A stretch of 36,900 bases of DNA, taken from positions 1 through 36,900 of the forward strand of contig JAGVVY010000018.1 of NCBI GenBank assembly GCA_018304585.1, read 5' to 3'. This document shows, piece by piece, positions 1-36,900 of this stretch (position 1 is the stretch's first letter; every line of letters starts with the position of its first letter). The DNA comes from Candidatus Aenigmatarchaeota archaeon. Lineage in GTDB: Archaea; Aenigmatarchaeota; Aenigmatarchaeia; GW2011-AR5. The position numbers and the translations under genes are program-made. The notes under the pieces are model-generated. The model did not search any database. It was not told the origin of the DNA and worked only from the letters and a program-made list of their open reading frames with translations.

Positions 1-80
1 TGCGGCTTGTCTTGCGACAATGCCTCGCATGGCTTAGCCGAATCCTGATAGCAGTAATCTCCGGCGGGATCAACCGGAAT
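1..80 (-). rRNA. 16S rRNA, 5' end (partial)
   Basis: Read on the minus strand, the sequence ending at position 80 begins ATTCCGGTTGATCC and continues CGCCGGAG, the near-universal start of archaeal 16S rRNA. The stretch GGCTAAGCCATGCGAG, also characteristic, follows about 40 bases in. The gene runs off the left edge, so only about 80 nt are visible. ORFs called across this segment are spurious. The 5' boundary is placed by similarity to the conserved start and could be off by a base or two. Confidence 0.96.
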
Positions 81-87
81 TGAATTG

Positions 88-104
88 GCAGGAAGAGTTC
101 CTGC
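88..104 (-). other. hairpin just upstream of mature 16S 5' end
   Basis: Perfect 7-bp inverted repeat (GCAGGAA / TTCCTGC) with a 3-base loop, ending eight bases before the mature 16S start. Archaeal pre-16S leaders usually pair with the trailer to form a processing stem. A local hairpin here could be part of that structure or an alternative fold. The 16S 3' side lies outside the window, so the pairing cannot be tested here. Confidence 0.45.
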
Positions 105-310
105 ACCACACTAATAGAGTATTGCCTGCTTGCGCCTTCATCCGGCATGATAATGAATATCGCGCCTTCATAATGTTCCGCATCCTGAAGTGCTTCTTCA
201 CGCAAAGGCGTTTGCCTGAATCGGAAGCAACGCCTTGGATACAGATAAAGAGCATAAGGTTTAGCGCTATAATAATGTTCACAAAAAGTTGCCAAACTTT
301 ATGCCCGTCT

Positions 311-332
311 TGATGCATAGTTCTATGCATCA
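311..332. repeat. 22-bp palindrome in the 16S upstream region
   Basis: Perfect inverted repeat with 10-bp arms (TGATGCATAG / CTATGCATCA) and a 2-bp centre. It sits about 25-30 bp downstream of the TATA-like run at 352-361 on the minus strand, where transcription would be expected to start. It may therefore be an operator, an RNA hairpin at the leader 5' end, or both. Its role is inferred from position only. Confidence 0.55.
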
Positions 333-386
333 ACATACATTAGACTTAGACTAAAGTATTAAAAGGTTCTGCCGTGAACGTAACAC

Positions 387-542
387 ATGGCCGCCGGAAG
401 TTGGATCCGCTTTCTCATAGGCCTCGGCCTTGCTTTGGAGTCAATAAGGCTTTGGACCGGAGGGCTTTCATCTAATATAGCACTGGTTCTCGCGATTCTA
501 TACCTTATATTCACGGCAGCTTTCTTCATTTACAGGACGTAA
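387..542 (+). CDS. small two-helix membrane protein (51 aa)
   Basis: An open frame from ATG 387 to TAA 542 encodes 51 residues. Two hydrophobic segments (about residues 7-17 and 31-49) are separated by a short polar turn containing RLWTGG, and the C-terminus is basic (YRT). This fits a small membrane protein with two short helices. I recognise no family. It is transcribed away from the 16S gene, so it shares the upstream region with the rRNA promoter. The coding call rests on composition and a clean frame, without homology. Confidence 0.5.
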   Translation: MAAGSWIRFLIGLGLALESIRLWTGGLSSNIALVLAILYLIFTAAFFIYRT

Positions 543-597
543 TTGCTTTGATTATTTCCCATAGGAAAAACCGCGTCTGCTATTCTTCTGCGAGCCA

Positions 598-783
598 TTA
601 AATAAATATGTTTACCACGAAGGCAAATGCCAGCAAGAGAAGGGCGGCGGCGATGATGACCCCATATATGACCAGAGAGCCTGCAAGGTTATAGCCGACA
701 ACCGCAAGCGCTCTTTTCACGAAGCTGTCCGAGTTCAGCCACCCCCTGTAGCTGTGCGTGTCTTCTCTCGGTTTTCTTGGCAT
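598..783 (-). CDS. small single-span membrane protein (61 aa)
   Basis: The protein has a charged N-terminus (MPRKPRED), a middle part with W, N and S residues, and one long hydrophobic stretch from about residue 34 to the end (GSLVIYGVIIAAALLL onward). This predicts a C-terminal membrane anchor. A TATA box at 801-810 lies about 18-27 bp before the start, fitting leaderless transcription and supporting ATG 783. The family is not recognised. The next gene upstream, acylphosphatase, is on the same strand but ends about 100 bp away, so this gene appears to have its own promoter. Confidence 0.65.
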   Translation of the reverse strand: MPRKPREDTHSYRGWLNSDSFVKRALAVVGYNLAGSLVIYGVIIAAALLLLAFAFVVNIFI

Positions 784-800
784 TCAATTAATTAGCTTAG

Positions 801-810
801 AAAATATAAA
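801..810 (-). promoter_or_regulatory. TATA box for the 61-aa membrane protein
   Basis: On the minus strand the sequence reads TTTATATTTT, a good archaeal TATA box. It is centred about 22 bp before ATG 783, the usual distance from a TATA box to the transcription start. The mRNA is therefore probably leaderless. Confidence 0.6.
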
Positions 811-885
811 AACCTGCATTTATGCGCCTTATAGCGGATTGCAGGTAAAAGTCCCCTTGTTCCAATCATCTATATGCAAGGAACG

Positions 886-1182
886 CTATAATGTTCCGGA
901 ATCGGTGTTCTTTGCTATTATTTCAAATCGGGCGTATTCATCGCAATCTTTCGCCTGTTCAACGTGCATCGCGTCAACTCGTGCCTTCGGGGGGCCTTTT
1001 CTTAACAACGCCGTGAGATTTTCTATTTTCTCTTCAGCCCCTTTCGCCATTATCTCCACTTCGCCCGTGGAAAGATTCCTGCACCAGCCCGCAATATCAA
1101 GGGAATCGGCTTGCCTTTTGGCGAAAGCCCGAAAACCGACCCCCTGCACCTTTCCGCTTACAATGATCCTGCAGCAAGGCAT
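886..1182 (-). CDS. acyP: acylphosphatase
   Basis: This is a 98-residue protein of the acylphosphatase family, which hydrolyses acyl phosphates such as carbamoyl phosphate or 1,3-bisphosphoglycerate in the cytosol. The signature KVQGVGFR occupies residues 11-18, with the phosphate-binding Arg18. The second motif WCRNLSTGEVEI (33-44) contains the catalytic Asn36. The length is normal for the family. It starts 4 bp after the AN1 zinc-finger gene, so the two are probably co-transcribed. N-terminal Cys3 and Cys4 are not conserved features of the family. Confidence 0.93.
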   Translation of the reverse strand: MPCCRIIVSGKVQGVGFRAFAKRQADSLDIAGWCRNLSTGEVEIMAKGAEEKIENLTALLRKGPPKARVDAMHVEQAKDCDEYARFEIIAKNTDSGTL

Positions 1183-1186
1183 GCGA

Positions 1187-1465
1187 TCACAGCAATATGA
1201 ATACGATTAATGCCAGCAAGAAAAACAAGGTGATTCCCGCTTTTAATATGCCTTCGCCAAGCTCCGGTTTGTTCCGTTTCCCCACGGCTTTGTCCTGCAT
1301 CGGCGGGTAAATTATTTTCCCGAAAGTTCGGTTGTTCTTCCATTGCGCCAGCCCCGCGCAGTTATGGTTCTCCGGCAACCTGTGCTGTGAACAGAATTCA
1401 AGCGAGCAGAACTTGCACATGTAAGGCATCATCTCGCTCTTCCCGCAAACGGTGCACGGCATCAT
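1187..1465 (-). CDS. AN1-type zinc-finger membrane protein
   Basis: The N-terminal half carries a full AN1 zinc finger. The ligand series is Cys4, Cys7, Cys17, Cys20, Cys25, His28, His34 and Cys36, with the typical EFCSQHRLPENHNC core. A hydrophobic helix closes the protein (about residues 73-92), so the finger should be membrane-tethered and face the cytosol. In archaea AN1 fingers occur in small membrane proteins and fused to rhomboid proteases; no rhomboid domain is present here. The start is ATG 1465 (the next codon is also ATG). An A/T-rich palindrome at 1482-1493 lies at TATA distance and may be the promoter. Acylphosphatase follows after 4 bp. The client is unknown. Confidence 0.85.
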   Translation of the reverse strand: MMPCTVCGKSEMMPYMCKFCSLEFCSQHRLPENHNCAGLAQWKNNRTFGKIIYPPMQDKAVGKRNKPELGEGILKAGITLFFLLALIVFILL

Positions 1466-1481
1466 TTTATTTCGGAAGAAG

Positions 1482-1493
1482 ACGTTTAAACGT
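1482..1493 (-). promoter_or_regulatory. palindromic TATA element before the AN1/acyP operon
   Basis: The 12-bp perfect palindrome ACGTTTAAACGT lies 17-28 bp before the AN1 start. The core GTTTAAAC can serve as a TATA box, and the symmetric flanks could bind a dimeric regulator. Placement supports a leaderless transcript. Function is inferred. Confidence 0.45.
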
Positions 1494-1538
1494 ATATTTG
1501 ACCAGGCATCGCTTGTGAAAAAAGAAAAAATGGCGCTC

Positions 1539-1880
1539 TTAGAATCCGCTCACGGCTATTGCCGTTGTGCTGGATGATGCACTGGCGCTGCTCGAGCCGT
1601 TGTCGCCGCTAATGGCGACGGACTTCGTGTCCGAGCCTGCTTCAGAGCCGCTTGTGCCGTCTTCTCCGCTGTGGGAAACGGAATCGGTCTCTGAGTCAGA
1701 CGTCGCGGTGCTTTCTCCCTTGTCGCCCGCTTCTGCGTAGCTGTCCGTTTCGGATTCGGTCGCGGCGTCGCTCATCCCTTTGTTGCCGCTGTTTCCTACG
1801 GCAAGCGTGTTGGAATCGCTCTCAGCCGTGCTCGCGCCCTTGTCGCCGGCCTTTGAAATGACGGTCGTGTTGCTGTATGC
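1539..1880 (-). repeat. C-terminal tandem repeats of 20-22 residues
   Basis: The last 110 or so residues of the surface protein fall into about five units. Each has a core of the form S-G-(D/N)-x-G-x-S followed by an A/S/E-rich stretch and then (D/E)-(S/T)-x-(S/T). Examples of the core are KAGDKGAS, EAGDKGES, SGEDGTS and SGDNGSS. The spacing and acidic Gly/Ser composition suggest a beta-solenoid or beta-roll stalk. The underlying DNA is also repetitive, so copy number may vary between strains or be misassembled. Confidence 0.65.
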
Positions 1881-3027
1881 ATCCGCACTTGTGCTGCCGT
1901 TGCCGCCCGTCGGGCCGTTCGTGTAGTTGCCGTACCCGCTACTGCCTTGCGTTCCTTCTCCGCCGTCACCGTAGCCGTTGCCATGTTGCCCGGATCCGCC
2001 GTTGCTGCTGTTGGCGTTGGATTCTGTATTGGAATTGGCCGTGCTCTCAGTGGAAACGTATGTGTTTCCGCCCGATACTTGCTGCACGATGTTGCCGATT
2101 TCATGGTATATCTTGATGTAAGTTATCGGCTGCAGGATCGTGTAGCCGCCTTTGGGCTTTGCGTGGCCTTTCTCGTTGCCGTTAGGCTTGCTGTCTGATT
2201 CATTGCCGTCCAGCTTGGTGCCGTTCGGATTGGCGGTCTTTGCGTTGCTCTGGATTTCCGCCGCCGGTATCTGCTCCGACTGGAACGAAACGGCAATGTA
2301 CGCCGCTGCTATCGCTCCGGTGTCGGCGCGCACCCATGCCTCGTAGAATTTCTTTGTTTCAAAGCTTCCGTCGGTGCTGCTTTCATTGCCCTTGACAACG
2401 TAGTACGTCACGTTGCCACGCGCTTCCTCTGTCACGCTCGTTGCCTCAAAACCGAGCTTATCCTCGGCCCGCGTCTTCGCTTCGTCCGCCGTTACAGGAC
2501 CTTCACTGTCAAACGTCACGTTGTCAAGGTCCACCGGCAGCTGCGCATTCAGCCCTTCGGACAGGTCCGACTCGCCGATTTTGCCGGCAAGCTCCGAAGC
2601 CGCGGCTTCCAATGCCGCGTCGCCCGTTGCATTTGCCTGCGTTTTGAGGCTGTCAACCGCGCGTCCCAAGGCGACATACTCCTTGACGAGCATATCGTGC
2701 TTGGTATTCAGGATGGTTGCGATCGACTCCTTCTGGCTGCCCGTGAGCGTCCCGTTATCGCTTTGCTGGACTGCCACGGCTTTTATTTCAAGCCATTCTT
2801 CCTGCTGCGCTTCCAGCTTGTTGAATCTTTCCTGCAGGATTCCCAACCTGGTCTGTTCGTCAAACTCCAGTGCCATCCTTAAACCAAATACGAAATCGGA
2901 AAACGTCTCCCCCCAGCAACTGAAGCCCCAGCGCGCCCTCCGTCGGTAGCGCTACAGACTGATTCGCTGCATATACCGACGCTATAACGAGGAGCGCGGC
3001 CAATATAAGGCCGGCTGTTTTCTCCAT
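1539..3027 (-). CDS. secreted repeat-rich surface protein, frameshifted after the signal peptide
   Basis: Two frames together make one gene. ATG 3027 starts a clear signal peptide (MEKTAGLILAALLVIASVYA), and that frame ends shortly after 2877. The 445-residue main frame starts nominally at 2876. A run of six Gs (minus strand; 2909-2914) lies between them. With five Gs the reading continues smoothly into LQLLGETFSDFVFGLRMALEFDEQTR. That junction and the following helix resemble the DUF5667-type domain of secreted proteins (my recognition, not searched). Next come a coiled-coil region, a mixed domain of about residues 110-250 of the main frame, a glycine/asparagine-rich linker, and about five tandem Ser/Thr/Asp/Gly repeats to the C-terminus. 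No membrane anchor or sorting signal is visible. A cell-surface or matrix role is likely. The frameshift may be a sequencing error. Confidence 0.75.
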
Positions 3028-3493
3028 TTTTTACATATCATCCGCAGTATGTTCTAATTGTGAGAGATAGTAAAGACTTTGCAACAGAACCCGCTTATAA
3101 TTTTGTCGGAAAAATCGGATTATTCTTACAAAGCCCAGAGAACGGCAAGAATATAATTCTTAAACGCTTTCCCTATTTATTAAACAGAAACCGATTATTT
3201 AAACAAAGTCTTTATCAATAAAAGGTTAAAATATCCTATTTCAGACTTCTCATGTCGTGTACTGCACGCCAAACCGTCCCGGAAAATATACGAAAACGAA
3301 CGAATGCCGCACTGGTAATCGGTGCCGGCTATGCAAAACCGTTAAGGGTAGCCAAACGCCACTATAGGAACGAAACCGTAAGGCGTCCTCCAATAGATCG
3401 TATATATCACAAACTTGCGGAATTCACCGGTTTCGTGGCCCGCATGTCTGCAAGCATGTCAAACTGCAATTGAAAATTATTTTTAAGAAAATA
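3028..3493. other. intergenic stretch with no convincing gene
   Basis: This gap lies between the surface-protein gene and tRNA-Leu. Its first 200 bases are A/T-rich and should include the surface-protein promoter. A 10-bp inverted pair (TAAAGACTTT at 3071-3080, AAAGTCTTTA at 3205-3214) is separated by 124 bp. From 3252 to 3473 there is a 73-codon plus-strand frame rich in Arg, Lys, Ala and Asn with no recognisable motif. The segment is more G/C-rich than its surroundings and could instead be an RNA gene, but I see no SRP, RNase P or box C/D signature. Confidence 0.4.
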
Positions 3494-3579
3494 TGCGGGG
3501 GGAGAGATTTGAACTCCCGTATCCACTAAGGAACAAGGCCCTCAACCTTGCGTGATTGGCCAGGCTACACGACCCCCGC
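3494..3579 (-). tRNA. tRNA-Leu (anticodon GAG)
   Basis: An 86-nt class II tRNA with no intron. The acceptor strands GCGGGGG and CCCCCGC pair perfectly and the discriminator is A. The anticodon arm is CAAGG-TTGAGGG-CCTTG, giving anticodon GAG for Leu codons CUC and CUU. The long variable arm and the T-arm (GGGAG-TTCAAAT-CTCTC, one G-U pair) are typical. The 3' CCA is not encoded. A TATA-like run at 3608-3616 lies about 30-36 bp before the 5' end. Confidence 0.93.
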
Positions 3580-3607
3580 GTGCCTGGAATAACACTTGGA
3601 AGGAGAT

Positions 3608-3616
3608 TTTTTAAAG
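3608..3616 (-). promoter_or_regulatory. TATA box for tRNA-Leu
   Basis: The minus strand reads CTTTAAAAAA about 30 bp before the tRNA 5' end, a normal distance for an archaeal tRNA promoter with a short leader. Confidence 0.5.
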
Positions 3617-3635
3617 GAATTGAACCGGCATGCCG

Positions 3636-3748
3636 TCAGCAGCAGTCAAAATAATACCCGCACGCGAAGCATTTCGAGCGCTTCTTCGCCCCTGCGACGT
3701 CTTCTTCGTCAAGAAACAGCGCGCATCGCGGGCAGTCCGTGATATCAG
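3636..3748 (-). other. zinc-ribbon coding frame without its own start, abutting the phosphoesterase
   Basis: Just past the phosphoesterase stop, the +1 frame is open to TGA 3636 and encodes DITDCPRCALFLDEEDV, then KCFACGYYFDCC at the end. This is a CxxC-x17-CxxC zinc ribbon with two extra cysteines. That frame has no ATG, GTG or TTG between its upstream stop and the first CxxC. It would become the C-terminal tail of the phosphoesterase if the base T before GAT were skipped or deleted. Either a +1 recoding event or a one-base sequencing error would explain this. The cysteine pattern makes random sequence unlikely. Confidence 0.5.
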
Positions 3749-4344
3749 ACCTCTATGACGCGGCCGTGCTTGCCTATGGAAAAGACATGCGTTGTGCCCA
3801 TGAATTCTTCCATGCCTTCGGCCTCGTGTATGTGGCCGCAGAAGTGGGCATCCGGCTTCAGCTCATATATCGCTTTTGCAACCGACGAGCTTCCGGGAAA
3901 CTTGAATTTTTTCTCTATCCTGCTTCCTTTCGGGTGGATGTGGGTTATCATGATGCGCTTCCCTTCCGCGGACTTCTCAAAGCCGCGCTCAAGGTACTTC
4001 TTCATTTCTTTTTCTGATATGCACGTGGGGCCGACATTCGTGGTCCAGCCCGCGCCAAAAATAGAAACGCCGCCTATCGTGACCGAATCGCCGTGCAGGT
4101 TCTTTATGCCGTATTTTTTCGTTATGAAGTCCGTCGTGGCCTCGCTGTCGTGGTTGCCCGGAATGAACAGCACCTGCTTGTTCTTCTTGAGGAACGGCCC
4201 TATCATCCCGTCCATGTATTCGTCAAAGTACGTGATGTCGCCGCATATCACGACCGCGTTCACGTTCTCCTTCTCCGCCTGTTCGGCAAGCTTCTTTACC
4301 TGCCGAAAATCGTTGTGCAGATCCGAGACCGCGAGTATTTTCAT
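3745..4344 (-). CDS. calcineurin-like metallophosphoesterase
   Basis: The protein has about 199 residues and contains all five motifs of the family: SDLHN near the N-terminus, CGDI, PGNHDS, THIHP and CGHIHE. These coordinate a two-metal centre that cleaves phosphoesters. The substrate cannot be read from the sequence. A GTG two codons upstream (4350) would also be in frame, but ATG 4344 lies 24-32 bp after a TATA-like run, so I prefer it. The visible reading ends at VIEV-stop, close to a natural family end. A zinc-ribbon frame follows immediately in the +1 frame and may belong to this protein. Confidence 0.88.
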   Translation of the reverse strand: MKILAVSDLHNDFRQVKKLAEQAEKENVNAVVICGDITYFDEYMDGMIGPFLKKNKQVLFIPGNHDSEATTDFITKKYGIKNLHGDSVTIGGVSIFGAGWTTNVGPTCISEKEMKKYLERGFEKSAEGKRIMITHIHPKGSRIEKKFKFPGSSSVAKAIYELKPDAHFCGHIHEAEGMEEFMGTTHVFSIGKHGRVIEV

Positions 4345-4383
4345 AGCCACAAATTGGGAAGTAAGACTTTAATCCTCGGCGTG

Positions 4384-4908
4384 TCACAGAAGTGACACCA
4401 GAAACGCGCCGAAGTGCCAGCTTATGAATATGTTGAAAACAAAAGTCGTGACACCTGATATGACGTCAAACGGCTTGGAGAATACGAACGTGTCTATCGT
4501 CGCGTCCGCCGCCAATTTTCCGGCGAGCAATGCGGCAACTACCGCATAGAACGGCAGCCATAATAACAACGGCGCGGCAGCGGCTACAAGTCCGTCAAGC
4601 AGATGATAAGGCGTAGGCACGAACGGCGGAACTTCCGAAGGCATGGGCACGATCATCATTTTCACGCCTTCGAGCACCGGGATCAGCACTATCGCAAGAA
4701 TAAAGCCGGTGACCGAACCGAATGCCATCCCAATTAATATGGTGGAAATCGTGGTAAGCTCTATGCCTAGGATGGCCAGAGTCACGGTACGCAGAACTAT
4801 TTTGTCAAACCAAAGCATGGAAAATATTACGACTGCGGGCATTCCGCCTAACAGAAAAAACATAGCGCTCCCTGCCAAAAGCGACGCCGGAGCCAACAGC
4901 CATAGCAT
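4384..4908 (-). CDS. polytopic membrane protein, unknown function
   Basis: From ATG 4908 the product is 174 residues with about six hydrophobic helices spread along its length. The polar loop in the middle is proline-rich (VPMPSEVPPFVPTP). The frame stays open upstream to 4983, but the extra residues lack membrane character. A TATA-like CTTTTATC at 4931-4938 sits about 25 bp before ATG 4908, so the shorter start is chosen. I do not recognise the family. It lies between the tRNA cluster and the phosphoesterase on the same strand, with a gap of about 40 bp before the latter. Confidence 0.7.
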   Translation of the reverse strand: MLWLLAPASLLAGSAMFFLLGGMPAVVIFSMLWFDKIVLRTVTLAILGIELTTISTILIGMAFGSVTGFILAIVLIPVLEGVKMMIVPMPSEVPPFVPTPYHLLDGLVAAAAPLLLWLPFYAVVAALLAGKLAADATIDTFVFSKPFDVISGVTTFVFNIFISWHFGAFLVSLL

Positions 4909-4974
4909 GAACTCAATTGAAGCGGAAGGGATAAAAGCTGTTCTCAAACGGCATACGCCTGACGGGATTCGCAC

Positions 4975-4992
4975 GGAGGACAAATGTCCTCC
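4975..4992 (-). terminator. hairpin downstream of the tRNA cluster (1)
   Basis: Perfect 7-bp inverted repeat (GGAGGAC / GTCCTCC) with the loop AAAT. It lies downstream of tRNA-Glu on the minus strand and just upstream of the membrane-protein gene. It may terminate or stabilise the tRNA cluster transcript. It lacks the long T-run typical of archaeal terminators, so the role is uncertain. Confidence 0.4.
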
Positions 4993-4999
4993 GGACGTT

Positions 5000-5018
5000 T
5001 CAAAAACTTCGTTTTTGA
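5000..5018 (-). terminator. hairpin downstream of the tRNA cluster (2)
   Basis: Perfect 8-bp inverted repeat (TCAAAAAC / GTTTTTGA) with a 3-base loop, 20 bases after the tRNA-Glu 3' end. The A and T runs within the arms give a T-tract on the transcript, so this is the better terminator candidate of the two adjacent hairpins. Confidence 0.45.
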
Positions 5019-5038
5019 ATGAGCCTTCAGTTCAAATA

Positions 5039-5137
5039 TGCTCCCGACGGGATTTGAACCCGTGTCCGAAGCTCGAAAGGCTTCTATCCTTACGGTTTCC
5101 GGCGCCTCCGGAAATGGCCGGGCTAGACGACGGGAGC
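5039..5137 (-). tRNA. tRNA-Glu (anticodon UUC) with an intron in the D-loop
   Basis: The acceptor GCTCCCG/CGGGAGC, anticodon arm GAAGC-CTTTCGA-GCTTC (anticodon TTC) and T-arm ACGGG-TTCAAAT-CCCGT are all intact, with discriminator A. The gene is 99 nt long; removing about 24 nt from the D-loop gives a normal 75-nt tRNA. The extra sequence lies after AGCCCGGCC and before AGGATA, near position 20/21. Its core is a perfect hairpin at 5096-5114 (arms TTTCCGG and CCGGAAA on the minus strand). Exact splice points are ambiguous because A residues flank both sides. The 3' CCA is not encoded. Confidence 0.88.
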
Positions 5138-5226
5138 TCGCTTGCTTTAATTTTAAAGCAAGGCTTTTATGCTTTCTTTCGCGGCCCATGCCCTTCTGCA
5201 GGGGCAATTATAATAATACATAAAAA

Positions 5227-5320
5227 TGGGCCGGACAGGATTTGAACCTGTGTCCTCCGCCGTGTAAAGGCGGCGTTTGCTAGTCCATGCAATGACTCAT
5301 AGCCGCTAGACTACCGGCCC
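5227..5320 (-). tRNA. tRNA-Val (anticodon UAC) with an intron at the end of the D-stem
   Basis: The acceptor GGGCCGG/CCGGCCC, anticodon arm CCGCC-TTTACAC-GGCGG (anticodon TAC) and T-arm ACAGG-TTCAAAT-CCTGT are complete. The gene is 94 nt; excising 21 nt (about 5276-5296) restores a standard 73-nt tRNA with D-stem GTC/GAC. The intron thus interrupts the 3' strand of the D-stem, near position 24/25. The gene begins 2 bp after tRNA-Ser ends, so the two must share a precursor transcript. The 3' CCA is not encoded. Confidence 0.88.
5276..5296 (-). other. tRNA-Val intron (approximate bounds)
   Basis: This 21-nt insert has no counterpart in standard tRNA-Val. Its removal joins TATGA to CGCCGCC and completes both the D-stem and the anticodon stem. 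The cut points could shift slightly. A bulge-helix-bulge fold was not computed. Confidence 0.7.
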
Positions 5321-5322
5321 GA

Positions 5323-5392
5323 CGCTGGGGGAGGGATTTGAACCCTCGCGTGCCCGAAAGCACACAGGTTTAGCAAACTTGCGTACCCCAGC
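5323..5392 (-). tRNA. tRNA-Ser (anticodon GCU) lacking the D-arm
   Basis: Acceptor strands GCTGGGG and CCCCAGC pair fully, with discriminator G as in Ser tRNAs. The anticodon arm is CAAGT-TTGCTAA-ACCTG (anticodon GCT, one A-C mismatch). A long variable arm (GTGC-loop-GCAC) and T-arm GAGGG-TTCAAAT-CCCTC follow. Between the acceptor (plus TA at positions 8-9) and the anticodon stem there are only two bases, CG. The whole D-arm, about 16-18 nt, is absent, giving 70 nt instead of about 86-88. The gene is first in the cluster, behind a well-placed TATA box. It could be a functional D-armless tRNA, a pseudogene, or a deletion artefact. Confidence 0.8.
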
Positions 5393-5417
5393 ACACAATT
5401 CCTATTTGGGACAAAAG

Positions 5418-5425
5418 TTTTATAA
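5418..5425 (-). promoter_or_regulatory. TATA box for the Ser-Val-Glu tRNA cluster
   Basis: On the minus strand this reads TTATAAAA, 26-33 bp before the first base of tRNA-Ser. This predicts a transcript that starts at or a few bases before tRNA-Ser. The three tRNAs follow in the same direction, with 2 bp between Ser and Val and about 90 bp between Val and Glu. Confidence 0.65.
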
Positions 5426-5843
5426 TAGCAGGTTCGAGCTTTAGGAATAGCATTTATACCAACCATCTCGCTATTTGGTGTAACAGTGAATAGAGGCACT
5501 GTTGCATAAAGTATGACGAAATAATAGCGGTGCAGCTTTGTTGATCATTCATTTCAATTCTGTGAATTTGTTTCTTTTCAAAATTCCATGTTGCGTCTCA
5601 ACCAGACTGTCATTCCCGCATATGCAGCCATCACAGGTATGTAAGCCTTTCCCGTGTCCTACGCGTGCTTGCAAAGCACTTCTACGTCACCGTCATCCCC
5701 GATGATTTTCCGCATAGTCATTACTTGATATTAGTAAAGCAAATTTTATACGAGGAGAATGCCGCTGGAATAGTATATAGTGATTTAATGGTATTCTCCT
5801 GTATAACATAATCCGCTGCAATACAGCTGTCTGGCGGATTGTG
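5426..5843. other. non-coding stretch with several inverted repeats
   Basis: About 420 bases between the tRNA cluster and the toxin-antitoxin promoter hold no credible ORF. Visible structure includes a hairpin at 5482-5503 (AACAGTG / CACTGTT), an 8-bp pair AGGAGAAT 5753-5760 / ATTCTCCT 5793-5800, and a 7-bp pair AATCCGC 5810-5816 / GCGGATT 5834-5840. Being next to tRNA genes and before a toxin-antitoxin pair, it could be the scar of an integrated element. No attachment-site duplication or integrase is seen in the window. Confidence 0.4.
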
Positions 5844-5872
5844 TTTATATACGTTGCTTTACAATGTAAAGC
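5844..5872 (+). promoter_or_regulatory. promoter and palindromic operator of the toxin-antitoxin operon
   Basis: A TATA box (TTTATATA, 5844-5851) is followed after 4 bp by a perfect palindrome, GCTTTACA-A-TGTAAAGC (5856-5872), which ends 9 bp before the antitoxin ATG. Ribbon-helix-helix antitoxins bind such palindromes as dimers to repress their own promoter. This palindrome sits where it would block transcription initiation. The motif is seen directly; autoregulation is inferred from the family. Confidence 0.75.
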
Positions 5873-5881
5873 AGTGATATT

Positions 5882-6091
5882 ATGGCAAAAACCATATCAA
5901 TCAGGTTTGAGGGGGAAGAGTACAAGGATCTTGAAACCCTTGTGGAGTCCGAAGGCTACGGGTCAAAAACCGAGCTTGTCAGAGAACTGATAAGGGAAAA
6001 ATGGGATGCATGGGCAAGAAAAGTAGCCAAACACGCCGAAAAGAACCCAAACGAATACGACAACTGGGAAGATGTGAAAAAGAGACTTTGA
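5882..6091 (+). CDS. ribbon-helix-helix antitoxin
   Basis: A 69-residue protein. The N-terminus, KTISIRFEGEEYKDLETLVESEGY followed by SKTELVRELIREKWDAW, matches the ribbon-helix-helix fold (strand residues about 3-9, helices about 11-24 and 28-44). The charged tail EKNPNEYDNWEDVKKRL should wrap the toxin. It is the expected DNA-binding antitoxin of a RelBE/ParDE-type pair. The operator palindrome lies directly upstream, and the toxin begins 4 bp downstream. Confidence 0.85.
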   Translation: MAKTISIRFEGEEYKDLETLVESEGYGSKTELVRELIREKWDAWARKVAKHAEKNPNEYDNWEDVKKRL

Positions 6092-6095
6092 TTTT

Positions 6096-6362
6096 ATGTT
6101 TCAGGTAAAGCTGCATAAAAATGTTTCTAAATTTCTCGAAAAACTTGATACGAAAAACAAGGCTGCCTGCAGGAAGGCAATAGACGAACTCTCAAACAAC
6201 CCGTTTGTGAGAAGACCCGGGTGCGATATTAAGAAACTGGGCGGGAAGGAAGACGTTTACAAGCTTCGGGTTGGTTCTATAAGATTAAACTATATCGTAA
6301 TCAAAGACACACTGATAATCTACATAAACGATGCATTTTACAGGAGCAGAGGATACAGGTAA
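6096..6362 (+). CDS. RelE/ParE-family toxin
   Basis: An 88-residue protein with the RelE-like layout: an N-terminal strand and helices (VKLHKNVSKFLEKLD), then DIKKLGGKEDVYKLRVGSIRLNYIV, and a final strand YINDAFYRSRGYR. The central Lys/Arg residues and the C-terminal Tyr-Arg cluster are typical of ribosome-dependent mRNA interferases of this family. Length and placement after the antitoxin (4-bp gap) are standard. Whether it acts as an RNase (RelE) or on gyrase (ParE) cannot be settled by eye; RelE-like activity is more likely in an archaeon. Confidence 0.87.
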   Translation: MFQVKLHKNVSKFLEKLDTKNKAACRKAIDELSNNPFVRRPGCDIKKLGGKEDVYKLRVGSIRLNYIVIKDTLIIYINDAFYRSRGYR

Positions 6363-6563
6363 CATAAATCAACAAATCTGCAACAATTCTTCAAAACTAT
6401 GCAAAACCGGCTAAAATGACCTAATTTTTGCTATATATGATGGCAGGCATTTTTGGTCTAAATGCGCAACAGAGCCTGAATAGATAATCTATATAGAATA
6501 GGTATCAAAAACCTGTATCAGGGTTTTAAATTCTTTGACCGACATAGAAATAGAAGTGATAAA

Positions 6564-6863
6564 ATGGTCGCGAATGTATGCAATTTCTCCGAAACTGCAA
6601 GAAAAGATGTCTTCACTGATAAGGGAGTCTACTACGGGCGCGTCACAGACATAAGTTTGGACCTCGACCGCTTCAAGGTCAAGGCGCTCATCGTGGATGC
6701 CGTAAGGGGATCGCATCTCGCTTCGATAGTCGGCGACAAGAAGGGCGTTGTGGTGCCTTATTCCATCGTGAAATCGGTGGGCGACATCATAATAATAAAG
6801 CATGTGACGCCTGTCAGCGCTGACCGTGAGGAGCAACAGCCTGCAGAAGAAGCATTGGCATGA
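6564..6863 (+). CDS. PRC-barrel domain protein
   Basis: A 99-residue protein with one PRC-barrel fold. The pattern ARKDVFTDKGVYYGRVTDISLDLDRFKVKALIV, then KKGVVVPYSIVKSVGDIIII, matches small archaeal PRC-barrel proteins. The C-terminal tail (residues 83-99) is acidic and Gln-rich. These proteins are thought to bind RNA or other proteins; a specific role is not known. A TATA-like TTTTAAAT at 6524-6531 lies 33-40 bp before ATG 6564, and AAGTGAT 8 bp upstream is a partial Shine-Dalgarno site, so the gene likely has a short leader. The oxidoreductase operon follows from its own promoter. Confidence 0.85.
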   Translation: MVANVCNFSETARKDVFTDKGVYYGRVTDISLDLDRFKVKALIVDAVRGSHLASIVGDKKGVVVPYSIVKSVGDIIIIKHVTPVSADREEQQPAEEALA

Positions 6864-6945
6864 TTTTACGGAAAATTATGCAAAGCCCGAAATTAGCATT
6901 TTTTATGTCCCGCATCCCACAAATGGAATGCGAGATTTTCAGCAT

Positions 6946-6953
6946 CTTTATAT
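6946..6953 (+). promoter_or_regulatory. TATA box of the 2-oxoacid oxidoreductase operon
   Basis: The sequence CTTTATAT lies 26-33 bp before ATG 6979. This supports that start over the longer upstream frame and predicts a leaderless or nearly leaderless mRNA. Confidence 0.6.
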
Positions 6954-6978
6954 GATACTGAGCACATATTGTGGTAAT

Positions 6979-7458
6979 ATGGTTACTTTCGAGGTCGCTG
7001 GGAGAAGCAAAAAGGATTCTGAAACCCTTTCCCGCATTTTTGCAAGGGCCGGTTTCCTGTCGGGTTTCCATTCCCAGTCTTTTAGCGACTCTACGCCTGA
7101 AAGAAACGGCCCGCCTTCTTCGCATTACGTAAGGCTGGAGAAGGAAGGCATACTGAGCAGGGAAATTCCCGAAGCGCCTGATTTTCTTATATTACTGGAT
7201 TCTACGGTAGAAATCAAACCGAAAAAAGAAACGATTGTAATGGCGAACACTCCGAAGCCAAAGAAGGCGGGCGAAGTGGACGCGTCTTCCGTATCAATGG
7301 AGTCCATAAAACGCCACGACATAGTGCCTGTCATGCTTGGCGCAGCATTGAAGGCTTTCGGCAAGATACCGTTAAAAAACGCAAAAGCTGCGATGGAGAC
7401 GGAAGGCAGGAAGGACTCCTACGCCGCGGTCGAAGCAGGCTATAAAGCCATGAAATAA
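6979..7458 (+). CDS. porG: 2-oxoacid:ferredoxin oxidoreductase, gamma subunit (divergent)
   Basis: A protein of 159 residues from ATG 6979. The middle segment GFLSGFHSQSFSDSTPERNGPPSSHYVRL followed by PDFLILLD matches the gamma subunit pattern (PERRGAPV and the VVVLD strand). The usual glycine-rich GRGGQG motif near the N-terminus is replaced by AGRSKKDSE. In the family this subunit binds part of coenzyme A and supports the catalytic core. The open frame extends upstream to 6826, but the promoter position argues against using it. First gene of the operon; delta follows after a 10-bp gap. Confidence 0.8.
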   Translation: MVTFEVAGRSKKDSETLSRIFARAGFLSGFHSQSFSDSTPERNGPPSSHYVRLEKEGILSREIPEAPDFLILLDSTVEIKPKKETIVMANTPKPKKAGEVDASSVSMESIKRHDIVPVMLGAALKAFGKIPLKNAKAAMETEGRKDSYAAVEAGYKAMK

Positions 7459-7468
7459 GGGTGATTCG

Positions 7469-7744
7469 ATGATAATTTCAGAGGAAGAAATAAAGCACGA
7501 TGCCAAGATGCTGCCGGTTTGCATGCCGGCATTCCTGGACAGGAGCAAGTGGAACTCGGTTGCGCCAAAAGTCAACGCTAAAAGGGCATTGGATCCCTAT
7601 CCAGGCGCGATGTCCTGCCCGGACGAGGCCATAACAGTCGAGAACGGCAAGATGAAAATAAATTATTCCGCATGCACCGGCTGCCTCGTCTGCCTGAGGG
7701 AGACGCCCTTTAACGCCATTTCAGAGGAGAAGGTGAACAGGTAA
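7469..7744 (+). CDS. porD: 2-oxoacid:ferredoxin oxidoreductase, delta (ferredoxin-like) subunit, eroded clusters
   Basis: A 91-residue delta subunit, normally a 2x[4Fe-4S] ferredoxin. Here the first cluster motif keeps only Cys50 (MSCPDEAI); the CxxCxxC part reads NAKRALDPYPG. The second cluster keeps Cys69, Cys72 and Cys75, but the fourth position is Thr79 (CLRETP instead of CxxxCP). At most one cluster, perhaps 3Fe-4S or with a non-Cys ligand, could form. The overall length and the two PDEAI/FNAI turns still identify the family. Its stop overlaps the alpha start at 7744. Confidence 0.82.
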   Translation: MIISEEEIKHDAKMLPVCMPAFLDRSKWNSVAPKVNAKRALDPYPGAMSCPDEAITVENGKMKINYSACTGCLVCLRETPFNAISEEKVNR

Positions 7745-8769
7745 TGCCATACGATTTCGTTTCCGCAAAAACCGCGGCGCTTCTTGCGGCAAAGCTTTCC
7801 GAAGCAGAAGCATGCGTTGCGCCTAAAGACTCTTCGCTCTGCAGAGAAAACGCGCAAAACTATCTTCAAAGCAGCACTCCGTCGGTTTCCGCGACCGGCA
7901 GTTCCATGGCAGGAAGGCGAACCGTGGCAATTCTCGATGCAGGCAGCCTGCAAAGCACGGATATTTCAACACCCGCTTCCATGAGACTTCCGGTAATTTC
8001 AGTGCTGTACTCGCCTGCGCAAGCCAAGCCCGGCGAACTTCATTCCGCCTTCTATTCGTTGGCAGACAGCGGGTGCGTCATGTTTTCCGCCGAAAATCTC
8101 CAGGAACTTATGGACCTGACAATGATAGCCTGCCGCGTTTCAGAAGACCGCAAGGTTCTTCTTCCATCGGTCGTGCAGTTCGACGACCCGTCGCTTATGG
8201 AGGACGCCAGCATTCCGGGCGACAAGGTCATATCCGCATTCCTGAATAATCCGGCTCTTCCGCACAGGATAGATGCAAAGAAACCGGCGGCTCTTGGGGG
8301 GCCGTCCTGGGAACCGGCTCTTAAGATGCAGCACTCCAAGGCGATGGAAAACGCCGCTTCCCTGTTCAAATCCTCTTCTGAAACATGGAACGCCAAATTC
8401 AGGAGGTCTTACGGCACGATAGATAATTACAAGACGGAAGACGCGGATTTGATATTGGTCATGATGGGATCGCATTCTGCCACGGCCAAAAAAGCCGTAG
8501 ACAGGGCAAGGGAGCGCGGTCTCAGGGCAGGAGTCGCGAGAATAACGATGTTCAGGCCGTTCCCGTATAAGGAACTGTCTGAAACACTCTCCAGCGCAAA
8601 ATTCTCGGCAACAGTCGACTTTTCTGCGCCATTGGGCGGCAAGACGCCCCTGCAAAGGGAAGCCGGCACCGCTGCCAATTTCGCTGTAATGAAAAGGCCC
8701 TCAGAAAAGGATTTTGAGGGGATGTTCGCGAAGCTTTCCAGAGAAGCGAAGACTCATTGGGTCATATGA
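7744..8769 (+). CDS. porA: 2-oxoacid:ferredoxin oxidoreductase, alpha subunit (divergent, short)
   Basis: A 341-residue protein, about 50 shorter than usual. The central and C-terminal parts fit the family: LQELMDLTMIACRVSED, LLPSVVQFDD, IPGDKVISAFL, a YGTIDNYKTEDADLILVMMGS segment, then RAGVARITMFRPFPYKEL. The N-terminal pyrimidine-binding region is rewritten: the YPITP motif and the ESEHSA segment with the catalytic Glu are not found. The enzyme normally oxidises pyruvate (or another 2-oxoacid) to acyl-CoA, CO2 and reduced ferredoxin. With these losses, normal chemistry is doubtful. It is followed by a membrane-protein gene whose ATG overlaps its TGA. Confidence 0.78.
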   Translation: MPYDFVSAKTAALLAAKLSEAEACVAPKDSSLCRENAQNYLQSSTPSVSATGSSMAGRRTVAILDAGSLQSTDISTPASMRLPVISVLYSPAQAKPGELHSAFYSLADSGCVMFSAENLQELMDLTMIACRVSEDRKVLLPSVVQFDDPSLMEDASIPGDKVISAFLNNPALPHRIDAKKPAALGGPSWEPALKMQHSKAMENAASLFKSSSETWNAKFRRSYGTIDNYKTEDADLILVMMGSHSATAKKAVDRARERGLRAGVARITMFRPFPYKELSETLSSAKFSATVDFSAPLGGKTPLQREAGTAANFAVMKRPSEKDFEGMFAKLSREAKTHWVI

Positions 8770-8984
8770 TGAAGTACGTGCTTGCGGCAGTGGCTCTTAT
8801 AGTATTCATAAACATTTACCTCCTGCTCTATGCACAGGGCATAGAGCCGTTCGGCATGGCGGTTCGCTTTGTCGCGGACTTCTTCGGCCGCACGGACGAC
8901 TATGGAGGGCCGCTCGCCGTGGTATTGCTCGGCATTGTACTTGCGTTCGCGACTCTGGCTATGCGCAGCAGGGGAAGAAAATGA
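8766..8984 (+). CDS. small two-helix membrane protein inside the por operon
   Basis: From ATG 8766, which overlaps the alpha stop as ATGA, the product has 72 residues. Two hydrophobic helices (about residues 4-21 and 48-64) flank an amphipathic loop (GMAVRFVADFFGRTDDYGG). It ends in a basic tail (RSRGRK). Its stop overlaps the start of the next gene, again as ATGA, so translation is tightly coupled. This gene is not part of standard oxidoreductase operons. A role in placing the complex at the membrane is possible but unproven. Confidence 0.75.
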   Translation: MMKYVLAAVALIVFINIYLLLYAQGIEPFGMAVRFVADFFGRTDDYGGPLAVVLLGIVLAFATLAMRSRGRK

Positions 8985-9412
8985 GGCAGGGAAGGCAGGC
9001 ATATCCGGCACTGTATGAAAAGGCCGTTTCGTTGGCTGCGCAGGGCATTGCCATAAAAGACATAGCAGCGCAACTCGGCGTTTCCTATTCCGCATGCTAC
9101 CACTGGATCAGGGGCCTGCGCAAGCCCGATGACGGGAACCTTAATTCATTCGTCGACGAAATAAGGCAGAAGGGCCCCTTGCATGCAGCGTCCATGGAAA
9201 AATTTCCCAAGCACAATGAACTTTTCCTTACGGCGTCAAGGCGCGGGATGGGAATAAGGCGCTATATGCTTCCGAAAAAGCTCGGGGATTATTCGACGTG
9301 GTATTTTGTGTCAGGCCAGGAAGACAAGCTCAAGGAATGCGTGCTTGAACTTGTTAAGAAATATAAAGAACTGAAACAAGAGTTATTAGGGCGCCTTTTG
9401 GAATTTGGGTGA
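8981..9412 (+). CDS. helix-turn-helix protein inside the por operon
   Basis: A 143-residue protein from ATG 8981. The N-terminal third contains a helix-turn-helix of the homeodomain/resolvase type: AVSLAAQGIAIKDIAAQL, then GVSYSACYHWIRGLRKP. The middle and C-terminal parts (residues 60-143) form a mixed domain (NELFLTASRRGMGIRRYMLPKK, STWYFVSGQEDKLKE) ending in a long charged helix. It is likely a DNA-binding regulator of the operon it lies in. It overlaps the membrane-protein gene by 4 bp, and beta begins within about 6 bp of its stop. The longer upstream frame to 8714 overlaps alpha and is rejected. Confidence 0.75.
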   Translation: MRQGRQAYPALYEKAVSLAAQGIAIKDIAAQLGVSYSACYHWIRGLRKPDDGNLNSFVDEIRQKGPLHAASMEKFPKHNELFLTASRRGMGIRRYMLPKKLGDYSTWYFVSGQEDKLKECVLELVKKYKELKQELLGRLLEFG

Positions 9413-9417
9413 TATGT

Positions 9418-10227
9418 ATGGAAGATGATATGGATGTCGAGGAAGTCGCAGAAGAAAAAGTGTCTATAGATCCTATATTGAAGGAAACGCTGGAAAGCGG
9501 CAAAACTTTCATTACCGGCAATCATGGTTGCATAGGATGCGGCGAACTCCTTGCATTAAAGATAGCCCTGCACGCGGCAGGAAAGTGCATAGTCGTTCAT
9601 TCATCCGGCGAAATTGCTCTCCTCGCGAAATACCCGAATTCCTACGTTTCTGTGCCTTTCGTCAGCGCGGGCAGGAACGCGGTTGCAGTTGCCCGGGCAA
9701 TAGCAAAAAGCGCTTCCGAGCCTGTCGTGGCATATGCAGGCGACGGGGCCACTGCGGAACATATGGAAAGCCTCGTGGACGCCATCCGTTCAAAAAGCAA
9801 CATTGTCTGCCTGTGTTATAACAACCAGTCCGCGGGCGTCTATTCCGAAAGCCTTGCAAAAGTCGTGTCCCGATACGCTGATTACGCTGCAACGGCCTCG
9901 ATTTCACACCCTTCTGATTTCATAAAGAAGATGAAGAAGGCTCTGGCTTTGCCGGGGACAAAATATATAGAAGTGCTTGCCCCGTGCCCTGACAAATGGG
10001 GGTTCGACACTTCGCTTACCGTGGAAGTCGCCCGAACCGCGGTGGAGAGCAAGGCATGGCCGCTTTACGAGGTGACTTCGGGCAGGACAGAAATCAATTC
10101 ATTGCCCACTTCAGTTGCGGTTGACAATTATTTCTCGGTGCAGCGCAGATTCGCAAATGCCGATCCCGCAGAGATTGACGAAGCCAAGGCCCGTATAGCA
10201 AAAATCTGGAAGAGCCTCCAGCAATAA
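9418..10227 (+). CDS. porB: 2-oxoacid:ferredoxin oxidoreductase, beta subunit
   Basis: A 269-residue TPP-binding subunit. The TPP/Mg motif GDGATA (108-113), with Asn135 and Asn136 about 25 residues later, is intact. Of the four cysteines that hold the proximal 4Fe-4S cluster, Cys38 and Cys41 (CIGC) and Cys190 (APCP) remain, but the third site, usually TGC, reads SGE at 63-65. The C-terminal pattern YIEVLAPCPDKWGF followed by AVESKAWPLYEV is typical. A GTG at 9409 overlapping the HTH stop is an alternative start. It is the best preserved subunit of the operon. It ends directly against the pilin-like gene on the other strand. Confidence 0.87.
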   Translation: MEDDMDVEEVAEEKVSIDPILKETLESGKTFITGNHGCIGCGELLALKIALHAAGKCIVVHSSGEIALLAKYPNSYVSVPFVSAGRNAVAVARAIAKSASEPVVAYAGDGATAEHMESLVDAIRSKSNIVCLCYNNQSAGVYSESLAKVVSRYADYAATASISHPSDFIKKMKKALALPGTKYIEVLAPCPDKWGFDTSLTVEVARTAVESKAWPLYEVTSGRTEINSLPTSVAVDNYFSVQRRFANADPAEIDEAKARIAKIWKSLQQ

Positions 10228-10665
10228 TCAGCACGTTGCTGCTGCAGACTGGCCCGGTGTGTCTATCTTGACTGCCTCGCAGCTGCCGTCCGCATCATCG
10301 GCATTGAACAATACAGTACCGCCTACCGGTATTTCTGTCACGCCTCCTGCGTTAGAAGAATCTCTCCAAAAGCCGCCTGCCGGAACGCCATCAACGAAAA
10401 CGGTAAGTATATTATTCAGGCTTGAAGAATCCTTTATCGTGACTGTGCCTGTATTTCTGACGTATATCTTGATCGGGGATCCTTTTTCCACGAAGACGAT
10501 TCTTACTTTTGTGTTAAGCGCATTAAGCGTGTTCTGCGTGCCTTCTCCTACTTCCTTTGTCGTCAATTCGGTCTGGCTAACGAAGAACATATATACTGCC
10601 CCGATGAGAGAAACGGTTATGAGCAGCAGCAATATTGTGGAGATGACGGGCGTAATTCCTTTCAT
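10228..10665 (-). CDS. archaeal type IV pilin-like protein
   Basis: A 145-residue protein starting MKG-ITPVISTILLLLITVSL. This is a class III signal peptide: a short basic leader, a likely prepilin-peptidase cut after Gly3, then the hydrophobic helix that packs the pilus core. The rest (residues 30-145) is a beta-rich domain with TVTIKDSS and VPVGGTVLF-like strands and two cysteines near the end that may form a disulfide. It is probably assembled in an adhesion pilus or archaellum-like filament; no assembly genes are nearby. A TATA box at 10684-10693 is placed for a leaderless mRNA. Confidence 0.8.
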   Translation of the reverse strand: MKGITPVISTILLLLITVSLIGAVYMFFVSQTELTTKEVGEGTQNTLNALNTKVRIVFVEKGSPIKIYVRNTGTVTIKDSSSLNNILTVFVDGVPAGGFWRDSSNAGGVTEIPVGGTVLFNADDADGSCEAVKIDTPGQSAAATC

Positions 10666-10713
10666 AAGTACATTTTTAGAAAGGACGATATAAATAGCTA
10701 TATATTGACAAGA

Positions 10714-11853
10714 CTAAATGCCTGTTTCTTTCCTAAGAATCTCGGCCTTGTCTGTTTTTTCCCACGGGAATTCCGGCCTTCCGAAGTGGCCGTAAGCCGC
10801 GGTTTTGAGATATATCGGGCTTTTCAGGCCAAATGCAGATATTATTTGCGCCGGCTTGAGCGGGAAATGCTTTCTCACAAGTTCCGAGATTTTTTCCTTG
10901 CTTATCTTTTCCGTGCCGAAGCAGTCAACGAACACGGAAACGGGCTCGGCAACGCCTATGGCATAGGCAAGCTGGACTTCGCACTTGTCTGCAAGGCCTG
11001 CCGCAACAACGTTCTTTGCCGCATACCTAGCGGCATACGCGGCAGACCTGTCAACCTTTGACGGATCCTTCCCCGAGAAGCAGCCTCCGCCGTGACGGCC
11101 CATCCCGCCGTACGTATCAACTATTATCTTCCTGCCCGTCAGGCCGGCGTCCGCGTAAGGCCCGCCGCGCACAAAGCTGCCCGTCGGATTTATGAATATC
11201 TTCGTTTCTGCGTCCATCCATTTTCCGCAGACCGGCTTTATGATTTTCTCAAGCACGTCTGCCTTTATCTGTTCGTACGGCACCCCCTCGTCATGCTGCG
11301 TGGAAACGACTATTGCGTCGGCCCTTTTTGGAACGCCGTCGACGTATTCTATCGTTACCTGCGACTTGCCGTCCGGCCTTAAGTATGATATCTCGTTTTT
11401 CTTTCTTGCTTCGGCGAGGCGCATGGTTAATTTATGCGCCAGCGTTATCGGCAAAGGCATCAATTCTTCCGTTTCCCTGCAGGCGTAGCCGAACATCATG
11501 CCCTGATCGCCTGCACCCTGTTCCTTCCGGTCAACGCCCTGCGCTATATTCGGGGACTGTTCGGTTATCTGCGTCCAGACCGAGCAGGTTTCCCATTCTA
11601 TCCCGTATTCCGACTTGGTATACCCGATTTTGCGTATTACTTCTCGTGCGATTCGAGGAACGTCTATGTAACCCCTTGTGGTCATTTCGCCGAAGACCGT
11701 TATGCCGCCGTTCTTTGCTCCCGTTTCTACGGCTACCCTGCTGTCAGGATCCTGCCTTAGCGCCTCGTCCAATATCGCGTCGGATATCTGGTCGCACAAC
11801 TTGTCCGGGTGCCCTTCGGTCACCGATTCGGAAGTAAAATAGTTCTTTTCCAT
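10714..11853 (-). CDS. metK: S-adenosylmethionine synthetase, bacterial type
   Basis: A 379-residue enzyme making S-adenosylmethionine from methionine and ATP. It has the bacterial and eukaryotic MetK motifs GHPDK (14-18), GAGDQG (113-118) and [10 protein letters not shown] (255-264). Most archaea use a quite different archaeal-type enzyme, so this looks like an ancient acquisition from bacteria, although the gene composition does not differ obviously from its neighbours. The length is normal and all motifs are present. It faces the HTH-CBS gene across a 54-bp shared promoter region, which suggests regulation by that protein. Confidence 0.97.
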
Positions 11854-11865
11854 TTTGTCTTTATA

Positions 11866-11915
11866 GCATATTCTTTATTTATATTTATCATAGCACATTA
11901 TGCGAATATGCATAA
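11866..11915. promoter_or_regulatory. shared metK / HTH-CBS promoter with inverted repeats
   Basis: The 54 bp between the two divergent starts contain overlapping A/T-rich TATA boxes for both genes (about 11873-11886). An 8-bp inverted pair flanks them: GCATATTC at 11866-11873 and GAATATGC at 11904-11911. The second half also lies in an 18-bp dyad, TTATGC-GAATAT-GCATAA (11898-11915), which covers the regulator's start codon. Such a layout suits a dimeric repressor controlling both directions. Confidence 0.55.
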
Positions 11916-12459
11916 AAATATTAAGCTCGCCGATATCCGCAGGATAAGAAAGAGCCTGGGCATGACCCAGCAGAAGCTTTCTGAAGTAAGCGGCATAAGC
12001 CAGCCGCTTATAGCCCGCATAGAGGCGGGAAAAACCGACCCGTCTTTTTCAAAGGCCGAGAAAATATTTTCGGCCCTCGAATCGTCAAAGAAGAGTTCGG
12101 GGGCTTTCCGTGCCTTGGACATCATGTCCAAGAAAATATTTTTCATCTCGCCGGACGAAACGGTATCCCATGCGGCGAGGGCCATGAAACGAAAGAATAT
12201 TTCCCAGCTTCCGGTTCTGGAAAACGGGAAGGTCGTAGGATTGATAAGCGAGAAGGACGTCGCGTCGTCCATAGGCAGCGACCCCAGCCGCATGACCGTC
12301 AATGACGTCATGTCCGAAGCGCCGCCGACCGTGGGGCCGGATGCGGACGTTGGCATGCTCACCGCCATGCTCGAATACAGCTCCTGCCTGCTTGTAGCAA
12401 GCAAGGGCCGCATAGAAGGCATCATTACGCGGGCGGATATACTGAAGACGTTTTCATAA
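11908..12459 (+). CDS. HTH-CBS domain transcription regulator
   Basis: From ATG 11908 the product has 183 residues. Residues about 6-55 form an Xre-type helix-turn-helix (RKSLGMTQQKLSEVSGISQPLIARIEAG). Two CBS domains follow (about 70-125 and 130-183; FFISPDETVSHAARAM, LPVLENGKVVGLISEKD). CBS pairs bind adenosine ligands, including AMP, ATP and S-adenosylmethionine. Because it is divergent from metK, sensing S-adenosylmethionine to control metK is an attractive inference. The frame stays open upstream to 11809, but that part overlaps metK and the promoter. Confidence 0.88.
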   Translation: MHKNIKLADIRRIRKSLGMTQQKLSEVSGISQPLIARIEAGKTDPSFSKAEKIFSALESSKKSSGAFRALDIMSKKIFFISPDETVSHAARAMKRKNISQLPVLENGKVVGLISEKDVASSIGSDPSRMTVNDVMSEAPPTVGPDADVGMLTAMLEYSSCLLVASKGRIEGIITRADILKTFS

Positions 12460-12461
12460 AA

Positions 12462-12605
12462 TTACAAATTAACGATTATTATTTTCCCGGCTTCTATTGT
12501 GACCATGCCAGATTCACGCGGTCCAAATACTACATGTCCTGTGGGTTGCAGATAAAATAAAACGAGGCCCAGTAGGGCCAAAAGAAACGCGGCTTTCAGG
12601 TTCAA
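12462..12605 (-). CDS. tiny secreted or membrane-anchored protein (47 aa)
   Basis: A frame starting at TTG 12605 overlaps the stop of the preceding gene and ends at TAA 12462. The product has a basic N-terminus, a strong hydrophobic segment (about residues 5-18: AAFLLALLGLVLFY), then a short outer part ending IEAGKIIIVNL. It looks like a signal anchor with a small exterior tail. Start overlap with the upstream secreted protein suggests translational coupling. No family is recognised, and the TTG start keeps confidence moderate. Confidence 0.5.
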   Translation of the reverse strand: MNLKAAFLLALLGLVLFYLQPTGHVVFGPRESGMVTIEAGKIIIVNL

Positions 12606-13012
12606 TACTCCACCACTACCCTGTATGTCCCTTCTGTCGCGGCAAGGCAGTAGCTTCCGTCTTCTTTGACGCTTACTTTGTATGCGTGCACGCTGGCAGT
12701 ATCGTTGTAGTAAACGGAAGTTTTGCAGTTGCCTGTGAGGTTAAGGGCCGACGGCAACGAAAGCAACTCAATATACTTGAATTGCTCCATTGTATAGTTG
12801 CCCGGCAGCAGCCACACGGAATCCGGTATGAGATCCGTGCCTCCGACAGGGGCCTTGGCAGTCCCCTTTATTCCTCCGTACGGGAATTGCGATATTGTTT
12901 TTTCCATTATCCCGCCTGGAGCTATCTCGACGCTGCCAACGTCAAGCTGAAGGGCGTAGGCAAAAGGCAGGGTCAAAAAAACTGCGGCCATGCATAGAGT
13001 TGCTTTTCTCAT
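12602..13012 (-). CDS. secreted protein of unknown function
   Basis: A 136-residue protein with a clear signal peptide (MRKATLCMAAVFLTLPFAYA, cut predicted near residue 20). The mature part is rich in small and aromatic residues with NYTMEQF, NLTGNC and YNDTAS sites suited to N-glycosylation, and two cysteines (NCKTS, YCLAA). The last strand TYRVVVEY suggests a small beta domain. I recognise no family. It is followed by the 47-residue protein in the same direction with overlapping stop and start, so the two likely work together at the cell surface. Confidence 0.65.
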   Translation of the reverse strand: MRKATLCMAAVFLTLPFAYALQLDVGSVEIAPGGIMEKTISQFPYGGIKGTAKAPVGGTDLIPDSVWLLPGNYTMEQFKYIELLSLPSALNLTGNCKTSVYYNDTASVHAYKVSVKEDGSYCLAATEGTYRVVVEY

Positions 13013-13093
13013 GCCATTATATCGTTTTCACCATTATTAAAAGATTTATATGATTATTAAATAAAATATTTAATATTCTCCGCCTTAAATGAA

Positions 13094-13795
13094 ATGAAAA
13101 AGCTTATGGTTATGTTCGTCTACAACGAGCCGGCCTTGTTTGTCGGCGATTATCTCGTGATAGCGGATCTTCACATAGGCATAAGCCGCGAGATGGCCAA
13201 GGCCGGAGTTTCGCTTCCGTCGCAGATAGCCGGGCTTTCCGCGAAGCTCAATGGGCTGAAAAAACAGACCAATACGAAAAACCTGTTAGTTGCCGGGGAC
13301 TTCAAGCACAGCATTCCGTGGATTTCCTACGCCGAGCAGAGAGAAGTTCCGGAAATATTGAGGCGCCTTGACTTCGAGAAAATAATAATAACGAAGGGCA
13401 ACCACGACGGGCGGATAGAGACGCTGATAGACGACAATGAACGCATCATGGTCAGGAAATCCTTTTCCGTTGACGATTACATTTTTACCCACGGCCACCG
13501 CAACATCGCGACCAACAAGGGCACGATCGTGATAGGGCACAATCATCCGGGCATCAAGTTCCGCGACCGCTTTGGCGCAATTTACGTTGAGCCCGCGTGG
13601 ATACTCGGGAAGGTGGAGCTTGAAAAAACGCACGACCTCATAATAATGCCGGCGTTCAACGAACTGTCGGGCAAGGGGCCGGTCAACGAAACAAAACAGT
13701 TCATGGGCCCGATAGCAAGGCACATCCGTGATGCGCGGGCGGTGCTGCTGGACGGCACTGACCTTGGACCGATACGGGATTTGGCAATGAAATGA
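13094..13795 (+). CDS. SbcD/Mre11-related archaeal phosphoesterase
   Basis: A 233-residue metallophosphoesterase. Motifs in order are ADLHIG (about 24-29), AGDFKH, KGNHDG, FTHGH and GHNHP. These and the EPAWILGK segment match the archaeal SbcD-related phosphoesterase family (TIGR00024 type). It lacks the extra domains of Mre11, so a nuclease role in DNA repair is only suggested by relatedness. It is unlike the phosphoesterase at 3745-4344. It is separated from the upstream secreted genes by a divergent A/T-rich region of about 80 bp that holds both promoters. Confidence 0.88.
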   Translation: MKKLMVMFVYNEPALFVGDYLVIADLHIGISREMAKAGVSLPSQIAGLSAKLNGLKKQTNTKNLLVAGDFKHSIPWISYAEQREVPEILRRLDFEKIIITKGNHDGRIETLIDDNERIMVRKSFSVDDYIFTHGHRNIATNKGTIVIGHNHPGIKFRDRFGAIYVEPAWILGKVELEKTHDLIIMPAFNELSGKGPVNETKQFMGPIARHIRDARAVLLDGTDLGPIRDLAMK

Positions 13796-13816
13796 CTTCC
13801 CAAATCCTCGCGTGCA

Positions 13817-14578
13817 TTATATAATTGTTATCGGATATATGCCGTTGTTCTGTAGTCTATCAATAAGTCCATATCTATTATCTACATGGTTGCTTCCTGC
13901 GATAATCAGGCCTACGTCGTTCTTTTTAAACGCGGAAAGTATTCTCTTTAACCATACTGCTTCACGATTACTTTGTGCTTCCTCAAAGTAAGCAACGTAT
14001 ATGGGGTTGCTGTTTTGGCCGTATACCAGGCCGTCCTTGAGGTAGCCTTCTGCCATATAACGGTTGATATCCTCAATATCGTCGAGAAATAGCATCTTCC
14101 GCCTCCTGCCTACGAGAGTTCGCCATACGCTTCCCGCGGGGTTTCCGTTTTCTTTCTGCCTTAGCTTATAGATGCCATCCTTATCTTTATGGACACGGTC
14201 CCTGGGAAGCGATGTTGCTTTTCCTGCTCCTTCATGGAAAACCTTGGTGGGATCCAGGCTATCCAACACAACGCCATTGACGTGTCTGACTCTTCCCGCC
14301 ATGTCCGTGTATGTCTTCGATAGTCCTTTGACATCATATGACGGTTCGAGGCCGCCCTCTCGGACGACTTCAAAAATCGGCGCATTCCTTGCCAGATAAT
14401 TAGCTGCAAGCTGTAGATTTGAAGGGTGGATGTCACGGATGGCGTAGACTTGCCCTTTTTCGCCATGTCGAGTTATCTTGCGTGCAGCAATCTCATACAT
14501 ATCTATTTCTTCCTTGTATCGGGCCGCACGTAGGTCAAAAGCTCTTATACGTTGCTCAATTTGCGGTAATGTTTCCAT
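13817..14578 (-). CDS. hypothetical protein with TraB-like C-terminal motif
   Basis: A 253-residue soluble protein. The N-terminus is predicted helical and charged. Near the C-terminus, REAVWLKRILSAFKKNDVGLIIAGSNH and then YGLIDRLQNNGI recall the R-x(n)-M/L and GAGH-x-G-L pattern of TraB/GumN-type proteins. I rate this as a hint only. The middle contains basic stretches (VGRRRKMLFLDDIEDIN). The promoter is nearly identical to that of the methyltransferase-like gene at 35309-35956, which suggests joint control. It has lower G+C than the flanking genes. Confidence 0.6.
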   Translation of the reverse strand: METLPQIEQRIRAFDLRAARYKEEIDMYEIAARKITRHGEKGQVYAIRDIHPSNLQLAANYLARNAPIFEVVREGGLEPSYDVKGLSKTYTDMAGRVRHVNGVVLDSLDPTKVFHEGAGKATSLPRDRVHKDKDGIYKLRQKENGNPAGSVWRTLVGRRRKMLFLDDIEDINRYMAEGYLKDGLVYGQNSNPIYVAYFEEAQSNREAVWLKRILSAFKKNDVGLIIAGSNHVDNRYGLIDRLQNNGIYPITII

Positions 14579-14599
14579 CTATTTATTAGGCTCCCCAAC

Positions 14600-14618
14600 T
14601 ATTTAAAGATTTACTACT
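14600..14618 (-). promoter_or_regulatory. shared promoter element, copy 1
   Basis: Nineteen bases (minus strand AGTAGTAAATCTTTAAATA) are identical to 35978-35996, and in both cases the element ends 21 bp before the ATG. CTTTAAATA is the TATA box and AGTAAATC covers the BRE position. Identity extending upstream of the TATA box points to a common regulator, or to recent duplication of a promoter. Confidence 0.75.
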
Positions 14619-14697
14619 TAAAAGTGATAATATTTTCTAATCAATGTTTGATGCCTTGCGGTTTTTATCTTTATTTCATATATAATATAGGGTTGCT

Positions 14698-17466
14698 ATG
14701 CCGTTCAGCTTGTTTTCCGCAAAGATGCAGAAGCTCATCAAGGACAAAGGATTCATCGAGCCTACGCTGCCCCAGAAGATGGGGATACCTGAAATATTGA
14801 AGGGGAGCGACGTCCTTATAATCAGCCCTACCGGCATGGGCAAGACCGAGGCCGTATTTTTGCCGCTCCTTGACATGATAAGCCGGAAGAACCTGCCGCC
14901 GGTGGCCGCCCTTTACATAACGCCGTTAAGAAGCCTGAACCGTGACCTCCTTGACAGGCTGTTCTCGTGGGGGGACAAACTGGACATAGAAATAGCCGTC
15001 CGGCACGGCGACACCCCTGCAAGGGAAAGGGCATCGCAGCGCGAGATGCCGCCAAAAATTTTGATAACTACGCCTGAATCGCTCCAGGCCGTGCTCACCG
15101 GCAAGAAGTTCCGCGAGCACATGAAGAACGTCCGCTACGTCGTCATCGACGAAATCCACGAGCTTGTCGGGAGCAAAAGGGGGATACAGCTTGCCGTAGG
15201 CTTGGAAAGGCTAAGGGAGCTTTCTGGCGGCTTCCAACGCATAGCATTGTCCGCAACCGTAGGCTCGCCCGAACTTGTAGCCGAATTCATAGGCCCGAAA
15301 ACCGTCATAATGCGCGCTGATGCCGACAAGCAGTATGACATAACCGTTGAATTCCCAAAGCCCGGGAAAGAAGACGCGGAACTGTCCGAAGAGCTTGCCA
15401 TAGGGCCGGAAACTACGGCGCGCCTGAGGCGGCTTCGCGAACTAATAACGTCCCACAAGAGCGTCATCATATTCACGAATACAAGGGAAACCGCCGAAGT
15501 GCTTTCGTCAAGGCTCGCCACCCTTGACAAGGAACTCAAGCACGCTGTGCACCACGGCTCGCTCTCCAAGGAGAGCAGGATAAAGAGCGAAGTCGCGTTC
15601 AAGAAGGAAGAACTGAAAAGCCTCATTGCCACGTCCTCGCTTGAACTTGGCATAGACATAGGCGCCGTAGATCTCGTGGTCCAGTATATGTCCCCGCGCC
15701 AGGTCGCGCGCCTCATTCAGCGTGTGGGAAGAAGCGGGCATAGCATAAATCGCGTAAGCAAGGGCATCATAATGTCCGGAGACGAGGACCTGTTTGAATC
15801 CGCCATAGTCGGCAAATTTGCGTCCGAAAAAAAGCTCGAAGGCATAAAGCTCCATGAGATGGCTCTCGACGTGCTTGGCAACCAGATAATAGGCATGACA
15901 ATGGACGGGTATGAAACGCCCGTGTCAAAGATGTATTCTATAATCAAAAGAAGTTACCCTTACAGGAATCTCACTGAAAAGGAGTTCGCGGAAGTCGTCC
16001 GCTTCATGGAAAGCCTGCGGATGGTATGGATAAACGAGACGCCTTCGGGCCTTGTGGCGAAAAGAAGGATGAAGGCGTGGAATTATTATTTCACGAACCT
16101 TTCAACGATCCCAGATACAAGGCAGTACCGCGTAGTATCAATCATCGGCAACGAACCCATCGGCTCCTTGGACGAGGGATTCGTGGCAGAACACGGCGTT
16201 CCGGGGGAGAAGTTCATATGCTCGGGTCGCGCATGGAAAGTCGTGCAGGTGGAAAAAGACCGTGTCGTGGTAGAGCCGATACAGGACATAGAAAGCGCCG
16301 TCCCTGCATGGGAAGGCGAACTGATTCCCGTGCCTTTTGAAATTGCCCAGGATGTCGGCCGGCTGCGGGCTTTTGCCAAGTCGCGCGATGAAAATGATGT
16401 CATGAAGAAATACAAGGTCGACCGCGAAGCCGCAAAGAAAATAAAGGAAATAATATCCAGGCAGGACTTCGTGCCTGACCATGAGAACTTCCTCGTGGAG
16501 AGCCACAAGAACTTCGTGATAATACATTCCGCTTCCGGCTCCCTGATCAACGACACGATAGGCCGCTATCTTGCAGCGATGATAAGCAGGGAGACCGGGG
16601 TGTCCTGCAACATCAAGACCGATCCCTACCGCATAATGCTTCAGGCTGCCATGACGAAAGAGAAGGCCAAGCAACTCCTTGAAAACGCGGCTGAAATAGA
16701 GCCTGTCCTGCGCAGCGAACTGGAACGAGGCTCGATGTTCAAGTGGCGCTTCCTGCACGTTGCCAAGCGTTTCGGCGCAGTGGCCAAGCGGGCCGATTTC
16801 CAGCGCATACACCTGAACAAGTTGATATCGGCGTATGCCGATTCGCCGATATACAAGGAGGCCATGAACGAGCTTTTCCTGGAGAAGATGGACATTGCAG
16901 GGGCCGAACGCCAGATACTCGCGATTCAGGAAGGACGCATCAAGCTCGTCCTGCGCGAAGGGCTGTCCCATCTTGGGGAATTGGGACTTGTTCATCAGTT
17001 CTCGGAAATAATGAAGCCCGCCCTGCCTGTGGAAGAAATTGAAAAGGTCTTCAAGCGCCGCCTTCTCGGGACGCGGGTAAGGCTACTGTGCATGAATTGC
17101 TACGATTACTCGGTTGAGACTGCCGTTCGGGACGTGGAAAAGCAGCCCGAGTGCCCGAAGTGCCGGGCGCATTTGATGGCCGTTGCCCACAAGAACAACC
17201 GCGACGCGCCCGCACTTGTCAAAAAAAAGAAGTCCCGAAAGGAAATGACCGACGAGGAAATGAAGGAGTTCGCCCGCCTGCGCCGCACGGCCGACCTTGT
17301 CATAGTCTACGGGAAGAAAGCCGTCGAGGCCATGGCCGGCCGCGGGGTCGGCCCGGAAACCGCGGCGCGCATACTCGCCAGGCTTCACGTCAAGCGCAGC
17401 GACCTGTACAAGGACGTGCTCGAGGCGGAGAAGACGTTCGTGCGAACAAGTAAATACTGGCGCTAA
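14698..17466 (+). CDS. lhr: Lhr-type DEAD/DEAH helicase
   Basis: A 922-residue superfamily 2 helicase. The Walker A motif PTGMGKT is at 44-50, TTPES near 124-128, DEIHE at 151-155 and SAT near 184-186. In the second RecA domain, ATSSLELGIDIGAVD precedes QRVGRSGH (motif VI). The long C-terminal Lhr domain follows, with a CxxC-x20-CxxC zinc site near residues 800-823 and a basic tail (KKKKSRKE). Lhr helicases act on RNA-DNA hybrids and repair structures with 3'-5' polarity. It runs just ahead of polB (30-bp gap), fitting a replication/repair unit. Confidence 0.95.
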   Translation: MPFSLFSAKMQKLIKDKGFIEPTLPQKMGIPEILKGSDVLIISPTGMGKTEAVFLPLLDMISRKNLPPVAALYITPLRSLNRDLLDRLFSWGDKLDIEIAVRHGDTPARERASQREMPPKILITTPESLQAVLTGKKFREHMKNVRYVVIDEIHELVGSKRGIQLAVGLERLRELSGGFQRIALSATVGSPELVAEFIGPKTVIMRADADKQYDITVEFPKPGKEDAELSEELAIGPETTARLRRLRELITSHKSVIIFTNTRETAEVLSSRLATLDKELKHAVHHGSLSKESRIKSEVAFKKEELKSLIATSSLELGIDIGAVDLVVQYMSPRQVARLIQRVGRSGHSINRVSKGIIMSGDEDLFESAIVGKFASEKKLEGIKLHEMALDVLGNQIIGMTMDGYETPVSKMYSIIKRSYPYRNLTEKEFAEVVRFMESLRMVWINETPSGLVAKRRMKAWNYYFTNLSTIPDTRQYRVVSIIGNEPIGSLDEGFVAEHGVPGEKFICSGRAWKVVQVEKDRVVVEPIQDIESAVPAWEGELIPVPFEIAQDVGRLRAFAKSRDENDVMKKYKVDREAAKKIKEIISRQDFVPDHENFLVESHKNFVIIHSASGSLINDTIGRYLAAMISRETGVSCNIKTDPYRIMLQAAMTKEKAKQLLENAAEIEPVLRSELERGSMFKWRFLHVAKRFGAVAKRADFQRIHLNKLISAYADSPIYKEAMNELFLEKMDIAGAERQILAIQEGRIKLVLREGLSHLGELGLVHQFSEIMKPALPVEEIEKVFKRRLLGTRVRLLCMNCYDYSVETAVRDVEKQPECPKCRAHLMAVAHKNNRDAPALVKKKKSRKEMTDEEMKEFARLRRTADLVIVYGKKAVEAMAGRGVGPETAARILARLHVKRSDLYKDVLEAEKTFVRTSKYWR

Positions 17467-17496
17467 CCTTTTTACCATCCCAAACGAATCATAATC

Positions 17497-19797
17497 ATGA
17501 AATTCTGCCTTCTGGACGCGGATTATTCCCTTGACGAGCGGCCGAACGTAAGACTCTTCGGCGTGGATGACAAGGGCATGTCCGTCATGGTCCTCGACAG
17601 TTTCGAGCCGTATTTCTACGCCCTTGACAAAGCCGGCCTTAAAGAGAGACTGAAAAAAATCAAGGACGTCAGAAAAGTCGAAAGCGTCGGCATGTTTCTT
17701 GGCGTGAAGCAAAAAAAGTTCCTGAGAATATTCTGTGAAAGGCCGTCTGACGTCCGGGACGCCGTCAAGGCAAAAACGGATTGCTTTGAATATTCACTGA
17801 ACCTCTACAAGCGCTATCTTATAGACAAAAAATTCTATCCTCTTGACTGGCTTGACGTGAAAGGTAAAGAAAGAAAAGGCCTCGGGTTTTCCCGCGTCGT
17901 TGAAGCCGCGAACATTAAAAAAATGCCCGGCGGAAAGGCGCCTGCACTCAAGATAATGGCCCTTGACATAGAAGTGATAGACGAAAAAATCGTCATGTTC
18001 AGCGTTGCCGACAATGCCGGGTATCGGGAAGCCGTTTCCTCGGAAAACGAGAAGGAACTGCTGGAAAGGATGCGGGAAATATTCCAGCGCAGGGATCCGG
18101 ACATGGTGGCAACGTACAACGGCGACCAGTTCGATTTCGACGTGATAAGCCGGAGGGCGGACGCCAACGGCGCGAAGCTCCTCCTTTCCCGCGACGGCAG
18201 CCCGCTGTATTTCAGGAAAAGCATGTGGACTTCCGCCGCCAAGATAAAGGGCCGCGTGCACATTGACCTGTTCGCTTTCGTGAGCCGCCTCATGTCCCAG
18301 CAGCTGCAGTCCGAAGTATTCACTCTGGATGAAGTTTCAAGGGAACTCCTTGGCAGGGGGAAGGAAACCCATTCCATGGAGCAGCTTGAGCGCATGTGGA
18401 AGAGCGAGCGGGAGCGCATGGAAAAATACTGCCTCAACGACTCGGAACTTGCCCTTGCGCTGTGCGGGAATCTCCTACCGCAGATTTTTGCGCTTTCCCG
18501 CATATCAGGGCAGCTGCCATTCGACTCGTCGCGCATGACGTTCGGCGCGCTTTCCGAGTGGTATCTTGTGCGCAAGGCTGCTGAAAAGGGAATAATGTCC
18601 CCGAATCCGCCGCATTACGCCGAGGCCCAGGCAAGGAGGGAGAGAGTGCCAATAAAGGGCGGGTATGTAAAGGAGCCTCTGGCCGGACTGCATTCCAATA
18701 TAGCTGTCTTCGATTTCCGCTCCCTCTATCCGAGCGTCATAGTCTCCTTTAACATTTCCCCGGAAACTCTCAATGAAAAAGGGTGCGAGAATTACAACGA
18801 AGTCCCGGCGTTCAAGCACAGGTTCTGCAAGGAGCGCACCGGCTTCGTCCCTGCCATGGTCAGGGAAATACTGGAAAAAAGGGCGGAGATAAAGAAGAAG
18901 CTGAAGGCCGGGAAAAGCGCCGCGCTCCAGGAGCAGCAGCAGTTCGGGCTCAAGATTCTGGCGAACGCAACGTACGGCATGTTCGCCAACCCAAACGCAC
19001 GATGGTACAGCTACGAATGCGCCGAGTCGTCGGCAGCGTACGGCCGCCATTACATACAGCAGGCGATAACCGAGGCCGGGAAAAGCGGCTTTGTCGCGCT
19101 TTACGGCGACACGGATTCCCTGTTCGTGAAGCTTCCCGACGAACGCAACGTCAAAACGGACGCGAAAAAATTCCTAAAGCGCATGAATGCGAAGCTGCCG
19201 GGAGTGATGGAACTCGACCTTCAGGGCTTCTACAGGAAGGGGCTCTTCATCCCGCAAAAATCCGGAAACGTTGCCAAGAAGCGATACGCCCTTCTTGACG
19301 AGAAGGGTGCCGTGACGGTGCGCGGCCTTGAAGCCGTGCGCCGCGACTGGTGCGACCTTGCGAAGAACCTGCAGCGCGAAGTCATACGCCTTGTGCTTGA
19401 AGGCAGGGAGAAAGACGCCCTGGAGACGGTGAGGAATGCCGTAAACCGTGTCGCAACCCGGCAGATAGCCATTGACGAAATAGCCATAAGCACGCAGCTA
19501 TCGCGCCCGCTTGAGCAATACAAGACGAAAAACGTCCATTCCGTCATCGCCCGCAAACTGAAGGAAGCGGGCAAGCCCGCCGGAGAAGGCACGATATTCA
19601 GCTACGTCATAAAGAAAGGCGCGGGCTCCATATCCGACCGCGCTGAACTGGCCGACAAGGTCGGGAAAGACGACTACGATGCCGATTATTACGTCAATAA
19701 CCAGATACTGCCTGCCGCGTTCCGCATCCTGCAGACGCTCGGATACAAGCAGGAGGAGCTTCTTGCAGGCGGATTAAAGAAATTCTCACACGGATAA
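17497..19797 (+). CDS. polB: family B DNA polymerase
   Basis: A 766-residue replicative-type polymerase. Proofreading motifs are ALDIEVID (about 155-162), TYNGDQFDFD (about 206-215) and YCLNDSELA (about 310-318). Polymerase motifs are DFRSLYPSV (about 405-413), KILANATYGMF (about 484-494) and YGDTDS (about 535-540). All catalytic acidic residues are present, so both activities should work. The length is typical for archaeal PolB. It follows lhr closely on the same strand. After its stop, a hairpin with imperfect arms and T-rich 3' side (about 19796-19821) may end the transcript, but it overlaps the next gene's promoter. Confidence 0.97.
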   Translation: MKFCLLDADYSLDERPNVRLFGVDDKGMSVMVLDSFEPYFYALDKAGLKERLKKIKDVRKVESVGMFLGVKQKKFLRIFCERPSDVRDAVKAKTDCFEYSLNLYKRYLIDKKFYPLDWLDVKGKERKGLGFSRVVEAANIKKMPGGKAPALKIMALDIEVIDEKIVMFSVADNAGYREAVSSENEKELLERMREIFQRRDPDMVATYNGDQFDFDVISRRADANGAKLLLSRDGSPLYFRKSMWTSAAKIKGRVHIDLFAFVSRLMSQQLQSEVFTLDEVSRELLGRGKETHSMEQLERMWKSERERMEKYCLNDSELALALCGNLLPQIFALSRISGQLPFDSSRMTFGALSEWYLVRKAAEKGIMSPNPPHYAEAQARRERVPIKGGYVKEPLAGLHSNIAVFDFRSLYPSVIVSFNISPETLNEKGCENYNEVPAFKHRFCKERTGFVPAMVREILEKRAEIKKKLKAGKSAALQEQQQFGLKILANATYGMFANPNARWYSYECAESSAAYGRHYIQQAITEAGKSGFVALYGDTDSLFVKLPDERNVKTDAKKFLKRMNAKLPGVMELDLQGFYRKGLFIPQKSGNVAKKRYALLDEKGAVTVRGLEAVRRDWCDLAKNLQREVIRLVLEGREKDALETVRNAVNRVATRQIAIDEIAISTQLSRPLEQYKTKNVHSVIARKLKEAGKPAGEGTIFSYVIKKGAGSISDRAELADKVGKDDYDADYYVNNQILPAAFRILQTLGYKQEELLAGGLKKFSHG

Positions 19798-19821
19798 AAA
19801 GACTCCAAAAGTAGAGTTTTT

Positions 19822-20724
19822 ATGGCGTACGAGCTTCCAAATCCCCTCGGCAGCAAAAGCGCGGGCGGAACGTTTGCAGGATATCGCGTTGATAGGCAAG
19901 GAAACGCTGTAAATCTTACTCCTGTTGACGAGGCGCTTAATTTCCAGCAAATGAGGGGGAGAAGAACGCCCGTTGATCCCTCGTATATGGTCGGCAGGAA
20001 TAATCCTGTCTATCCGGGCGTTTCCGTCTTCACGACAATGGACATAGGCACGGATACGTATCTTGCGCTTGTCCAGCAGGAAAGGCCGTCTGGAGACACC
20101 GTCTTGAAGCTTGTTTCAGGCTATATGACTGAGATGCACATGCAGAATCCTTTGGCTGCAGTAAAAGAAGAATTATCTGAAGAAATTCTTCCGTGGGCTC
20201 CTGACGGCAAAGTCATCAGAATTGCGATTGGCGATGAGATTACCGGAGAGCCGTTTGCCGGCAAAATCCAAAGTCACGGTTACATATTGCAGGCTATTCA
20301 AACGCCTGTGTATATGCCAGAAGGCCTTCTCTCGCCGGTAACTGTTGAGGGCAACGCATTGGAAAATAACCCACAAATATTCTTTTGGCTTCCGGAAAAC
20401 AATGCCCAGCTTGTTTACGCTTATCATTTCGATGGAAATGCACTCAGGGATATGGGTGTTTCCTTGCATCACAGCGAAGATAGATTCAATCCCATTACAA
20501 AAATGCTGGACGCCGTGCCTCATCCTTATGGCATATATCTTGCAGGCTTGGACAATAATAAATTGACTTCCGAGATCTATACAATGCAGGAAGGCAAGCT
20601 TGTGGGCATAAGCCATGACGAATTTCTTTTATCCGAAGCGTTTGCCCCGATAGAAAACGGCTTCGTTGACAGGCGCAGCATACCGCTCCAGGAATATCGT
20701 AAAATGCACAATAGATGGATATAA
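19822..20724 (+). CDS. Nudix-like hydrolase (divergent)
   Basis: A 300-residue protein. The segment LKLVSGYMTEMHMQNP-LAAVKEELSEEI (about residues 92-119) resembles a Nudix box, with A-x-x-EEL-x-EE kept but extra residues after the leading Gly. The flanking strands VYPGVSVFTTM and TYLALVQQE fit the fold. Nudix enzymes cleave nucleoside diphosphates linked to another group. The C-terminal 150 residues have no motif I recognise. Its TAA overlaps the ATG of the HAD gene by one base (TAATG), indicating a joint operon. Codon choice is more A/T-rich than in polB. Confidence 0.65.
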   Translation: MAYELPNPLGSKSAGGTFAGYRVDRQGNAVNLTPVDEALNFQQMRGRRTPVDPSYMVGRNNPVYPGVSVFTTMDIGTDTYLALVQQERPSGDTVLKLVSGYMTEMHMQNPLAAVKEELSEEILPWAPDGKVIRIAIGDEITGEPFAGKIQSHGYILQAIQTPVYMPEGLLSPVTVEGNALENNPQIFFWLPENNAQLVYAYHFDGNALRDMGVSLHHSEDRFNPITKMLDAVPHPYGIYLAGLDNNKLTSEIYTMQEGKLVGISHDEFLLSEAFAPIENGFVDRRSIPLQEYRKMHNRWI

Positions 20725-21446
20725 TGGCTGCTTCGTTATACGTTCCGGAAGGACTCTCCGTTGTTACTGACGTTGATGAAGTCCATCACTACGCTGAAGG
20801 ATTGAAAAATACGACTTATGGTGACCTTGCCATGCATTGGATTGGCTATGTTCCAGAAGGCTACGCTCAAACCGTGATAAACGAGGTCGGCAGATCCAGG
20901 GATGAACGTATAGGAACGCTTGCGAAAATTATTGGCAATCATAGAGGAGAACAACTCACCCAAGTAGAAATAAATCAACTTATTGAAGAACAGCGAAAAA
21001 TGGAAATAGAAAAATTCCTTTACGGGCAGTTATCCCCTAACTTTAGAAATGCAGATTTTGTAAGGGAATTGTCTGCCCGATATGGGAACAAAATTTTTGT
21101 AGGTGCTGCATCAAGTCAAGACCATGACATTGTTCAACGCATTCTCAAGTATCCGGGAATTAAGTTATGGAATCAGCTTCGTCATGTCATGTCAGTCCAT
21201 GGAACAACTGAAAATAAGTATGCTGCAGCTGCACGATGGGCGCAAATAGACCCTTCAAAGGCCGCTACCATAGATGACTCTCCGTCAGGAATCAGAGACG
21301 CGACCCAAGCAGGCTATAAAGTAAGAATTGCGGTCCCCAATGCCTATACAACTGAAGATGCCGTAAAGGCCGCAGGAGCTACATTGGTTATTCCGGATCT
21401 TTCGTGTATATCGTCGGAAAATCTAATAGAGCTTCTCCTCAAGTAA
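20724..21446 (+). CDS. HAD-superfamily hydrolase
   Basis: A 240-residue protein from ATG 20724. Motif I is TDVDEV near residue 16. The C-terminal half has the phosphatase core: FVGAASSQDHDIVQRIL, then AARWAQIDPSKAATIDDSPSGIRDATQAGYKV, matching motifs III and IV (Lys, then DDS-x-SGI-x-A-x-x-AG). It most resembles beta-phosphoglucomutase-like phosphatases. The cap domain (about residues 30-100) is helical. It probably removes or transfers a phosphate on a small metabolite, perhaps the product of the upstream Nudix-like enzyme. It is translationally coupled to that gene by a one-base overlap. Confidence 0.8.
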   Translation: MAASLYVPEGLSVVTDVDEVHHYAEGLKNTTYGDLAMHWIGYVPEGYAQTVINEVGRSRDERIGTLAKIIGNHRGEQLTQVEINQLIEEQRKMEIEKFLYGQLSPNFRNADFVRELSARYGNKIFVGAASSQDHDIVQRILKYPGIKLWNQLRHVMSVHGTTENKYAAAARWAQIDPSKAATIDDSPSGIRDATQAGYKVRIAVPNAYTTEDAVKAAGATLVIPDLSCISSENLIELLLK

Positions 21447-21478
21447 AGCCATAAAAAAGTATCACACATAAATATAAT

Positions 21479-21919
21479 ATGACATGCGAAACCTGCGGGA
21501 GTCCTGGCAGAGCAGCGATATGCCTTGATGTACCGAAGATGGACGTTTTACACGCCGGCAATTTCTTATCCCTTGAACAATGCAATGACTGCAGCTACTT
21601 GTGGGCTACCGCTCTCTATGAACCATTCGCCAGCTTCAAATACGCGGTTCCGTGGGAAAAACCCCCGGAAGATTGGCACAAAATATATGGACTTGACGAT
21701 GGCCGTACCATGGCACTCTGGATAGATAGGACTCTGATAAACGCCTACCCCGTATTGCAACCGAAAGATAGTGCTAATGCAGGTCTCCATAGGCAACGCG
21801 CTTATAGCGCATCCCCTTTCTTTGAGATGTATGCCACGCCTCAAGAAGTCGCGCAACTATACGGGCAAAACAATATCAGAGGTAGAGGACTTCCTGATCT
21901 TAACTTACTCCTAAAATAA
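21479..21919 (+). CDS. zinc-ribbon protein of unknown function
   Basis: A 146-residue protein. Cys3 and Cys6 (CETC) and a second pair (CNDC, near residues 35-38) make a zinc ribbon. The rest is rich in Tyr, Trp, Pro and Ala (WEKPPEDWHKIYGL, FFEMYATPQEVAQLYGQ) and has no recognised fold. It follows the HAD gene by 32 bp on the same strand. A TATA-like AAATATAAT lies immediately upstream, too near for leaderless use from this ATG, so it is likely part of the Nudix-HAD transcript. Confidence 0.55.
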   Translation: MTCETCGSPGRAAICLDVPKMDVLHAGNFLSLEQCNDCSYLWATALYEPFASFKYAVPWEKPPEDWHKIYGLDDGRTMALWIDRTLINAYPVLQPKDSANAGLHRQRAYSASPFFEMYATPQEVAQLYGQNNIRGRGLPDLNLLLK

Positions 21920-21961
21920 AGCCGTTTTCATATTTTTAAACTATGTTCTCCATGGTTATCT

Positions 21962-22117
21962 ATGGGCATAGTCACGGATTTCATAAAAAAGTTCCCGACC
22001 GGGACATTGGTATATCTTTACGTCGTGGCTGCACACAACGTGCCGTTCAACGTACTTTTCCTCGTTGCCGTGATAGTCTTGGACGAGCTTGATGAAATCA
22101 TCGGCAAATTCCGATAA
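21962..22117 (+). CDS. small membrane protein (51 aa)
   Basis: The frame ATG 21962 to TAA 22117 encodes 51 residues: a basic start (FIKKFP), a hydrophobic stretch TLVYLYVVAA, the turn HNVPFN, a second hydrophobic stretch VLFLVAVIVL, and an acidic tail DELDEIIGKFR. It looks like a hairpin membrane protein. A TATA-like TTTTTAAAC at 21935-21943 lies 20-27 bp upstream, fitting leaderless expression. It ends exactly one base before the pyrC stop on the other strand. No family is recognised. Confidence 0.55.
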   Translation: MGIVTDFIKKFPTGTLVYLYVVAAHNVPFNVLFLVAVIVLDELDEIIGKFR

Positions 22118-23293
22118 TCACAGGCGGATTATCTTTCCCGGGAACGTGACGCCATCAAAGGGCGTCCAGCCGCACTTCGTCTTCATGTCGCCGTTCCTTA
22201 TGACGGTTTCGCCCTCCGTGCCAAGGATGGTAAATTTTGCCGGAAACCCTTCTGCTATGCGGCCGCCGGCTATGCTGAAAAATCTCGCCGCGTTATAGCT
22301 TGTTATTTTTGCGGCTGCGGCCGGGCTGACGTATTTCGCCCGCAGGAGCCATAGAACGAAGTTGCCGTAAGTGTCAAGCCCCGGCATCCCTGAGGGCGGA
22401 TCGGAAGAAAGCTTCTCGGCCATAGTATGGGGCGCATGATCCGTTGCCAGCATGCATTCGCCCCGTCGGACGGAGTCAACCAAGGCTGCACTGTCAGCGC
22501 GGCTACGCAAAGGCGGATTCACTTTGAACAACGGACCTGCTGCGCTTTCCCTGTTGAAATAAAGATGATGCGGCGTTATCTCGTGCATGAGATTACTTTC
22601 TCTGACGGCTGCCAGCCCTTCTTTTGTCGATACATGAGCTATATTTCCGTTTACATGGGTTTTTCTTATCAAATCAGCTGCTTTCACTATCGCTGAAACC
22701 TCGGATTCGGGGGGCCGGGCGTCGCCGTGAAATTCGCTTTGCGTGAAAAGCGCCTCGTCCTCGCAGTGGAACGTCACAGGCTTGCCTGTAGCCGCTATGA
22801 TCCGGCACGCTTTCTCGGCATTCTCCCGGTCAAGCATCATGCCGCCCGTGCTCTTGGCCGTGTAAATCTTGTATCCCACGGCAAGCCTTGCGTTTTCCCG
22901 TATAAGATCGATATTTCCAACCCCTGCAAAATGGCGCACGTCCACCTTCGCTTTTCGCGCAAGCGCAACTTTCCTCAGCAGCCTTTCAGGCGTTGTCACG
23001 GGTTCGGGAAGGTTGGGCATGTCAAGCACCGTATGAACTCCTCCATTGAGCGCAGCCTCGCTGCCTGTAAGAAAATCTTCCTTGTGCTCCCATCCGGGCT
23101 CGCGCAAATGAACGTGCGGGTCTATGAATGCCGGAAAGATATAATGATCCTGCAATATCGTGGTAATGTCAGGAGAACGCAATTCCTTGCCTGAAACCTT
23201 CCGGATTATTCCTCCATTTATGCCTACGTAAGCTTCCTGAACGCTGGTAACAGGATCGACTATCCTGCCGTGTATGACCCGGTCGTAATCCAT
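22118..23293 (-). CDS. pyrC: dihydroorotase
   Basis: A 391-residue enzyme of pyrimidine synthesis that cyclises carbamoyl aspartate to dihydroorotate. The amidohydrolase signatures are present: DPHVHLREPG (metal-binding HxH), GYKIYTAKSTGG, HCEDE, IAHVSTKEG and ATDHAPHT. This is the class I pattern seen in many archaea and Gram-positive bacteria. A longer frame reaches 23527, but ATG 23293 lies 22-29 bp after a TATA box (23315-23322) and begins the conserved part (MDYDRVIHGRIVDP). Its operon neighbours are separate: pyrFED ends 240 bp upstream on the same strand. Confidence 0.95.
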   Translation of the reverse strand: MDYDRVIHGRIVDPVTSVQEAYVGINGGIIRKVSGKELRSPDITTILQDHYIFPAFIDPHVHLREPGWEHKEDFLTGSEAALNGGVHTVLDMPNLPEPVTTPERLLRKVALARKAKVDVRHFAGVGNIDLIRENARLAVGYKIYTAKSTGGMMLDRENAEKACRIIAATGKPVTFHCEDEALFTQSEFHGDARPPESEVSAIVKAADLIRKTHVNGNIAHVSTKEGLAAVRESNLMHEITPHHLYFNRESAAGPLFKVNPPLRSRADSAALVDSVRRGECMLATDHAPHTMAEKLSSDPPSGMPGLDTYGNFVLWLLRAKYVSPAAAAKITSYNAARFFSIAGGRIAEGFPAKFTILGTEGETVIRNGDMKTKCGWTPFDGVTFPGKIIRL

Positions 23294-23532
23294 GGGAATA
23301 ACTGTTTCTGAAACTTTATAATTGATAGTATGTTTATACTTATGGCGATTGTATGCAAATCGCGATAAACACGGAGGGAACCGCGACAAACCCCGCAACT
23401 CCTTCAGGAAGAAAAAAACGAGAATGAACGGGTTAAGCATGTTCGGGGCGGACAGGAACATCGAGAAATGGAACGAAGTGCAAGACTGCCAACTGTAACG
23501 CCCGCACGGTATCCCTGCAGTTAACACGATGC
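23294..23532. other. intergenic region between pyrD and pyrC
   Basis: This holds the pyrC TATA box (23315-23322), a short palindrome GTTTC-T-GAAAC (23303-23313) between it and the start, and AGTAT/ATACT arms just upstream. The plus strand has two short overlapping frames (about 23354-23500) with no features. I see no gene. Confidence 0.45.
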
Positions 23533-24456
23533 CTATATGACTTTGAGCTTCCCGCGAAAATCATCAAGGCGCGAATACCCTTTTCTTGCCATGAACGAAG
23601 CTAATTCGTCCTGAACCCTTGCGAAAACCGAAGGGCCTTCCTCCATGAAAGCCGTGCCTATTTGCACAGCTGATGCGCCTGCCAGTATGAACTCGAATGC
23701 GTCCCTGCCGGACGACACTCCGCCTACTCCGATGATGGGAATGTCAATCAATTCGTAAAACTTTCTCACGTTTGCAAGCGCCGTGTATTTTATGTACTTG
23801 CCTCCCAAGCCCCCGAATCCGCCCTTTGGTCTTATCACAGTAGCCTCTTTTTCTGCGTCTATTACGAGCGCATTGCCTATCGAATTGATGCAGCTAATGA
23901 ATGCAGGCTTTCGCCTTTTCAGTATGCCCGCAGCTTCCTCGAAATGCACGAAGTCGAAATACGGCGGAAGCTTTACTCCGGCAGGTTTTTTTGATATTTT
24001 CAGGGCTTCCTTGAGCACCTCGTCCATCTGGACGAAGTCATATCCTATCTGCGGCTTTCCCTTGATGTTGGGGCAGGAAAGATTCAATTCAATTGCCGAG
24101 ACTTCCGAATCGCTGAATGCCTTCAGCATCTGGATATTGTCTTCGAGGCACAGACCCGAAACGCTTGCTATCACGGGCTTGCCGAAACTTTTCAGCAAAG
24201 CGGGAAACTTCATGTATTCCTTGTACCCAAGATTGGGCAATCCCATGGAATTTATCGAGCCGCTTTCCAGCGCGCAATATCGCGGCTCCTCGTTGCCTTC
24301 CCGCGGCTCCTTTGTGCACGATTTCATGGCTATGGCGGCGGAACGCGACGCTCCTATCGCTTCCAGTTCCTTCAGCGTGACATCCTTAGGCCCTGCCGCA
24401 TTGAATATGCATGACCCAAGCTCTATGCCAGCGATTTTCACGGAAATGTCAGCCAA
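23533..24456 (-). CDS. pyrD: dihydroorotate dehydrogenase, class 1A-like
   Basis: A 307-residue flavoenzyme oxidising dihydroorotate to orotate. The catalytic segment ELNLSCPNIKGKPQIGYDF has Cys128 as the base, as in class 1 enzymes; the KGKPQ following it is typical of the fumarate-using class 1A. FMN-binding parts IIGVGGVSSGRDAFEFILAGA and VQIGTAFMEEG are intact. No pyrK-like gene (partner of class 1B) is adjacent, supporting 1A. The start overlaps the pyrE end by 8 bp, so the two are translationally coupled. Confidence 0.93.
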   Translation of the reverse strand: MADISVKIAGIELGSCIFNAAGPKDVTLKELEAIGASRSAAIAMKSCTKEPREGNEEPRYCALESGSINSMGLPNLGYKEYMKFPALLKSFGKPVIASVSGLCLEDNIQMLKAFSDSEVSAIELNLSCPNIKGKPQIGYDFVQMDEVLKEALKISKKPAGVKLPPYFDFVHFEEAAGILKRRKPAFISCINSIGNALVIDAEKEATVIRPKGGFGGLGGKYIKYTALANVRKFYELIDIPIIGVGGVSSGRDAFEFILAGASAVQIGTAFMEEGPSVFARVQDELASFMARKGYSRLDDFRGKLKVI

Positions 24457-25156
24457 GCTTTACCGCCCCGTATTTCCTGTAATATTCGATCCAGTTTATC
24501 TTGTCCTGAAGATCAAGATACTCATTCATGATGCTAAAAATGTCCTTCATCGTCAGTATCGGGAACACTTTGACGCCTGCATCTTCCAGCTGCTCCGTAG
24601 CGCTCTTTTCCTCTGCGCGCTCCGCGTCCCCGAGCCTTTCCTGCCTGTCAACGGCGAGAACAAGCCCCACGATTTTGTGTTCGCCGAGTGCCCCGAGTTT
24701 TTTCATCGCATCTGTCTTTGTGCTGCCGGTAGTTATGACATCGTCCACCATCAATATCTTCGCGCCCGGCGTGAAATGGCCCGCGCCAACTATGGCATCA
24801 TCCATCGCTTTGTCGCCGTATCCCTTGCTTTCTTTCCTGTCGTAAAGATAGCGCTTGTTCAGCCCGTGAAGCTCGTAAAGCCCTTCGCACGCGAGGCATG
24901 CGATGCTTATCCCGGCATAGGCAGGCCCGAATATGAAATCAAAGTCCTCTATCTTGCCCTCGTCAAGAAGCTGCTTGATGCGGTCGGCATAGGACTTCTT
25001 CAGTCCCTCCAACGATTCGCCGTCCGTCATGCCGCGCAGGTTTATCATGTTCGGCGAGCGCCTGCCGCTTTTGAATACGAAGAAGTCTTTTTCGTGCTGG
25101 GCCATGCGCACGGCCCCTTTCTCAAGCAGCAGCTGCAGGAAATCCCTTTTGTCCAT
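24449..25156 (-). CDS. pyrE: orotate phosphoribosyltransferase
   Basis: A 235-residue enzyme joining orotate to PRPP to give OMP. The PRPP motif KILMVDDVITTGSTKTDAM (about residues 130-148) is complete, and YLYDRKESKGYGDKA is the flexible catalytic loop with its Lys. It lies between pyrF and pyrD with a 1-bp gap and an 8-bp overlap. It is slightly longer than the common 180-215 residues because of a C-terminal extension (LDLQDKINWIEYYRKYG). Confidence 0.95.
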   Translation of the reverse strand: MDKRDFLQLLLEKGAVRMAQHEKDFFVFKSGRRSPNMINLRGMTDGESLEGLKKSYADRIKQLLDEGKIEDFDFIFGPAYAGISIACLACEGLYELHGLNKRYLYDRKESKGYGDKAMDDAIVGAGHFTPGAKILMVDDVITTGSTKTDAMKKLGALGEHKIVGLVLAVDRQERLGDAERAEEKSATEQLEDAGVKVFPILTMKDIFSIMNEYLDLQDKINWIEYYRKYGAVKLG

Positions 25157-25157
25157 G

Positions 25158-25838
25158 TCAGAACCTCTTTACTATGTTTGCGAACGCCCTTGCGCTCTCT
25201 GAAACGCTCTTTGCACCATAGATCGCCGAGCCTATTATGGCGTATGAAGGCCCGGCTATGCTTTCAAACGCCATGGCAAGATCCCCGCCCTGCGTCCCTA
25301 TTCCCGGAAAGCAGAATTTCTTTCCCGGGTACATCCCGCTTATTTCCTTCATCCTCTCGGGCTTTGTTCCAGGAACCACGAAAAAGTCCACTCCCATCGA
25401 TGCTGCCGCCGAATATATCTTTTCCGGGGCGTCCTGCCTGATATAATCGAAAAATCCCGGATGCGTCATCTCTCCACCGACCATGGGCACGACGCCGCTT
25501 TTCTGAAGCGCGGCTATCCAGCTTTTCTCGGTTTCAACGCCTGTAAAAGGAAAAAGAATGGCTGAATCAATTTTCGCGGCTTTCATCGCGTCTGCAAATT
25601 TTGCGCCCATGGCGGGTATGTCGTTGCCCGCTTTCTGGTGATCATATATAACCGGCAGCTCGCACTCATCACTGATGATTTCCATTGCATTGGCAAGGCC
25701 GAGTTCCAGGCCCATGACAAGGCCGAGCTTGTAGCCCACGATTCCGTCTATGAAACAGGTGGATGCAACAAGCTGCTTCAGCTTTCGCCCTGAAGAAATG
25801 TCGCAAGAGATTATTATGCCATGCTCCCTGTCAAACAT
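25158..25838 (-). CDS. pyrF: orotidine 5'-phosphate decarboxylase
   Basis: A 226-residue enzyme making UMP from OMP. The active-site region reads PVIYDHQKAGNDIPAMG, which contains the Asp-x-Lys-x-x-x-Asp-type charge network in its archaeal variant (DHQKAG-x-D). The phosphate-binding end PGIGTQGGD and AIIGSAIYGA are present. A TTG at 25853 is in frame, but ATG 25838 is 20-27 bp after a TATA box (25858-25865), so I use it. It is the first gene of pyrFED and divergent from map. Confidence 0.92.
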   Translation of the reverse strand: MFDREHGIIISCDISSGRKLKQLVASTCFIDGIVGYKLGLVMGLELGLANAMEIISDECELPVIYDHQKAGNDIPAMGAKFADAMKAAKIDSAILFPFTGVETEKSWIAALQKSGVVPMVGGEMTHPGFFDYIRQDAPEKIYSAAASMGVDFFVVPGTKPERMKEISGMYPGKKFCFPGIGTQGGDLAMAFESIAGPSYAIIGSAIYGAKSVSESARAFANIVKRF

Positions 25839-25911
25839 AATCTTACATCTCAAAGAATTTTTTTAAAGCCGACAAGCCGCATTTTTTAAGCTTTGCCCGT
25901 CAACTAACTCC

Positions 25912-26790
25912 ATGGACGCCGACGTGAAGGAAAAATACATCAAAGCCGGAAAGATAGCCTCGCACGTGCGGGACGCTGCCGTGAAAAAGGCAAAGCCCGG
26001 CGTGAAGCTGCTTGAGCTTGCCGAGTTCATTGAAAACGAAACGCGAAAACTCGGCGGAGAGCCTGCATTCCCGGCCAACCTTTCGCTGAACGAAATAGCA
26101 GCGCATTATACCCCTTACAAGAATGACCCGACCGCGATACCGGAAAATTCCATCCTCAAGATAGATATAGGCGTCCATGTTGACGGCTACGTTGCGGATA
26201 CGGCAAGGACCGTGGCATTTTCCGCCGCCCTGCAGAAGCTTTCAGATGCATCGCGCTTTGCCCTTGAGGAAGCGATAAAGATAGTAAAGCCGGGCGCAAG
26301 GGTCGCGGAAATATCCAGGAAGATAGAAGAGACGATAAAATCATGCGGATACAGGCCCGTCTCGAACCTTACCGGCCACGGGCTTGACAGGTATTTCCTG
26401 CACGCATCGCCCCAGATACCTAACGTAGCAGTGACCGGCGACGTGCGACTTAAGGACGGGCAGGCGATTGCAATAGAGCCCTTTGCAACGGACGGCCGCG
26501 GCTTCGTCAGGGAGTCGTCCCCGGTTCTGATATACATGCTTACCGGCAGGAAGCCCGTGCGCAACATGGATGCGCGCAAGTCCATGGAATTTGCCGATAA
26601 GTTCGGCGGCCTTCCCTTTGCAGAAAGATGGCTGCCTTTTGATTCCGTGTTCAAGTCAAGGCTTTCGCTTAGGGAACTGAAAGAAAAAGGAATACTGTAT
26701 GAATATCCGCCGCTCAAGGAAACCGGCATGGTCAGCCAGCATGAGCATACCCTGATAGTCGGGGACGAGCCCCTTGTGACCACGCTGTGA
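25912..26790 (+). CDS. map: methionine aminopeptidase, type II
   Basis: A 292-residue enzyme removing initiator methionine. Metal ligands are Asp85 and Asp96 (KIDIGVHVDGYVADTA), His156 (LTGHGLDRY), Glu189 (AIAIEPFA) and Glu278 (SQHEHT). An insertion of about 60 residues before the last ligand, containing ERWLPFDSVFKSRLSLREL, is diagnostic of the type II archaeal/eukaryotic form. The length is typical. It is divergent from pyrF with about 70 bp between starts that hold both promoters. Confidence 0.96.
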   Translation: MDADVKEKYIKAGKIASHVRDAAVKKAKPGVKLLELAEFIENETRKLGGEPAFPANLSLNEIAAHYTPYKNDPTAIPENSILKIDIGVHVDGYVADTARTVAFSAALQKLSDASRFALEEAIKIVKPGARVAEISRKIEETIKSCGYRPVSNLTGHGLDRYFLHASPQIPNVAVTGDVRLKDGQAIAIEPFATDGRGFVRESSPVLIYMLTGRKPVRNMDARKSMEFADKFGGLPFAERWLPFDSVFKSRLSLRELKEKGILYEYPPLKETGMVSQHEHTLIVGDEPLVTTL

Positions 26791-26841
26791 ATGATAAATT
26801 TGATATAAAAAGCTTGTTCATGAAATAAAATCAGTGGGAAC

Positions 26842-27375
26842 ATGATAGTGATCGTTGACAACGGGTCGGGTGCCCAGGAAATTTCGCGCTTTCTGAAATC
26901 AAAGAACGCCGTAATGAAACCTGTCGAGGCGCTGAAAGCCAAGGCCGGCGGCTACATACTGTCCGACGGTGATCCAAAAAACATGGAAGCCAATCTCGAC
27001 ATTCTTGACAAATCCGAAGTTCCTGTTTTGGGAATAGGCGCAGGCGGACTCTTCATTGGCGCAGCTTACGAAGCCGAAGTAGCCCCGATGAAATTCGCCA
27101 AGACCGAAACTGTCTTGATAAAGAAACCCTGCCCGTTAACGCTCGATATGAAAAAGAATTTCATGGCCGCCAAAGCCTCCAACTTCGGGTTCTCGTCAGT
27201 ACCTGAGAACTTCAACGTCATAGCATCATCAAAAGCCTATGAATATGAAATCCTTCAGGAAGCCGAGAACCCATTCTTTGTGGTCTGCTTCAATCCGGAA
27301 CTCGGCATGGAAGGCCGCCAGATTCTTGCAAACTTTGAGAAGTTCGTTGAAGTCTGGAAGGAGTATCACAAGTGA
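26842..27375 (+). CDS. class I glutamine amidotransferase-like protein lacking the catalytic Cys and His
   Basis: A 177-residue protein with the fold of the GMP synthase glutaminase subunit (GuaAa): MIVIVDNGSG, GGYILSDG, PVLGIG, and a C-terminal CFNPELG. The nucleophile elbow, normally GICLGHQ, reads GIGAGGL, placing Gly66 at the catalytic Cys position. The C-terminal HPE reads NPE, with Asn151 for the catalytic His; Glu153 remains. Glutamine hydrolysis should be impossible. It may be a regulatory or scaffold relative. No GMP synthase ATP-pyrophosphatase subunit is in the window. Confidence 0.78.
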   Translation: MIVIVDNGSGAQEISRFLKSKNAVMKPVEALKAKAGGYILSDGDPKNMEANLDILDKSEVPVLGIGAGGLFIGAAYEAEVAPMKFAKTETVLIKKPCPLTLDMKKNFMAAKASNFGFSSVPENFNVIASSKAYEYEILQEAENPFFVVCFNPELGMEGRQILANFEKFVEVWKEYHK

Positions 27376-27482
27376 TACAGTGATAATAACAAAGTTTTGT
27401 GCAAACACGTTGCCGCCATTTATCGCACATGCCTCGGCGACCTTTCCGATGGAAAATCCCATCAGACTATCTCAGTGATACA

Positions 27483-27921
27483 ATGAAAATAGCCCTATGT
27501 TCTCCCGAAGATTTGCCCGAATGCGCCCCTATATACGCAGAAGAATATGAAAAAGGCGTATACAAGAAGAAATGGACGGAAAGAGAAAGCTCTTATAAGG
27601 CTGAAGGAGCTTTTTTACGGAAACGAGGGATACTGTTTCGTCATGAAAGAACAGGGCAAGACAATAGGATTCATTTTCGCAAGAAGGCAGCAATGGGGCA
27701 ACGAGCACGCCGTCAACGTGGACGATATGACGATAGCCCGCGGATTTCAAGGAAAAGGGCGTGGTGCCGCTTTATGGAAATATTTTGAAAACAAAATGAA
27801 AAGCGCCGGGGTGGCTCGCATATACTTGCTTGTCCATGTAAAGTCCAGAGCCATGAAATTTCATAGGAAGAATGGCTTCTGGAAGATGGGGGACGTCCTT
27901 ATGGAAAAAATTCTGAAATAA
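27483..27921 (+). pseudogene. GNAT acetyltransferase, frameshifted
   Basis: The start MKIALCSPEDLPECAPIYAE lies in one frame, and the remainder EALIRLKELFYGNEGYCFV through the C-terminus in the next. Dropping one A from the AAA run at 27586-27588 joins them as KKWTEREALIRLKELF. The acetyl-CoA binding motif RGFQGKGRGAALW (Q/R-x-x-G-x-G) is intact, as is the late KFHRKNGF segment. The restored protein would have about 145 residues. The target of acetylation is unknown. Either a sequencing error or recent inactivation is possible. A GTGATAC stretch before ATG 27483 is a weak ribosome site. Confidence 0.75.
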
Positions 27922-27926
27922 AAGAA

Positions 27927-30194
27927 TCATCCCGTATAAATGATGTCCTCTTCCATCTTCTGCTGCTTCTTTTTCTTCATCATGGTTTCGTAATATTTGT
28001 TCATGTCTTCGCTGACGGAAGGCTTCATCTCCTTGAAGACGGCTTCAAAGTCTTTTCTTGCGACTTCCTTGGAATCTATGTCCTTTCTCATGGCGTTCAT
28101 CGCAGCCTCCCTTACGTAGGCCTCCAGATCCGCGCCGGAAAATCCTTCCGTTTCTTTCGCCAGCTTGTCAAGGCTTACGTCCTTGGTCAGCGGCATATCC
28201 TTTGTATGCACTTTCAGCACCTGAAGCCTCGCCTTTTCGTCGGGCGTGGGCACGAGTATCTGCCTGTCAAACCGCCCGGGTCTCAGAAGCGCCGGGTCCA
28301 CTATGTCCGGCCTGTTCGTCGCCGCTAATACAACGACATCATGCAGGTCTTCAAGGCCGGAGATTTCCGTCAATAGTTGCGACACCACGCGCTCCGTCAC
28401 CTGTGAGTCGCCTGAAGAGCCCCGCCTCGGCACGAGGGCGTCTATCTCGTCGAAAAATATCACGCTCGGGGATACCTGCTTCGCGCGGCGGAACACGTCG
28501 CGTATGTGCCTTTCCGATTCGCCCACCCACATCGAAAGCATCTCCGGGCCCTTGATTGAAATGAAATTGGCTCCGCTTTCGCTTGCCACGGCCTTCGCAA
28601 GCAGGGTCTTTCCGCATCCGGGCGGGCCGTAAAGCAATATGCCTGCAGGCGGCCTTATGCCGAGCCTTTTGAACGAGTCGGGATACTTCATCGGCCATTC
28701 CACCGCTTCCATAAGCGACTGTTTAACCGCGTCAAGACCTCCTATGTCCGCCCATTTTACGTTGGGCGCCTCTATCAGAACTTCCCGCATCGCAGAGGGT
28801 CCGACCATCTTGAGGGCGTAATTGAAGTCTTCGTCCGTGACCGTGAGCTTCTTTATTATTTCCGGGTCTATCGGCTTGTCTTCCTTTATCGAAGTTATAT
28901 CCGGCAGCACGCGCCTCAGCGCATGCATTGCGGCTTCCTTGCACAGCGCCTGTATGTCCGCGCCTACATAACCGTGGGTTATCCCTGCTATGTTTTCTAC
29001 GTTCACCTCTTTTGAGAGCGGCATGCCCCTTGTATGTATCTGCAATATTTCCCTTCTCCCTTCCTTGTTTGGAATGCCTATCTCTATTTCCCTGTCAAAG
29101 CGGCCGGGCCTTCTCAATGCCGGATCAAGCGCATTCGGTATGTTCGTTGCGCCTATGACTATTATCTTGCCCCTTGATTTCAGGCCGTCCATGAGCGTGA
29201 GCATCTGCGATACCACGCGCTTCTCGACTTCACCGCGCACTTCCTCGCGCTTGGGCGCTATGGCGTCTATTTCGTCAATGAAGATTATGCTCGGCGCGTT
29301 CTTCTCGGCCTGTTCAAAGACTTTGCGTATGTTCTCTTCCGATTCGCCGTAGAACTTTGACATGACTTCGGGCCCGTTTATCACGAAGAATTTGGCCCCG
29401 CTTTCGTTGGCAACGGCCTTCGCAAGCAGGGTCTTGCCCGTGCCGGGCGGACCGTGCAAAAGTATGCCTTTCGGTGGCTCTATTCCCAGGCGCTCAAAGA
29501 GCTCCGGATGCTTCAAAGGAAGCTCTATCATCTCCCTGACTTTCTTCACTTCCTCGTGCAGGCCGCCCATGTCCTCGTACGTGACTTCCGGTATCTTCCC
29601 TTCTTCCACGGGCGCGGTTGCCTGGGGCAGGAGCTCCACGTCAGTCGCGCGCGTTATTCTTACTATGCCCTTCGGTTCGCTGCTGACGACCACGAACTTC
29701 TCGTCTCCGAAAGGCGTGAACATGAAATCCCCGAAGTCCATGCCAAAGAACTGCTCGAACAGCGAGTTCTGCGACCTTCTGTCCTGGACCACCGGATTCG
29801 GTATTATGATGTCGCCCGTAAGCACGGGCCTCATCAGCAGGTTCTGCTTGAGCAGGTTGCCGCCCATGTGTATTATGATGCCCTTTCTTGCAGGCGCAAT
29901 GGTGACGGCCTTCGCTTCCTTGACTTCGCAGCGCCTTACCTTGACGGATTCGCCTATGCCTGCGGCGCAGTTCCTCCTTTCGAGCCCGTCCATTCTTATT
30001 ATGTCCAATCCTACATCTGCAGGATAAGCGCGAACCGCTATAGCGCCCGTTTTTCGCTTTCCCTCGATTTCTAAAACGTCTCCTTCGTTTATTCCTAGCC
30101 TTTTCATCTCTTTGGAGGGAATTCTCACGATGCCTCGGCCGAAATCCGCCCTTTCCGTCAGCTCGCCCACGTTAAGAACAACTTCTTCCATCAT
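27927..30194 (-). CDS. CDC48/p97-type AAA ATPase
   Basis: A 755-residue protein unfoldase. The N-domain (about 1-190; double-psi barrel part [20 protein letters not shown]) is followed by two AAA modules. D1 has GPPGTGKT (248-255) and FIDEID; D2 has GPPGCGKT (about 523-530) and FFDEID. Second-region-of-homology arginines ([25 protein letters not shown]) are present in both. The C-terminus is Lys-rich and ends EDIIYTG; Tyr is third from the end, so the strict proteasome-docking HbYX motif is not met. It uses ATP to extract and unfold proteins, probably for the proteasome. A TATA box at about 30217-30226 precedes the start. Confidence 0.97.
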
Positions 30195-30213
30195 TACTAT
30201 TCCCCTCCCAAAC

Positions 30214-30567
30214 TTATATATTTGTCCGATTGTTATGGCCGTGCCTTCTCGCCTTCAGCACGACGTCCATGATATCATAATCGACCTTTTCCTCCCATTC
30301 GCGGAAGAATTCCTCCATGATCCTCATGTGCTCCTTCGCCACAAGGAAAACCGAATCCGCTATCTTCTCGTGCGGAACGCTGTCCAGCAGGCCGTTGCGC
30401 CTGTACTCGTAATTCTTCCCGTTCCTCGGCACGGTCTGCTTCCAGCCGTGAAGCTTGCGGAAGAACGCTATCCTCTCGTAGTCCGATGAGAAGCGCTCCG
30501 GATTTGTACGGAAGCTTATTATGATGCATTCGCCGCCGTCCTTCCGGATTTCTATCCGTACAACCAT
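30214..30567 (-). CDS. conserved small archaeal protein, unknown function
   Basis: A 117-residue soluble protein rich in charged residues ([61 protein letters not shown]). The pattern is familiar from other archaeal genomes, but no function is known to me. It is followed by cdc48 after 19 bp; that promoter overlaps the end of this gene. It lies divergent from radB. The start at 30567 is preceded by an A/T-rich dyad (CATTA...TAATG region, about 30570-30592). Confidence 0.7.
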
Positions 30568-30666
30568 TTAGCATTATACGTAATGCTAAATTATTTAAAT
30601 GGTTAGGATAACGGAGAATGCTAATTTATACGCCGGTGTTTTATCCTTTCGTCCGATAAAATAACT

Positions 30667-31362
30667 ATGAAAATAGCCACAAATACGCCGCTTGACAAGA
30701 TACTGGACGACGGCATAGAGGACGACGCGATAACGAACTTGTACGGCCCGGCGGGCGTGGGCAAGACGAATATTGCAATATGCGCCGCGATACAGGCCGC
30801 GAAGGACGGCAAGCACGTCGTATATATTGACACCGAAGGCTCGTTCTCCCTTGACAGATATTTCCAGCTTGGCGGCACTGAAGAGCTGCTGAAAAACATA
30901 TCTTTCGTAGAACCCACTTCGTGGAAACAGCAGCATGCCGAGATTCTGCGCCTCGATAAAGGCATGGAGAAGAAAGGCGTCGGCCTGATAATCGTGGATT
31001 CCATCGTTTCGCTTTACAGGCTGGAGCTTGACGACAATAATTTCCAGGTCATAAACCGCCAGCTTGCAACACAGTACTCGGTGCTGTCACGCATCGCAAG
31101 GACCCTAAAGATTCCGGTCATAGTCACGAACCACGTCTACGGCATCCGCGGCGAGGGCAAAGAAGGGGAGAAAATCGAGATGACGTCGCGCACGATAAGC
31201 AAATACTGGTCAAAGGCGCTCATTGAGATAAAGAAAACCGAAGCCGCCGGCCACCGTCTCGCCGTCGTCCGCAAGCACCGCTCTGTCGCGGAAGGCAGGA
31301 GCATTGAGTTCGAGATCAAGGAAGACAGGCTGAAAGAAGTCAAGTTGCTCGGGATAATTTAG
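30667..31362 (+). CDS. radB: RadB recombinase paralogue
   Basis: A 231-residue RecA-family protein. Walker A is GPAGVGKT (27-34) and Walker B LIIVDSIVSL (about 107-116). The N-terminal helix-hairpin-helix domain of RadA is absent, and the size fits RadB, the recombination mediator of euryarchaeal and related lineages. It helps RadA in homologous recombination. A TATA-like TTTTATCC at 30640-30647 lies 20-27 bp before ATG, suggesting a leaderless mRNA. Confidence 0.93.
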   Translation: MKIATNTPLDKILDDGIEDDAITNLYGPAGVGKTNIAICAAIQAAKDGKHVVYIDTEGSFSLDRYFQLGGTEELLKNISFVEPTSWKQQHAEILRLDKGMEKKGVGLIIVDSIVSLYRLELDDNNFQVINRQLATQYSVLSRIARTLKIPVIVTNHVYGIRGEGKEGEKIEMTSRTISKYWSKALIEIKKTEAAGHRLAVVRKHRSVAEGRSIEFEIKEDRLKEVKLLGII

Positions 31363-31545
31363 GGGCATTGTTAAATCCCGGCAATGACGTGACGTTCACG
31401 CTATGTCCCGGGAGCACGAAGCGCTGCCGCGGATTATTCCGGGCGGGAAGTTTAAGGCTTTTGCCATTTCGCTTAACCTATGCGACGTATTGCGCCCATC
31501 CGCACAAATTAATATTTTCTCATAGTAATAATTTATTGATACCAA

Positions 31546-31650
31546 ATGCACGAATACATGAACGCCTTTCTGATATTCGGCGTGATAACGCTAATAGGTG
31601 GCAGCGCGATGCTGCTTGGGCTATTGTTCAAGTTCCTTCTGGGCTTATAG
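31546..31650 (+). CDS. tiny membrane protein (34 aa)
   Basis: The frame ATG 31546 to TAG 31650 encodes 34 residues that are almost one hydrophobic helix (FLIFGVITLIGG, AMLLGLLFKFLLGL). It overlaps the pyrB end on the other strand by 6 bp. An A/T-rich region at about 31507-31519 could hold a promoter. Such small helices are common in this window at gene ends. Not recognised; coding status uncertain. The preceding 180 bp after radB contain nothing I can name. Confidence 0.4.
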   Translation: MHEYMNAFLIFGVITLIGGSAMLLGLLFKFLLGL

Positions 31651-32523
31651 CATCATGGAAATGACCGCCATCCTTACCGGAACGCCGTTCCTGGCCTGCC
31701 TGAAGTAGGCCGCTCTTTTGTCGCCGTCTATCTCCGCGCTTATGTTTCCCACGCGCGGAAGCGGGTCCATTATCATGCAGCGCTCGGGCAGCACGGCCAT
31801 CACGTCTCTGTCTATTGTATAGCATTCGGCGCCCTCGCCTTTCAGCCGTTCCTTCTGCACCCTGTTGCAGTACACCACGTCCGGCGATATCCCCTTTAGA
31901 ACCTCTTTCATCCTGGAAACTGGATAGGATCCTTTGAACATGGATTTCATCTTTTCCGGCGCGGACAGACCCTCCGCATGAACGGAATACAGCTCGTTGC
32001 CATCGAACTTGGAAAGGCTTCGCATCAGGGAATGTATTGTCCTTGAATATTTCATGTCCCCCACGAACGCGACTTTCAATCCGTCAAGCCGCCCGGTTTG
32101 CTCCATTATCGTGAACATGTCAAGAAGCGTCTGCGTCGGGTGCTCGTTGGAGCCGTCGCCGGCGTTTATCACGGGAACTCCGGCGATTTTTGAATAGGCC
32201 TGCATCTTCCCCTCTTCATTGTCGCGTATCACCGCTATGTCGGCATAGCCGGCAAGTATTCTTATGGTGTCCTCCTTCGTTTCGCCCTTTTCCCGCGACG
32301 AGCCTGCGTCCTTGTGCGTTATGACCTGCCCGCCCAGCCTGTACATCGCCGCCTGAAAGCTTTTCTCGGTCCTTGTCGACGGCTCGAAAAATATATTGGC
32401 AAGTATCCCGCCTTTGCATAACTCCCGCGGCTCCCTCGCAAACGAAGAAGCAACGGACAATATTTCTTCAATGTCGGAACGGGAAAGCTGCGCCACGGAT
32501 GCAAGGCTCTTCCTGTCCCACAT
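31645..32523 (-). CDS. pyrB: aspartate carbamoyltransferase, catalytic chain
   Basis: A 292-residue enzyme condensing carbamoyl phosphate with aspartate. Motifs: FFEPSTRT (45-52) for carbamoyl phosphate, SSREKGE (the catalytic-site loop with Lys), GDGSNEHPTQTLLD (122-135), and DPLPRVGNI, where Asp replaces the usual His of HPLPR. The regulatory chain gene pyrI, usually next to archaeal pyrB, is not adjacent. It is located about 6 kb from pyrFED, apart from the rest of the pathway. A TATA-like run at 32547-32554 precedes the start. Confidence 0.94.
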   Translation of the reverse strand: MWDRKSLASVAQLSRSDIEEILSVASSFAREPRELCKGGILANIFFEPSTRTEKSFQAAMYRLGGQVITHKDAGSSREKGETKEDTIRILAGYADIAVIRDNEEGKMQAYSKIAGVPVINAGDGSNEHPTQTLLDMFTIMEQTGRLDGLKVAFVGDMKYSRTIHSLMRSLSKFDGNELYSVHAEGLSAPEKMKSMFKGSYPVSRMKEVLKGISPDVVYCNRVQKERLKGEGAECYTIDRDVMAVLPERCMIMDPLPRVGNISAEIDGDKRAAYFRQARNGVPVRMAVISMML

Positions 32524-32669
32524 GGAAATCTTATCGTCAAAAAACTTATTATAGTAGATGGCATTAGTTTTCAGGCATTCTCTATATACAGCAAAGATAG
32601 AGTTGTCCAGATACTTCCGTCATTTGCTATAATAGCACGCTTTGCCGAAATTATTTCCTTCATCCAAAA

Positions 32670-33260
32670 TCATATTGCCCGGACTTCTATGCCCGTGCCT
32701 TCAAGCGCGGACTTGAATTCCGCGGCATCGGCCAGGGGAACCGCTATCTTGGGCTTTATTGTATTCGCCGCGGCGCCATGGCTGAGAAACGCTATGTCAA
32801 CGGTCGCATTAACGGGTCCGGCCGTTTCGCCGTCGTTGTAATAAATTGCCATGCCGTCCGTCGTGACAAGATACGCGTTGCCCTGCATGCCGCCTTTCGC
32901 TGCGGGGAAGGACCGTATGCTCGTCTCGCCGAAACTGAACGACATTTTATCCGTGTCTGCCATGGAATAAACGCTTCCCGTCATGCCTGCCACGCAATTG
33001 AGCGGCCCTATTATCCGTGTATCATTGCGCTTCAATTGCTCGGCAGCGGACTTGTCGCAGTCGTCGTAGCTGAAGAATATGTAATCGGCTTTGGGGGCAT
33101 ACCCAGGCATGTTTGAAGGATTGAAATATACGGTTTTCTCTCCTGTAGCGCTTATGATATTCTCGCCGTATTTTGCAAAATGGTAGCCATTGTACTCAAA
33201 ATCCGGCTGTACGCATCCTGCGGCAAGCACGCAAATTATCAGCAATGCGGGGTACTTCAT
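32670..33260 (-). CDS. lipoprotein with a metallo-beta-lactamase-like fold lacking metal ligands
   Basis: A 196-residue protein from ATG 33260. The signal MKYPALLIICVLAAGC has a lipobox (LAAGC), so it should be lipid-anchored outside the cell. The body follows the UlaG-type metallo-beta-lactamase pattern: ADYIFFSYDDCDKSA where the family has HxHxDH, NAYLVTTDGMAIYYNDGE for the GDT strand, and IKPKIAVPLADAAEF for the P-x-HY-x region. All His ligands are missing, so it is probably non-catalytic. Its ATG overlaps the restored end of topA (ATGA). The longer upstream frame to 33437 is spurious. Confidence 0.7.
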   Translation of the reverse strand: MKYPALLIICVLAAGCVQPDFEYNGYHFAKYGENIISATGEKTVYFNPSNMPGYAPKADYIFFSYDDCDKSAAEQLKRNDTRIIGPLNCVAGMTGSVYSMADTDKMSFSFGETSIRSFPAAKGGMQGNAYLVTTDGMAIYYNDGETAGPVNATVDIAFLSHGAAANTIKPKIAVPLADAAEFKSALEGTGIEVRAI

Positions 33261-35235
33261 TCGTGCCCCTCCTTCTTCTTGTGCATGCTGAGCGCCCGGT
33301 TGCTCTTGATCCCTCGCGGGGCAGCGGGAAGCCGGTGCGGCATCCGTTCTTGTAGCCCGTGCAACCGACAAAACGTTTGCCCGTTCTCCAGAGCTTGTGA
33401 ACTTTAAGGGTGCCGTGGCATTCCTTGCATGTCCCAAGTATCGATTGCTTGTCCTGTGTCGCGATGACTGCTTTTGTGAGTTCCTCTCCTATTTTCATTT
33501 CCTTTTTCTTGAACTCGGATGATATTTTCGATAGTTCCTTCTGGGCTTCCTTAAGCACATGCTCACGCTTTTCTTTGCCAAGTTCAATATTTTCTGTCAT
33601 CTGATCAAACATGCCGGTAAGTTTCTCCGAGACGACATCGGGCACATTCTTCTCAAGTATATCAGAAAGCTGCTGGCCAAGTTCTGTGACTTCTATGCTC
33701 TTCCCTATGACATAACCACGATTGTAAAGTATCTGAAGGATCTGCGCTCGGGTTGCTTTTGTTCCGAGATTTTTCTCTTCCATTTCCTTTAGTACAGAAC
33801 CCTGCGAGTACCTGGCAGGAGGCTGCGTTTCTTTGTCAAGCATATCTACGCTTACTATCTCCAACGAATCATCTTTTTTCACATCAGGCAATGCCTGATC
33901 CTCACGCTGGGCGTATTTTCCATAAAGCGAAAGCCAGCCTTTCTCTATGGTCTTCTTTCCGTGAATGAGAAACTCCTCGCCATTTACATCAAGGATAATT
34001 TTCTGGCTTTCTCTTTTAGCAGGATCGCCAAAGCACGCCATGAATCTTCTTACTAGAAGATCATAAACTTTCTTCTGTTTGTCGCCCGCTTTTGACGGAA
34101 TCTCGCCTGTAGGATAGATTGCCGGATGAGCCGGATCCGTACGCGCACCTTCATGAGGTTTGAGTTCTTTTTTAAGAAGGGCTTCTGCTCCCTTTGAATA
34201 GTCTTTCTGTTTGCCAAGGGCGCTGATAATTTTTTTATAATTTATGTCAGGGGGCAGTTTTTCCGAGGAAGTTCTGGGATAAGATATGTATCCTGCCTGA
34301 TAAAGCGTCTCGGCTATATTCAAGCCTTGCTGGGGTGAATACCCGAAATACCTGTAAATATCGCTAAGGAATGATGTAGTGTTGTAAGGCTTGGGCGGTG
34401 CCTGTGTCACCAGCTTTTTTTCTACATCCTTTACAACTGCTTTCTTGGCAGAGGCTTTCTTCATAACGCTTTCTGCCTTGGCTTTTTCCCATATCTTGTC
34501 TTCGGCGTAGTCCGCAAGAAGCGTTTCTTTGCCTATCTTCACATTAAGTTGTATGAGCCAAAAAGGCGTTGATTTGAATAGTTTTATCGTTTTTTCATGC
34601 GATGCCAAAAGGTGGAGGGTTGGCCCCTGAACGCGTCCTGTTGATAGAATCCTGAATCGCTTGGCGCTCTTTTTTATTGCGTTCGTAAGGGCGCGCGTTA
34701 GGTTTATGCCATAGTACCAATCAAGATAATGACGCGCCATCCCCGCCTCTATGAGATTTTTATTAAGATGTTTTTCCGCGTGAAGGTAGCTGTCAACAAG
34801 CTCGGCCTTCGTCATTGTGGAGAATTTCATTCGTGCAGCATCTTTTCTGCCAAGCATGAGATTGAGAATGTTGAAACCTATGACCTCTCCTTCGTCGTCA
34901 TAGTCAGTTGCTACAATAACATCGCCCGCATCAGATGCCAATTTCTCTATATTCCTGAAGTAAGGCTCTGAGAATGCAGCCATCTGGTTTGCCTTGAATG
35001 AAGGAACCCATTCAACGTCAAAATTCGGGTATTCCCATCCTTTGCCTATTTGCTTTAACGTAAAAAGATGGCCGACTGCAGGGACGGTAACAAATTTTTT
35101 GCCGTCTCTCTGGAATTCGTACCAGACTGCCTTGCTTCCTTCTTCAAACATTTTTTTAGGTTTGCCTTCTGCAAGAGCCTCGGCAATGCTCTTGGAAGCC
35201 GTCGGTTTCTCGCAAATGATGAGAGTGTGCGCCAT
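33196..35235 (-). CDS. topA: type IA DNA topoisomerase, likely 3' frameshift
   Basis: An enzyme that relaxes DNA by single-strand passage. The Toprim motif has IICEKPTAS (Glu9) and DYDDEGEVIG; the active Tyr is in GYISYPRTSS (about residue 316). A zinc-binding tail has CKECHGTLKVHKLW and GCTGYKNGC. After PLPREG the reading as given turns into an Arg-rich run to 33196. One extra C in the run at 33311-33313 would instead give IKSNRALSMHKKKEGHE and stop at 33257, overlapping the lipoprotein ATG. I start at ATG 35235, since the upstream TTG lacks promoter support. The gene is more A/T-rich than its neighbours. Confidence 0.93.
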   Translation of the reverse strand: MAHTLIICEKPTASKSIAEALAEGKPKKMFEEGSKAVWYEFQRDGKKFVTVPAVGHLFTLKQIGKGWEYPNFDVEWVPSFKANQMAAFSEPYFRNIEKLASDAGDVIVATDYDDEGEVIGFNILNLMLGRKDAARMKFSTMTKAELVDSYLHAEKHLNKNLIEAGMARHYLDWYYGINLTRALTNAIKKSAKRFRILSTGRVQGPTLHLLASHEKTIKLFKSTPFWLIQLNVKIGKETLLADYAEDKIWEKAKAESVMKKASAKKAVVKDVEKKLVTQAPPKPYNTTSFLSDIYRYFGYSPQQGLNIAETLYQAGYISYPRTSSEKLPPDINYKKIISALGKQKDYSKGAEALLKKELKPHEGARTDPAHPAIYPTGEIPSKAGDKQKKVYDLLVRRFMACFGDPAKRESQKIILDVNGEEFLIHGKKTIEKGWLSLYGKYAQREDQALPDVKKDDSLEIVSVDMLDKETQPPARYSQGSVLKEMEEKNLGTKATRAQILQILYNRGYVIGKSIEVTELGQQLSDILEKNVPDVVSEKLTGMFDQMTENIELGKEKREHVLKEAQKELSKISSEFKKKEMKIGEELTKAVIATQDKQSILGTCKECHGTLKVHKLWRTGKRFVGCTGYKNGCRTGFPLPREGSRATGRSACTRRRRGTNEVPRIADNLRACRRMRTAGF

Positions 35236-35308
35236 ATATTTCAAATGATAATAATATAGTATATGTTTAAATAAATAGAATCATTTGCCGCATTATATCG
35301 ATGCCGCT

Positions 35309-35956
35309 CTATTTCGCCATGAATATGCCTATGCTGTTCCTGTAAGGGCCGTTATCCTCAACCCTTTCAAACTCATGCTCTGCGAACCGTCCCAACCAGC
35401 CGTGCAAATCTCCGGAACCTATCACGATGCCGCCGTCTGCAAGATGCCGCTTTATCTGCAAATATACTTCGTCCATGTATCTTATGCCGGCATCGTCCCT
35501 CCTGATTATCGCGTCATCAATGCCGTTGAATAATACGTTCCCTTTCAGGTTTCTGGCCAGTCCTTTCAGGAAAAGTAGCATATCCTTGTCCGACACATCC
35601 CAGCGCGGGTAATTCTCCATCGGCATCCCTTCTTTTACGCCTTCTACCGCGGATTTGTACGCGCCCCTGCCCGTTGCCAGAATATCCGTTCCGAGGTAGT
35701 CGCTCGTTCCTGCCACCGACGCCAATCTGTACATCCTTTTCACGGATTTTGGGCTGCCGCACGCAAGGTCTATGACAGGCTTGTCCTTGAATCTTTCCGC
35801 GACCCACAAACCAAGCTCCGTCAGCGTATATCCTGACGAACGGTCCTCATATTGATGGGGATTGGCCAGTGCCTCTTCCAGATTCTCCGCATATTCTGCC
35901 TGCGTCAAAATATTGAAATGCGGCTGAAGCTTTTTCCGACCGAACACGAATGCCAT
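35309..35956 (-). CDS. class I methyltransferase-like protein
   Basis: A 215-residue protein. PVIDLACGSPKSVKRMY (about residues 60-76) resembles the glycine motif that binds S-adenosylmethionine, and YLGTDIL the acidic strand after it. The later part, FNGIDDAIIRRDD and YMDEVYLQIKRHLADGGIVIGSG, matches the post-motif strands. The substrate is unknown. Its promoter is the second copy of the shared 19-bp element, so it is probably co-regulated with the hypothetical gene at 13817-14578. It lies between topA and serS. Confidence 0.65.
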   Translation of the reverse strand: MAFVFGRKKLQPHFNILTQAEYAENLEEALANPHQYEDRSSGYTLTELGLWVAERFKDKPVIDLACGSPKSVKRMYRLASVAGTSDYLGTDILATGRGAYKSAVEGVKEGMPMENYPRWDVSDKDMLLFLKGLARNLKGNVLFNGIDDAIIRRDDAGIRYMDEVYLQIKRHLADGGIVIGSGDLHGWLGRFAEHEFERVEDNGPYRNSIGIFMAK

Positions 35957-35977
35957 CTATTTAATTGGCAGGCAGAA

Positions 35978-35996
35978 TATTTAAAGATTTACTACT
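35978..35996 (-). promoter_or_regulatory. shared promoter element, copy 2
   Basis: This element is identical over 19 bp to 14600-14618 and ends the same 21 bp before the start codon. It also shares AAATAG directly before the ATG. It contains the TATA box TTTAAATA and the upstream BRE-like AGTAAATC. It lies between serS and the methyltransferase-like gene. Confidence 0.75.
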
Positions 35997-36008
35997 AATT
36001 AATAGTTA

Positions 36009-36900
36009 CTATTTTCTCTTCATTTCCGCGAACCCGCAATACGGCTGCAAAACTGCCGGTATCGCTACCGACCCGTCCGCCTGCTGGAACTGCTCAAGAA
36101 TAGCGACCATCACGCGGCTTGTCGCTGCGGCTGTGTTGTTCAATGTATGCACGAAGCCTTTCACAGCCATGCCTTCTTTTTCCTTGTATCGTATTCCCAG
36201 CCTGCGGGCTTGGTAATCCGTGCAATTGGAATTCGAGCCGATTTCGCGGTAATTCCCGTCTGCCATAAGAAATTCAATATCATATTTCTTGGCAGCGATG
36301 CTCCCTATGTCTCCAGTGCATACATTCACAACGCGGAACTTTATGCCAAGGCTTCCCAAAAGCTCCTCCGAATTCTTCTGCAGTTCCTCGTGTAATTTCC
36401 ACGAGTCTTCAGGTCTTGAAAAAACGAACTGCTCTACCTTATTGAACTGGTGAACACGGAATATGCCCTTGGTATATTTCCCGTGCGCTCCTATCTCTTT
36501 ACGGAAACAGGGCGAGACGCCGACAAATTTCATCGGAAGGTCTTTCTCAAGCACTATTTCATCGCCCAGCATGGCGCCTATAGGATGCTCGGACGTTGCA
36601 ATCATGTACAGGTCTTCGTCTTCTATCTTGTACATCACGTTTTCAAAGTCTTCCAATGAAACGACACCTTCATAGGCCTTCTTTCTCATCATGAAAGGCG
36701 GCTCTATGAGTTTGAGCCCTCTTTTTCGAAGAAAATCAATCGTATAACGGACTATTGCCATGTCGAGTATGGCAAGCTCTTCCTTAAGATAAAAGAATCC
36801 TGTACCGGAAACCTTTGACGCCCGCTCCTCGTCTATCAGTCCCAGCGCAAGCGCGATTTCCAGATGGTTCTTGGGCTTGAACGTGAAACCAAGCGTGCCG
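36009..36900 (-). CDS. serS: seryl-tRNA synthetase, bacterial type (5' part off the edge)
   Basis: The visible 297 residues cover the catalytic core. Class II motif 2 is FRKEIGAHGKYTKGIFRVHQFNKVEQFVF; motif 3 is REIGSNSNCTDYQARRLGIRYK plus HTLNNTAAATSRVMVAILEQF. The segment SGTGFFYLKEELAILDMA upstream is also typical. The frame is open through 36900, so the N-terminal coiled coil lies beyond the window. This is the common bacterial/archaeal SerRS form, not the rare methanogen type. SerRS recognises the variable arm of tRNA-Ser, relevant to the D-armless tRNA-Ser at 5323-5392. Confidence 0.95.
   Translation of the reverse strand, partial: GTLGFTFKPKNHLEIALALGLIDEERASKVSGTGFFYLKEELAILDMAIVRYTIDFLRKRGLKLIEPPFMMRKKAYEGVVSLEDFENVMYKIEDEDLYMIATSEHPIGAMLGDEIVLEKDLPMKFVGVSPCFRKEIGAHGKYTKGIFRVHQFNKVEQFVFSRPEDSWKLHEELQKNSEELLGSLGIKFRVVNVCTGDIGSIAAKKYDIEFLMADGNYREIGSNSNCTDYQARRLGIRYKEKEGMAVKGFVHTLNNTAAATSRVMVAILEQFQQADGSVAIPAVLQPYCGFAEMKRK

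What the first reader, a model, noticed from the sequence alone, without database searches (positions are those of the whole stretch)
5323..5392. tRNA-Ser(GCU) gene with no D-arm in an archaeon
Acceptor, anticodon, variable and T arms are all intact, and the discriminator is G as expected, but only two bases stand where the 16-18 nt D-arm should be. D-armless tRNA-Ser(GCU) is a known oddity of animal mitochondria; I know of none in archaea. The gene is led by a good TATA box and heads a cluster, so it should be transcribed. It may be a functional minimal tRNA, a pseudogene with an intact copy elsewhere, or a piece that receives its D-arm by trans-splicing.
Basis: partly seen in the sequence, partly recalled or inferred. 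Interest (0 to 1): 0.85.

Follow-up and report, generated by a model that had tools for sequence, protein, structure and literature searches.

The report
Deletion-damaged tRNA-Ser(GCU) gene in an archaeon
The gene really lacks its D-arm as assembled, but close relatives show it is an ordinary intron-bearing serine tRNA gene from which one 39-base block (D-arm, part of the anticodon stem and most of an intron) is missing, so it is most likely a broken copy or an assembly fault and not a new kind of minimal tRNA.

Summary
In detail: the gene at 5392-5323 (minus strand) has the acceptor, variable and T arms of a tRNA-Ser(GCU) and no D-arm. One detail fails: the anticodon stem is not intact (CAAGT against ACCTG, an A29·C41 mismatch). 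A same-genus genome (G002) has the orthologue at the same place, with the same promoter and neighbours, a normal D-arm and a 21-nt bulge-helix-bulge (BHB) intron inside the anticodon stem. Aligned to it, the window gene lacks one 39-nt block: D-arm, G26, C27-A28-G29 and the first 16 nt of the intron. The 'CGCAA' that reads as linker plus stem equals the last five intron bases. Four relatives carry a BHB intron here and each splices to CAGGT, never CAAGT. No relative examined is D-armless (8 other orthologues read; 156 genomes of the class and GTDB r220 scanned by pattern). AGC is the commonest serine codon in the genes counted, so a working tRNA-Ser(GCU) is needed; none was found in the 82.5%-complete assembly. 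Best reading: a deletion-damaged allele or copy, or an assembly error, with the working gene not assembled. A functional D-armless tRNA, or trans-splicing, is possible but unlikely.

The parts
5323..5392 (-). tRNA-Ser(GCU) gene lacking the D-arm
   Evidence: RF00005, 35 bits, D-arm positions skipped; only Ser(GCU) found in the assembly
5386..5392 (-). acceptor stem 5' strand GCTGGGG, pairs 7/7 with 5324-5330
   Evidence: sequence, pairing count
5383..5384 (-). deletion junction: 39 nt present in G002 are absent between 5384 (A9) and 5383
   Evidence: alignment with G002, length difference 39
5379..5383 (-). CGCAA: remnant of the 3' end of a BHB intron that relatives carry in the anticodon stem; supplies the false 5' strand of the stem
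   Evidence: identical to the last five intron bases of G002; BHB motif in G002, G006, G007, G016
5377..5381 (-). apparent anticodon stem 5' strand CAAGT, A-C mismatch with ACCTG at 5365-5369
5370..5376 (-). anticodon loop TTGCTAA (anticodon GCT)
5348..5364 (-). long variable arm typical of tRNA-Ser
5331..5347 (-). T arm GAGGG TTCAAAT CCCTC
5418..5427 (-). TATA-like promoter box TATTATAAAA, conserved with G002; probably shared with tRNA-Val downstream
   Evidence: flank 91% identical to G002 over 100 nt
5227..5320 (-). tRNA-Val(UAC), two bases downstream of the Ser gene, with a probable intron next to the D-arm

Best explanation
This is a deletion derivative of an ordinary tRNA-Ser(GCU) gene with a BHB intron in its anticodon stem. 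One 39-nt block (relative to G002) is missing: the D-arm, G26, anticodon-stem bases 27-29 and the first 16 intron bases. What remains folds on paper into a D-armless cloverleaf only because the last intron bases (CGCAA) happen to resemble the lost CGCAG. The transcript would probably still be made from the promoter, because tRNA-Val two bases downstream needs it, but the Ser product most likely does not work. The cell's tRNA-Ser(GCU) then comes from an intact copy or allele that this assembly does not show. Shown: orthology, the missing block and its endpoints, the intron remnant, the mismatch, use of AGC codons, and no other copy in the assembly. Inferred: loss of function, and that an intact gene exists. 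Whether the deletion lies in the cells (pseudogene or strain variant) or arose in assembly cannot be decided here; I hold these about equally likely.
For: G002 of the same genus has the gene at the same place with D-arm and intron; the 5' flank is 91% identical over 100 nt and the first 24 nt after the junction are identical. BHB motifs (4-bp central helix, two 3-nt bulges) in G002, G006, G007 and G016 all splice to a CAGGT/ACCTG stem, and the window gene has no BHB. CGCAA equals the last five intron bases of G002; the A-C mismatch follows directly from that. All eight other orthologues read in the family keep the D-arm, one gene per genome. No other D-armless Ser(GCU) in 156 genomes of the class or in GTDB r220 contigs. 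AGC+AGT make 109 of 348 serine codons in 11 window genes.
Against: The rest of the gene shows no decay: acceptor and T arms pair perfectly and the variable arm is well formed; pair 7-66 is G-C where G002 has A-U. No intact copy was found in the assembled 82.5%. The surrounding assembly looks sound: the large window genes tested are open and carry their full Pfam domains. With G002 as proxy, the deletion ends share no microhomology that would explain it.
Confidence: 0.85

Rival explanations
1. A functional D-armless cytoplasmic tRNA-Ser(GCU), like animal mitochondrial tRNA-Ser(AGY): SerRS reads the variable and acceptor arms and the ribosome tolerates the missing D-arm.
For: Only Ser(GCU) gene found in the assembly; AGC heavily used; other arms undamaged.
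Against: The anticodon stem is also damaged (A-C mismatch from intron remnant); the sister species has a normal gene at the same place; no relative shares the state; the minimum-energy fold pairs GCA/TGC across the anticodon loop and gives the anticodon stem under 2% probability, though this folding program also fails on one normal relative.
Confidence: 0.08
2. A 3' piece of a split tRNA: a separate 5' half (acceptor, D-arm, CAG) is encoded elsewhere and trans-spliced at the retained 3' BHB half-site (CGC-AA|G).
For: The gene keeps the 3' side of the BHB motif next to the 3' exon; split tRNAs are known in archaea and their joints tend to sit at intron sites (PMC4033280); a splicing endonuclease gene is present.
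Against: The locus keeps the 5' acceptor strand GCTGGGGTA contiguous with the 3' part, which a 3' half does not need; no D-arm of this tRNA was found elsewhere in the assembly.
Confidence: 0.04
3. Assembly or strain-mixture artefact only: every cell carries an intact gene here and the 39-nt gap was made in assembly. This is one of the two branches of the best explanation, so its probability is contained in the 0.85.
For: A needed, apparently single-copy gene in a syntenic place; draft of 33 contigs at 82.5% completeness; sister genome normal.
Against: No read data; the contig otherwise looks sound; assemblers seldom drop 39 bp in unique sequence (own knowledge, not tested).
Confidence: 0.42

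Closest known systems
Intron-bearing archaeal tRNA-Ser(GCU) with non-canonical BHB introns (orthologues in G002, G006, G007, G016)
   Same: Same locus in G002, same arms, anticodon and flank, and the 3' end of the same intron
   Different: The window gene lacks 39 nt: D-arm, bases 26-29 and most of the intron
D-armless tRNA-Ser(AGY) of animal mitochondria
   Same: No D-arm, serine, AGC/AGU codons
   Different: Those are lineage-wide and functional; here one genome only, with a mismatch in the anticodon stem and a normal sister gene
Split and tri-split tRNAs (Nanoarchaeum equitans, Caldivirga maquilingensis)
   Same: A 3' BHB half-site is left beside the 3' exon
   Different: Acceptor 5' strand still contiguous; no partner piece found
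tRNA pseudogenes and deletion alleles
   Same: Internal deletion, promoter kept
   Different: No intact copy has been seen yet

Membership tests
Archaeal tRNA-Ser(GCU), orthologue of the G002 gene | GCT anticodon, long variable arm, G73, syntenic place upstream of tRNA-Val and tRNA-Glu | tested here: met
Archaeal tRNA-Ser(GCU), orthologue of the G002 gene | D-arm present and anticodon stem fully paired | tested here: not met
Functional D-armless tRNA (mitochondrial type) | D-arm replaced by a short linker | tested here: met
   only CG stands there, best read as intron remnant
Functional D-armless tRNA (mitochondrial type) | Anticodon arm intact | tested here: not met
   A29-C41 mismatch
Functional D-armless tRNA (mitochondrial type) | State shared across a lineage | tested here: not met
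Functional D-armless tRNA (mitochondrial type) | Mature RNA charged and used | not testable with these tools
   no RNA data
Trans-split tRNA | Separate 5' half carrying the D-arm elsewhere in the genome | tested here: inconclusive
   none found in the assembled 82.5%
Trans-split tRNA | BHB formed between the two pieces | tested here: inconclusive
   only the 3' half-site CGC-AA|G is present
tRNA pseudogene with intact copy | Intact isoacceptor elsewhere in the genome | tested here: inconclusive
   not found in the assembly; about 17.5% missing

The most novel reading that the evidence does not exclude
The deletion is real and fixed, and the cell reads AGC/AGU with a 70-nt tRNA-Ser that has no D-arm: a functional D-armless cytoplasmic tRNA outside mitochondria, freshly made by a deletion ending inside an intron.
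Probability: 0.07. Interest if true: 0.9.

Novelty: new member of a known kind. Interest (0 to 1): 0.2.

Why it matters
As a damaged gene or assembly fault it matters mainly as a warning: single draft genomes can show apparently new tRNA shapes, and in intron-rich archaeal lineages an intron remnant can imitate a stem. If the gene were shown to work it would be a major surprise, because D-armless tRNAs are described only for mitochondria in the papers found here.

Tried and rejected
Second tRNA-Ser(GCU) in the own genome: none by Rfam, by BLAST of the gene, or by pattern. D-arm piece elsewhere: the G002 gene as BLAST query and two D-arm patterns gave no tRNA-like hit; the three loose matches lie in unrelated sequence. 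D-armless Ser(GCU) elsewhere: 61 pattern matches in GTDB r220 contigs, none with a paired acceptor stem (best 5 of 7); many are normal bacterial tRNAs matched through their D-loop and others are chance. In the class, one other match, in unrelated sequence. The flank in viral contigs and the gene in plasmids gave nothing. Literature: D-armless tRNAs described only for mitochondria in the papers found. RNA folding was considered as evidence, but the program also misfolds the normal G015 tRNA, so it carries little weight.

Full report
What is there. On the minus strand, 5392-5323 reads GCTGGGG-TA-CG-CAAGT-TTGCTAA-ACCTG-TGTGCTTTCGGGCACGC-GAGGG-TTCAAAT-CCCTC-CCCCAGC-G. Rfam's tRNA model accepts it at 35 bits with the D-arm skipped. 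Acceptor 7/7, T stem 5/5, anticodon GCT, long variable arm, discriminator G. The anticodon stem has only four of five pairs: C27-G43, A28-U42, A29-C41 mismatch, G30-C40, U31-A39.

Setting. The window is the whole of contig C12 of an 825,503-base draft (33 contigs, 82.5% complete). The other tRNA genes found there look complete by eye once introns are allowed for, and many carry introns, some at non-canonical places. The Ser gene is followed after two bases by tRNA-Val(UAC), then by tRNA-Glu(UUC), both with introns near the D-arm. A splicing endonuclease gene is present. Because tRNA-Val sits two bases downstream, the TATA box upstream of the Ser gene would be kept for tRNA-Val alone; its conservation says little about the Ser gene.

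The comparison that decides most. In G002, a second species of the same genus, the syntenic gene is GCTGGGATA-GCCAAGTTTGGTCCACGGC-G-CAG[ATTGGTAACAACCAAGCGCAA]GT-TTGCTAA-ACCTG.... It has a normal D-arm. The bracketed 21 nt form an intron with a bulge-helix-bulge motif: central helix GCGC:GCGC, bulges AGA and AAG, inner stem of 5 bp. Cutting after the second base of each bulge joins CAG to GT, giving the perfect stem CAGGT/ACCTG. The same test finds the equivalent intron in G006 (bulges AGA, TCG), G007 (CAT, ACG) and G016 (CAA, ATG), each again yielding CAGGT. G015, without an intron here, has CAGGT directly; G001 has CAGGA with partner TCCTG.

Aligned to G002, the window gene lacks 39 nt between A9 and the last five bases of the intron, CGCAA, and the 24 nt from there on are identical. 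The apparent linker 'CG' and the first three bases of the apparent stem, 'CAA', are therefore best read as intron remnant, not as an evolved linker and stem. The alternative history (intron absent, D-arm deleted, plus a G29A change) needs more events and reaches the same damaged stem.

Is it one of a kind? In the family, the pattern search found nine genuine Ser(GCU) genes in 19 genomes, one per genome; the other eight have D-arms. A pattern for the D-armless form matched nothing else of tRNA character in 156 genomes of the class, and none of 61 matches in GTDB r220 contigs has a paired acceptor stem. These patterns fix T-loop and anticodon-loop bases, so a D-armless tRNA with other bases would be missed.

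Is it needed? In 11 window genes AGC is the commonest serine codon (100, plus 9 AGT, of 348 serine codons). So the organism must have a working tRNA-Ser(GCU). No second gene was found and no D-arm of this tRNA elsewhere, but about 17.5% of the genome is missing.

Mechanism, and how sure. Shown: orthology, the missing 39-nt block and its endpoints, the intron remnant, the mismatch, no BHB left. Inferred: the transcript does not give a working tRNA, and an intact gene or allele exists outside this assembly. I give this 0.85 in sum; within it, a real deletion with an intact copy or allele elsewhere and a pure assembly fault are about equal, because no reads can be examined here. A functional D-armless tRNA gets 0.07-0.08: the sister species is normal and the stem is damaged too. 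Trans-splicing gets 0.04: the retained 3' half-site (CGC-AA|G) is suggestive, but the acceptor 5' strand is still joined to the 3' part and no partner was found. RNA folding agrees with damage (anticodon-stem pairing under 2%, against 85-99% with G at position 29), but the same program misfolds a normal relative, so I give it little weight.

Known cases. D-armless tRNAs are described for animal mitochondria (PMC4033280, PMC7609411); split, tri-split and permuted tRNAs for archaea (PMC4033280). The window gene resembles the first on paper and keeps one feature of the second, but passes the membership test of neither.

Noticed in passing
5227-5320 (-): tRNA-Val(UAC) with a probable 21-nt intron (GTCATTGCATGGACTAGCAAA) between D-arm and anticodon stem; G002 and G001 have different introns a few bases away. 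ARAGORN miscalls it.
   Followed up: partly
5039-5137 (-): tRNA-Glu(UUC) with an intron in the D-arm region; in G001 the corresponding insert appears to be only about 12 nt. ARAGORN miscalls the gene as tRNA-Ser(aga).
   Followed up: partly
L055 (G003), tRNA-Ser(GCU): A probable intron of about 24 nt near positions 8/9, between acceptor stem and D-arm, an unusual place.
   Followed up: no
L065 (G002), tRNA-Ser(GCU): A second probable intron of about 34 nt in the variable loop, absent from the window gene.
   Followed up: no
36009-36899 (-): Class II tRNA synthetase core (PF00587), by its sequence a likely seryl-tRNA synthetase, cut off by the contig end; its N-terminal tRNA-binding arm is not in the window.
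   Followed up: partly
10714-11853 (-) and G000 contig ends C11:34414-34701, C32:14983-15225: Bacterial-looking S-adenosylmethionine synthetase, 73% identical to one in an Aenigmatarchaeota genome (CP070804.1); fragments of what may be a second, diverged copy sit at two contig ends.
   Followed up: no
L021, G000:C23:1911-1979: tRNA-Asn(GUU) with a probable intron in the D-loop, scoring just below Rfam's cut-off.
   Followed up: no
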